Assembly: GCA_028712155.1 (NCBI GenBank)
Contig: JAQTQO010000010.1
Span: forward strand, 1-41,847
Origin: Patescibacteria group bacterium
GTDB taxonomy: Bacteria; Patescibacteriota; Patescibacteriia; Buchananbacterales; GWA2-38-13
Length of the DNA: 41,847 nucleotides
Direction of reading: 5' to 3'
Both the position numbers and the translations under genes were made by a program. The notes beneath the pieces were generated by a model. That model made no database searches. It was given only the letters and a program-made list of their open reading frames with translations, and was not told the DNA's origin. Shown piece after piece: positions 1 to 41,847 of the stretch (position 1 is the stretch's first letter; every line of letters starts with the position of its first letter).

Positions 1-1473
1 GCCGGTCTCCTCCATGCGGTCACCGACTGCGGTGCCGGCGGACTGTCGTCAGCCATCGGCGAGATGGGGCAAACGATCGGCGCCCGGGTGGAGCTCTCAC
101 AAGTCCCGCTCAAGTACTCTGGCCTCGCGCCCTGGGAAATCTGGATCTCTGAAGCCCAGGAGCGCATGGTCATCGCGGTGGCGCCGGACAACGTGCCAGC
201 GGTACTCGGCATCTGCCTGCTCCACAACGTCGAAGCTACGGTGCTCGGCAAGTTCACCGGTGACAAAAAACTCGTCGTCACATTCAATGGCCAGGTCGTG
301 TGCGACCTGACCATGGAGTTTCTCCACCGCGGTCTGCCGCAACGCGTCATGGTCGGCACATACACGCAACCGACGTACGCCGTGCCGGTCGTTCCCCAAC
401 CGTCCGACGCTACTGCCTGGGCCCACCTCTACCGCAAAGTCATGGCGCACCCCAACATCTGCTCGAAAGAGCCCATCGTGCGCCAGTACGACCACACGGT
501 CCAGGGGACCGGCGCGCTTCCGTCGTACGGTGGCGTGCGCCATGACGGTCCCAACGATGCCGTCGTACTCGCCCCGATACCGGGCAAGCCCTACGGCCTG
601 GTCATCGGTCACGGCCTGCACCCCGCGCTCAACCGACTCGACCCCTACCGCGGCAGCCTGTGGGCGGCCGCCGAAGCCATTGCCAACTGCGTGGCGGTCG
701 GCGGCGACCCCGCAACCATCGGCCTGATCGACAACTTCATCTGGCCCAAGCCCAAGGACGAGTGGCTCGGCCGGCTCGACGCGGCCGTGGATGCGTGCGT
801 GGATGTGATGCACGCGTTCGAACGGCCGTTCGTCTCCGGCAAGGACTCGCTTTCGGGCACCTACCGGGGCCCGACCGGTGAAATCCACATCCCGCCGGTC
901 CTCTGCATCTCCGCGTTCGGCCGCATTCCCGACGTTTCCCGTACCGTAACGGCGGACTTCAAGCGCGAAAATTCGTACATCGTGCTGGTCGGCCACCTCA
1001 ACCCGAACGCCATGGGCGGCTCAGTCTACCTCGACGTTCTCGGCGGCCTGCCCGCTGCTCCGGTTCCCAACGTCCCGCTCGACGAGCTGCCGGGCCGTTT
1101 CCGGCAACTGCACAACGCCATCGTGAGCAGCGGCATCCTCGCGGCACACGACATCAGCGAAGGCGGCGTCGCCGTCACCCTGGCCGAGATGTGCTTCGGC
1201 GGTAACTGCGGCGCCACGGTCGACCTCGCCGCGCTCGGCGAAGGCCGGCCGGACCTGCTGTTCTTCAACGAGATGGCCGGCTGTTTCCTGGTCGAAATCG
1301 CCCCCTCGCGGCATCCGGCCAGCGTGCTGGGCAGCCTCCCCTACTCGATACTCGGCCGCACGACGTCCTGGCCGGTCATCCGTCTTGTCACCGGCGAGAG
1401 TCAGCTGTGCGAGATTCGAACCGACGACCTCAAGGCAGCCTGGCAGCGGCCGCTGCAGGAGGTGTTTCCATGA
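1..1473 (+). CDS. purL: Phosphoribosylformylglycinamidine synthase subunit PurL, 5' end outside window
   Basis: The reading frame is open from the first base, so only the last 490 residues of this AIRS-fold synthase are present. PurL converts FGAR, ATP and the ammonia delivered by PurQ into FGAM in purine synthesis. Visible marks are the stretch around VTDCGAGGLSSAIGEMG at the extreme start, the glycine-rich LDPYRGSLWAAAEAIANCVAVGGDP block, the FVSGKDSLSGTY block, and the second AIRS half with AHDISEGGVAVTLAEM. The ATG at 64 lies inside a conserved block and is not the true start. The stop overlaps the purQ start (ATGA at 1470-1473), which suggests translational coupling. No glutaminase domain is fused, so it is the small PurL type that needs a separate PurQ and normally PurS. 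Confidence 0.95.
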   Translation, partial: AGLLHAVTDCGAGGLSSAIGEMGQTIGARVELSQVPLKYSGLAPWEIWISEAQERMVIAVAPDNVPAVLGICLLHNVEATVLGKFTGDKKLVVTFNGQVVCDLTMEFLHRGLPQRVMVGTYTQPTYAVPVVPQPSDATAWAHLYRKVMAHPNICSKEPIVRQYDHTVQGTGALPSYGGVRHDGPNDAVVLAPIPGKPYGLVIGHGLHPALNRLDPYRGSLWAAAEAIANCVAVGGDPATIGLIDNFIWPKPKDEWLGRLDAAVDACVDVMHAFERPFVSGKDSLSGTYRGPTGEIHIPPVLCISAFGRIPDVSRTVTADFKRENSYIVLVGHLNPNAMGGSVYLDVLGGLPAAPVPNVPLDELPGRFRQLHNAIVSSGILAAHDISEGGVAVTLAEMCFGGNCGATVDLAALGEGRPDLLFFNEMAGCFLVEIAPSRHPASVLGSLPYSILGRTTSWPVIRLVTGESQLCEIRTDDLKAAWQRPLQEVFP

Positions 1474-2285
1474 CCCCACCCCGCGTCTGCATCCTCTACA
1501 CCGACGGCACCAACTGTGACGTCGAGACCACTACGGCTTTCAAGATGGCCGGCGGTACACCCGAACACATCCACGTCAACCAGTTGCGCGACGGCTCGCG
1601 CAAACTTTCCGACTACCAGATTATCGTCATCTCCGGCGGGTTCTCGTACGGCGACGACATTCGCGCCGGCCAAATCCTGGCCACCGAGCTGGTCACGATG
1701 CTGGTCTGCCAACTGCGCGAGTTCGTTGAAGGCGGCGGGTTGATCTTGGGCATCTGCAACGGTTTCCAGGTGCTCGTCCGCACGGGTCTGCTGCCGTTCA
1801 ACACGCTCGGGCAACCGTCCGTCTCGCTCACCGTCAACGACAGCGGCAAGTTTGAATGCCGCTGGGTCCGGCTCGGTGTCGAAAACACACGCTGCGTCTT
1901 CACGTGCGGCATGGAGCATGAAGGCACGACCGTGCCGGCTCCGCGAGGCCTGCGCACGCTGTGGGGCAGGATCGAACTGCCGGTAGCGCACAAGGAAGGC
2001 AAGTTCATTGCCGATTCCGACACCATCGCTCGCATCGAACGCGAGGGGCTGGTGGCGCTCCGCTACGATGATGCCGATGGCATCGCGACGGCATACCCTG
2101 CCAACCCGAACGGCTCGATCAACGGCATCGCCGGCATCTGCGATTCAACCGGCCGCATCTTGGGCCTGATGCCCCACCCCGAACGTTTCGTCGTGCTGAC
2201 GCAACACCCCAACTGGCGGCGTCCCGGATATGTCGCCCCCTATGGCCTGCGGTTCTTCCTCAACGCCGTGAAGTTCTTCGCCTGA
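1470..2285 (+). CDS. purQ: Phosphoribosylformylglycinamidine synthase subunit PurQ (glutaminase)
   Basis: A 271-residue class I glutamine amidotransferase that supplies ammonia to PurL. The TDGTNCDVET start, the SGGFSYGDDIRAG block, the nucleophile Cys96 in LGICNGFQVL, and the C-terminal MPHPER with the His-Glu pair give the expected triad. The start is the ATG at 1470, which overlaps the purL stop and is preceded by AGGAGG at 1457-1462; the longer upstream frame lies inside purL. At 271 residues it is longer than the ~225-residue Gram-positive PurQ and nearer the archaeal-type or long forms. A terminator follows directly, so purL-purQ end a transcript here. Confidence 0.96.
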   Translation: MTPPRVCILYTDGTNCDVETTTAFKMAGGTPEHIHVNQLRDGSRKLSDYQIIVISGGFSYGDDIRAGQILATELVTMLVCQLREFVEGGGLILGICNGFQVLVRTGLLPFNTLGQPSVSLTVNDSGKFECRWVRLGVENTRCVFTCGMEHEGTTVPAPRGLRTLWGRIELPVAHKEGKFIADSDTIARIEREGLVALRYDDADGIATAYPANPNGSINGIAGICDSTGRILGLMPHPERFVVLTQHPNWRRPGYVAPYGLRFFLNAVKFFA

Positions 2286-2339
2286 TCTTTCGTTGTCCGT
2301 CGGCGGAAATCCATACCGCTGACACTTCAACTTTCAACC

Positions 2340-2374
2340 ATCGGCTGACGCCTGCGCGTTCAGCCGATTTTTTT
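2340..2374 (+). terminator. Rho-independent terminator after purQ
   Basis: ATCGGCTGA at 2340-2348 pairs with TCAGCCGAT at 2360-2368 and is followed by seven T. It lies 55 nt after the purQ stop. Confidence 0.85.
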
Positions 2375-2380
2375 ATGCAT

Positions 2381-2417
2381 AATAAATGGGGCGGGTTCCG
2401 GTGTGGAACTCCGCCCC
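2381..2417 (-). terminator. Minus-strand terminator-like hairpin, convergent with the purQ terminator
   Basis: GGGGCGG and GTTCC (2388-2399) pair with GGAAC and CCGCCCC (2405-2417), a 12-bp stem with one unpaired base. On the minus strand it is followed by ATTTATTATG, a weak U tract. It ends the short minus-strand unit driven from 2669-2698. Confidence 0.6.
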
Positions 2418-2454
2418 AGTGTCCCTTCGATGATGATGGAGCTTCAGTGAAGAG

Positions 2455-2493
2455 CTACATCTTCTCGATCTTCGTGACGTCCGTCAAACGCAT
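2455..2493 (-). CDS. Possible 12-residue peptide
   Basis: A 12-codon frame, MRLTDVTKIEKM then TAG, lies between a strong anti-SD match (GGGGAGGTGA) and the terminator at 2381-2417. The gap from GGAGG to ATG is about 13 nt, longer than ideal, so translation is doubtful. It is listed because the promoter, leader, SD, frame and terminator form a complete unit. The alternative is a purely structural small RNA. Confidence 0.25.
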   Translation of the reverse strand: MRLTDVTKIEKM

Positions 2494-2579
2494 CCGTTTC
2501 GCGTCACCTCCCCAAAAAGTACCAACGTACAACGTACCGTGAATGGCAACTCGCCACCCCGAGTGACGAGTCGCCCCGG

Positions 2580-2600
2580 CTACAACAGCTTGTGGGCCAT
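2580..2600 (-). CDS. Possible 6-residue leader peptide
   Basis: ATG plus five codons and a stop (MAHKLL) begins 4 nt after GGAGG, an ideal SD. It lies early in the transcript from the promoter at 2669-2698 and ahead of the second tiny frame. It could be a leader peptide whose translation affects the downstream hairpin (GGCGACTCG pairing with CGAGTTGCC on the minus strand). This short a frame can arise by chance. Confidence 0.3.
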   Translation of the reverse strand: MAHKLL

Positions 2601-2668
2601 AAATCCTCCATGGTTCTCTGGAATTTCCAGACCGGTATCACCCGGCTGGGGCCAACAACACTACCTTC

Positions 2669-2698
2669 AGTATAAATAATCGAGCAAGCCTGCGTCAA
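2669..2698 (-). promoter_or_regulatory. Sigma70-type promoter of a short minus-strand unit
   Basis: Minus strand TTGACG, 18-nt spacer, TATACT. The -35 directly abuts the T-run of the terminator of the preceding minus-strand unit (2699-2734), so the two units are stacked head to tail. Confidence 0.65.
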
Positions 2699-2734
2699 TA
2701 AAAAGAAAGGGGCGAGGTCGCGATGACCCGCCCC
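2699..2734 (-). terminator. Minus-strand terminator after the 16-residue peptide
   Basis: GGGGCG (2709-2714) and GGTC pair with GACC and CGCCCC (2725-2734), then TTTCTTTTTATT on the minus strand. Confidence 0.75.
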
Positions 2735-2772
2735 AGAGGGGTTTACTGGAGATTCCCAGTTCTTCTTCTTGC

Positions 2773-2823
2773 CTAGGAAGAGCTCCGACCCTCCTTCACG
2801 AACCGGAAGATGATTTTCTTCAT
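2773..2823 (-). CDS. Possible 16-residue basic peptide
   Basis: The frame MKKIIFRFVKEGRSSS begins after AGGAGGTTGTGAGAGG on the minus strand, with SD GGAGG 10 nt before the ATG. It is followed by the terminator at 2699-2734 and preceded by a promoter at 2890-2918, so the transcript of about 180 nt carries essentially only this frame. The peptide has a hydrophobic/basic N-terminal half. No homology is recognised; it could be a tiny membrane-active peptide, a leader peptide, or a chance frame in a small RNA. Confidence 0.4.
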   Translation of the reverse strand: MKKIIFRFVKEGRSSS

Positions 2824-2889
2824 CCTCTCACAACCTCCTGCACCAAAGGACAGGAAACGTGAAACCGGGAGATCCCGGACAATACCCGC

Positions 2890-2918
2890 ATCGTACCAAA
2901 AAACATCCGCGCCGACAA
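2890..2918 (-). promoter_or_regulatory. Putative promoter for the 16-residue peptide unit
   Basis: Minus strand TTGTCG, 17-nt spacer, TACGAT. Each box has four consensus positions. Its position about 65 nt upstream of the SD and the terminator downstream support it. Confidence 0.45.
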
Positions 2919-3036
2919 ACCGACAACGGCAGCATCGTATCGGAAACAACCGCCAGGCGACGTCATCCGCCGCCACCCGGACCGCATCCAGACAAGTTGC
3001 GATGACGCGAAAACCTTGCTAAGGTAAAAACCCGCT

Positions 3037-3055
3037 GCGGAAAACCGTTTTCCGC
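3037..3055. repeat. Perfect 8-bp hairpin ahead of purN
   Basis: GCGGAAAA, CCG loop, TTTTCCGC. It lies 48 nt before the purN ATG, beyond the SD, and has no adjacent T-run on the plus strand. It may shape the purN leader. The rest of 2919-3102 shows nothing else recognisable. Confidence 0.5.
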
Positions 3056-3102
3056 TCAGGGAAGCCATTCTTTGACAACCCATTGATGGAGGTATTGAAC
3101 GT

Positions 3103-3816
3103 ATGGGAACACCACTCCGTTTAGCCCTGCTGATTTCCGGCGGAGGCACGACCATGGAGGCGATCATCAAAGCCTGCCAAGACGGCGGCCTGCTCTATGG
3201 CAAGATCCAACCCGCCGTGGTCATCGCCAGTCGGCCGGATGCCGGCGGCATTGCCAAGGCGAAATGGCAAGGCATCCGGACTCGCGTAGTCGTCCCGTGC
3301 CAGCCGGCGGAGCGGTTCGGCGAACAGATCCTGGCGGTCTGCCGGGAATTCGGAGTCGACCATGTTGGCCAGTACGGCTGGCTGCCGATGACGCCGGAAA
3401 TCGTCATCGCGGCCTACCCGCGAGCACTCACCAACCAGCACCCCGCGCCGCCGGAGTTCGGCGGCAAGGGCATGCACGGCAAGGCCCCGCACTGCGCCGT
3501 GATCGAGTTCCAGCGCGCCGTTGGCTGGCGCGACCCGTGGACCGAGGCCATCTGCCAGTGGGTCGCACCGGGTGCGTACGATACCGGTGCGGTCCTCTAC
3601 CGGCTGATCGTTCCGCTCTTCTGCGACGACGACACCGACACGCTGGCAACTCGCGTGCTGCCGGTCGAGTGGCTGGTGCAGATCCAGGCGCTCGAGCTGT
3701 TCGCGAACGAACGGCTGCACGAACTGCCGCCACGTCAGCCGCTGGTGCGCCCGAACGAGATGCCGCTGCTGGAAATGTGCAAAGGCATCGCCCGCGAGCG
3801 CTACCCGAACGGATAG
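3103..3816 (+). CDS. purN: Phosphoribosylglycinamide formyltransferase PurN-like
   Basis: A 237-residue formyltransferase that should transfer a formyl group from 10-formyl-THF to GAR in purine synthesis. The N-terminal LALLISGGGTTMEAII matches the substrate-binding loop. Asn111 and His113 (NQHPAPPEFGG) and Asp160 (AYDTGAVL) fit the catalytic Asn-His-Asp triad. The usual NIHPSLLP is NQHPAPPE, and the His-Asp spacing is about 11 residues longer than in E. coli PurN, so it is a divergent branch. GGAGG lies 10 nt before the ATG. It sits 39 nt upstream of purD, presumably in one transcript. Confidence 0.85.
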   Translation: MGTPLRLALLISGGGTTMEAIIKACQDGGLLYGKIQPAVVIASRPDAGGIAKAKWQGIRTRVVVPCQPAERFGEQILAVCREFGVDHVGQYGWLPMTPEIVIAAYPRALTNQHPAPPEFGGKGMHGKAPHCAVIEFQRAVGWRDPWTEAICQWVAPGAYDTGAVLYRLIVPLFCDDDTDTLATRVLPVEWLVQIQALELFANERLHELPPRQPLVRPNEMPLLEMCKGIARERYPNG

Positions 3817-3855
3817 TTCAATGGAAACCTCTGAAACACAGGAAAGGAGCACAAC

Positions 3856-5154
3856 GTGCAAAAGGAAAAACCGGACAAACTCCGGATTCTAGTCGTCGGC
3901 AGTGGCGGCCGCGAGCATGCGCTTGTGCGCAAGCTCAAGCGAGACGGCGCCGAGGTGTTCTGCGCGCCCGGCAACGCCGGCATCGCGCGGCACGCCAAGC
4001 TCGTCAACATCAAGGCGACCGACCTCATCAAGCTCGGCGCGTTCGCCACAGTCGAGCACATCAACCTGACCGTGGTCGGCCCCGAAGCGCCGCTCGCTGC
4101 AGGCATCGTGGACTACTTCCGGGGCCTGAACCTGACGATCTTTGGCCCGACCGCGGCCGCGGCCAAGCTCGAAAGCAGCAAGGCATGGGCTACAACGTTC
4201 ATGACCAAGCACCGCATCCCGCACCCCCAGTCAGTAGTCTGCCGTGACGCGGCATCGGCCTGCGTCATCCTCGAACGCTCGGTTGGTCCGGTGGTCATCA
4301 AGGCCGACGGACTGGCCTCCGGCAAGGGCGTCTTCATCGTGCGCAGTCTCAAGGAAGCCCAGGATGTCATTGACCGGCTCATGGTCAAGCGCGAACTCGG
4401 CGACGCCGGCAAGCGCGTCGTCATCCAGGATTTCCTGAAAGGCCGCGAGGCTTCCTGCATGGCCATCACTGATGGCACAAGCGTCCTGGCGCTGCCGCTC
4501 GCGCGCGACTACAAGCCCGCTAATCCCGGCAAAGATGCCCCGATGACCGGCGGCATGGGCGCGTACTTGCCGCTCCCGGACGTTTCGCCTCAGCTCGAAG
4601 AACAGATCCTCACGACCATCATCTTCCCCACCCTGAGCGCCATGTGCGCCGAGGAGAATCCATTCACCGGCGTGCTGTACGCCGGACTGATGCTCACCGA
4701 CGACGGCCCCAAGGTGCTCGAGTTCAACGTCCGGTTCGGCGACCCGGAAACCCAGGCCGTACTCGCGCGGCTCAAGTCGAGCCTCGCCGACATCCTGTGG
4801 GCAGCCGCAACCGGCACGCTCGACGAACTCTCGCCGCCCGAGTGGAGCTCAGACGACGCCGTGTGCGTGGTCGCCGCGTCCGATGGCTACCCCGGCAAGC
4901 CCAAAACGGGCTACATCATCAACGGCCTGTCGGCGGCCGAGACCGAATTCGATAGCGATGACATGCACATCCTCCACGCCGGCACCATCCGCACCGATGA
5001 AAGCGGCGACTACCTCAATGCAGGCGGCCGCGCACTAAACGCGGTTGCCACCGGTGGCAGCTGGAAACTGGCCCGCGAAAAAGCCTACGGCCTGCTCACC
5101 ATGTTCAACTTCCCCGGCATGTGGTACCGCCGCGACATCGCCGAAGGTCTATAA
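3856..5154 (+). CDS. purD: Phosphoribosylamine-glycine ligase PurD
   Basis: A 432-residue ATP-grasp ligase that makes GAR from phosphoribosylamine, glycine and ATP. ILVVGSGGREHALVRKL opens the N-domain, GPEAPLAAGIVDYF follows, then the ATP-grasp stretch KADGLASGKGVFIV, the GGMGAYLPLP block, and LEFNVRFGDPETQAVL with metal-binding Glu and Asn. The start is GTG at 3856 with AAGGAG 7 nt upstream. Length matches the family (about 420-430). A terminator follows at 5192. purN and purD run in the reverse of pathway order, and neither purM nor purF is in the window. Confidence 0.96.
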   Translation: MQKEKPDKLRILVVGSGGREHALVRKLKRDGAEVFCAPGNAGIARHAKLVNIKATDLIKLGAFATVEHINLTVVGPEAPLAAGIVDYFRGLNLTIFGPTAAAAKLESSKAWATTFMTKHRIPHPQSVVCRDAASACVILERSVGPVVIKADGLASGKGVFIVRSLKEAQDVIDRLMVKRELGDAGKRVVIQDFLKGREASCMAITDGTSVLALPLARDYKPANPGKDAPMTGGMGAYLPLPDVSPQLEEQILTTIIFPTLSAMCAEENPFTGVLYAGLMLTDDGPKVLEFNVRFGDPETQAVLARLKSSLADILWAAATGTLDELSPPEWSSDDAVCVVAASDGYPGKPKTGYIINGLSAAETEFDSDDMHILHAGTIRTDESGDYLNAGGRALNAVATGGSWKLAREKAYGLLTMFNFPGMWYRRDIAEGL

Positions 5155-5191
5155 ACTTTCAACAGCCAACTGCTCTTCGATCACTTGTCCG

Positions 5192-5225
5192 TGGCAAGGG
5201 GGAAAACTCTCTTGCCATTTTTTTT
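5192..5225 (+). terminator. Rho-independent terminator after purD
   Basis: TGGCAAG (5192-5198) pairs with CTTGCCA (5211-5217), followed by a run of eight T. Confidence 0.85.
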
Positions 5226-5227
5226 AT

Positions 5228-5378
5228 TAAAAAAAGCGGGTGGTCAGCATCGTAGCCAACCACCCTTCCGACTATTGCAGAAACTCGAGAAGGACCACCT
5301 TCCGCCTGGTCATGAAAGTTCCCTTTCATGAAAGTCGCCGTCTCGACGTACCAAGGAGCATCGTAGGCCCCTACCACA
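5228..5378 (-). ncRNA. Candidate small RNA of about 140 nt
   Basis: It lies between a plausible promoter (5385-5413) and a terminator in which GGGTGGT (5238-5244) pairs with ACCACCC (5259-5265), followed on the minus strand by GCTTTTTTT. The body holds a CTTTCATGAAAG palindrome with CTTTCATGA repeated 13 nt on, and the word CTACGATGCT near both ends. No frame has a usable SD. It matches no RNA family I can name. The gap between purD and the VIT-like gene holds nothing else. Confidence 0.5.
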
Positions 5379-5384
5379 AATTGG

Positions 5385-5413
5385 AGTCTACGGTATAGTA
5401 CGCCGTACGTCAA
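5385..5413 (-). promoter_or_regulatory. Promoter of the candidate small RNA
   Basis: Minus strand TTGACG, 17-nt spacer, TAGACT. A TATACC lies in the spacer but is only 10 nt from the -35. Confidence 0.45.
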
Positions 5414-5502
5414 TACCCCATTGGGGATAGGCAAAAACGGTTTCGCCGCCCGGTTAAATTTCGTGTATAATTAAACGAAAGGCGAGATTTTCTCCCTTGA
5501 CT

Positions 5503-6249
5503 ATGCCAAAACGCAACGGGGCTGGCCCGGCCACACATGACGAAGCGGACCGTCTCCAGCGCAGCGTCAGCGGCGCGTACCTGGGTAACTTCATCCTGGG
5601 CGCCAACGACGGCCTGGTGACGACGTTCGCGGTGGTCGCGGGCGCGAGCGGCGCCAAGCTGACAGCGGCAATCGTCATCATTTTCGGGCTGGCGAACCTC
5701 CTGGCCGACGGAATGTCCATGGGCCTGGGCAACTACCTCGGCCGGCGTTCCGAGCTGGATTACCACCGCCGGCAACGCCAGCACGAACACGACGAAGTGG
5801 AACGGTTCCCCGGCCACGAAGCGCAAGAGGTGCGCGAGGCGTTCCAGCGGTGGGGGTTTTCCGGACCCCGGCTCGAGGAGGCGGTGCAAACCATCACCAA
5901 CGATAAAAAACGCTGGGTCGATTTCATGATGCGCCAAGAGCTCCACATCATTGAAAACCAGCCGGCCAGCCCCGCCCGGCAAGGACTGGTGACGTTCGCG
6001 GCGTTTGTTGCCATCGGCATCATTCCCATCCTGCCGTACTTCGTCGGCCTCAACGGAACGCGGGCGCTCTGGAGCTCGGCGCTGCTGACCGCGGGGAGTT
6101 TGTTCGCCGTTGGCGCCTCGCGCAGCGCCATCACCGTTCAAAAATGGTACTGGGGCGGCGTGCAGATGCTGCTGGTCGGCGGCAGCGCGGCGGCGGTCGC
6201 GTACCTGGTCGGCTTCGTAATGGAACGATTCGTTGGAGCGACCATCTAA
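5503..6249 (+). CDS. VIT/CCC1-family iron or manganese transporter
   Basis: A 248-residue membrane protein of the vacuolar iron transporter family, which exports Fe2+ or Mn2+ from the cytosol. The N-terminal NFILGANDGLVTTFAVVAGASGA and the next helix with LADGMSMGLGNYLG are the family marks. A charged cytosolic segment (about residues 80-155, rich in Glu/His, likely the metal-collecting domain) follows, then three more hydrophobic segments, giving five helices. The ATG at 5503 is preferred over the in-frame TTG at 5497. A TATAAT box at 5466-5471 gives a leader of about 25 nt with no clear SD. It converges with the mutY-like gene, leaving 13 nt between the stops. Confidence 0.88.
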   Translation: MPKRNGAGPATHDEADRLQRSVSGAYLGNFILGANDGLVTTFAVVAGASGAKLTAAIVIIFGLANLLADGMSMGLGNYLGRRSELDYHRRQRQHEHDEVERFPGHEAQEVREAFQRWGFSGPRLEEAVQTITNDKKRWVDFMMRQELHIIENQPASPARQGLVTFAAFVAIGIIPILPYFVGLNGTRALWSSALLTAGSLFAVGASRSAITVQKWYWGGVQMLLVGGSAAAVAYLVGFVMERFVGATI

Positions 6250-6262
6250 CGGCGGGGAAATA

Positions 6263-7099
6263 TTACTGCGGGAGCCGGAGATAGCCACCCCGGATAACCA
6301 CGAGACCGTCGCGCTCCATCCGGCGCGTAATTTTTTTTACCTCGATCTCGGGAAGATGCAAGGGGTCGGCGACCGCGCGAAAGGACAAACGTTTACGCTG
6401 CAGCAGCATCCCGATGATTTTTCCGCGGTAGTAGCGCGAGGAACCGACATAGGCGCCCGGTTTTTTCCCGCGGGACTTCACGCCGGTTTTCCGGCTGGTC
6501 GCAACCATCCGGCCGTAATCCATCAGCGCGCTGTGCCATTCCCGTGCGCGGCCGGCGGGCATTGCCTGCAGCGCCACCGCTTCGAGGGCGCGGTGGTTGA
6601 GGTGGTGCGGTAATTTGAATTCGTGGATGAGCACGCGGCGGACGTTGACGTCAACGCACACCGTGTCAAAATTGCGGGCGAACACGTTAATGGCCGCAGC
6701 CGTATACGGCCCCACGCCGGGCAGCTGTCGCAAGAGAGCGGGGTCGCTTGGGATTTTACCGCCGTGCCGCTCTACGATCTGCTGCGCGCACTCCCGCAAA
6801 TGCAGCGCGCGGCGGTTGTACCCCAAGCCGGACCACAACGAAAGCAGTTCGCGGGTACGCGCCCGCGCCAGCGACCGGATGTTCGGGTACCGGCGGAGGA
6901 ACCGGCGGTACTTTGGCTCCACGCGCTCAACCTGCGTCTGTTGCAGCATGACCTCGGCAACCAGCACGCGGTACGGCGTAGGGTGCTGGCGCCAGATGAA
7001 ATCATGCTGCCCATGCCTGCGATACCAGGCAAACAGCCTACGCCGAACTCGCCGGATCGCCACCGGCGATAACGCAGGATAATTGACTGAAGGTTTCAT
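6263..7099 (-). CDS. mutY: MutY-like adenine DNA glycosylase without Fe-S cluster
   Basis: A 278-residue HhH-GPD glycosylase expected to remove adenine opposite 8-oxoguanine. AEVMLQQTQVERV places catalytic Glu49, GLGYNRRALHL follows, the helix-hairpin-helix is LPGVGPYTAAAI (126-137), and Asp150 in CVDVNVRRVL is the conserved aspartate. After this the four-cysteine Fe-S loop of E. coli MutY is absent: the segment TSRKTGVKSRGKK has no cysteine. The C-terminus (about 239-278) looks like a winged helix (VKKITRRMERDGLVVI then a wing) in place of the Nudix-like domain. The ATG at 7099 is chosen over the one at 7162 because a promoter (7161-7188) overlaps the latter. Confidence 0.85.
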   Translation of the reverse strand: MKPSVNYPALSPVAIRRVRRRLFAWYRRHGQHDFIWRQHPTPYRVLVAEVMLQQTQVERVEPKYRRFLRRYPNIRSLARARTRELLSLWSGLGYNRRALHLRECAQQIVERHGGKIPSDPALLRQLPGVGPYTAAAINVFARNFDTVCVDVNVRRVLIHEFKLPHHLNHRALEAVALQAMPAGRAREWHSALMDYGRMVATSRKTGVKSRGKKPGAYVGSSRYYRGKIIGMLLQRKRLSFRAVADPLHLPEIEVKKITRRMERDGLVVIRGGYLRLPQ

Positions 7100-7124
7100 A
7101 CTCTTTCCGTTTCTCCCCAAGGAG

Positions 7125-7153
7125 TTGCGGGACTGACGCAGTATCCGTATACT
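7125..7153 (+). promoter_or_regulatory. Promoter of the thrombospondin-repeat gene
   Basis: TTGCGG, 17-nt spacer, TATACT. The ATG at 7166 begins 12 nt after the -10, so the leader would be about five bases. Confidence 0.6.
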
Positions 7154-7160
7154 CAATGAC

Positions 7161-7188
7161 ATATTATGGCACCATCAGTATACCGCAA
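7161..7188 (-). promoter_or_regulatory. Putative promoter of the mutY-like gene
   Basis: Minus strand TTGCGG, 16-nt spacer, TAATAT. It faces the plus-strand promoter at 7125-7153, so each polymerase would have to cross the other's promoter. Confidence 0.4.
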
Positions 7189-8170
7189 ATGCGCGATCGG
7201 TTTAGCGCTTGCCGCAGTGGTGGTCGGCGGTTTTGGGCTGCCGTCACAAACCCGCACTGCGCTTGGCTCGGGTTGCACTAATGATACCTGGCAATGCACC
7301 CCGTGGTCAGCGTGCTCTGCTGCGGGTGAACAGACGCGCAGCTGCCGTCTGCTTGCCGATTGCCCGGACGCCGATGATCCCAAACCGGCAGAAGCGCAGC
7401 GCTGCACCCCGCCATGCACGGCCGATGCGTGGGCTTGCGGTGAATGGCAACCGTGTACGCCAGACGCCACGCAAACCCGAACCTGCATGTTGGAGCTTGA
7501 CTGCCCAACTGCCGAAACGCCGTCACCGTTAACGACACAAGCGTGTACCGCTCCGCCACCCACTCCGCGCCCGCAGCCCACTCCGCAAAAACAAAAACCA
7601 ACGCCAACGCCCCGGCCGTCGCCCAGTGTCGCACCGACTCCCCTGCCCTGCCAAAACCTTTCCGCTCTCAACGAGCGCATCCGCTGCCGCTTGCAGCTGC
7701 CAAAGTCCGCCCTTGGGCAAGCGTCGCCTCAAACTTTCCCCGAGGAATGCCGGCAGAACGGCGACAGCGCCGTCCGCGAGCAGTGCGTGGATCTCTACCG
7801 CCGGCTGCAACCGTGTACGCTGCCGTCAGGTTCACCGGAGCGTATCGCGTGTGCCCAACAGGTCTTACGGATTTCTGACGTTGCCGCCGCGATGGCCACC
7901 TGTAAAGAAAAACCCGCCGACCTCCAGATGGACTGCCGCAATACTCTACGCGACCAAGTCTGGACCCTTACGAAATTCCGTTTCGATGACCTCGCGCTGC
8001 GCGCCGAGCAGCTGCTCAAGCACGGTGCGACGCTTGATGCCGTCGTGGAATTTACCGCGGCGGTTGAAAACGCTAAGCAACATTTCAATCTGGCGACCAC
8101 CAAAGAGCAGCGACGGGCGATCATTATGGAACTTCGCGCCGCGTGGCAGCAGCTCATCCAAACCTTATGA
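7166..8170 (+). CDS. Secreted protein with two thrombospondin type 1-like repeats
   Basis: A 334-residue protein with an N-terminal hydrophobic segment (about 9-24), then two repeats of the pattern W-x2-C-x2-W-x2-C-x4-(G)-x-Q-T-R-x-C at about 42-80 and 89-127. These resemble thrombospondin type 1 modules (for example WSACSAAGEQTRSC). A Pro/Thr/Lys-rich linker (128-161) leads to a C-terminal part with eight paired cysteines and a final helical region without cysteines. It is probably exported and surface-anchored, with disulfides. There is no SD; the mRNA is nearly leaderless. Its stop overlaps the start of the lipoprotein gene. Function unknown, adhesion is a guess. Confidence 0.75.
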   Translation: MAPSVYRKCAIGLALAAVVVGGFGLPSQTRTALGSGCTNDTWQCTPWSACSAAGEQTRSCRLLADCPDADDPKPAEAQRCTPPCTADAWACGEWQPCTPDATQTRTCMLELDCPTAETPSPLTTQACTAPPPTPRPQPTPQKQKPTPTPRPSPSVAPTPLPCQNLSALNERIRCRLQLPKSALGQASPQTFPEECRQNGDSAVREQCVDLYRRLQPCTLPSGSPERIACAQQVLRISDVAAAMATCKEKPADLQMDCRNTLRDQVWTLTKFRFDDLALRAEQLLKHGATLDAVVEFTAAVENAKQHFNLATTKEQRRAIIMELRAAWQQLIQTL

Positions 8171-8388
8171 TTTGGAACAAGAAAATATTCATCACCACAC
8201 TGGCATGCATGAGTATCCTGGGATTAGCCGGCTGTACCCGCCAGCCTGCACCGGCCGCACCGCAAAATAATGCGCAGCTGCCGGCATCCCAACTGGCGGC
8301 AATCCCCACGCCGAAACCGTCGGTCGACCCCGCACTGCTGGATGACGGTCTCGACGGTGCGCTCAAGGATTTAGACGCAGTGCAATGA
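8167..8388 (+). CDS. Small lipoprotein
   Basis: A 73-residue protein starting at ATG 8167, overlapping the previous stop by ATGA, so it is probably translationally coupled. MIWNKKIFITTLACMSILGLAGC is a lipoprotein signal with lipobox LAGC. The mature part is short, Pro/Ala/Gln-rich, and ends in an acidic stretch (DDGLDGALKDLDAVQ). It may partner the thrombospondin-repeat protein. lgt elsewhere in the window would lipidate it. Confidence 0.75.
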   Translation: MIWNKKIFITTLACMSILGLAGCTRQPAPAAPQNNAQLPASQLAAIPTPKPSVDPALLDDGLDGALKDLDAVQ

Positions 8389-8394
8389 TGTCTT

Positions 8395-8416
8395 GTCACC
8401 TTTCTAGAAAGGTGAC
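8395..8416. repeat. Perfect palindrome, CTTTC/GAAAG family
   Basis: Half-site GTCACCTTTCT followed by its exact complement, 22 nt with no mismatch. It starts 7 nt after the lipoprotein stop. Confidence 0.8.
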
Positions 8417-8498
8417 CCACTTGTCCTCCGAAGCCTCCTGACCTTCCGTGGCTTAATGCGAAGGAGGTTGGCGCAGGAGGAAAGTCGCGCCCCGTCTC

Positions 8499-8522
8499 CC
8501 CAGCCTTTCGTGAAAGGCTGGG
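8499..8522. repeat. Palindrome, CTTTC/GAAAG family
   Basis: CCCAGCCTTTC, centre GT, GAAAGGCTGGG. The core is the same as at 8395 and 8685 but the outer arms differ and still pair. Confidence 0.8.
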
Positions 8523-8587
8523 TCCAATGGGTGCACTTGGTTTTAGATATATTACCGGTTTCCGATGCGCCGCCAAAAGCGTGCCCC

Positions 8588-8644
8588 GGGTGGGGTGGTA
8601 GGGGTAGGGGGCGGGCTTCGCAACTCTGAGCCCCCTACCCCTAC
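8588..8644. repeat. G-tract run and 15-bp perfect hairpin
   Basis: G-runs of 3, 4, 4, 5 and 3 lie at 8588-8615 on the plus strand, which fits a G-quadruplex. The arm at 8598-8612 is exactly complementary to 8630-8644 across a 17-nt loop. No T-run follows on either strand, so it is not an ordinary terminator. Confidence 0.7.
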
Positions 8645-8684
8645 AAAAAAATACGATAATTTCTGAGTGGCGCAGCAGTTTGGC

Positions 8685-8706
8685 GCCACCTTTCTAGAAA
8701 GGTGGC
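8685..8706. repeat. Perfect palindrome, CTTTC/GAAAG family
   Basis: Half-site GCCACCTTTCT followed by its exact complement. It is followed by AAAATATTTTT. Confidence 0.8.
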
Positions 8707-8745
8707 AAAATATTTTTGCGACAAAAGTGGCAAAGAAATTAAACT

Positions 8746-8776
8746 AAAAAAGAGTCTTCCAGGTGGAAGACTCTTT
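8746..8776 (-). terminator. Terminator of the 46-residue peptide gene
   Basis: AGAGTCTTCC (8751-8760) pairs with GGAAGACTCT (8765-8774) around a 4-nt loop, followed on the minus strand by TTTTTTAGTTT. Confidence 0.85.
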
Positions 8777-8781
8777 GTCGC

Positions 8782-8922
8782 CTAAACTGGGGTGTTACTG
8801 AGATGGGTTTTCACCACCTCAATGAGCCCCATCAGGAGGCGCTCCACTTCTTCCCCAAGTTCCGGGAAAAACAGCTTCACCAGAACAAAGGTGAGGACGA
8901 GGAGGAAAATGCTCTTGAGCAT
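8782..8922 (-). CDS. 46-residue single-pass membrane peptide
   Basis: It begins MLKSIFLLVLTFVLVKLFFPE, a hydrophobic helix of about 15 residues flanked by lysines, then an amphipathic acidic segment (LGEEVERLLMGLIEVVKTHL) and a short polar tail. GGGGAG lies 4 nt before the ATG. The gene has its own near-consensus promoter (9084-9112), a 160-nt structured leader and a terminator starting 6 nt after the stop, so it is a complete monocistronic unit. No family is recognised. Possible roles are a small membrane regulator or a toxin-like peptide; no antisense partner promoter was seen. Confidence 0.7.
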   Translation of the reverse strand: MLKSIFLLVLTFVLVKLFFPELGEEVERLLMGLIEVVKTHLSNTPV

Positions 8923-9082
8923 ATATCTCCCCGCTTAGGAGTGAGTGGAGGGGGCGAGTCGGCGACCAACTCCGCCCGCCGGACAGAATTTTTTTGTGTC
9001 CTGCCCTCCAGGACCAAACCCGCCGGAGGTGAGCTTGGCCCTGGAGGGAACCGGTTGGTTAAGGTACGGTGTCGCCACACCG
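8923..9082 (-). other. Structured 5' leader of the 46-residue peptide gene
   Basis: Four stems can be drawn: CGGTGT/ACACCG at 9067-9082; a long one with CCCTCCAGG (9004-9012) pairing with CCTGGAGGG (9040-9048) plus inner CCAA/TTGG; GGACA/TGTCC around an A-rich loop at about 8981-9001; and GGCG-AGT/ACT-CGCC just before the SD. No known riboswitch consensus was matched. Confidence 0.5.
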
Positions 9083-9083
9083 C

Positions 9084-9112
9084 AGTATAAGGGGAAAAAA
9101 TGATTTTGTCAA
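9084..9112 (-). promoter_or_regulatory. Near-consensus sigma70-type promoter
   Basis: Minus strand TTGACA, 17-nt spacer, TATACT (11 of 12 consensus positions). It is the strongest promoter match in the window and drives the 46-residue peptide unit. Confidence 0.85.
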
Positions 9113-9113
9113 G

Positions 9114-9150
9114 AAAAAAATAGCCCGCAGAGAATGCATCTCTACGGGCT
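9114..9150 (-). terminator. Terminator of the 256-residue orphan gene
   Basis: AGCCCG-AGAGA (9122-9133) pairs with TCTCT-CGGGCT (9139-9150), one mismatch, followed on the minus strand by ATTTTTTTC. Confidence 0.85.
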
Positions 9151-9178
9151 TCGAATGTGCACAGCGGAAGGTGCGGCG

Positions 9179-9949
9179 TCAGGCCGCGGGCGTGATGGTG
9201 ACGGCGTCACCCGGCTTGATGTCGGCGATCACATCGGATGCCTGACGCTCTCCCCACCTGGCCCTGGGATGCACCCAGAGATCGAGCAGGTGTTCATCGT
9301 TGCCGCCGTTGCGTACAGCGAGCTCCGCGAGGTCATCCCGCCCTCCGAGGTGTCCCTTGCGGAACGGCACCTGGAGCACGGGTTGCCGGGCGATCTGTAC
9401 GGCGACCGCAGCGCCCGTGTCGCACGCCTGGGGGTGCGCCCACATCGTGACGGAGTTGAACTCGCCGACGTGCAACACCACCGGCGTTGCCAGAAGCGGA
9501 ATCGCGACGCTGACTTCGGTCGCCTTCGACGGCCCGCCGGTGGCGAGGATCGACCGGACCTGCTCGGCGACATCCGCGGTCCAGTGGTAGGGGTTATAGC
9601 CGACGTAGCCGGCCTGACGGAGAGAATCCGAACCGACGAGCGCCAGCACCGCGGGATCGTTCACCAGGCAGTGCACACCGCCCACGAGTTGCGCGTACAC
9701 CAACTTGGTTGGCGAGGCGCCGACCGGCACGCTACAGCTGCCGCACGGGGTGATGTAGCCGACGACGATGACCGGCTCATACGGATCCGGCGCGGCGTGC
9801 TGGTGCACCCAGAACGCGGCGTCGAAATTCGACGCGGTCACCGGATGGTGGACGAACGCGACGTGGTGTTTTCCCTCCTGAATCCCCCGCCGGAGCACCC
9901 GCAGGGCGTTGTGGGTGACGTTGGTGACGAGCACAATCTTCGCGCTCAT
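9179..9949 (-). CDS. Conserved-looking orphan protein, 256 residues
   Basis: A soluble protein with no signal or membrane segment, starting MSAKIVLVTNVTHNALRVLRRG. The start at 9949 is preferred because GAGGAGG lies about 8 nt upstream. The N-terminal half alternates hydrophobic strands and loops (IVLVTNV, VAFVHHPV, PVIVVGYITP), suggesting an alpha/beta fold, with a Cys pair CGSC and several His. The C-terminal half has DLWVHPRARWG and ends in IKPGDAVTITPAA. I do not recognise the family. It lies 330 nt downstream of a SAM-I riboswitch with two terminators between, so control by that switch is possible but unproven. A separate weak promoter (10138-10165) and a structured leader precede it. 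Confidence 0.7.
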   Translation of the reverse strand: MSAKIVLVTNVTHNALRVLRRGIQEGKHHVAFVHHPVTASNFDAAFWVHQHAAPDPYEPVIVVGYITPCGSCSVPVGASPTKLVYAQLVGGVHCLVNDPAVLALVGSDSLRQAGYVGYNPYHWTADVAEQVRSILATGGPSKATEVSVAIPLLATPVVLHVGEFNSVTMWAHPQACDTGAAVAVQIARQPVLQVPFRKGHLGGRDDLAELAVRNGGNDEHLLDLWVHPRARWGERQASDVIADIKPGDAVTITPAA

Positions 9950-10135
9950 GATGGCTTCCTCCTCACTAAAGTTCTGCCTTGTTTTCAAGTTGCGGACCGG
10001 CCCCACGCGACACAAGTCGTGAGGAGCAGCGTAGGTAATCTTCCTGATTACCCCGCACCAATGTTGCAGCTGAAACCCATGGCGGAACGCTTCGCCAGCG
10101 TCGGTGTAGGGCTATTCGCCCTGCGCGTTCCGCGA
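9950..10135 (-). other. Structured leader of the 256-residue orphan gene
   Basis: GCGGAACGC (10082-10090) pairs with GCGTTCCGC (10125-10133), enclosing GGGC/GCCC (10109-10121). A second stem, GGTAATC (10034-10040) with GATTACC (10046-10052), extends to outer GCG/CGC. No known consensus was recognised. The stems could be a cis-regulatory RNA. Confidence 0.45.
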
Positions 10136-10137
10136 AT

Positions 10138-10165
10138 ATCTTATCCGGTCAGGAGATATCACCAA
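10138..10165 (-). promoter_or_regulatory. Weak promoter for the 256-residue orphan gene
   Basis: Minus strand TTGGTG, 16-nt spacer, TAAGAT. Confidence 0.35.
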
Positions 10166-10201
10166 GAAATTAGCAACGGCAGTGGCAACATTGGTACGGG
10201 G

Positions 10202-10279
10202 TTGATTTCCTCTCGCCATTCACCTTCACCCCGCCTTTTTCGAAAAGGGCGGGGTTCGGCATCTGGCGGTGGAAATCAA
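10202..10279. repeat. 78-nt multi-tier inverted repeat
   Basis: Outer arms TTGATTTCC (10202-10210) and GGAAATCAA (10271-10279), middle arms CGCCA/TGGCG, and inner arms ACCCCGCC/GGCGGGGT (10228-10255) around a TTTTTCGAAAA centre fold one inside another. It lies between the riboswitch terminators and the orphan gene. Confidence 0.7.
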
Positions 10280-10312
10280 AAAACACCCTTCCGCGCTATG
10301 AGGGGAAGGGTG
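10278..10312 (-). terminator. Second terminator after the SAM-I riboswitch
   Basis: CACCCTTCC (10284-10292) pairs with GGAAGGGTG (10304-10312), followed on the minus strand by TTTTTTG. It lies 13 nt beyond the T-run of the first terminator, with no room for a gene between them. Confidence 0.8.
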
Positions 10313-10325
10313 CTTTTATTAACGT

Positions 10326-10350
10326 AAAAAACTCTTGGGGAACAAGAGCT
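10326..10350 (-). terminator. Riboswitch expression-platform terminator
   Basis: CTCTTG (10332-10337) pairs with CAAGAG (10343-10348), followed on the minus strand by TTTTTT. Its position 17 nt after the aptamer P1 helix fits an intrinsic terminator controlled by ligand binding. Confidence 0.8.
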
Positions 10351-10366
10351 TTTGCGTAAATGACGC

Positions 10367-10481
10367 GATTATCTTCCCCAACTACGGGCTGGAATTGGCA
10401 CCTAACATCCCACCAAAGGCGGGATTGGTTGCCGGTCGCCATCGGGCCAGTACCCTTTACAGACGACACTCTGGATAATCC
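10367..10481 (-). promoter_or_regulatory. SAM-I (S-box) riboswitch aptamer
   Basis: Read on the minus strand, P1 is GATTATC (10474-10480) with GATAATC (10367-10373). Next come CAGAGTG, AGGGTACTGGCCCGATG, then ACCGGCAACC, a P3 hairpin ATCCCGCC/GGTGGGAT, and TTAGGTGCCAATTCC. The words TGGCCC-x-ATG, GGCAACC and GGTGCCAATTCC are the most conserved blocks of the SAM-I family, and they occur in the right order and spacing. SAM binding normally stabilises P1 and favours the downstream terminator. What is odd is the target: two terminators and an inverted repeat follow, and the next gene is an orphan rather than a known methionine gene. Confidence 0.93.
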
Positions 10482-10505
10482 TTATTGAAATGTCAAAGTA
10501 TCCCT

Positions 10506-10533
10506 ACTGTAGCAAAACCAAAAAAACAGTCAA
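10506..10533 (-). promoter_or_regulatory. Promoter of the riboswitch transcript
   Basis: Minus strand TTGACT, 16-nt spacer, TACAGT, placing the start about 18 nt before the aptamer P1 helix. Confidence 0.6.
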
Positions 10534-10626
10534 GGGCACAAATCCCCACTAAAATTCCGCTCCAATCTGCAAAAATTTGCTTCTTTCCTTGCGCTCAAGT
10601 CCGTAGCGAAAGCCGCTGCAGTACGC

Positions 10627-10632
10627 TATACT
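10627..10632 (+). promoter_or_regulatory. -10 box of rpiB
   Basis: TATACT lies 7 nt before the rpiB ATG; the -35 is weak (TAGCGA at 17 nt). Transcription would start at or next to the ATG, a leaderless arrangement. Confidence 0.5.
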
Positions 10633-10639
10633 ATACGGT

Positions 10640-11098
10640 ATGAAGCGGATGTCCACATTGCATATCTACGTTGGTGCCGACCACAACGGATTTTCGCTCA
10701 AGGAACGGCTCAAGCCGTGGTTGGAGCGCCGCGGCATTGTTCATGATGTCGGCGCCGAACGCCTGCTCCCGGACGATGATTATCCGGCGTACGCGGCCGC
10801 GGTTGCCAAAGCAGTCAGCACCGGTCGCGGATTCGGCCTGCTGGTCTGTGGCTCGGGCCACGGCATGACGATTGCAGCCAACCGCTTCCGCGGCGTGCGC
10901 GCCGCGCTGTGCGGAACCGTATTTTCCGCCCGAATGGCCAAACGCGACGACCACGCGAATGTGCTTGTGCTCGCCGCAGGGGAAACAAACTTACCGCAAG
11001 CCAAACGCATCATCACCACGTGGCTGCGCACCGCCCCAAACCAACGGCAGCGCTACCGGCGGCGCATCGCGATGCTGGAACGGTTCCATTCTCGATAG
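10640..11098 (+). CDS. rpiB: Ribose-5-phosphate isomerase B-like
   Basis: A 152-residue RpiB/LacAB-family protein interconverting ribose-5-phosphate and ribulose-5-phosphate. IYVGADHNGFSLKERL is the N-terminal phosphate loop, Cys70 in LLVCGSGHGMTIAANR is the expected catalytic cysteine (usual form CGTGIG), and KRDDHANVLVLAAG is the conserved distal block. The ATG at 10640 sits just after a TATACT box and there is no SD; ATG 10649 is an alternative. The gene is followed by rpe two bases after its stop, so the pair forms a non-oxidative pentose phosphate unit. Confidence 0.88.
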   Translation: MKRMSTLHIYVGADHNGFSLKERLKPWLERRGIVHDVGAERLLPDDDYPAYAAAVAKAVSTGRGFGLLVCGSGHGMTIAANRFRGVRAALCGTVFSARMAKRDDHANVLVLAAGETNLPQAKRIITTWLRTAPNQRQRYRRRIAMLERFHSR

Positions 11099-11100
11099 CC

Positions 11101-11754
11101 ATGGTCTCCATCATTCCATCCATTCTGGTGCCGACCGCGGCGAAACTGCGCGCCCGGTTGCAGCTGGCAACCGCGCACCGCGTCCCTTGGGTGCAGCTCG
11201 ACGTCGCCGATCACACGCTCGTCCCGGCGGAAACCTATCACGATCCCGATTACCTTGACCAGCTCCATCCCCTACCGGCGTTCGAAGTGCACCTGATGAC
11301 GACGGTCACTCCGGAATCCATCCGCCGCTGGGACCGGCCCTGGGTGAAAAAAATTATTTTTCACCTCGAAGCCACGGCCGAACCGCGCCGCGTGCTGCAG
11401 GCAATCGGGAATTTGGGGAAACTTGCCGGCATCGCCCTCAACCCGGAAACGCCAGTGGAGAAAGTTAAGCCCTACCTTGGTCTGACGGACACGCTGCTGG
11501 TCATGGGCGTCAATCCGGGCTGGGGCGGACAGAAAATCCTGCCCGATACCGTTTTGCGCATCACGCGCGCCCGCCGTTTACACCCGCACGGTAACATCGA
11601 AGTGGACGGCGGCATCAATACCGAAAGCATCGGAGCCGTCGCCGCTGCCGGTGCCAATCTCCTGATCGTCGGCAGCGCGCTCACCGCACGTAACTTCGCC
11701 ACAAAATTTCATCAACTAACCACCCTTGCCAATGCCGCGAACCAAACCCCGTAA
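11101..11754 (+). CDS. rpe: Ribulose-phosphate 3-epimerase-like, variant metal site
   Basis: A 217-residue TIM-barrel protein. IIPSILVPTAAKLRARL, FEVHLMT (His64), IIFHLEA, MGVNPGWGGQ and EVDGGINTES are the family blocks for converting ribulose-5-phosphate to xylulose-5-phosphate. In the first metal motif the usual W-I-H-x-D-V-M-D-G is WVQLDVADHTLV: the metal-binding histidine is Gln32 and the glycine is missing. The other metal residues seem present, so activity is likely but not certain. It starts right after rpiB, without an SD, and overlaps the next gene by 23 nt. Confidence 0.82.
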   Translation: MVSIIPSILVPTAAKLRARLQLATAHRVPWVQLDVADHTLVPAETYHDPDYLDQLHPLPAFEVHLMTTVTPESIRRWDRPWVKKIIFHLEATAEPRRVLQAIGNLGKLAGIALNPETPVEKVKPYLGLTDTLLVMGVNPGWGGQKILPDTVLRITRARRLHPHGNIEVDGGINTESIGAVAAAGANLLIVGSALTARNFATKFHQLTTLANAANQTP

Positions 11755-12343
11755 ACGAAAAATCACCCGCTACGCGCCCAAGCTAAAAATTTGCGTCTCC
11801 GGCGCCGCCCAGGGAGAATGCCTGGACATCGCCCATGCGGAAGCGCTGGCGGTCGGACGCGCCATCGCCAAAGCCGGCGCCATTCTCACTCACGGCGCGA
11901 CCACCGGCATCCCGCTCCTGGCCGCCGAAGGCAGCAAAACCGCCGGCGGAATGTGCATCGGTTTTTCTCCCGCCGCGACGTCGGCTGAGCATGTCCGCAA
12001 GTTCCACCTGCCGCTCAAGTACAGCGACGTCATCGTCTTTACCGGCTCCGGCTACGCCGGGCGTAACCTCCTGCTCACCCGTTCCAGTGACGCCGTCGTC
12101 ATCGTCTGCGGACGCATCGGCACGCTCAACGAATTTACCGTCGCTTTTGAGGACAAAAAAGTTATCGGCGTTCTGGATAACTCCGGCGGTATCACCGAAG
12201 AGATCAAACACATCCTCAAGGCGGCGAAACGCGGTCGGCAACACATCATCTTCGAAAAAGACCCCGGCCGGCTCATCACAAAAGTCATCCAGGAAGTCCA
12301 CCGCATCCATCCGCACTACCCGTCAGACGACCAAGAGCCCTAA
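11732..12343 (+). CDS. LOG/SLOG-family protein
   Basis: A 203-residue Rossmann-like protein. KLKICVSGAAQGECLDIAHAEALAVGRAIAK opens with the nucleotide-binding strand-loop of the SLOG superfamily, ILTHGATTGIPLLAAEG follows, and VIVCGRIGTLNEFTVAFEDKKVIGVL carries the G-x-GT-x-E motif of LOG-type proteins. Relatives include cytokinin-activating phosphoribohydrolases and ligand-sensing proteins of unknown role; the substrate cannot be told here. The ATG at 11732 is preferred to the TTG at 11726. It overlaps the end of rpe. Confidence 0.75.
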   Translation: MPRTKPRKRKITRYAPKLKICVSGAAQGECLDIAHAEALAVGRAIAKAGAILTHGATTGIPLLAAEGSKTAGGMCIGFSPAATSAEHVRKFHLPLKYSDVIVFTGSGYAGRNLLLTRSSDAVVIVCGRIGTLNEFTVAFEDKKVIGVLDNSGGITEEIKHILKAAKRGRQHIIFEKDPGRLITKVIQEVHRIHPHYPSDDQEP

Positions 12344-12367
12344 TTACCAAGTCTAAATACCTTGCGT

Positions 12368-12523
12368 ATGCAAAATATCCTGCAGCCATTGGCCAAACGT
12401 TTCATCCGCGAACGGCCGCGTCCGACAGAATACTTCGTCACAAAGATCATCGCCTGGTCGGCGGTCGGCATGGCGGTCGCGACGGGTATCGGTCTGATGA
12501 TCGCCGCAGTTCGCCTCATCTGA
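12368..12523 (+). CDS. 51-residue membrane protein
   Basis: MQNILQPLAKRFIRERPRPTEY is a basic N-terminal part, followed by a single membrane helix (about 28-49, IIAWSAVGMAVATGIGLMIAAV) and a short RLI end. It fills the gap between the LOG-like gene and the next membrane protein, 24 nt after the former and 15 nt before the latter, same strand, no SD. Co-orientation and tight packing support a real gene. Function unknown. Confidence 0.6.
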   Translation: MQNILQPLAKRFIRERPRPTEYFVTKIIAWSAVGMAVATGIGLMIAAVRLI

Positions 12524-12538
12524 GGGTACAACACCCGT

Positions 12539-13369
12539 ATGCCGGCCTGGAGGGCGCGCAACACATTGTTCTGGATTATCACCATGGCGTTCGCGGTCTC
12601 GGCAGCGACCGCCGTAACTGCGGCCGTCGTCGTGGTCCCCACCGCGCTGCGCGATAGCGGTTTTGTCGCCCTGCTGATTCCGGCCGCCACGGGAACGCCA
12701 ACCGTTCCGGTGTCGTCCCCGCTCGCTACGGCCGATTGGTTGATCTACCGCAGTCAAGACCTGACCGGCATCAATTTCAAATATCCTCAAACCAGCGGCC
12801 AATACCTCCCATCAGGAGGAACCTCGTCGGCGTGGTTTGGATCAGCGGAGTGGAAAATGGCCGACGCTGAACTGCTGGAAAACCACCAGACCACGCCCTA
12901 CGACCAAATTTTCAAAATGATAGCCGCGACGCCCGGCAAAAGCGCACACGAATCCTGCTGCGGTTTTTCCGGTCCTACTATTGACCTGGCGCAAACCGAC
13001 GAACAATTGGCAATGGAAATCGCCGCACACATGGGTCCCGTCACACACTTTCAGCGCCTGACCGTCGGCAACCGCCCGGCGGTGGCGTTTGTGCACGGCG
13101 AACGGTCAGAACAAGGCGGGAGTATGACGCTCTGGGTCACCCGATCGTACCTCCTCCCGTACGCGCGCGAAAGCTACACGAACCTCCTCATCAGCGGACC
13201 GGCGTTGGCCGTTAAGGTGGTGCCCACCGACGCGGCCGCGATCGCCGCGGGCACGTCGCAACTCCTCGGACAAGTTACCGGCGACTGGCAGCCGCCGGAT
13301 TCCGACATTCAGCGACGCCTGAAAATCTTTGAAACCATGGTGCAGACGATCGTGTTTACCGCGCCATAA
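12539..13369 (+). CDS. Membrane-anchored extracytoplasmic protein, unknown function
   Basis: A 276-residue protein with one N-terminal hydrophobic segment (about 10-37), probably an uncleaved anchor, and an exported domain. That domain includes a tandem cysteine (ESCCGFSG) and ends in a helical stretch, IQRRLKIFETMVQTIVF, like the closing helix of many small lipoprotein-like substrate or stress domains. No family is recognised. It lies between the 51-residue membrane protein and the 1139-residue surface protein, all on one strand. Confidence 0.65.
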   Translation: MPAWRARNTLFWIITMAFAVSAATAVTAAVVVVPTALRDSGFVALLIPAATGTPTVPVSSPLATADWLIYRSQDLTGINFKYPQTSGQYLPSGGTSSAWFGSAEWKMADAELLENHQTTPYDQIFKMIAATPGKSAHESCCGFSGPTIDLAQTDEQLAMEIAAHMGPVTHFQRLTVGNRPAVAFVHGERSEQGGSMTLWVTRSYLLPYARESYTNLLISGPALAVKVVPTDAAAIAAGTSQLLGQVTGDWQPPDSDIQRRLKIFETMVQTIVFTAP

Positions 13370-13420
13370 TTCCTCCACCATTCAACGCACAATTTATTAA
13401 AATAAATTTTTCATAACGAT

Positions 13421-16400
13421 ATGCCGCGGATGCTCAAACGTTGGATCGCCGGAGCGATTTTCTTCGTCCTGACACTCCTGGTTGCACCGGCCGGGATCGC
13501 GCAAATTGGCGCGACGGTCAATCGCGGATTGCAGTATTCCACCATCGTCGGCTGGGATACCCCGCAGCCGACGCCAAAACTCACCGGTGAAGCGGCAAAA
13601 ATTCCCCAACTGAAAGCGCAGCTGACGGGGAGCACGAACGCCATTCTGCAGGCCGAGCTCAAGATGCTCGAGCACAAATACCCGCAAGCTGCGCCGACTC
13701 CCACCGCGGGACTACAGTATTCGACGATCGTGGGCTGGGGCACGCAGGATCTGCGCACGGCATGGATCCCGGGTCTCGGCGGACTGAGTTCCGACGAACG
13801 GCCGTCCGCCCTGCACACGGACCTCTACGGCGGCACCGGCTTTGGCGCCGGCATGGACGATAGCGCACTCAATCTCATCACGGGCAAACAAGCCATCACC
13901 GAAAGCCTCCAGCTGGGTTCGATTGATACCGAAGCCAACGACCCCGATACACAGCTGCTGCGCGATGTGAGTAGCAATATTGAGGCGTACAAAATTGTGA
14001 CCGGTAAATATCCGCAAACTCTGCGGGATTTTGCATCACCATACTATGATAAGACGGGAAAGCTATCACAAAACATACCGCAAAACAAAGATTTCCGTGT
14101 GATCAAAAATACTGTCTGGTACGACGGTAAATCTCAAAAAATTTCCGACCTGGCCGGCAAATTCACCTACCAGCGCAGCCAGGATGGAAAAACTTTCACC
14201 CTGAAACTGGCGGTAAGCGGTCAGCAAAAATTTACCCTGGCCGATCTCAAGGCGGTCCAGATCAAATCCCACCCGTGGGCCGAAATGCTCGCGGGAAAAT
14301 CCGTAAAAAAATCTGAGATCTTTTCCCTGGTGCCGGCCGACCACTTCCTCGTGTATTTTAAACAGGGCAGCACCGTACGGGAACTTCAGAACGCCTTGAA
14401 CACCCTGGCGGGTCCGACCGAAACACTTGCCTACTCCCAGGAGATCACCGACATCGTCGTAAAAGTCGCACGTCGGCTGGGGATTACAAATGCGGACGCA
14501 GCGCTGCCCCTGGTAGGCGAAATCGCATTCGTCAGCCAGGACCTGGACTTTTACCCGGGAACCGACTACGCGGTGATTCTCAACTTGCTCGGCGGACGTG
14601 GCATCGCAGAAATTGCATTCGATAATACAAAAACGCCCGGGGTTTATACCACCGCAATCAACGGCTTCCTGGTTTTTACCACCAGCCAACGGATGCTGGA
14701 TTCCGTCCGCAACGCCTCGGAGAAAAAAATCCCCGCCATGGCTGACGCGCCAGACCTCGCCTACACCCTGTCGGTGCTGGACCCGCAGCGCGACGGCCTG
14801 GCGTACCTGTCGGAAGCCTTCATCACCAAACTGGTTTCGCCCAATTACCGGATCTTGGCCGCGCAGCGCAACGCGACGATCCGCGCCCTGGAAACCCTGC
14901 AGTACATCGTTTTTGCCTACCGCGACCTCAAGGGCAAGTGGCCCCGTTCGATCCAGCAGATCGCGAACGAAGGCTACCTCAACCTTGCCGGGATTTTACA
15001 TCCGGAGAATTACACGGTGGACGCCGCCGGCTGGGTCACCCATAAACAATGGGGCAGCATGCGAAGAATTTCCTCTGTCTCCGAGATAAAGCTCGCGGAA
15101 ATCAGCAAATCCGAAAAGCTCTCCTACGAGCGCTTCCAGGAGAGCTACCAGCAATTCTGGCGCGAATTCTTCGATCCCATCGGCATCGCCGTCAGCGTCA
15201 CCGACCAAATCACGCTGCACACCGTCATTCTGCCGCTCATCGACGAGAGTGCGTACAACATGCTGTCCGGCCTGTTCGGCGGCCCGCCCATAAAATCCGA
15301 CTTCGTATTCACGCCGGATCGCGCGCCGGCGATTCTAGCGGCCGCCAAACTCAACGATCTCACCACCATGTTCCGCGGTGAAACCGCATATATCCTGCGT
15401 GGAGCCGGGCTCGCCGAACAGTATGCCAGCCAAACGAAAACCATTCTCGATCGGTATGGCATCAGCGAGGAAACCATTACAGCAGCCGCGTGCGCGGAAT
15501 CCGAGCGAGGGAAAACCTGCCGCGATGCCCTGGTCGCCGCATACCCCAAGTTGAATGTCAACGCACTTTTTTCCGACCTCGAGACCATGGAAAAACCGCT
15601 CCTCCGGAAAGCAGTGAACGCCGCGATCGCGGAAGAACTTGACCTGGACACCGAAGAAGACGTCCTGGGCTACATCGGCGACGAAGTGATGCTGGGCATG
15701 GGGACGGTCAACACGTTCGGCATTGAAGATCTTGCTAACCTCGACTACTACCTCGGCATCAAGCTCGCCAACCCCACGGCGGCAAAAAAATTCGTGCAAA
15801 AACTGTTCCAGAAAGCAGCGGAAGAAAGTGACGGCAGTCGTATCCAAATGGGCCCATTCTCTTTCTCCACCAAAGAACCGCCCAAAACCACCTACCGCGA
15901 CATCGAATACGCTACGCTCCCCACCGGATTCTTCACACTTTCCTACCTGTTTCTCGATGACAAATTCTATTTGGCCGCAAGTGAATCCGCCATCAAGCAA
16001 ATCATTGACGGCGCCATCGACGGCAAGGGCAGATCGCCCCAACAGCGCTATCGCGGTTCCGTCTGGCGCGGCATCCAGGCGGTCGGCGAAACCAACAACC
16101 TCGCGCTCCACGTTGACCTGCCGGCGTACCTGGCTGCGTTCAAAGAAAAAATGCTGAGCGAAGATTACGGCCAGGAAACGATCGGCGCAACCATCGCAGG
16201 AAAAATCGAGCACCTCAACGAGGCCCTGACGCTCGCCAAAACACTGCCCGGTTTTGACGGAACGCTCTCCAATGTCACCGGCACGTACTACCGCTCCCTC
16301 CCGCAACGCTGGCTGAACTCCCAACTCGAGGTCGCAGACGCTAAAGTCATTATCGTCTTCCAGGGCAGCCGCAACCCGATTGAAAATCTCAATGATACAA

Positions 16401-16840
16401 CCGGCCAAGAATTACTGGGAAAGATCTTTAACTCATATAAAGGCACATTGCTGGACTCCTGGATGTCGATCAAAAATGTCAGCGTAGGATTAAAGCTCTC
16501 CGAAGATGGTTTGGATTCCAAAGTTTCCTTCAGTAACCCGACGCGGACCCAGCCGTCCGATCCCCCGCCGCTTCCCCCGCCGCCGAGCCCGACCCCCACG
16601 CCCTCGCCGACCGTCCCCGCCGCAGCTACCTCCGTGCCGCCACCCGCCGCACCCCGACCGTTCCCGTGGATTTTAGTTGGCGGATTGCTGGCAGGGATTG
16701 CCCTCATCATTGTTGGAGGCACTATCGTTGGCATCGTCATCTGGCACAAACATGAGAAGGTCCCCGAAAATTACCTGCCGCCGGAAACTCCGGCCACCGG
16801 CGGCTCCGATGAAAATCCGCCGACTCCTCCGCAGCCGTAG
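13421..16840 (+). CDS. Large secreted membrane-anchored protein, DUF3352-like
   Basis: A 1139-residue protein with a signal peptide (about 1-27), a Pro/Ser/Thr-rich stretch near 1045-1080 and a C-terminal helix (about 1083-1108) with a short charged cytosolic tail. GLQYSTIVGW occurs twice (36-45 and 97-106), separated by a Pro/Lys linker. Two segments of the form A-x-x-x-x-Y-x-x-x-x-G-x-(Y/W)-P (EAYKIVTGKYPQTLRDF and FAYRDLKGKWPRSIQQI) resemble the post-pilin-helix motif of secretion pseudopilins. The blocks around IGDEVMLGMG and LDDKFYLAASESAIKQI resemble DUF3352-type proteins, an assignment by eye only. It is probably a surface protein anchored at its C-terminus. No SD. Confidence 0.72.
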   Translation: MPRMLKRWIAGAIFFVLTLLVAPAGIAQIGATVNRGLQYSTIVGWDTPQPTPKLTGEAAKIPQLKAQLTGSTNAILQAELKMLEHKYPQAAPTPTAGLQYSTIVGWGTQDLRTAWIPGLGGLSSDERPSALHTDLYGGTGFGAGMDDSALNLITGKQAITESLQLGSIDTEANDPDTQLLRDVSSNIEAYKIVTGKYPQTLRDFASPYYDKTGKLSQNIPQNKDFRVIKNTVWYDGKSQKISDLAGKFTYQRSQDGKTFTLKLAVSGQQKFTLADLKAVQIKSHPWAEMLAGKSVKKSEIFSLVPADHFLVYFKQGSTVRELQNALNTLAGPTETLAYSQEITDIVVKVARRLGITNADAALPLVGEIAFVSQDLDFYPGTDYAVILNLLGGRGIAEIAFDNTKTPGVYTTAINGFLVFTTSQRMLDSVRNASEKKIPAMADAPDLAYTLSVLDPQRDGLAYLSEAFITKLVSPNYRILAAQRNATIRALETLQYIVFAYRDLKGKWPRSIQQIANEGYLNLAGILHPENYTVDAAGWVTHKQWGSMRRISSVSEIKLAEISKSEKLSYERFQESYQQFWREFFDPIGIAVSVTDQITLHTVILPLIDESAYNMLSGLFGGPPIKSDFVFTPDRAPAILAAAKLNDLTTMFRGETAYILRGAGLAEQYASQTKTILDRYGISEETITAAACAESERGKTCRDALVAAYPKLNVNALFSDLETMEKPLLRKAVNAAIAEELDLDTEEDVLGYIGDEVMLGMGTVNTFGIEDLANLDYYLGIKLANPTAAKKFVQKLFQKAAEESDGSRIQMGPFSFSTKEPPKTTYRDIEYATLPTGFFTLSYLFLDDKFYLAASESAIKQIIDGAIDGKGRSPQQRYRGSVWRGIQAVGETNNLALHVDLPAYLAAFKEKMLSEDYGQETIGATIAGKIEHLNEALTLAKTLPGFDGTLSNVTGTYYRSLPQRWLNSQLEVADAKVIIVFQGSRNPIENLNDTTGQELLGKIFNSYKGTLLDSWMSIKNVSVGLKLSEDGLDSKVSFSNPTRTQPSDPPPLPPPPSPTPTPSPTVPAAATSVPPPAAPRPFPWILVGGLLAGIALIIVGGTIVGIVIWHKHEKVPENYLPPETPATGGSDENPPTPPQP

Positions 16841-16856
16841 TTTGCATCCGCGAAAA

Positions 16857-16888
16857 AACCGCTTCCGCCGTTTGGCGGAAGCGGTTTT
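16857..16888 (+). terminator. Bidirectional terminator between the 1139-residue gene and znuB
   Basis: AACCGCTTCCGCC (16857-16869) pairs with GGCGGAAGCGGTT (16874-16886) around GTTT. A T-run lies on the plus strand and AAAAAA precedes the stem, so it also serves znuB on the minus strand. Confidence 0.9.
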
Positions 16889-16909
16889 GTAATTCGGATC
16901 TTGTCTGAT

Positions 16910-17719
16910 TTACGGCCGCCGGACGTACGCGAACCGATGCACACCCATCATGAACGTAAACAGGATGGAGCCGGTCAGGACGACCACCGCGCCGCTCGAC
17001 AGGTCAAAAAGATGCGCCAGCGGCAGACCGGCCATCACCATCAAAACGGCGAAAAGTATCGAGCGGGTGACGGCGCCGACGAACGAACGGCTGACGAGTT
17101 TAGCTGCCGACGCAGGAATAATCATCAGCGCGCCGACCAAGAGCACCCCGAACAATTTGATCCCAAGCACGATGGTAATGACAATGGTCAGATAGAACGC
17201 CAGTTCAAGGCGGTCCACGGGGATGCCGGCGACCTTGGCGGTGGCGCGGTCAAACATCATGAGCGCCAAGTGTTTGGAAGTACGCCACAAGAATATCCCC
17301 ACGACCGCGGCAATCCCCACGATGGTAAGCATATCGCGGGTGGTAATGGTGCTGATATCGCCGAACAGCGCATTCTCGAGCGCTTCGAGCTGCTGGCCGC
17401 TATGCCCCAGGAGCAGAATGCCGATCGCCAAACTGGTGGTGAACAGCAGCGTGATAATGGCGTCAACCTGCAAATTGGTCCGGCGTTCGAGAAAATAGAT
17501 CGCGAGTCCGACCACGAGAGAGAATACGAGCGCCGTATAGAGCGGATTGGCGTGCCAGAGCACGCCGATGGCGATGCCCGTCAGACTGGCGTGCGCGATC
17601 CCGTCGGCCACAAACGACATCCGCTTGATGACGACAAATACGCCCAGCCACGCCAGCACGGCGGCAAGCATGGCGCCAGTCACGATCGGAGCGAGAAATA
17701 TCGGATTAAAAAACCACAT
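16910..17719 (-). CDS. znuB: Metal ABC transporter permease, ZnuB-like
   Basis: A 269-residue ABC-3 family permease with about eight hydrophobic segments. MSFVADGIAHASLTGIAIG is the family signature near the second helix, and LVGALMIIPASAAKLVSRSF is the conserved cytosolic loop that meets the ATPase. It should import Zn2+ (or Mn2+) together with the ATPase gene that ends 6 nt upstream. No substrate-binding lipoprotein gene (ZnuA) is next to it. No SD. Confidence 0.9.
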   Translation of the reverse strand: MWFFNPIFLAPIVTGAMLAAVLAWLGVFVVIKRMSFVADGIAHASLTGIAIGVLWHANPLYTALVFSLVVGLAIYFLERRTNLQVDAIITLLFTTSLAIGILLLGHSGQQLEALENALFGDISTITTRDMLTIVGIAAVVGIFLWRTSKHLALMMFDRATAKVAGIPVDRLELAFYLTIVITIVLGIKLFGVLLVGALMIIPASAAKLVSRSFVGAVTRSILFAVLMVMAGLPLAHLFDLSSGAVVVLTGSILFTFMMGVHRFAYVRRP

Positions 17720-17725
17720 AGATAA

Positions 17726-18445
17726 TTAATGCAAGTGGTTCATTTCTGGCTCGCCATACAGCTGTTTGAGTACCTCCGGCGTGACGGCTTCCTCGGGCGT
17801 GCCGAAGCAGACCATCTCGCGGTTCAGGCAGATGATCTTGGTCGCCCGCTTGGAAACGAGCGCGAGATCGTGCGACACCATCATAATGGTAATCTGGTGG
17901 TGACGATGGAGGTGAGAAACGAGATCATAGAACCCGCGCTCGCCGGCGATGTCCACGCCGGCCGTTGGTTCGTCGAGCAGCAGCAGCTTCGGTTCGGAGA
18001 GCAGCGCATTGGCGATCAGCAGCCGCTGCAATTGGCCGCCGGAGAGGTCACCCACCCGCCGGTTTTCCCCGCCTTTCAGGTTCACCTCTTCGAGCACCGC
18101 GCCCCGCCACTCGCGGTTTCTCAATTTGACGCCGCTCAAACTCAAAAACTCGCCCACGGTGAGCGGGAAGGTCCGGTCAAAAGAAAAACGCTGGGGTACG
18201 TAGCCGATCTTACCAAGCGCCTGCTGGACCGGGCCGCCGAACACCCGCACGATGCCCTCGTATGGGACTAGGCCCAAAACCGCCTGCAGCAGGGTCGTCT
18301 TGCCCGACCCGTTGGGGCCGATGAGCGCGACGATCTCACCGCGGGCGATGGAAAACGTCAAATTTGAAAGAATGACCGTACTGCCAAAACGCACCGTCAG
18401 ATGATGGACGTCGACCGCGGCCGGATTTTTTTCCTCAGGTGCCAT
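17726..18445 (-). CDS. znuC: Metal ABC transporter ATP-binding protein, ZnuC-like
   Basis: A 239-residue ABC ATPase. Walker A is GPNGSGKTT (43-51), the Q-loop lies in GYVPQRFSFD, the signature is LSGGQ (134-138), Walker B is LLLLDEP (154-160) and the H-loop is His192. It energises the ZnuB-like permease. It starts 4 nt after the zur stop, forming a tight zur-znuC-znuB operon that should respond to zinc through the palindrome at 18851-18875. Confidence 0.92.
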   Translation of the reverse strand: MAPEEKNPAAVDVHHLTVRFGSTVILSNLTFSIARGEIVALIGPNGSGKTTLLQAVLGLVPYEGIVRVFGGPVQQALGKIGYVPQRFSFDRTFPLTVGEFLSLSGVKLRNREWRGAVLEEVNLKGGENRRVGDLSGGQLQRLLIANALLSEPKLLLLDEPTAGVDIAGERGFYDLVSHLHRHHQITIMMVSHDLALVSKRATKIICLNREMVCFGTPEEAVTPEVLKQLYGEPEMNHLH

Positions 18446-18449
18446 ATGG

Positions 18450-18836
18450 TTATACCGAAGCGCACGCGGCGCACACGCCGGTTAGACGAACCTCGTGCTG
18501 AACGCTGCGAAACCCCTTGGGCTGCGGCAGTGACACCTCGCACGGCAGGCAAACCCGGCGCCGGCACGAACGGCAGGTGATGTGGTGATGATGGCGATCT
18601 GAAAGCGCGTACGCGGCGCTGTTCCCCTGCCGGCTGCGCATCAACACGCCAAGGCGTTCCAGTAATTCCACGTTCCGGTAAACGGACGCGAGATCCACGC
18701 GTAAGCCATTGAGCCCGCGAGAAATTTCCGCCGCCGTTCGCGGCTCCTCCTGATTCTGCAAATATCGGAGTACCGCTTGTCGCGCTTTAGTCATGCGGCG
18801 GCCGGCGGTTTTGACTTGGTTGGCGTATTTGGTCAT
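18450..18836 (-). CDS. zur: Fur-family regulator, Zur-like
   Basis: A 128-residue Fur-family repressor with an N-terminal winged helix (RMTKARQAVLRYL, then DLASVYRNVELLERLG) and a metal part with HHHH at about 82-85, CRSC (88-91), CLPC (96-99) and CAAC (122-125). Fur proteins normally have two CxxC pairs for structural zinc; the third pair is an extra. Context with a zinc-type ABC transporter supports Zur over Fur. Its -10 box lies 6 nt before the ATG, so the mRNA should be leaderless, and the operator overlaps its own promoter. Confidence 0.88.
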   Translation of the reverse strand: MTKYANQVKTAGRRMTKARQAVLRYLQNQEEPRTAAEISRGLNGLRVDLASVYRNVELLERLGVLMRSRQGNSAAYALSDRHHHHITCRSCRRRVCLPCEVSLPQPKGFRSVQHEVRLTGVCAACASV

Positions 18837-18842
18837 GGCGCG

Positions 18843-18871
18843 AGCATACCATTATTGCAAATCATTTGCAA
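18843..18871 (-). promoter_or_regulatory. zur operon promoter
   Basis: Minus strand TTGCAA, 17-nt spacer, TATGCT, then six bases and the ATG. The -35 and spacer are covered by the palindrome at 18851-18875. Confidence 0.65.
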
Positions 18872-18875
18872 TAAT
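18851..18875. promoter_or_regulatory. Zur-box-like operator
   Basis: A perfect inverted repeat: ATTATTGCAAA, TCA, TTTGCAATAAT. Its core, TGCAAATnATTTGCA, has the A/T-rich form of Fur/Zur sites. It covers the -35 of zur-znuC-znuB and ends 11 nt before the lexA -35. Confidence 0.85.
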
Positions 18876-18885
18876 AGTTATCCCC

Positions 18886-18914
18886 TTGACGTTCGGTTTT
18901 TGTTCGGGTATTAT
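18886..18914 (+). promoter_or_regulatory. lexA promoter
   Basis: TTGACG, 17-nt spacer, TATTAT. It lies 17 nt before the ATG, giving a leader of about ten bases. Confidence 0.8.
18891..18905. promoter_or_regulatory. Putative LexA operator, direct-repeat type
   Basis: GTTC, seven bases, GTTC, exactly the GTTC-N7-GTTC form described for alphaproteobacterial LexA. It lies between the -35 and -10 of lexA, the expected place for autorepression. No Gram-positive CGAAC-N4-GTTCG or E. coli CTGT-N8-ACAG site was seen here. Confidence 0.6.
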
Positions 18915-18931
18915 CATAAAGCATAAAATAT

Positions 18932-19546
18932 ATGGAAACGCTTACCAAAAAACAATCTGCCATTCTGAAATACGTTCTGGGTGCTCTCCGAAACGAAGGG
19001 TATTCCCCTACCTACGAGGATATCGCCCGGCATTTTAAACTCCGGTCGAAAGCTACGGTCGCCGAACATCTGACGGCATTGGAAGCAAAAGGCTATCTCA
19101 AACTTCCGGGGGGACGCGGCGGCATGTTGCAGCCAGTGAAAAACGTCCTCGATCTCGCCCGCGCCCTCACGCTCCCCCTCTCGGGCATGATTGCCGCGGG
19201 CAAACCCATTGAAGCGCTGGATGGCGGCGATACCATCGCCGTGCCCGCCGATCTCGTTGCCGATCCCATCAACACGTACGTCTTGCGCGTGCAAGGGCAA
19301 TCCATGATCGATGAAGGAATTTTTGACGGCGATTTTGTTATCGTCCAGCGTAATCCCAGCCCCAAGAACGGCGACGTGGTCGTGGCGCTGCTCGACAACG
19401 CCTACGCCACGCTCAAAAAATTCTTCCGTGAGAAAGACCGCATCCGCCTGCAGCCGGCCAACCCGGCCATGCAGCCCATTTACGCCAAGGACCCGCTCAT
19501 CCAGGGCGTGGTGCGCGCCATCATTCGAAAGTTCCAAACCACCTAG
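18932..19546 (+). CDS. lexA: LexA repressor
   Basis: A 204-residue SOS repressor/autoprotease. The N-terminal winged helix runs LTKKQSAILKYVL to ATVAEHLTALEAKGYL. The cleavage site is Ala89-Gly90 in MIAAGKPIEA, the nucleophile Ser124 lies in VQGQSMID, and the general base is Lys162 in YATLKKFF, with the same Ser-Lys spacing class as E. coli (119/156). All parts for RecA-stimulated self-cleavage are present. The gene is followed by a 96-residue protein two bases after its stop and then by a Y-family polymerase, which looks like a damage-response cassette. Confidence 0.95.
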   Translation: METLTKKQSAILKYVLGALRNEGYSPTYEDIARHFKLRSKATVAEHLTALEAKGYLKLPGGRGGMLQPVKNVLDLARALTLPLSGMIAAGKPIEALDGGDTIAVPADLVADPINTYVLRVQGQSMIDEGIFDGDFVIVQRNPSPKNGDVVVALLDNAYATLKKFFREKDRIRLQPANPAMQPIYAKDPLIQGVVRAIIRKFQTT

Positions 19547-19548
19547 CT

Positions 19549-19839
19549 ATGCATGAAATTATTGATGAACCGGTGGAAGTCCTCGCCAGCTTTTCCCCGG
19601 TCCCGGCCTGCACAACGACAAACAAACCGCGCGTTGCGGGCAACCGCGTCAGGCCGCTGCTCTTTCGCTGGCGCGGTAAAAAATACCAGATCGAGAAGCT
19701 CAACCTGGTGCATCGCGAGCGCGACGGCGAAGATGTTGTCTACTACTTCAATGTTTCCGATGCCGCTAACTATTTCAAGCTCGCCTTCTCCACCCGCCGG
19801 ATGTCGTGGCGCCTGGCGGAATGGTACGCAGAGGGATAG
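19549..19839 (+). CDS. 96-residue basic protein in the SOS cassette, DUF6504-like
   Basis: It starts 2 nt after the lexA stop, so it is almost certainly co-transcribed. Marks are PLLFRWRGKKYQIEKL, then HRERDGEDVVYYFNVSDAANYFKLAF and a final RMSWRLAEWYAEG: a small beta-rich fold with a W-R-G-x-x-Y motif. From memory this resembles the short DUF6504-type proteins found near Y-family polymerases in mutagenesis operons; that link needs a profile search. It may be an accessory factor of the downstream polymerase. Confidence 0.65.
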   Translation: MHEIIDEPVEVLASFSPVPACTTTNKPRVAGNRVRPLLFRWRGKKYQIEKLNLVHRERDGEDVVYYFNVSDAANYFKLAFSTRRMSWRLAEWYAEG

Positions 19840-19888
19840 TTAAAAAGCCGCCGGAAAACCCTAGGCGGAGCCGCAACCTTATCCCTCG

Positions 19889-19999
19889 CTATCGCATGAG
19901 TGCAATGGCGATCACGCCGACCAGTGCCGTAAATCCCGCCATCGCCATTCCGACGAAGATAAACCACCCGAGAGAATTATACGCCCGCCAATGAACCAT
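19889..19999 (-). CDS. Possible 36-residue membrane peptide
   Basis: The frame MVHWRAYNSLGWFIFVGMAM and on to ALMR has one long hydrophobic helix (about 11-34). It lies antisense in the gap between the 96-residue gene and the polymerase gene. A TATAAT at 20032-20037 on the minus strand could start it. There is no SD or clear -35. Hydrophobic composition in a gap supports it weakly. Confidence 0.4.
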   Translation of the reverse strand: MVHWRAYNSLGWFIFVGMAMAGFTALVGVIAIALMR

Positions 20000-20042
20000 A
20001 GGTTAGTTAGGGTGTGAATAATTACGTTTTCATTATACACCC

Positions 20043-20068
20043 TTGGCACCCTTCGAGAAAGGTGCCAA
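20043..20068. repeat. Hairpin of the CTTC/GAAA palindrome family before dinB
   Basis: TTGGCACC at 20043-20050 pairs with GGTGCCAA at 20061-20068, with TTC/GAA inside and one mismatch. It ends 11 nt before the polymerase start and may limit its translation. Confidence 0.65.
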
Positions 20069-20079
20069 AAGAAGACCAT

Positions 20080-21342
20080 ATGCCAAAAGTGATATTGCAC
20101 ATTGACATGAACAGTTATTTTGCATCCGTCGAGCAGCAGGCCAATCCCCTGTTGCGCGGCAAACCCGTGGGCGTGTGTGCGTATTTGCCCAAAACCAAGC
20201 ACGGCAACGGCTGCATTATCGCTTCGTCCATCGAAGCTAAAAAGGTCGGCATAAAAACCGGTATGCGGATAGCTGACGCCAAAAAAATTTACCCCGGTAT
20301 CATCCTGGTGCAAAATGAGCCGGCTAAATACCGTGACACAACCGAAATTATTTTTGGAATTCTCGGGCAGTACACCGACCAAGTTGAACCCTACAGCATT
20401 GACGAGGCATTTCTTGATCTCACCGGCTGGGTTGCAAATCTCTCACAGGCGGAAAAACTTGGTCAAGAAATCCAACACCGCATCACGGTGGAAGCCGGCG
20501 AATGGCTAAGGGCGTCCATCGGCATTGCGCACACGCGGTGGCTGGCGAAGTTCGGTTCCGACATCGCTCCCAAAGGCGGGACACTCCTGATCGCGCCGGA
20601 TAACGTTGAAAAAATTTTTTCGAGCGTCAGAATCACCGAGGCGTGGGGCATCAAACAGCCCACCGCCTGGCGGCTGTGGCAGCTGGGCATCACCACGCTC
20701 AATGAACTGCGTCATTACCCGGTCGCCAACCTCCTGGCGACCCTGGGCAAACCCGGCTACTACCTCTGGGCGAACGTCAACGGCATCGAACTCGACGGCG
20801 TTGCCCAAACGCCGGCAGCGCCAAAATCCATCGGCCACTCCTACTGCATTCCGAAGCGCACGTCGCAGCGCTCCTACCTGCGGCCGATCCTTGCCAAACT
20901 CTGCGAACGGACCGGCCGACGCCTGCGGGCACAGCAGCTGGAGGCCAATGGCATTATGGCGTACTGCGGCATAGTGCACGGCCACGGCGTGGGCGGCAGC
21001 AAACGTTTGCCGTCGCCGCTGTTCACCACGCCCGACATCTTCCGGCAGGCCGACGCCCTGCTCTTCTCCCGCCCCCTGCCGGACATCGCGACCATGGTTG
21101 CCGTCAGCGTGTTTGGCCTGACGCCGCTCTCCCAACAGCAGTCGCTGTTTACCGACATCCTCACGCCCAAACGCGTCGCATGCACGCTCGACGCCATCAA
21201 CGACAAATACGGCGAACACGCAGTCGCGACCGGTGCAATGTGGGGCACGGGAAACAACGCGCCGGATCGCGTCGGCTACCGCAAAACGGTCGCCGTGCCG
21301 CAAACCCAGCCGGCTATCACGTACATCCCTGATTTCGCATAA
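20080..21342 (+). CDS. dinB: Y-family DNA polymerase (Pol IV/DinB type)
   Basis: A 420-residue translesion polymerase. Asp9 in LHIDMNSYFASVEQ and Asp108-Glu109 in YSIDEAFLDLTG are the catalytic carboxylates. The thumb/HhH region (SVRITEAWGIKQPTAWRLWQLGI) and little-finger domain follow. The ATG at 20080 is chosen because the catalytic motif starts at residue 7, as in the family, while the earlier ATG at 20014 would read through the hairpin. It lies 240 nt after the 96-residue gene. No LexA site was found directly upstream, so it may depend on readthrough from lexA or be constitutive. Confidence 0.92.
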   Translation: MPKVILHIDMNSYFASVEQQANPLLRGKPVGVCAYLPKTKHGNGCIIASSIEAKKVGIKTGMRIADAKKIYPGIILVQNEPAKYRDTTEIIFGILGQYTDQVEPYSIDEAFLDLTGWVANLSQAEKLGQEIQHRITVEAGEWLRASIGIAHTRWLAKFGSDIAPKGGTLLIAPDNVEKIFSSVRITEAWGIKQPTAWRLWQLGITTLNELRHYPVANLLATLGKPGYYLWANVNGIELDGVAQTPAAPKSIGHSYCIPKRTSQRSYLRPILAKLCERTGRRLRAQQLEANGIMAYCGIVHGHGVGGSKRLPSPLFTTPDIFRQADALLFSRPLPDIATMVAVSVFGLTPLSQQQSLFTDILTPKRVACTLDAINDKYGEHAVATGAMWGTGNNAPDRVGYRKTVAVPQTQPAITYIPDFA

Positions 21343-21365
21343 TTCAAAAAACCTCCTGTTGCCCA

Positions 21366-21394
21366 TTGACACCCTGCTTTCCATACAATAGTAT
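21366..21394 (+). promoter_or_regulatory. Promoter of the YerC/TrpR-like gene
   Basis: TTGACA, 17-nt spacer, TAGTAT. The leader would be about 55 nt. Confidence 0.65.
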
Positions 21395-21408
21395 ATACAA
21401 TGATACTA
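21389..21408. promoter_or_regulatory. Putative operator of the YerC/TrpR-like regulator
   Basis: A perfect inverted repeat, TAGTAT, eight bases, ATACTA. Its left arm is the -10 box itself, so a bound dimer would block initiation. Confidence 0.5.
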
Positions 21409-21456
21409 CCGACAAATAACGACAGAGCATAGTATCCCCTGCTCGCATCCCAACGT

Positions 21457-21789
21457 ATGCCAAAATATAAAGCGTCCAAACTCCATCCGTCCGACCACCA
21501 GCAGCTGCTCCGTGAATTCTTCACCGCCATCGCCAACCTCCGGACCGTCGAGGAAGTGGCCAATTTTTTCCAAGATCTGCTCTCGGTGACCGAAACCACG
21601 ATGCTTGCGCGCCGGCTGAAAGTCGCCCAGCGCCTGGAGGCGGGCAAAACCTACGACGCGATCGCCGAGGACCTGGATATCAGTAAAACCACCATCGCAC
21701 GCGTGCAGCGCTGGCTGGAACACGGAAATAACGGTTACCACGTGGCGCTCGAACGCCTGGCCGACGTCAACCGCCGCGGCAAAAGATAG
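21457..21789 (+). CDS. TrpR-like regulator, YerC/YecD family
   Basis: A 110-residue all-helical DNA-binding protein. EVANFFQDLLSVTETTMLARRLKVAQRLEAGKTYDAIAEDL leads into the helix-turn-helix DISKTTIARVQRWL. This is the Trp repressor superfamily form found in Firmicutes and CPR, whose ligand is unknown. The gene is monocistronic, with its own promoter, a TAGTAT/ATACTA repeat over the -10 and a terminator behind. Autoregulation is likely but inferred. Confidence 0.85.
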   Translation: MPKYKASKLHPSDHQQLLREFFTAIANLRTVEEVANFFQDLLSVTETTMLARRLKVAQRLEAGKTYDAIAEDLDISKTTIARVQRWLEHGNNGYHVALERLADVNRRGKR

Positions 21790-21804
21790 CTTCAATAACC
21801 TAAA

Positions 21805-21833
21805 ACAGCCTCCGATACCGGAGGCTGTTTTTG
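21805..21833 (+). terminator. Bidirectional terminator between the yerC-like and PEBP genes
   Basis: ACAGCCTCC pairs with GGAGGCTGT (21820-21828) around a short loop. T-runs lie on both strands, and the genes converge here. Confidence 0.85.
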
Positions 21834-21854
21834 CATGCGGCCGATAGCGCAAAT

Positions 21855-22295
21855 TCAACGCTGACGCTGGTAACGTCCGGCGAGCATGGCTGATGCAAGG
21901 GTGTGCTGCTGCATCTGCTCTAAAAAATTCTCCGCCGTCACATTACTGAGCATGGCAACATCGAGCGCGTACACGGTGAATTGGTAACGATGCACACCGG
22001 ATGGCGGGCACGGCGGGCAGTATGGCGTCTGGCCGGAATCGTTCAGGATCGGCAGGCAGCCGACCGGCAGCGGCCCGCTCCCCGGAATCTCGCGCGCCGC
22101 CGCGGAGATATTTACGACCAGCCAATGCACAAATCCCCCGCCCGGGGCATCAGGATCAAAGCAGCGGAGCGCAAAGCTCTTCGTTTCCGGCGGCGCATCG
22201 CTCCACGCCATATGCGGTGATAACCCTTCCCCGTCGCAGGTAAACGTCGGGGCAAGCATTTGCCCTTCGACAAAATCGCGGCTGACCAGTTTCAT
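21855..22295 (-). CDS. PEBP/YbhB-family protein (Raf kinase inhibitor-like)
   Basis: A 146-residue phosphatidylethanolamine-binding-protein fold. FTCDGEGLSPHMAW, then RCFDPDAPGGGFVHWLVVNI (ligand pocket with Asp47, Asp49 and His57), then the central GYx-type segment replaced by a Cys/Pro-rich GQTPYCPPCPPSGVHRYQFTVYAL, are the family marks. There is no signal peptide, so it is cytosolic like E. coli YbhB/YbcL relatives. GGAGG lies 9 nt before the ATG. The physiological ligand is not known for bacterial members. Confidence 0.9.
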   Translation of the reverse strand: MKLVSRDFVEGQMLAPTFTCDGEGLSPHMAWSDAPPETKSFALRCFDPDAPGGGFVHWLVVNISAAAREIPGSGPLPVGCLPILNDSGQTPYCPPCPPSGVHRYQFTVYALDVAMLSNVTAENFLEQMQQHTLASAMLAGRYQRQR

Positions 22296-22327
22296 ACATT
22301 TGTTCCTCCATTTTTAAACAAACAGAA

Positions 22328-22504
22328 AAGGACGGTAAATTTGTCTTTTCAGGAAGAGATGCGCCGAAGCGCTAGTTTTGGCCGAAGGCCGGAGGATTGG
22401 TAGGTGGTAGAAGATAGAATCCTAGAGCCAACCGCTTGGCTGTATGATTCTATCCTCTACCGCAGCTACTTCCTCTGTAAAACTACTTCCAATTTACCGT
22501 CCTT
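22328..22504. repeat. 177-bp MITE-like imperfect inverted repeat
   Basis: The ends AAGGACGGTAAATT (22328-22341) and AATTTACCGTCCTT (22491-22504) are exact complements. Inside, AGGAAGAG pairs roughly with CTTCCTCT, and GGTAGAAGATAGAATC with GATTCTATCCTCTACC, closing on AGCCA/TGGCT. There is no coding frame. No convincing target-site duplication is visible. It fills most of the gap upstream of the PEBP gene. Confidence 0.7.
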
Positions 22505-22581
22505 GCACAGTATTCTACCAGCCCGATGGCCAATGTCAATGGTTATGGTTCAGCAAAAAATATCACTTATCCACACTATGG

Positions 22582-24288
22582 CTATTGAGATGCGCCCTCT
22601 CCCCACCGGTATACGATATACGCCGGCTTTCCGAGTCTTGGACTGGAAATATTCTGCGCCACGATTCCGTTGGAGCGCAAAACCGACTCAAGGCGCTTCG
22701 CACCGTCGGTGCGATCGGCAGCCGGTTCCGCGAGCATATCGCTGCCTAACTGTATGAACAGGAAATCGCGCACGCCGGATTTCCGCCAGGCATCCTCTCC
22801 GTCGGCGAGGAATTTATCGGCGGTAATGATCGGCCAGCCGTCGTAGACCAGCCGGCGATGCAGAATCCACAGCGTCGCCAAGTTATAGAAATTGGCGTCA
22901 TAGATGATGAGGAGCGGCTGCGGCGTTAGCCCTGCCCGTTCTGCGCGCGCCTGCGCGGCGCTCTGCAGCTGTTTGAGGAACGGCAGCTGCACGTCCGGCT
23001 GCAGCCCCGGCCGGTGGCCTGCCAGCGTTTTATTGAGGTATTGATCGAGCGCCGCGTATCCCCAGTGCTCGACGTCAGACCGCAGCAACGGCGCATACGC
23101 CAGACCGGCAACACCGCGGGGATGCCGCAGGAGCACCGTTTGCGTGGTGAAAAGCAGCTCAAAGATCAAAAAGCAAACCAGGCCAAGCATGAGCAGCGAC
23201 CGCAATCCCGCCAGCGATGTTCGCAGCGCCGTGGTAACCACGGCGGCAATCATGAGTAACCACACCACCAAAACCGACAGAAAACGCGTGGAAGGGCCGA
23301 TGACCAGCAGCATCCCGCCCCAACTCAGGGTCAGTAAACCCAGTAGCGTGTAGCCGGATTCCGGATCACCGCTCGAAAACCACAGGGAGACAAACAGCCC
23401 CAAGGAAAGCAGCACCGCGGCGAAGGCGGGCCACGACAACACGCCGCTCACATTGGTCCAGTAGTTCGCCACGCGCGCCGACCAGCTCCCGATCTGTTCC
23501 TTGCCCGGAAGCGACTGCCATTCCGCGACGCGTTGTCCGAAAAGGTACGACAGCTGCAGATCAAAGTGGCCAAACGTTTTATACAGCATCACGTTGTACA
23601 CGATGAGCGGAGATGCGAGAAGAAGGAAAATGGTACCGCCCAGCAAGAATGTCCGTAACCGCAGATAGTCGCGCCGGTAAATAAAAAAATGTACGAGCAG
23701 TGCGGCCGCGACGGCGAGCATGGTGTACTTGGTTAAAATCCCCAGGCCCAGCGCCAAGCCGACGGCGGGCAAGAACCGGTGGTCGTCCAGCGCGCGCCGG
23801 TACCAGTACACGGCAAGCAGCGCGAAAAAAATCACCAGCGATTCCTGCAGGCCGATACGCGAGACCCACACCGACGCGCTACTCACCGCTACTAGCAACG
23901 CCGCCAACAGTGCCGCTTGCTCATGGAACAGTCGCCGGCAAACTAGATAAACGAGGTAAACCGAAGCCACCCCGGCCAGAGCGAACGGCAACCGCAAAGC
24001 GAAATTATTAACGCCAAAAATCCGAAACGATAGCCACTGCACCGCGAACGTCAGCGGCGGGTGGTCGTGAAATGACAGGTACGCCCAGACCGGTACCGGC
24101 CCAGAAAATTTTTCCCACGTCGTCGGCTGGTTGGGCGAGGCCAGGTAATCAATGTACCCCACGGACCGGAATGCGATCATCGCCTCGTCGGAAATCACAT
24201 CGGCTGCACCGAGCTGAAAGAAACGCAAAAATATCGCCAGTAGTAATACCGCTGGAAACAAATATCGCTGCACATTCCCTTGCCGCAT
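22582..24288 (-). CDS. GT39-like membrane glycosyltransferase
   Basis: A 568-residue polytopic protein of the ArnT/PMT-like GT-C fold. The first extracytoplasmic loop has SDEAM (acidic, catalytic in the family), followed by HDHPPLTFAVQWLSFRIFGVN, then repeated hydrophobic helices to about residue 370 and a soluble C-terminal domain with ending VAQNISSPRLGKPAYIVYRW. It probably transfers a sugar from a lipid-linked donor to an exported acceptor. The ATG lies 8 nt after TATACT, so the mRNA should be leaderless. Substrate unknown. Confidence 0.85.
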   Translation of the reverse strand: MRQGNVQRYLFPAVLLLAIFLRFFQLGAADVISDEAMIAFRSVGYIDYLASPNQPTTWEKFSGPVPVWAYLSFHDHPPLTFAVQWLSFRIFGVNNFALRLPFALAGVASVYLVYLVCRRLFHEQAALLAALLVAVSSASVWVSRIGLQESLVIFFALLAVYWYRRALDDHRFLPAVGLALGLGILTKYTMLAVAAALLVHFFIYRRDYLRLRTFLLGGTIFLLLASPLIVYNVMLYKTFGHFDLQLSYLFGQRVAEWQSLPGKEQIGSWSARVANYWTNVSGVLSWPAFAAVLLSLGLFVSLWFSSGDPESGYTLLGLLTLSWGGMLLVIGPSTRFLSVLVVWLLMIAAVVTTALRTSLAGLRSLLMLGLVCFLIFELLFTTQTVLLRHPRGVAGLAYAPLLRSDVEHWGYAALDQYLNKTLAGHRPGLQPDVQLPFLKQLQSAAQARAERAGLTPQPLLIIYDANFYNLATLWILHRRLVYDGWPIITADKFLADGEDAWRKSGVRDFLFIQLGSDMLAEPAADRTDGAKRLESVLRSNGIVAQNISSPRLGKPAYIVYRWGEGASQ

Positions 24289-24296
24289 ACCCCTAC

Positions 24297-24302
24297 AGTA
24301 TA
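24297..24302 (-). promoter_or_regulatory. -10 box of the glycosyltransferase gene
   Basis: Minus strand TATACT, then 8 nt and the ATG. The -35 is weak. Confidence 0.5.
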
Positions 24303-24504
24303 GCGTAGAAAAGCGAAAATATGATACTTACCCGCCTACAGCCCGCGAGCTCAGTACGGAGCTGAGCATTGTGCCTGACTGGCGCGATCTATCGCCTGCG
24401 GCTGGCTCCAAAGAATCACACTGGTTTGCACAATGGCTTTCGGCGGGTTATTCCCACACCCTTCTCGCTGTCGGTCGCAAGCTCCCTTGCTGCGAGGGTG
24501 TGGA
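24303..24504. other. Intergenic region with short inverted repeats
   Basis: No gene is seen. It holds GCTCAG/CTGAGC at about 24350-24369 and a hairpin in which CCACACC and CTCGC pair with GCGAG and GGTGTGG (about 24453-24503), with GCAAG/TTGC inside. These do not look like terminators of either flanking gene. Confidence 0.4.
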
Positions 24505-24541
24505 AATAAAAAGAAGGCACCGAGCTGGGCTCGATGCCTTC
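24505..24541 (-). terminator. Terminator of the four-gene operon
   Basis: GAAGGCA-CGAGC (24513-24525) pairs with GCTCG-TGCCTTC (24529-24541), with one mismatch, followed on the minus strand by TTTTTATTT. Confidence 0.85.
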
Positions 24542-24615
24542 AGAATTTTGGTGACCGTCGGATCGGGTGATCCTTGGGCCAACCGGAATGTGCGTTGGGT
24601 GTACCTCCTGGCACC

Positions 24616-25791
24616 CTACGGATTCTTGGTTGCGGCTGCAGCGGCAGCCTTTTTCGATTTTTCGACGAGCTCCATCAGCGCGTCGAGTTTCGACTTGGTA
24701 TCTGCCGCTTCCTTCTGGGCGGCAGTCACCTCATCGGCCTTGGCCGTAACTTGGGCCTTGGCATCGTCGCGTTCCTGCTCGGCTGCCTGCACCTTCGCTT
24801 CGGCTTCGGTCTTGGCTTGGTCGCCCAAAGCCTTGGCATCCTCGGCGGCTTGCAGCGCCTGCGCGACGGTCGCATTGGCGGCATCGAGCTTCTTGCTGGC
24901 GGCCAGCAGGGCCCTTTCCTTATTCTTCAGGATCGCCTCGCGTTCGCTCACCTGCTTCTTGAGCTCGGTGGCTGCATTTTCGGCGGCCGCTGCCTTGGCG
25001 GTAGCATCGCTTGCCTTCTTGGTTTCGGCCTCAGCCTTCATCTTGGCCGCGGCGGCTTCATCTACGGCCCTGGCGGTCTTGGCTTCGGCTTCGGCCCTGG
25101 CGTCTTTTGCTGCCGCGGCTTCGGCCCTGAACTTCTCAGCTTCTCGGAGCGCCTCGATGGTTCGCATGTCGCTGGGCAACATAGAATCGGGATCGATCCC
25201 ATGAACCACGGCAAGCCGCTTGTCATCGGCGCTCATCAGGGCTCTCCAGCCAGTACCAGTGGCTGTGCCACCGGTCGAACCTCCGCTGCCGGAAATTCCT
25301 GTCCCCGAAGCGGATGCTCCGGTGACGGGCTCACCTGGCTTTTCGGCATCGATGGCGAAACTGATCTTGACCTTCCCGTTCGGATGCTGCTCGATGACAC
25401 TGACGAGATTATCGAGATTCAATCCGAAGTGGTCGGAACTGCCTCCTGTGCTTCGCTTCTCGATGGCGCCGCGGGCCTTCACGGCGGCTGCGAGTGTCTC
25501 GTCTGCCGCGGCCTTCTTGGCCTCGGCATCACTGATCTTCGCCGCATCGCCGGTCGCGGTGGCTTCCGTGACCTCCTTCTTCGCCGCCACGACTCTCGCC
25601 TCGGCCCTGGCCACCCTCTCATAGGCGGCTGCGATGGCATCGCCGGTGGCGCTCTTGTCGGACGCCTTGGCGGCCGGCGGCGCGGCAGCCGTGGGGGCAG
25701 CCGAGTCCCGGTTCGCCAGGAAGATGATCACCGCGCCGAGGAGGATGATCAGTATGACGACGGCGATGACCTGCTTCTGATTCGTTGTCAT
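24616..25791 (-). CDS. Membrane-anchored Ala-rich coiled-coil protein (operon gene 4)
   Basis: A 391-residue protein: one N-terminal membrane helix (about 8-26), a helical Ala/Lys/Glu segment (45-112), a central globular or Gly/Ser/Thr-rich part (GSSDHFGLNLDNLVSVIEQHP, then a linker rich in TGASASGTGISGSGG), and a long coiled coil (about 210-385) built of Ala/Glu/Lys heptads. AAGGA lies 8 nt before the ATG. It is the last gene of the operon, behind a strong hairpin. The fold suggests a periplasmic or cell-wall-spanning spacer, or a TolA-like link. Family not recognised. Confidence 0.75.
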   Translation of the reverse strand: MTTNQKQVIAVVILIILLGAVIIFLANRDSAAPTAAAPPAAKASDKSATGDAIAAAYERVARAEARVVAAKKEVTEATATGDAAKISDAEAKKAAADETLAAAVKARGAIEKRSTGGSSDHFGLNLDNLVSVIEQHPNGKVKISFAIDAEKPGEPVTGASASGTGISGSGGSTGGTATGTGWRALMSADDKRLAVVHGIDPDSMLPSDMRTIEALREAEKFRAEAAAAKDARAEAEAKTARAVDEAAAAKMKAEAETKKASDATAKAAAAENAATELKKQVSEREAILKNKERALLAASKKLDAANATVAQALQAAEDAKALGDQAKTEAEAKVQAAEQERDDAKAQVTAKADEVTAAQKEAADTKSKLDALMELVEKSKKAAAAAATKNP

Positions 25792-25821
25792 TGCATTTTT
25801 CCTTTTCTATTTGATGATCCT

Positions 25822-25856
25822 GGGGTCGGAGAGAACACGGTGTTCTCTCCGACCCC
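25822..25856. repeat. 17-bp perfect intercistronic palindrome
   Basis: The arms GGGGTCGGAGAGAACAC (25822-25838) and its exact complement (25840-25856) are separated by one base. It lies between operon genes 3 and 4 and has no T-run. As RNA it would form a very stable stem that could protect or process the mRNA. Confidence 0.85.
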
Positions 25857-25890
25857 TTCCCTGACTGAGAAACGAACAAACGAACGAACA

Positions 25891-27177
25891 TCACCGCTTT
25901 TCGACGACGACTGCGATCGGAGATCCGTTCTCAACCAGCTGCAACAGAATCGGCTGGTTGAGCGGGTTGGGCAGACCGGCACACTCGAGGTGGCCGGCCC
26001 AGTTTCCGTACACGAATGCCGGCTGCAGGGTAACCTCGGCGGCACCGCCCACTCGGATCTTGAGCCGGCTGACGTCTGCCATCAGCCCGCTCTTGGGCGT
26101 CACCACGATGGTGTCGCCCGGGTAACCGACAACCTTCGTCGGTTGCCAGTCTACCCCGGTCTTTGTGACCGTCACCGTATCTTTGGTGACGGTGCTTTTC
26201 GGAGCCGCTTTCACCGCTGCGGGAGCGATGGGCGACGGAGCCGGTGGAGCGGGCGGCAATGACACGGGGGCCACTACCGCGGGCGGACGTGCGGGAGGCT
26301 CAGCCTTGTGCTTGGCCTTCTCGAGGTCGTCCAAACCCTTCTCGATGAAAAGCTTCACGTCGGCTAGATTGAACATTCCAATTTGCTTGGAATCCCGCAC
26401 GTTCTTCACGGGGACGTACCACACGCGGTCGTCCACGTGCTGCACTTTTCGGTCGAGGTAGACGTAGTACTCGGATCCCTTCGCCACTTCAGGCACCTGC
26501 ACCGTTTGCTTCACGGCGACACCCTTCTTGGGGACGGTGACTGTCGAGTACTCGTACAGCGGGATACCGTCGACGGGGACGACCATCTTGGGCGGCATTT
26601 CCGCCAAAGCGTCGTCGAGCTGCCGACGGAGGTCCAGCCGCGTGCTGGTGAGGTGGAGTTTGCCGTCGCCGGCGCCGACGTAAGATCCGAAGGTCAACCT
26701 CCAGCTCTCGTTCACCGAGAACAGGAGATAGACGATACAGATGATCGCGGCCGGCCACAGCAAACGGTTGCGGTGGCCCCAGCTGGCGAACTTCCAGGCC
26801 AGAATGCCGGAAAGCGCCAGCGCGGCGGCTTGAGCCAGGAACGCCTGGCCCAGGTACCCGGGGTCCACCAGCAGGACCAGGATACCCCGATCGCCGATCT
26901 TGTCGTAGAGCTGTCCCAGCTGGATGCCGAAGGCAGCGCCCGCGACAGACTGAAAGAGGAGGAACCCGGCGGCCCACACGACCACCAGCCAGACCGTGCT
27001 GATGGTCTTGCCGAACAGGTTCGCCTGCTTTCCCGTCAGCATGAATGTGGCGAACGCCACCGCGATCGCGGTGGGGATCGGCCACGCGGCCAGCATGCCG
27101 GTGCCGACCCAGAGTGCCACCAGCGCGACGACGACGAGAACGATGAACTTCAGAATCTTTCCCAGATCCGTTTTCAT
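25891..27177 (-). CDS. Polytopic membrane protein with Pro-rich linker and C-terminal beta domain (operon gene 3)
   Basis: A 428-residue protein. Hydrophobic segments at about 10-30, 33-48, 60-80, 110-130 and 140-155 form the membrane part. A soluble region follows, with YYVYLDRKVQHVDDRVWYVPVKNV, then a Pro/Ala-rich linker (about 295-335). The C-terminus, DWQPTKVVGYPGDTIVVTPKSGL to LQLVEN, resembles beta-sandwich domains with the pattern W-x2-T-x4-PGD-x-I (PA-IL-like), by eye only. AAAGGAG lies 6 nt before the ATG, and the gene starts 15 nt after gene 2. Function unknown. Confidence 0.72.
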   Translation of the reverse strand: MKTDLGKILKFIVLVVVALVALWVGTGMLAAWPIPTAIAVAFATFMLTGKQANLFGKTISTVWLVVVWAAGFLLFQSVAGAAFGIQLGQLYDKIGDRGILVLLVDPGYLGQAFLAQAAALALSGILAWKFASWGHRNRLLWPAAIICIVYLLFSVNESWRLTFGSYVGAGDGKLHLTSTRLDLRRQLDDALAEMPPKMVVPVDGIPLYEYSTVTVPKKGVAVKQTVQVPEVAKGSEYYVYLDRKVQHVDDRVWYVPVKNVRDSKQIGMFNLADVKLFIEKGLDDLEKAKHKAEPPARPPAVVAPVSLPPAPPAPSPIAPAAVKAAPKSTVTKDTVTVTKTGVDWQPTKVVGYPGDTIVVTPKSGLMADVSRLKIRVGGAAEVTLQPAFVYGNWAGHLECAGLPNPLNQPILLQLVENGSPIAVVVEKR

Positions 27178-27192
27178 GACTGACTCCTTTGT

Positions 27193-28155
27193 TTAGGCTT
27201 TTCTTTTGCCCATCCACCTCTCGACGACGGTGTCGGAGAAGAGGTTGGCCAATACGTGGGAAAACCAGTACGTGATGCCTTGTCGTTCCGCAGCGAACGC
27301 CGCTACGGGGGCAGGGGGTGAAGTAGGTTTCGGAGTTTCTTTCTCCTTGCCTTTTCCTTCCTTCCCTTCCTTTCCGCCATCCTTTTCTGCGGCGACTTCG
27401 GCGACGGCGGACTCTGATCTCGGAGACTTGATGAACCCGAGTTTTTCGGCGACACCCGCGAACGCATCAATGATGTTGTCCCGCGAGTTGAGCAGAACGA
27501 CGACCGGGCTGGCCAAGACCGCAAGAATCGCGGCCCAGAACCAGAACCACGTCCGAGGGTACCGCGGAAGCGGTGTAACCACTTCCAGCCTGGTCACCTC
27601 GGGGCGCGGCGCGCGTCCGAGCGCCCGGTCGATCCCTCCGCCGAAGAGGGTGTTGGCGACCTCCCGTGCGGAGGCAGCCGACTCGCTTCCGGAGACTTTG
27701 GCCTGAAGCTCTTCGAGATCCTGGCCGATGAATCCCTCGCGGAAGCGCGGCAGACCCTGGATTCCGAACGTCACCAGGGCGACTACGGCGAACACGCACA
27801 GGCAGATGCCCGGGAGGCTATCATACCCCCAGAACCTCGCCAGCCGTCCGCCGTACTCCCCGACCTTCGTGCCGAGCCATTCGCGCCCGGCCTGGGTCGA
27901 GAGGAGTGCGATCATCGTGATGGTCACCGCCGACCACAGGATCGCACCGATGGTCAGGTAGGCCCACGGGATGTCCCGATAGACCTCCTCACTGGCGGTC
28001 ACGCGCTTGACACCGAACCAGATCGTCGCCCACGCGCAGGGCAGCGCCGGGACCAGGTGGCCCAGGTACTCCCAGACCGGGTGGGGCGAGAACCGGTTGA
28101 CGATCCAGCCGTACAGGACCACCAACGAAACGACCGAAACGATCATCCAGAACAT
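27193..28155 (-). CDS. Polytopic membrane protein (operon gene 2)
   Basis: A 320-residue protein with hydrophobic segments at about 2-18, 33-48, 66-86, 113-133 and 206-226. A charged loop with LEELQAKVSGSESAASAREVANTLFGG lies between the fourth and fifth. A Lys/Glu/Gly-rich low-complexity stretch (EKDGGKEGKEGKGKEKE, about 262-278) and a Pro-rich stretch precede a conserved-looking end, WFSHVLANLFSDTVVERWMGKRKA. The start at 28155 (MFWMIVSVV) is chosen because the longer frame would overlap gene 1 and AAGG lies just upstream. Family not recognised. Confidence 0.7.
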   Translation of the reverse strand: MFWMIVSVVSLVVLYGWIVNRFSPHPVWEYLGHLVPALPCAWATIWFGVKRVTASEEVYRDIPWAYLTIGAILWSAVTITMIALLSTQAGREWLGTKVGEYGGRLARFWGYDSLPGICLCVFAVVALVTFGIQGLPRFREGFIGQDLEELQAKVSGSESAASAREVANTLFGGGIDRALGRAPRPEVTRLEVVTPLPRYPRTWFWFWAAILAVLASPVVVLLNSRDNIIDAFAGVAEKLGFIKSPRSESAVAEVAAEKDGGKEGKEGKGKEKETPKPTSPPAPVAAFAAERQGITYWFSHVLANLFSDTVVERWMGKRKA

Positions 28156-28169
28156 GTCTACCTTCTTTC

Positions 28170-28919
28170 TTATCTGTTTTGGTTCCAGGCCTTCTTGAAG
28201 GCCTGGCCGAGGTTCCCCCAGAAGCCTTTGCCGGCTTCCGGCGTGATCGGTTTCCGACACTTGTCGTAGGACCGTCCGGGGAGGTTGATCTCCTGCGTGT
28301 GGATGTTGGGGTTGAATTGCACCCGACCATCCTTCACGAGCTCGACACTGAAGCGGGCCACCCGATGGTGGCGCTCGAACGCCAGTTCCACCTCCAAACC
28401 GCTGGAGGCGGCGTCGAGAACCCGAATCGTACGGTCGTAGACCTCGACCTTGCCGGGCACTGCCTTGGCGACTTCGCCGGGCAGTTCACGGTAGATCGTG
28501 GCCTTACAGTGCCACTCATGCTCACCTTCGGTGGTGAGAACTTCGAGCCGGTACGTCGGCTTGGGCGCCTTCGGACACCGCGGGCACGCTGCTTCTTTCT
28601 TGGAGTAGCGCTCCTTGCACTTCGGGCACTTGAGGGTGCAGACTTTGCACCCACCGTCAGCGACCGGGTAGTCGTGGTCGCAGTCCTTGCAGTGGGCGAA
28701 GCCGACCTTACGGGTGTGCTCCGCCTGAGCCCTCGCGTCCTGGCGATCTTCCCGCGCCGTGCAGGTGGGGCAAATCTTATGCTCCGCCACCTTCAACCAG
28801 CGATTACACTGGTTGCACTTCCACATCTTTTCGCACCACTCGCATACGGCGCCGACGGGAAGCTTTTGGTTACACCCTGGGCAATGGTTTTCCTTGTTGC
28901 CCTTACCTTTTTCTGCCAT
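28170..28919 (-). CDS. Four-zinc-ribbon protein with C-terminal beta domain (operon gene 1)
   Basis: A 249-residue cytosolic protein. Eight CxxC knuckles lie at 13/16, 26/29, 35/38, 50/53, 77/80, 91/94, 98/101 and 112/115, enough for four zinc ribbons in series. After KAPKP a second domain (about 123-215) reads as beta strands (YRLEVLTTEGEHEWHCKATIY, KVEVYDRTIRVLD, FSVELVKDGRVQFN). The end, GKGFWGNLGQAFKKAWNQNR, can form an amphipathic helix that might touch the membrane. AAGGAGG lies 7 nt before the ATG. The chain of ribbons suggests a scaffold or RNA/protein-binding adaptor for the two membrane proteins encoded next. No family is recognised. Confidence 0.75.
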   Translation of the reverse strand: MAEKGKGNKENHCPGCNQKLPVGAVCEWCEKMWKCNQCNRWLKVAEHKICPTCTAREDRQDARAQAEHTRKVGFAHCKDCDHDYPVADGGCKVCTLKCPKCKERYSKKEAACPRCPKAPKPTYRLEVLTTEGEHEWHCKATIYRELPGEVAKAVPGKVEVYDRTIRVLDAASSGLEVELAFERHHRVARFSVELVKDGRVQFNPNIHTQEINLPGRSYDKCRKPITPEAGKGFWGNLGQAFKKAWNQNR

Positions 28920-29081
28920 CGAACGGCCTCCTTCCTAGTAATTCACCAGATTCCTAATTTGGAACAACTCCTGACTGTAAACAATCAGACGTCAAAGGAG
29001 GGCCACCGTGGCACCTCAATTTTCTTACGCCTTAATTGTTAAGGTCCCTATGATTTTGGGCACAAAATGCACAAAACCATA
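28920..29081 (-). other. Leader of the four-gene operon
   Basis: About 160 nt of untranslated leader. It holds a direct repeat TTTTGTGC (twice in 18 nt), a CCTTAA-CAA-TTAAGG hairpin, CTGA/TCAG arms and TTCC/GGAA arms near the SD. No riboswitch consensus was recognised. Confidence 0.45.
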
Positions 29082-29087
29082 ACATTT

Positions 29088-29117
29088 AATAATAGCATAT
29101 AAATAATGTTTTGTCAA
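29088..29117 (-). promoter_or_regulatory. Promoter of the four-gene operon
   Basis: Minus strand TTGACA, 18-nt spacer ending TGC, then TATTAT: a full -35 with an extended -10. The pilin-gene terminator ends just upstream. Confidence 0.85.
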
Positions 29118-29118
29118 C

Positions 29119-29141
29119 CTAAAAACCCCTTTTCAGGGGTT
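29119..29141 (-). terminator. Terminator of the pilin-like gene
   Basis: AACCCCT and AGGGGTT arms (29124-29141) are followed on the minus strand by TTTTTAGG. Confidence 0.75.
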
Positions 29142-29174
29142 ATTATCGATAATTCGCTAATTTTCGATACTTTT

Positions 29175-29582
29175 CTACGGAGTAGATAATGTTGAACTGC
29201 CGCCGGGAGTTGGGAGGGTTTGCTTTTTTGGAGCTATTGCACCCAGTACCTGAATCACCAAAATATAGGCGGAAAAAATTACCGCCAGGCCGAACGACGC
29301 CCACAGGATGACATTTTTCCCCTTGGTCACGCGCTCCGTATTCCCCGCCGAGGTCATCCATAAAAACCCTCCGTAGATGAACATGGCAAGGGCAAGAGAA
29401 CCGACGATGCCGAGCACCGCCCCGATCACCTGGCCTACGAGCACCCGCGGATCAACGACGTTGCCAAGGGGATTTGGCAGCTGAACCGATGCACCGGCAG
29501 CCAAAACCGCGGTCGGAAAGACCACGGCGATTACGGCGATCAACCATCGGCAACGGGTGAGGAAGCTGCCCACATTTGCCAT
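29175..29582 (-). CDS. TrbC/VirB2-like pilin family protein
   Basis: A 135-residue protein with a signal-like N-terminus (about 13-28, ending AVLAAGAS), a second hydrophobic helix (about 50-73, GQVIGAVLGIVGSLALAMFIYGGFLWMTSAG), a short basic loop (NTERVTKGKN) and a third helix (about 90-113). This two-helix mature form with GGxxWMTSAGN is typical of the VirB2/TrbC-like proteins common in CPR genomes and linked to pili or secretion channels. No other type IV secretion gene is adjacent. The ATG lies 8 nt after TATACT, so the mRNA is probably leaderless. Confidence 0.85.
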   Translation of the reverse strand: MANVGSFLTRCRWLIAVIAVVFPTAVLAAGASVQLPNPLGNVVDPRVLVGQVIGAVLGIVGSLALAMFIYGGFLWMTSAGNTERVTKGKNVILWASFGLAVIFSAYILVIQVLGAIAPKKQTLPTPGGSSTLSTP

Positions 29583-29590
29583 ACCTTTTT

Positions 29591-29619
29591 AGTATAGCAC
29601 TCCCCGGCTAAGGCGACAA
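29591..29619 (-). promoter_or_regulatory. Promoter of the pilin-like gene
   Basis: Minus strand TTGTCG, 17-nt spacer, TATACT, then 8 nt to the ATG. Confidence 0.7.
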
Positions 29620-29621
29620 AA

Positions 29622-30422
29622 TCAGGAACTGGACGGACGTTTCGACGACAGCCACCAGTAGCTTAAGAGCGCGGCACCGAAAGCGATGAGCGCCAGGCTC
29701 ACCACTACCGGGAAACGGACGCCGGAAAAAACCGGCGTCAGGTCAATCCGGTACTGCTCCATGAGCAGACGGATCACCCCGTAACCGACCAGGTACGCCG
29801 CCCCGACCTGGCCGGCATTCTTCCGCCGCTTGAGAAAAACCAGCAGCGTGAAGAACAGCCCGAGATTCAGCACGGATTCGTACAGGAAAGTCGGGTGAAA
29901 ATAGGCGTTCGTCTCGAAGCCCGGCGGCCGGTGGGCGGGGTCGATGAAGATCCCCCACGGCCGGTTGGTAGGGCGGCCGAACAGCTCCTGATTGAAGTAA
30001 TTGCCCCACCGCCCGATGGCCTGACCGAGCGCGACGGCGATGACGATCAGATCGGCCCACTCAAAAAACGGGAGTTTTTTGTGCCGGCAGTACCACAGGA
30101 TCGTCAATGCGCCGGCGAGAATCGCGCCGTGGATCGCCATGCCGCCGTGCCAAACCGCGAATATCTCAAGCGGGTTGGCCAAGTACTGCGGCCAGAACAG
30201 GAGCACTGCGTACAGCCGCGCCCCGATAACGGCTGCGATGATGACGTAGAACGCCAGATCGTATACCGTTTCCGGTGTGCCCAGTTTACGCCCCACCGCC
30301 AGCACACGAATCACACCCACGCCTGCGGCGATCGCCAGCACCACGAAGAATCCGTACCAGTAGACGGTCAACGGACCGAGATGGAAAAGGATCGGCGACG
30401 GGTTGAAGGTATGGAGGAACAT
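29622..30422 (-). CDS. lgt: Prolipoprotein diacylglyceryl transferase Lgt
   Basis: A 266-residue integral membrane enzyme that adds diacylglycerol to the lipobox cysteine of prolipoproteins. YWYGFFVVLAI near the start, GGMAIHGAI with the essential His98, and the Lgt signature GRWGNYFNQELFG (137-149) are present, with about seven membrane helices. Targets in this window are the lipoproteins at 8167-8388 and 36232-36855. No SD. The gap upstream holds the hairpin at 30429-30504. Confidence 0.95.
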   Translation of the reverse strand: MFLHTFNPSPILFHLGPLTVYWYGFFVVLAIAAGVGVIRVLAVGRKLGTPETVYDLAFYVIIAAVIGARLYAVLLFWPQYLANPLEIFAVWHGGMAIHGAILAGALTILWYCRHKKLPFFEWADLIVIAVALGQAIGRWGNYFNQELFGRPTNRPWGIFIDPAHRPPGFETNAYFHPTFLYESVLNLGLFFTLLVFLKRRKNAGQVGAAYLVGYGVIRLLMEQYRIDLTPVFSGVRFPVVVSLALIAFGAALLSYWWLSSKRPSSS

Positions 30423-30428
30423 GCTTGG

Positions 30429-30504
30429 CGCAAATGTAAAGTGTAGATCGAATAGGCGGCTATTCGAATCCCAAATAATTTTCTATTTACACTTTTATTT
30501 TGCG
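30429..30504. repeat. 76-nt imperfect inverted repeat between ppsA and lgt
   Basis: Outer arms of 20 nt (30429-30448 and 30485-30504) match at 16 positions as complements, with CGCAAA and AAAGTGTA as the best blocks. An inner perfect hairpin, CGAATAG, GCGG, CTATTCG, lies at 30449-30466. It could be a small mobile hairpin or an mRNA boundary. Confidence 0.6.
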
Positions 30505-30533
30505 CGTCCCTTTGCCGCAAGAACCGGCCTGCT

Positions 30534-32921
30534 CTATCGCTTCAGCTTCTCTTCGGTCTTCAGGATCGCGAGTGTCGTCTTTACGACGGTATCCGGGTTC
30601 AGCGAAACGGAGTCAATCCCCTCTTCGACGAGGAACTCGGCAAAGTCCGGGAAGTCCGACGGCGCCTGGCCGCAGATGCCGATCTTCTTGCCATTCTTTT
30701 TGGCCACGCGGATGACTTGCGCGACTAGAGTTTTGACCGCGGCATTGCGTTCGTCGTAGACATGGGCGACCAGTTCGGAATCGCGATCCACGCCGAGCGT
30801 TAATTGGGTCAGGTCGTTGGACCCGATCGAAAAACCGTCAAAAATCTTGGAGAATTCTTCGGCCAGTACGACATTGGACGGAATCTCGCACATCACGTAC
30901 ACCTCCAGACCCTTATCGCCGCGCTTCAAGCCGTTCTCCTCCATCACGGAGAGCACCTGATTGCCTTCCGCAATCGTGCGGCAGAACGGGATCATCACCT
31001 TGCAGTTCACCAGGCCCATCTCCTCGCGCACCTTGCGGATGGCTTTGCACTCCAGGGCGAACGCGGCTTTGAACTTCGGGCTGTAGTAGCGGGACGCGCC
31101 GCGCCAGCCGATCATCGGGTTGGATTCCGCCGGTTCGTAGGCGGCACCGCCGATGAGGTTGGCGTACTCGTTGGTCTTGAAGTCCGAGAAACGCACGATG
31201 ACATCGTTGGGGTAGAATGCCCCGCAGATCCGCGCCACCCCTTCGGCCAGTTTGTCCACGTAAAACTGCACCTTGTCCGGGTAGCCGGCCGTCAGCGCAT
31301 CAATCTTGCGTTTGACCGTCCGATCCTTGAGCTTGGTGTAATTCAGTAGCGCATTGGGATGGATTTTGATGTGGTCGTTGATGATGAACTCCTCGCGCGC
31401 CAAACCCACGCCGTCGTTGGGGATGAGCGAGGATTCGAACGCGATATCCGGGCTGCCGACGTTCATCATGATCTTGGTTTTTGGCCGGGCGATGTGCTCG
31501 AGGTCGGTCCGCTTGACATTGAACGCCAGCTTGCCGGCGTAGACCTTGCCGACGGTCCCCTCGGCGCACGACACGGTCACGGGGTTGCCGCTCTTGACCT
31601 TCTTGGTCGCGTCGTTGGTGCCGACGATGCAGGGAATGCCGAGCTCACGCGACACGATGGCCGCGTGGCAGGTGCGCCCGCCGCGCTCCGTCACGATGCC
31701 CGACGCGATCTTCATGATGGGCTCCCAATCCGGATCGGTCATCTCGGTCACCAGCACTTCGCCCGCCTTGAACTGATGGATGCCCGACACGTTGCGGATC
31801 ACGCGGGCGGCGCCGACGCCGATGCGACTGCCCACCGGCACGCCGGTGGTCAGCACCTTACCCGTACCGGTCAGCACGTACTCTTCCAACACGTTGGCGT
31901 TGCGGCGCGATTGCACCGTCTCCGGCCGGGCCTGCACCATGAACAGTTTACCGGTGCGGCCGTCCTTGGCCCACTCCATGTCCATCGGCTTCTGATAATG
32001 ATCTTCCACGATGCACGCCCAGCGTGCCAATTCGAGCACCTCTTTATCGGAGATGGCGAACCGCTGGCGTTCCGCCGGCGTGGTCGGAATGTTCTTAGTC
32101 GCCTGCCCTTTGGTCTTGCCGTAAATCATTTTTATCTTCTTGCCGCCCAGGGCTTTACCGATGATGGGAGAGAAGCCCTTCTTTAACGTCGGCTTGTGGA
32201 CGTAGTATTCATCCGGGTTGACGGAACCTTGCACGATATTTTCCCCCAGTCCGTAGCTCGCGTTGATGAGCACCGCATCACGGAAACCCGATTCGGTATC
32301 GATGGAAAACATCACGCCGGAGCTCGCCAGATCGGACCGCACCATTTTCTGCACACCGATGGACAGGCCGACTTTGAAGTGATCGAATTTCTTGTCCGTC
32401 CGGTAGGAAATCGCCCGGTCGGTGAACAGCGAGGCAAAGCATTTCTTGCAGGCGACCATCAGCGCCTCAACCCCGCAGATGTTCAGGTAGGTCTCCTGCT
32501 GGCCCGCAAACGACGCGTCCGGCAGGTCTTCCGCCGTCGCCGATGACCGCACGGCCACATCCACGTTCTTGCCGTACTCTTTCTCCAGTTTAGCGTACGC
32601 ATCGGTAATCATCTGAACGAGATCCTGGGGGATTTCGGCCGACAAAATCGCGTGCCGGACCGCCCGCCCGCGCGCCTGAAGATTCCGCAGGTCATGCGTA
32701 TTCAGGTCGGAGAGAATCTGGCGGATTTCTTTGCGGATACCGGCGGCGTCCAACAAATGGAAATATGCGGGCGCGGTAATCGCAAAACCGTTCGGGACCG
32801 CCACCCCTTTTGAGGTGAGCTTTTGATACATTTCGCCCAGGGATGCGTTCTTGCCGCCGACCAGCGGCACATCATTGATCCCCAGCGTTGAAAACCATCG
32901 GATGAACGTTGGTGTCTCCAT
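30534..32921 (-). CDS. ppsA: Phosphoenolpyruvate synthase
   Basis: A 795-residue enzyme making PEP from pyruvate and ATP. The N-terminal ATP-grasp part begins GGKNASLGEMYQKL and includes VAVRSSATAEDLPDASFAGQQET. The swivelling domain carries the phosphorylated His419 in GGRTCHAAIVSRELGIPC. The C-terminal TIM barrel has GSNDLTQLTLGVDRD and Cys750 in GICGQAPSD. Length matches PpsA (about 790) rather than PPDK (about 880). With rpiB and rpe it fits a small central metabolism. Its own promoter lies at 32967-32994. Confidence 0.96.
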   Translation of the reverse strand: METPTFIRWFSTLGINDVPLVGGKNASLGEMYQKLTSKGVAVPNGFAITAPAYFHLLDAAGIRKEIRQILSDLNTHDLRNLQARGRAVRHAILSAEIPQDLVQMITDAYAKLEKEYGKNVDVAVRSSATAEDLPDASFAGQQETYLNICGVEALMVACKKCFASLFTDRAISYRTDKKFDHFKVGLSIGVQKMVRSDLASSGVMFSIDTESGFRDAVLINASYGLGENIVQGSVNPDEYYVHKPTLKKGFSPIIGKALGGKKIKMIYGKTKGQATKNIPTTPAERQRFAISDKEVLELARWACIVEDHYQKPMDMEWAKDGRTGKLFMVQARPETVQSRRNANVLEEYVLTGTGKVLTTGVPVGSRIGVGAARVIRNVSGIHQFKAGEVLVTEMTDPDWEPIMKIASGIVTERGGRTCHAAIVSRELGIPCIVGTNDATKKVKSGNPVTVSCAEGTVGKVYAGKLAFNVKRTDLEHIARPKTKIMMNVGSPDIAFESSLIPNDGVGLAREEFIINDHIKIHPNALLNYTKLKDRTVKRKIDALTAGYPDKVQFYVDKLAEGVARICGAFYPNDVIVRFSDFKTNEYANLIGGAAYEPAESNPMIGWRGASRYYSPKFKAAFALECKAIRKVREEMGLVNCKVMIPFCRTIAEGNQVLSVMEENGLKRGDKGLEVYVMCEIPSNVVLAEEFSKIFDGFSIGSNDLTQLTLGVDRDSELVAHVYDERNAAVKTLVAQVIRVAKKNGKKIGICGQAPSDFPDFAEFLVEEGIDSVSLNPDTVVKTTLAILKTEEKLKR

Positions 32922-32966
32922 AGGTTGGATTTCGTTAGTTTTGTTGATTAAAAACGGAATACGGGA

Positions 32967-32994
32967 ATTATAGCAGAATACCTGAGTATGCCAA
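32967..32994 (-). promoter_or_regulatory. ppsA promoter
   Basis: Minus strand TTGGCA, 16-nt spacer ending TGC, then TATAAT (extended -10). The leader is about 40 nt and shows no SD. Confidence 0.75.
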
Positions 32995-33012
32995 GTCTCC
33001 CCCGTCCACAGA

Positions 33013-33040
33013 CGGAGTGCAGCCTTTGGGCTGCACTCCG
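33013..33040. repeat. 12-bp perfect hairpin after the dockerin gene
   Basis: CGGAGTGCAGCC, TTTG loop, GGCTGCACTCCG. No T-run follows. It lies 30 nt past the stop of the minus-strand dockerin gene and may mark its mRNA 3' end. Confidence 0.6.
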
Positions 33041-33069
33041 AGGGTTCTTCAAGTGCTAAAAAACGGCGT

Positions 33070-36000
33070 TTATGGGGCGAAGGTTACGTCCGTGGTAGTG
33101 GCTGGCAGCCGGCTGTTCGGACTGGCCGTGCTTTGGACGCGATACCCGTTCGTCCATTGCTTGTCCGTCAGAGCGGTGGGCGAGGTGATGCCGAACGGCC
33201 CGCTGATGCTCATGTCGCTCCAGATGAAACGATTCCGGTTGAACCGCGTATCGGCATACAGCACATAGGCCGATTCGGGATACGCGATCGTCTGGGAGCC
33301 CCAGAGCGCGGGGAAACCGGTATCACCGAGGAACGAAATGGATAAACTCCCCGACGGGACAGCCGAAGCGCAACCGTTATCGCGCCAGCAGGTTATATCA
33401 CCCTTCAAGGTGAGGAGTTTACTGGTCCCCGCCAGGATGCGGTATGGTGCGACATTGGCCCTCCCGCCCGACGGCCGCAATCCGTCGGAGGTAAACCACA
33501 GGTGATAGATATCCATCCGTCCACCGGGCCACCTGCCGAAGGTGAGCCCGGCCGTCGTGGTGGCCGCCAGCTGCGTTCCGTTGGCGTCCACGATCACGAA
33601 GTTCGTCGTCGTAACTTTTTGCTCATTGACCGCGAAGCCGACCTGGAACTGGTAGATATCGCCCGCGCTATCGGCTTTAATCTTAAAACGATAGAGATCC
33701 TTGCGCAGTCCCGGCGACAACCGGGGCAGCGCGGCGCTGCCGCCGATCTTCTCGCTGACCGGCAAATCGCGGTAGACCGTCACGGTGGGAACGCTCACGT
33801 ACACCGTCCAGTCGTTCAGGGTGGCGCCCGAGAGGGTAATTTGTCTTGGCGGGAGGGTGGTCGCCGAGAGCAGGCCGAGCGCCTTCACGTCGGATTGCCC
33901 GGCGACGGATAAACGGAAGCCCTGGCCCGGCGCACCAACCGACGCAACCGGGTAGCGGGTTACCGGATTCGTATCAACTTTCACCGTAATGTCCTTCGGG
34001 CTCGTCGTCGATACCTCAATCGGATGGCTGGTCAAATCGATCAGCACCGTGGCGCGGTCGAGCCGGTCTGTCGCGGTCGGCGCAATGCCGTTGACAGGCG
34101 TCAATCGGGTGGCCCCATCGTAGAGGTGGATCGCCCGGACCTGGTTGAACGCCGACGCCCGCGGACCACTCGGATACACCGGCCGCGTGCTGTCTCCGGA
34201 AAGTACGATTTTCTCAACACGAATCGGCTCGGTAATTGACGTCAGGCGGAACACGCCAACCTCAATACCATTGGTGTTTCCCGGCAGCAACCCGGCCGGA
34301 TAGTTCGCCGTCAGACCGGAAATCGTTAGCCCCCCTCCCGAGCGAAAAGTGAAATGTTCGCTGACGAAAGTGGTGTAGCTTGGTTCCACAGCCTGCCTAT
34401 TACTATCGACGGCTTTCACTCCGCCGGGTTCGACCGCCACCATAAACGATCCCGCCGTGTCAATCCCTGTGGCAATATCGCCCAAAAGCCGCAAATCCTT
34501 CTGGCTCCCCAAAGGAACCTTCAGCGGTGTTGGAAATACAAAACGGTACGTGCAGCCGCTGATCGTACATCGCTCCTGAACCGGCTGGGAGAGGACAAGG
34601 CGAGTAGTACCCGCATACAATTCAAGGTTACGATATACCCCGGGGTCAGCATTATTGTACACCCAGACCGCAACATTGATTTCGCTCACGAACACATCAA
34701 GGCCTGAATTGCGAGCGTCGAGATTAATGTTTACTGTCTGCACATCCTGCTCGCCTGGAATGAATTCTTTCCGGACCATGGTCGTTACAGCAACGTTCAA
34801 TTTCGCCTGAGGTGTTGGGATGATCGTCATCTGGTTACTCACGGTTGCGCCATATTGCACGGCTATCGGTGTTCCGTCGGCACCCCACGCCCGTACCGCC
34901 TCATTCGCCATGCTTACGGTAAACGTGGCCGTTGTCGTTGCCGGCCCCACGTCGCCGACGACCCGTAATGTCCGGGGTCCGGAAATTACGAGCGGCGAAC
35001 TGCTGGAAATCGAAAATGACCGATAGCACCCCACCCAATCACATGGAGGAGTACTAGTGCTGGTATCAATGGCGATTCGAGTCGTTCCGTCGTAGAGCGC
35101 AAGATTGCCATACGCCACGGACGGCAACGCGCCCTGAGAGGCAACCCGCAAGGTCAAACCGGTCACGGACACCGTTGGGGTCGAAGTACCGAGATTGAAG
35201 AGCAGCTGAGCGGCTTCGAAATTCTTTGTCCCCGCATTAACGGATTGAGCGGGCGGGATACCGGTAAAAGCAACATTCAATCTTCCAGCGGTCACCGGCT
35301 TGCATCCCAACGCATCAACCGTCGGATCGACGCCCAGGCCCGGATACGGGCTCACCGGCGCGGCGCCCCCGAGGTGGAGGTAATTATTTAGGTAGACAGT
35401 ATCGTTGATATCGATTCTTCCGTTGTCGTCGGTATCCGCGGCATCCAAGCAAGGGATCACCCCGCCATGCCATTGCCAGGCATCAATGGCATCAGCATCC
35501 CGATCATCAACATATCCGTCGTCGCTGGCATCGCCGCGCACGAATCGGTCCCCAACACTCACCAGCTCCGGGACCGGCTTGCACCCGAGTTTGTCCGACG
35601 TGGGGTCGACCCCGCGGCTGGGGAACGGGCTCTTCGGCGCATTGCCCCCCATATTCAAATACGAGCTCAAATAAACGACATCCGTAATATCGATTCTCCC
35701 GTTATCATCGACATCCGCGGCATCGGGGCAAGGCAGCGGCACGCTCTGCTGCATCCAGGACGAGATCGCGTCAATATCTTTTTTGTCTAAAAAACCGTCG
35801 TCGTTGGCATTGCCGCGCACGAACGCTTTGCCGAGACTCACCAAATTGGGGTTGGCCACCGCACTATTGGTATTAAGATTGGTATTCACGCCGCCATTGA
35901 TATTCGTATTTTTGTTTCCCCCGCCGATAGCGAGAAATGGGGAAAGCGATGAGCCAACACCGAGCGCCACGCCGACCGACGCGGCAGCGGTTGCGACCGC

Positions 36001-36078
36001 CAGCATCACCGCCACGCGCGTGGTCGTTCCGGTTCTTACCGCGACGGCGGTATCGACGTTAAAATTGGCGTTTGCCAT
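33070..36078 (-). CDS. Large secreted protein with two N-terminal dockerin-like domains and beta-domain repeats
   Basis: A 1002-residue protein. After a hydrophobic segment (about 20-45) comes an Asn/Thr-rich linker (NTNINGGVNTNLNTN). Two dockerin type I-like domains follow, each with paired calcium loops (GNANDDGFLDKKD and DVDDNGRIDITD; GDASDDGYVDDRD and DTDDNGRIDINDT). The rest is beta-rich, with a recurring strand of the form (N/H)L-x-LY-(D/A)-G-(T/A)-TR-(I/L) seen at least three times (NLALYDGTTRI, NLELYAGTTRL, IHLYDGATRL) about 150-200 residues apart. The start at 36078 is chosen by the signal-like N-terminus; AGGAG is only one base from the ATG. It is probably a surface or S-layer-like protein. 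Dockerins are more usual at the C-terminus. Confidence 0.82.
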   Translation of the reverse strand: MANANFNVDTAVAVRTGTTTRVAVMLAVATAAASVGVALGVGSSLSPFLAIGGGNKNTNINGGVNTNLNTNSAVANPNLVSLGKAFVRGNANDDGFLDKKDIDAISSWMQQSVPLPCPDAADVDDNGRIDITDVVYLSSYLNMGGNAPKSPFPSRGVDPTSDKLGCKPVPELVSVGDRFVRGDASDDGYVDDRDADAIDAWQWHGGVIPCLDAADTDDNGRIDINDTVYLNNYLHLGGAAPVSPYPGLGVDPTVDALGCKPVTAGRLNVAFTGIPPAQSVNAGTKNFEAAQLLFNLGTSTPTVSVTGLTLRVASQGALPSVAYGNLALYDGTTRIAIDTSTSTPPCDWVGCYRSFSISSSSPLVISGPRTLRVVGDVGPATTTATFTVSMANEAVRAWGADGTPIAVQYGATVSNQMTIIPTPQAKLNVAVTTMVRKEFIPGEQDVQTVNINLDARNSGLDVFVSEINVAVWVYNNADPGVYRNLELYAGTTRLVLSQPVQERCTISGCTYRFVFPTPLKVPLGSQKDLRLLGDIATGIDTAGSFMVAVEPGGVKAVDSNRQAVEPSYTTFVSEHFTFRSGGGLTISGLTANYPAGLLPGNTNGIEVGVFRLTSITEPIRVEKIVLSGDSTRPVYPSGPRASAFNQVRAIHLYDGATRLTPVNGIAPTATDRLDRATVLIDLTSHPIEVSTTSPKDITVKVDTNPVTRYPVASVGAPGQGFRLSVAGQSDVKALGLLSATTLPPRQITLSGATLNDWTVYVSVPTVTVYRDLPVSEKIGGSAALPRLSPGLRKDLYRFKIKADSAGDIYQFQVGFAVNEQKVTTTNFVIVDANGTQLAATTTAGLTFGRWPGGRMDIYHLWFTSDGLRPSGGRANVAPYRILAGTSKLLTLKGDITCWRDNGCASAVPSGSLSISFLGDTGFPALWGSQTIAYPESAYVLYADTRFNRNRFIWSDMSISGPFGITSPTALTDKQWTNGYRVQSTASPNSRLPATTTDVTFAP

Positions 36079-36151
36079 ACTCCTGAGGTAAAAAAATTTT
36101 AAATTCTTGATATGCGAAAAATGAGCGTCATGACCCCCTGCTCTCACCTAT

Positions 36152-36180
36152 ATTGTAGTTTATTCATTGAAAATTAACAA
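36152..36180 (-). promoter_or_regulatory. Putative promoter of the dockerin gene
   Basis: Minus strand TTGTTA, 17-nt spacer, TACAAT. Confidence 0.55.
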
Positions 36181-36206
36181 AAAAAGCGGATGTGGATAAT
36201 CCGCTT
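36181..36206 (-). terminator. Terminator of the 207-residue lipoprotein gene
   Basis: AAGCGGAT (36184-36191) pairs with ATCCGCTT (36199-36206), followed on the minus strand by TTTTTTTG. Confidence 0.85.
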
Positions 36207-36231
36207 CAAAGAGATCATACAAAGAGGCCTT

Positions 36232-36855
36232 TCAATGACCGCTCGCAGCGTGCATCAAATGCCGCCGGGCGATGCTCGACGAAGTGCCGGACGTTACGAT
36301 CCGCTCGGCCGCCCGCTCCGGAACACCGGACACGACCACGAAAAGATCGGGTTCACCCTGGACAACGGATACCGACTGGCGGTACGGCGGGCTTTCGGCC
36401 TCGGCATCGCCGAGGAAACGCGTGAAAGCGGCGCTCGCGAGCACCGTACGTCCCTCCCCCTGACTGATCTGCAGCGTCGGGGTTTCCCAGTTGTGAATGT
36501 TGAATAGAAATTCAACGAGCAGAGCGCGGGCGTCACCGACCCGGTGCGTTATCGTTCGGTCGACATGACCGCTGAATACCGTGGCGTGCGCCAGGACCTG
36601 GCCGTCTTCAGCAACCGCCAGGATGGTCACGCACAGATCGGGGTCGACGGGCTCTTGCAGCGCCTGCGCCAGCACCCGCCCGATGGCCCGGCCGGCCAGC
36701 TGACCGTGATAATCGGACACCATGACCTGCCGAAACGTCCCCAGGCCGATAGACGGCGGACTGGGCGCCAACTGAATTTTTTTCGGCGAACTTGCACAAC
36801 CGGCTCCCATGATCGCTCCATACACCGCGGCGCACCACCAACTCCTCGCACACAT
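36232..36855 (-). CDS. Predicted lipoprotein, 207 residues
   Basis: The N-terminus MCARSWWCAAVYGAIMGAGC is a signal with lipobox MGAGC, then CASSPKK as linker. The mature domain has FRQVMVSDYHGQLAGRAIGRVLAQAL, DLCVTILAVAEDGQVLAHATVFSG and a C-terminal DLFVVVSGVPERAAERIV: an alternating alpha/beta pattern that does not match a family I know. GAGGTGA lies close upstream of the ATG. It has its own terminator and sits alone between the dockerin gene and groEL. Confidence 0.65.
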   Translation of the reverse strand: MCARSWWCAAVYGAIMGAGCASSPKKIQLAPSPPSIGLGTFRQVMVSDYHGQLAGRAIGRVLAQALQEPVDPDLCVTILAVAEDGQVLAHATVFSGHVDRTITHRVGDARALLVEFLFNIHNWETPTLQISQGEGRTVLASAAFTRFLGDAEAESPPYRQSVSVVQGEPDLFVVVSGVPERAAERIVTSGTSSSIARRHLMHAASGH

Positions 36856-36965
36856 CGGATCACCTCGCTTCGGAAAGAACGGCGACGAAACGCCAGGCGA
36901 ACCACTCGCCTTACCCGCCAGCGTAGCACGGTCTAATAGCGGATGGCCAACGCAAAAACGTAACC

Positions 36966-36992
36966 AAAAACCCCGCCGGCCGGCGGGGTTTT
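36966..36992 (-). terminator. Terminator after groEL
   Basis: A perfect palindrome of AAAACCCCGCCGG and its complement (36967-36992). T-runs lie on both sides, so it works in either direction. Confidence 0.9.
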
Positions 36993-37013
36993 GTTGATAC
37001 GAAATGTTTTTCC

Positions 37014-38702
<1,689 letters not shown>

Positions 38703-38717
38703 TTACGAGATATTCAT

Positions 38718-39008
38718 TTAGGATTCCACCACCGCGAGAACATCCTCATCGGTGAGAATTTTGTACTCGACGTTGTCGACCTTGACCTCTTCACCGGCGT
38801 ATTTGCCGAAAATCACGCGGTCGCCAACCTTCAGGTTGAACTTGGTGATTTTCTCGCCCGTGCCGATGGCGATGATCTTGCCCTCGGCTTTTTTCTCCTT
38901 ATCGACAGTATCGGGCAGAATGATGCCGGTTTTGGTTTTCTCCTCTTCGGTCAGCGGCTGGGCGATCACGCGATTGCCCAACGGCCGCAGCTTTGCTTTC
39001 TCGGGCAT
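38718..39008 (-). CDS. groES: Co-chaperonin GroES
   Basis: A 96-residue lid protein of the chaperonin. LRPLGNRVIAQPLTEEEKTKTGIILPDT carries the mobile loop (TKTGIILP), and VGDRVIFGKYAGEEVKVDNVEYKILTDEDVLAVV is the C-terminal barrel. First gene of groES-groEL. No SD is seen ahead of its ATG, although the leader is about 90 nt and carries CIRCE. Confidence 0.97.
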   Translation of the reverse strand: MPEKAKLRPLGNRVIAQPLTEEEKTKTGIILPDTVDKEKKAEGKIIAIGTGEKITKFNLKVGDRVIFGKYAGEEVKVDNVEYKILTDEDVLAVVES

Positions 39009-39053
39009 AGGCCAAAAGAATTACGTTTTGACTGAGTTAATTATTATTAATAA

Positions 39054-39080
39054 CTGGCACTCTAGATTATTGAGTGCTAA
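39054..39080. promoter_or_regulatory. CIRCE element (HrcA operator)
   Basis: On the minus strand TTAGCACTC, nine bases, GAGTGCCA: the CIRCE consensus TTAGCACTC-N9-GAGTGCTAA with one arm slightly altered. It lies in the groES leader, downstream of the start point. hrcA itself is not in the window. Confidence 0.93.
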
Positions 39081-39106
39081 ACGTCTTGGTAGCGCCATGG
39101 TAAGGC

Positions 39107-39136
39107 ATTATAGAGAATTTGTCAAGCCGCTGTCAA
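39107..39136 (-). promoter_or_regulatory. groES-groEL promoter
   Basis: Minus strand TTGACA, 18-nt spacer, TATAAT: all 12 consensus positions. A second TTGACA lies inside the spacer but only 7 nt from the -10. Confidence 0.85.
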
Positions 39137-39214
39137 ATGGCAAAAATGAGGCAAAATTTGACGATTTGGCAATAAAAAAATTACCGCTGAAATCGCCCGA
39201 AAACGGGGCACGGA

Positions 39215-40579
39215 TCAATCGCCGGCATTCCCCTCTTCCGCCGACGCCGCCAGCGCTAAACCGGTCCAAAGCATGAGCACACCGGGTACTAAGGTCCAAA
39301 GGTAGTGATCAAACCACGCCAGGACTGAGAGTGCGGCAACCACGCCGAACGAAATTGCCAAACGCCGGCGGAGGGAAAGCCACGCCGCGCCCAGCCACGT
39401 TACCGCCAGCGCCGCCGCGCCGAATATGCCAAGCTCGACGGCGACCAGCAGCCCCACATTGTGCGGCGGCTGGTACGCAAATCCCGGCTGGGTCGGATTT
39501 TGGAGGTGCGCCGCCACCGTGGTATTCCCGCAACCGACCCCGAGCGGAAATGACTGCGCCGCCTGGGCAAACCCCCGGTCAAGCAACGCCTGCCGTTCAA
39601 CCGAGGATTTTATCTCCAGCCGTCCCGCACCGCTCACGCGGAGTTTGACTTCCGGCAGGACCAAGAAGAGCGCCACCGCAGCCACCGCCCCAACGAGCAC
39701 GGCGAAACGAAATATTTGCCGCGCCTCTTTTCGGTGATGCCAAAAAATTGCGGCGACAATCCCGACCAACATGCCGAGCACCGCGGCCAATCCCCCGCTC
39801 CGCGAAAAACTCAGGACCAGACCGAGACCAGAAATTATCCCGCACGCGAGTGCCGCGATGCGATCCGCGTGACGGTAGCGCCGCACATACCACCGGACCG
39901 CAAACAGAATGCCGAGCGCCAAAAATCCCGCCAGGATATTCGGGTGCGGAAACGTGCCGTACGCCCGCAGCCATCGGCCGTCGGCAAGCTCCAGCACCGA
40001 TGCGCCGAGCTCCCCCGGCGTCTGGCCGTTCATCCCCCACCAGGTGCTCTGCCACACCTGCTGCGTGAAAAATTGCGTCATGACCAGGGCTCCTTGCAGC
40101 GCGGCGGCAACCACCCACGCCTGCATGGCGAGAAACCGTGCGGCCGGGCGCGCCAACAGGATGACCGTGAACAGCGCTACCGCCTCGGTCAGCCGGAACG
40201 CGGCCTGCAGGGCCACGGACCGGTCCGGAGCCCATACCAGCGTTAGCCAGGCGACCACCACCAATCCCGTGCTGCCGAAGTATAAGGCACCCGCCGGCGA
40301 AAAAAACTGCCCGGGGCGCACCGGAGGGCGCGGCCGGCGGAACGTTTTGAGCAGATGCCCCGCCGCCAGTGCCAGGCACACCCACAGTAGTACTTCCGTC
40401 ACGGAGATGCTCCCGCTGCCGTACTCCCAAAAAGACCCGTTCAGATACTGCGGAAACCAGATCCACCGCGCCTGCCACGGAATGAGGAATACGACCACGG
40501 CCAACAGCCATTCGGTCACGGGAGGCCAACCGTGCCCGGTCATTTTCCGCGGTTCCGGGGGCAAAGAAAGGGCGGTCAT
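39215..40579 (-). CDS. O-antigen ligase/polymerase-like membrane protein (Wzy/WaaL type)
   Basis: A 454-residue polytopic protein with about eleven hydrophobic segments. The large loop before the last helices has SSVERQALLDRGFAQAAQSFPLGVGCGNTTVAAH and PHNVGLLVAVELGIFG, the usual H-N-x-x-L block of the Wzy_C family. It would join or polymerise lipid-linked glycans outside the cell, perhaps with the GT39-like enzyme at 22582-24288. DUF559 and nucleotidyltransferase-like genes follow upstream on the same strand. Confidence 0.85.
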   Translation of the reverse strand: MTALSLPPEPRKMTGHGWPPVTEWLLAVVVFLIPWQARWIWFPQYLNGSFWEYGSGSISVTEVLLWVCLALAAGHLLKTFRRPRPPVRPGQFFSPAGALYFGSTGLVVVAWLTLVWAPDRSVALQAAFRLTEAVALFTVILLARPAARFLAMQAWVVAAALQGALVMTQFFTQQVWQSTWWGMNGQTPGELGASVLELADGRWLRAYGTFPHPNILAGFLALGILFAVRWYVRRYRHADRIAALACGIISGLGLVLSFSRSGGLAAVLGMLVGIVAAIFWHHRKEARQIFRFAVLVGAVAAVALFLVLPEVKLRVSGAGRLEIKSSVERQALLDRGFAQAAQSFPLGVGCGNTTVAAHLQNPTQPGFAYQPPHNVGLLVAVELGIFGAAALAVTWLGAAWLSLRRRLAISFGVVAALSVLAWFDHYLWTLVPGVLMLWTGLALAASAEEGNAGD

Positions 40580-40583
40580 ATCT

Positions 40584-40979
40584 TCACTTTTTTCCAGACG
40601 GCCGCGGTTGCGGGGCAGGAAGGGGCGGGGGGAGGTAACGGTGCGTCAAATACAGGTAAATTTTCGACATGATTTCTCCCCGATTCCGGTATACTTCGGT
40701 ATGGGTAAAGCGCATCAAAGTCACGCCCAGCGATCGGAGGTAATCTTCTTGCGCCCGATCGTACAATTGAGCCCCGTCATCAATTTCAATCGCCAACTTC
40801 GCCTTTGAGCAGTAGAAATCCACGACGTATTTGCCGACGCGGTACTGGCAACGAAATTTATTATTACCCAGTTGCTTTTGATGCAAATGACGCCACAGCA
40901 TCTTTTCCGCATGGGAAAGATTGTTCCGCACACGTTTTCGCGGAACGGTTTCCGTTGTACGATTGAATACTTTGGTCAT
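40584..40979 (-). CDS. DUF559 endonuclease-like protein
   Basis: A 131-residue protein with RNNLSHAEKMLWRHLHQKQLGNNKFRCQYRVGKYVVDFYCSKAKLAIEIDDGAQ, the N-terminal pattern of DUF559, a Vsr/PD-(D/E)xK-like nuclease fold with D-F-Y and E-I-D as candidate catalytic residues. LRSLGVTLMRFTHTEV is the next conserved strand. Members stand alone in many CPR genomes and their function is unproven. It starts 15 nt after the nucleotidyltransferase-like stop and ends 4 nt before the Wzy-like start, so the three genes are probably co-transcribed. Confidence 0.88.
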   Translation of the reverse strand: MTKVFNRTTETVPRKRVRNNLSHAEKMLWRHLHQKQLGNNKFRCQYRVGKYVVDFYCSKAKLAIEIDDGAQLYDRAQEDYLRSLGVTLMRFTHTEVYRNRGEIMSKIYLYLTHRYLPPPLPAPQPRPSGKK

Positions 40980-40994
40980 TGCCTACTACCCCTC

Positions 40995-41847
40995 CTACTC
41001 TCCCCCGTGTAAGGGGAGGAATTGTGCTGACCGTTCCATCCACTGTTTACGAAACAATTCGCGCCGGTCTTCTTCATGAAACTTTAAAATGGAATCGGAA
41101 ATTACTACGCTGGTATCGGCTGATGGATGTGCCGGACGATGTTTCATCTTGCGCTGCTGCAGCCGCTTGGCGGATGCATCCAGCCAACCGCCGAATTTTG
41201 TCGCGGCGCGACTGTGAGAAAAAATGCGACCGACATTGCGCCGATGGCTCACAAACTTTGGATGCGCATTCGGTATATGCTGCAAGAGCTTAGCGTTCGC
41301 CTGCCAAAATTTCTCAAACGTCCCTTCCCGGTCATAGATTGGTGCAAGTGTGGAAATCCAGTAATAAAGGTAAGGGTCGCTCTCGGGCAACGCCAAATCG
41401 GAAATATCCAAATGTTCGTCGGTCAGGTAGAAACTCAAGCAACAGCGGTCGGTAACTTTTTTGCCATGACGGCGCAACCCCAACAGTTGCACGACGGCAG
41501 TCACCAGAAGACGCGTCAACCAAATACGCCCACGCCTGACAATGATGAAGAGGTCGATATCACTTTCCGCTTTGCCATTGCTATACGCCAAATTGTTGCA
41601 AACGGCAACGGTAAGAACGCTTGGCACAAACCGCAAAAAACGAGCCGTCCGCAGCGCCCGTTTGTATTTTGGCTCGGCCAATAAATACCGCTGCCAACGC
41701 GTATGGATAATTTCCGAACGTCCGGACAAACAATAGTACCCGTGCACGCGCTCAATCTTCCCCTGCTCCACTAAACTATCCAGTACCTCAAAAATCTCCG
41801 AGGCTTCCGCTTTCTGTCCCCACAAAAACTTCCACACCTCCCACGCG
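40995..41847 (-). CDS. Nucleotidyltransferase-like protein, 5' end outside window
   Basis: The frame is open through the window end (codons continue upstream as AWEV before WKFLWG), so the start is missing; 283 residues are visible. The N-terminal visible part (EIFEVLDSLVEQGKIERVHGYYCLSG) looks like a winged helix. VLTVAVCNNLAYSNGKAESDIDLFIIV carries the nucleotidyltransferase core, where a usual G-S is replaced by N-N but S-D-I-D-L is intact. A helical C-terminal part follows. The substrate is unknown; small NTase-fold proteins with winged helices may be antitoxin-like or signalling enzymes. Confidence 0.7.
   Translation of the reverse strand, partial: AWEVWKFLWGQKAEASEIFEVLDSLVEQGKIERVHGYYCLSGRSEIIHTRWQRYLLAEPKYKRALRTARFLRFVPSVLTVAVCNNLAYSNGKAESDIDLFIIVRRGRIWLTRLLVTAVVQLLGLRRHGKKVTDRCCLSFYLTDEHLDISDLALPESDPYLYYWISTLAPIYDREGTFEKFWQANAKLLQHIPNAHPKFVSHRRNVGRIFSHSRAATKFGGWLDASAKRLQQRKMKHRPAHPSADTSVVISDSILKFHEEDRRELFRKQWMERSAQFLPLHGGE

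Follow-up and report, generated by a model that had tools for sequence, protein, structure and literature searches.

On the minus strand of the window (the whole 41,847-nt stretch of DNA analyzed here), a single SAM-I (S-box) riboswitch aptamer is followed by two consecutive terminators and an orphan gene, and we consider it probable that the element acts in cis as a double-terminator OFF switch for this one gene. SAM-I switches are unsurprising for this group of bacteria; what is new is the double terminator and a conserved link to orphan genes, which recurs in relatives from the same order.

The aptamer matches the Rfam model RF00162 at positions 10481 to 10366 (minus strand) over the full length of the model (1 to 108), scoring 46.7 bits (E 1e-7) against a gathering score of 44.4 bits, and it is the sole Rfam match in the window. 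The model alignment keeps the segments that form the SAM pocket: AGAG (J1/2), GCAACC and GGUGCC (internal loop of P3), and AAGAUAA (3′ strand of P1). With a score above threshold and its core ligand-binding motifs intact, the SAM-I riboswitch claimed in a preliminary description of this DNA stands: judged on its sequence, the element is genuine, and SAM binding is predicted. One aptamer is present at the locus, not the two that make up a tandem SAM-I switch. Upstream, a promoter-like site (TTGACT-N16-TACAGT, with an extended −10 TG; 10533 to 10506, minus strand) is recognized by consensus match, and the minimum-free-energy fold of positions 10481 to 10278 (−79.9 kcal/mol, z −5.4) contains the aptamer together with both downstream terminators, which bears out the earlier claim of a promoter and two terminators around the aptamer.

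Terminator T1 (AAGCTCTTGTTCCCCAAGAG plus six T; 10351 to 10326, minus strand) consists of a hairpin at 10351 to 10332 and a T-run at 10331 to 10326, and terminator T2 (GCACCCTTCCCCTCATAGCGCGGAAGGGTG plus six T; 10313 to 10278) of a hairpin at 10313 to 10284 and a T-run at 10283 to 10278. The two are 12 nt apart, and both have counterparts at the equivalent position in nine order relatives. A simple terminator scan reported neither on the minus strand (T1 was reported on the plus strand only), and T2 was missed because its loop exceeds the limit of the scan. A candidate switching strand, TTGGGGAAGATAAT (10381 to 10368, minus strand; the P4 3′ strand, joining segment, and P1 3′ strand), is complementary to both terminators (inverted repeat I8): in the window, UUGGGGAAGAUAA fully complements the T1 segment UUCCCCAA and, along seven bases, the T2 segment CUUCCCC.

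Complementarity of the aptamer 3′ strand (GGGGAAGAU) to T1 and T2 goes beyond that to other terminators of these genomes. By duplex energies at ten order loci, the cognate T2 and T1 beat 210 other terminators of the same genomes (Fisher p 1e-5 for T2 and 1e-3 for T1), although the loci share ancestry and the combined p values overstate their independence. Among five f2 genomes, the T2 stem displays compensating substitutions (GCUAA/UUAGC, GCCAA/UUGGC, GUCAA/UUGAC, and GCUGA/UCAGC), and the AUCU segment is unchanged. G003 and G006 have GGGAAAG or GGGGAAAG as their switching strand, and their T1 contains CUUUC or CUUUCC. Folding energies give the order of states that a kinetic switch needs: before the 3′ arm of T2 has emerged, the antiterminator beats the ligand-free aptamer by 3.5 to 9.8 kcal/mol (at seven of the seven loci computed), and once T2 is fully out, the aptamer-plus-terminator state is lowest. 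Computationally, then, the locus has an expression platform in which terminator and antiterminator are mutually exclusive, as seen from the UUGGGGAA/UUCCCCAA pairing and from the energies.

Both terminators may obey the one aptamer. Their tandem arrangement sets the unit apart from the 49 metK-linked SAM-I loci of the class, none of which has it. Alternatively, only one of them responds to SAM and the other is a constitutive fail-safe, which would reduce the unit to a conventional SAM-I OFF switch plus a leaky extra terminator; this reading is plausible, if on balance doubtful. Either T1 or T2 could play the fail-safe part, since complementarity of T1 is weak in several genomes and that of T2 in G003 is unremarkable against dinucleotide shuffles. 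Across loci, the T2 complementarity is significant against such shuffles (p 2e-4) and that of T1 is no better than they are (p 0.34, in a test confined to the initial 70% of the hairpin and thereby clipping part of the match in the window). A single terminator is, moreover, the arrangement at most SAM-I loci of the class. A strong constitutive terminator in series, however, would silence the orphan at all times, as most relatives lack room for another promoter, and UCUU/UUCCCC-type complements are retained in both terminators.

Under the OFF switch with a double terminator that we favor, transcription would start near position 10500 (minus strand). With enough SAM, P1 and P4 of the aptamer would hold UUGGGGAAGAUAA, allowing T1 and T2 to fold and RNA polymerase to be released, with T2 catching polymerase that leaks past T1. 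When SAM is low, the freed strand would base-pair to arms of both terminators (UUGGGGAA to UUCCCCAA of T1, and GGGGAAG to CUUCCCC of T2), polymerase would pass T1 and T2, and the orphan, which has a terminator of its own, would be expressed. An extension of this mechanism, to which we give slightly less than even weight, is that one aptamer hands GGGGAAGAU from T1 to T2 to produce a very tight OFF state, and that the small proteins so controlled evolve fast and belong to an undescribed branch of the SAM or methionine response of Patescibacteria, separate from metK.

The unit is present beside rny in 9 of the 11 order relatives (it is absent in G001 and G007), where it runs from promoter and aptamer through T1 and T2 to a tiny orphan with a terminator of its own. 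Rfam detects the aptamer in six of these genomes (G004, G005, and G008 to G011), all of which are ordered aptamer–T1–T2–short ORF–rny, the ORF with a strong Shine-Dalgarno sequence. Equivalent units in G002, G003, and G006 were located through a search for rny; their aptamers had escaped Rfam because of long inserts in P2 or P3. An order-specific model whose training set included neither these three genomes nor G008 recovers all four, at 68.9 bits in G002, 54.0 in G003, 61.0 in G006, and 46.3 in G008. By eye, clpP lies upstream of the unit in G002 and G006, and it also precedes rny in the genome of the window. G003, like the latter genome, has an additional, separate metK switch.

Eight of the nine relatives have the orphan ATG 18 to 63 nt past the T2 U-run; in G011, the distance is 129 nt. 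A span of 18 to 63 nt has no space for a promoter, a leader, and a Shine-Dalgarno sequence, indicating that the orphan is transcribed through both terminators. A terminator-like hairpin follows the orphan in the order units, the exceptions being stretches too short to tell, and promoter-like sites stand ahead of rny in several of them; as such, the units look monocistronic, with rny a neighbor and not the target, and control of rny by the riboswitch was rejected as an explanation. RNase Y, the rny product, has been implicated in the turnover of SAM riboswitch RNA in Bacillus subtilis (PMC3542257). The loci at which a SAM-I/orphan unit lies upstream of rny are L030, L031, L033, L035, L039, L040, L207, L209, and L210, and in a further genome (G022, locus L032) such a unit is also within 2 kb of rny.

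Behind the orthologous element stands a small orphan in all nine relatives and never a methionine gene, and this favors a new SAM-linked gene, one of the two readings first offered for the locus. The methionine or SAM gene that usually, though not by definition, accompanies SAM-I switches is thus missing at the present locus and in the order relatives alike. The orphans of the relatives are 54 to 125 aa in length and have no sequence relation to the 256-aa orphan of the window. One family consists of those from G002, G008, G010, G005, and, weakly, G003, with one helix and three strands; AlphaFold models this family confidently (pLDDT 86.5), and fold searches of the G008-family model against PDB and viral structures yielded no match at E < 0.001. 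The G005 member (L039:7581-7955, minus strand; 125 aa) resembles, by eye, a protein of the 69-aa family that has been duplicated internally. A second, zinc-ribbon-like group includes the orphans of G009, G011, and G006, and two orphans are singletons, those of G004 and the window. It is the control unit, placed next to a small gene that changes fast, that is conserved, and not the sequence of this gene. A natural guess is that the orphans are proteins needed when methionine or SAM is short.

The orphan of the window occupies positions 9949 to 9179 (minus strand), starting with ATG behind a strong Shine-Dalgarno sequence (GAGGAGG), and the unit ends at terminator T3 (9150 to 9122, minus strand), found by the terminator scan. 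Its codon score (0.225 per codon, versus 0.183 for rpiB) and codon usage resemble those of other genes in the window; the antisense ORF at 9134 to 10327 (plus strand) scores −0.046 and was ruled out as a real gene by its codon usage. Nothing in Pfam, NCBIfam, PHROGs, PDB, or phage records matches the orphan, and a search of genome contigs gave no homologue. The best hit among the 381 genomes of the class has an E value of 0.012, and an AlphaFold model of the orphan alone was set aside at a mean pLDDT of 38. The Shine-Dalgarno sequence, codon score, dedicated terminator, and lack of any family match together indicate that the ORF is a real, lineage-specific gene, in keeping with the earlier view that what follows the switch is an orphan and not a recognizable methionine gene. 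A hairpin that possibly sequesters the Shine-Dalgarno sequence (CTCCTCAC with GTGAGGAG; 10026 to 9959, minus strand) is predicted by folding: positions 10026 to 10019 pair with 9966 to 9959, which contain the Shine-Dalgarno sequence, and enclose three inner hairpins. Such pairing could add a level of translational control to that exerted by the riboswitch.

Between T2 and the start of the orphan lie 328 nt, a gap given earlier as 330 nt, which is mostly an inserted repeat: 228 nt of it (10277 to 10050) are one copy of a palindromic repeat, subtraction of which places the orphan start about 100 nt past T2. The copy consists of a left hairpin (GATTTCC..GGAAATC, 10277 to 10204, minus strand, with an inner ACCCCGCC hairpin), recognized by folding and repeat comparison, and a core (AACCCCGTACCAATGTTGC...GCAACATTGGTGCGGGGT, 10203 to 10050), recognized from its copies in the genome. 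The repeat family has the form AACCCCGYACCAATKTTGCC...GGGGCGAATAGCCCC...GCRAAATTGGTGCGGGGT, with four more strong copies in the genome (C8:28303-28485, C37:26870-27020, C33:26666-26816, and C33:27465-27614), diverged copies at C16:18065-18256 and at about 900 to 1150 of C41, and weaker relatives in G007 and G008. The copies inspected begin immediately after the T-run of a terminator, and their inner stem varies with compensating changes from copy to copy. Since the repeat is common to other contigs, it supports the assignment of the window contig to this genome. Three strong copies (L158, L159, and L160) precede purC, purA, and a hisI-like gene, as identified by eye, all of which function in purine or histidine synthesis, through either chance or regulation; behind one copy, no gene was seen on its strand. 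A second riboswitch hidden in the leader was considered and rejected, the segment being this palindromic repeat that is also found beside purC, purA, and hisI-like genes. A promoter scan found no promoter-like sites between T2 and the orphan of the window.

In the genome of the window, clpP and rny are adjacent on another contig (C21) and the switch is absent from between them, so the unit has apparently moved to its present site beside rpiB. The window gene could consequently be a chance neighbor, as it is unlike the orphan of every relative, and the copy could be a relic that left the clpP–rny site, lost the small orphan that it ancestrally controlled, and today stands ahead of a gene unrelated to it, with a repeat inserted behind T2. 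We regard such a relic as unlikely: the promoter, aptamer, T1, T2, and their complementarity are all intact, and the orphan that follows shows coding bias, a strong Shine-Dalgarno sequence, and a dedicated terminator.

Less likely still is that the terminated RNA acts in trans as a small RNA, like SreA of Listeria monocytogenes, with the gene behind it a bystander. Transcripts ending at T1 or T2 would be short and structured, some 170 to 230 nt long, SreA itself works in trans as well as in cis (PMC8079631), and the window gene is 328 nt away. That distance, however, is mostly inserted repeat, and the orphans of eight relatives are so close to T2 as to be transcribable only through it. These spacings, and the lack of a promoter-like site after T2 in the window, weigh against the purely trans-acting RNA that the preliminary description had entertained; an additional trans role of the terminated RNA is possible but unneeded under cis control of the orphan. 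It is very improbable that the element is a SAM-I variant responding to a different ligand, for example spermidine: variants do exist before genes outside sulfur metabolism, but those that sense spermidine are altered in J1/2 and the P3 internal loop (PMC10853860), whereas the pocket segments here agree with the SAM-I consensus and persist across the order alignment, in which AGAG and CAAC are invariant and the third segment is GGUGC or AGUGC.

The early expectation that riboswitches of this class would be out of place in a reduced CPR genome does not hold: 104 of the 381 genomes of this Patescibacteria class carry a SAM-I switch, and in the present genome another, scoring 32.2 bits, lies immediately before metK, with a terminator-like hairpin. 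Of 103 SAM-I places examined, metK follows 49, and about half of the switches in the class precede genes other than metK (gene calls in the class follow a simple rule, making the first-gene numbers approximate). Few of the 39 non-metK first genes scanned, which include the window orphan, match a Pfam family: there are two methylenetetrahydrofolate reductases, one methyltransferase, one SAM hydroxide adenosyltransferase, one cytosine methylase, and a few more. In several families of the class, one protein family turns up repeatedly downstream of SAM-I switches (at L026, L077, L079, L089, L099, L108, L113, L118, and L140); defined as a blastp cluster of 11 gene calls, it looks like a conserved SAM-linked gene. 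At L037 and L125, the switch is followed by a protein of ~290 aa (methyltransferase-like by eye) and then a homocysteine S-methyltransferase-like gene, and at L023:330-634 (G019) two tandem SAM-I aptamers stand ahead of an orphan gene.

Compared with SAM-I riboswitches such as that of B. subtilis yitJ (RF00162), the element shares the sequence and structure of the aptamer, a terminator/antiterminator platform, and the predicted OFF direction, but it has two consecutive terminators per aptamer and an orphan in place of a sulfur or SAM gene. Tandem, pseudo-cooperative SAM-I doublets likewise place two checkpoints in series for one ligand, as outlined in the available part of a review of tandem riboswitches (PMC9481103), whereas a single aptamer serves both checkpoints here; no one-aptamer, two-terminator architecture is described in that part of the review. 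It does mention a selfish element directly behind a riboswitch terminator, a group IIC intron beside a SAM-I terminator, although the element in our case is a palindrome of 150 to 230 nt and not an intron. SreA (PMC8079631) is also a SAM-I RNA terminated at high SAM, but it lies ahead of a transporter operon, and its trans target is known. In Clostridium acetobutylicum, a SAM-I switch is similarly not directly before a methionine gene; there, however, the switch runs antisense to a methionine operon (PMC2258182), and no real antisense gene exists at our locus. The rimP leader (PMC2965389) combines tandem terminators in one attenuator, with an antiterminator for the upstream one, but it has no known small-molecule aptamer and controls a different gene. 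Within the literature searched, which was limited to papers available without subscription, there is no precedent for tandem terminators with a SAM-I switch.

The layout of one aptamer with two terminators is testable in vitro on a single template. Beyond its architecture, the recurrence of the unit beside small genes of unknown function in most relatives points to an unstudied set of SAM-controlled genes. Riboswitch targets are among the few routes by which orphan genes of uncultured bacteria can be linked to a metabolite, and because about half of the SAM-I switches found in this class precede genes other than metK, most of those scanned lacking a Pfam family, SAM offers a concrete handle on what these orphans do.
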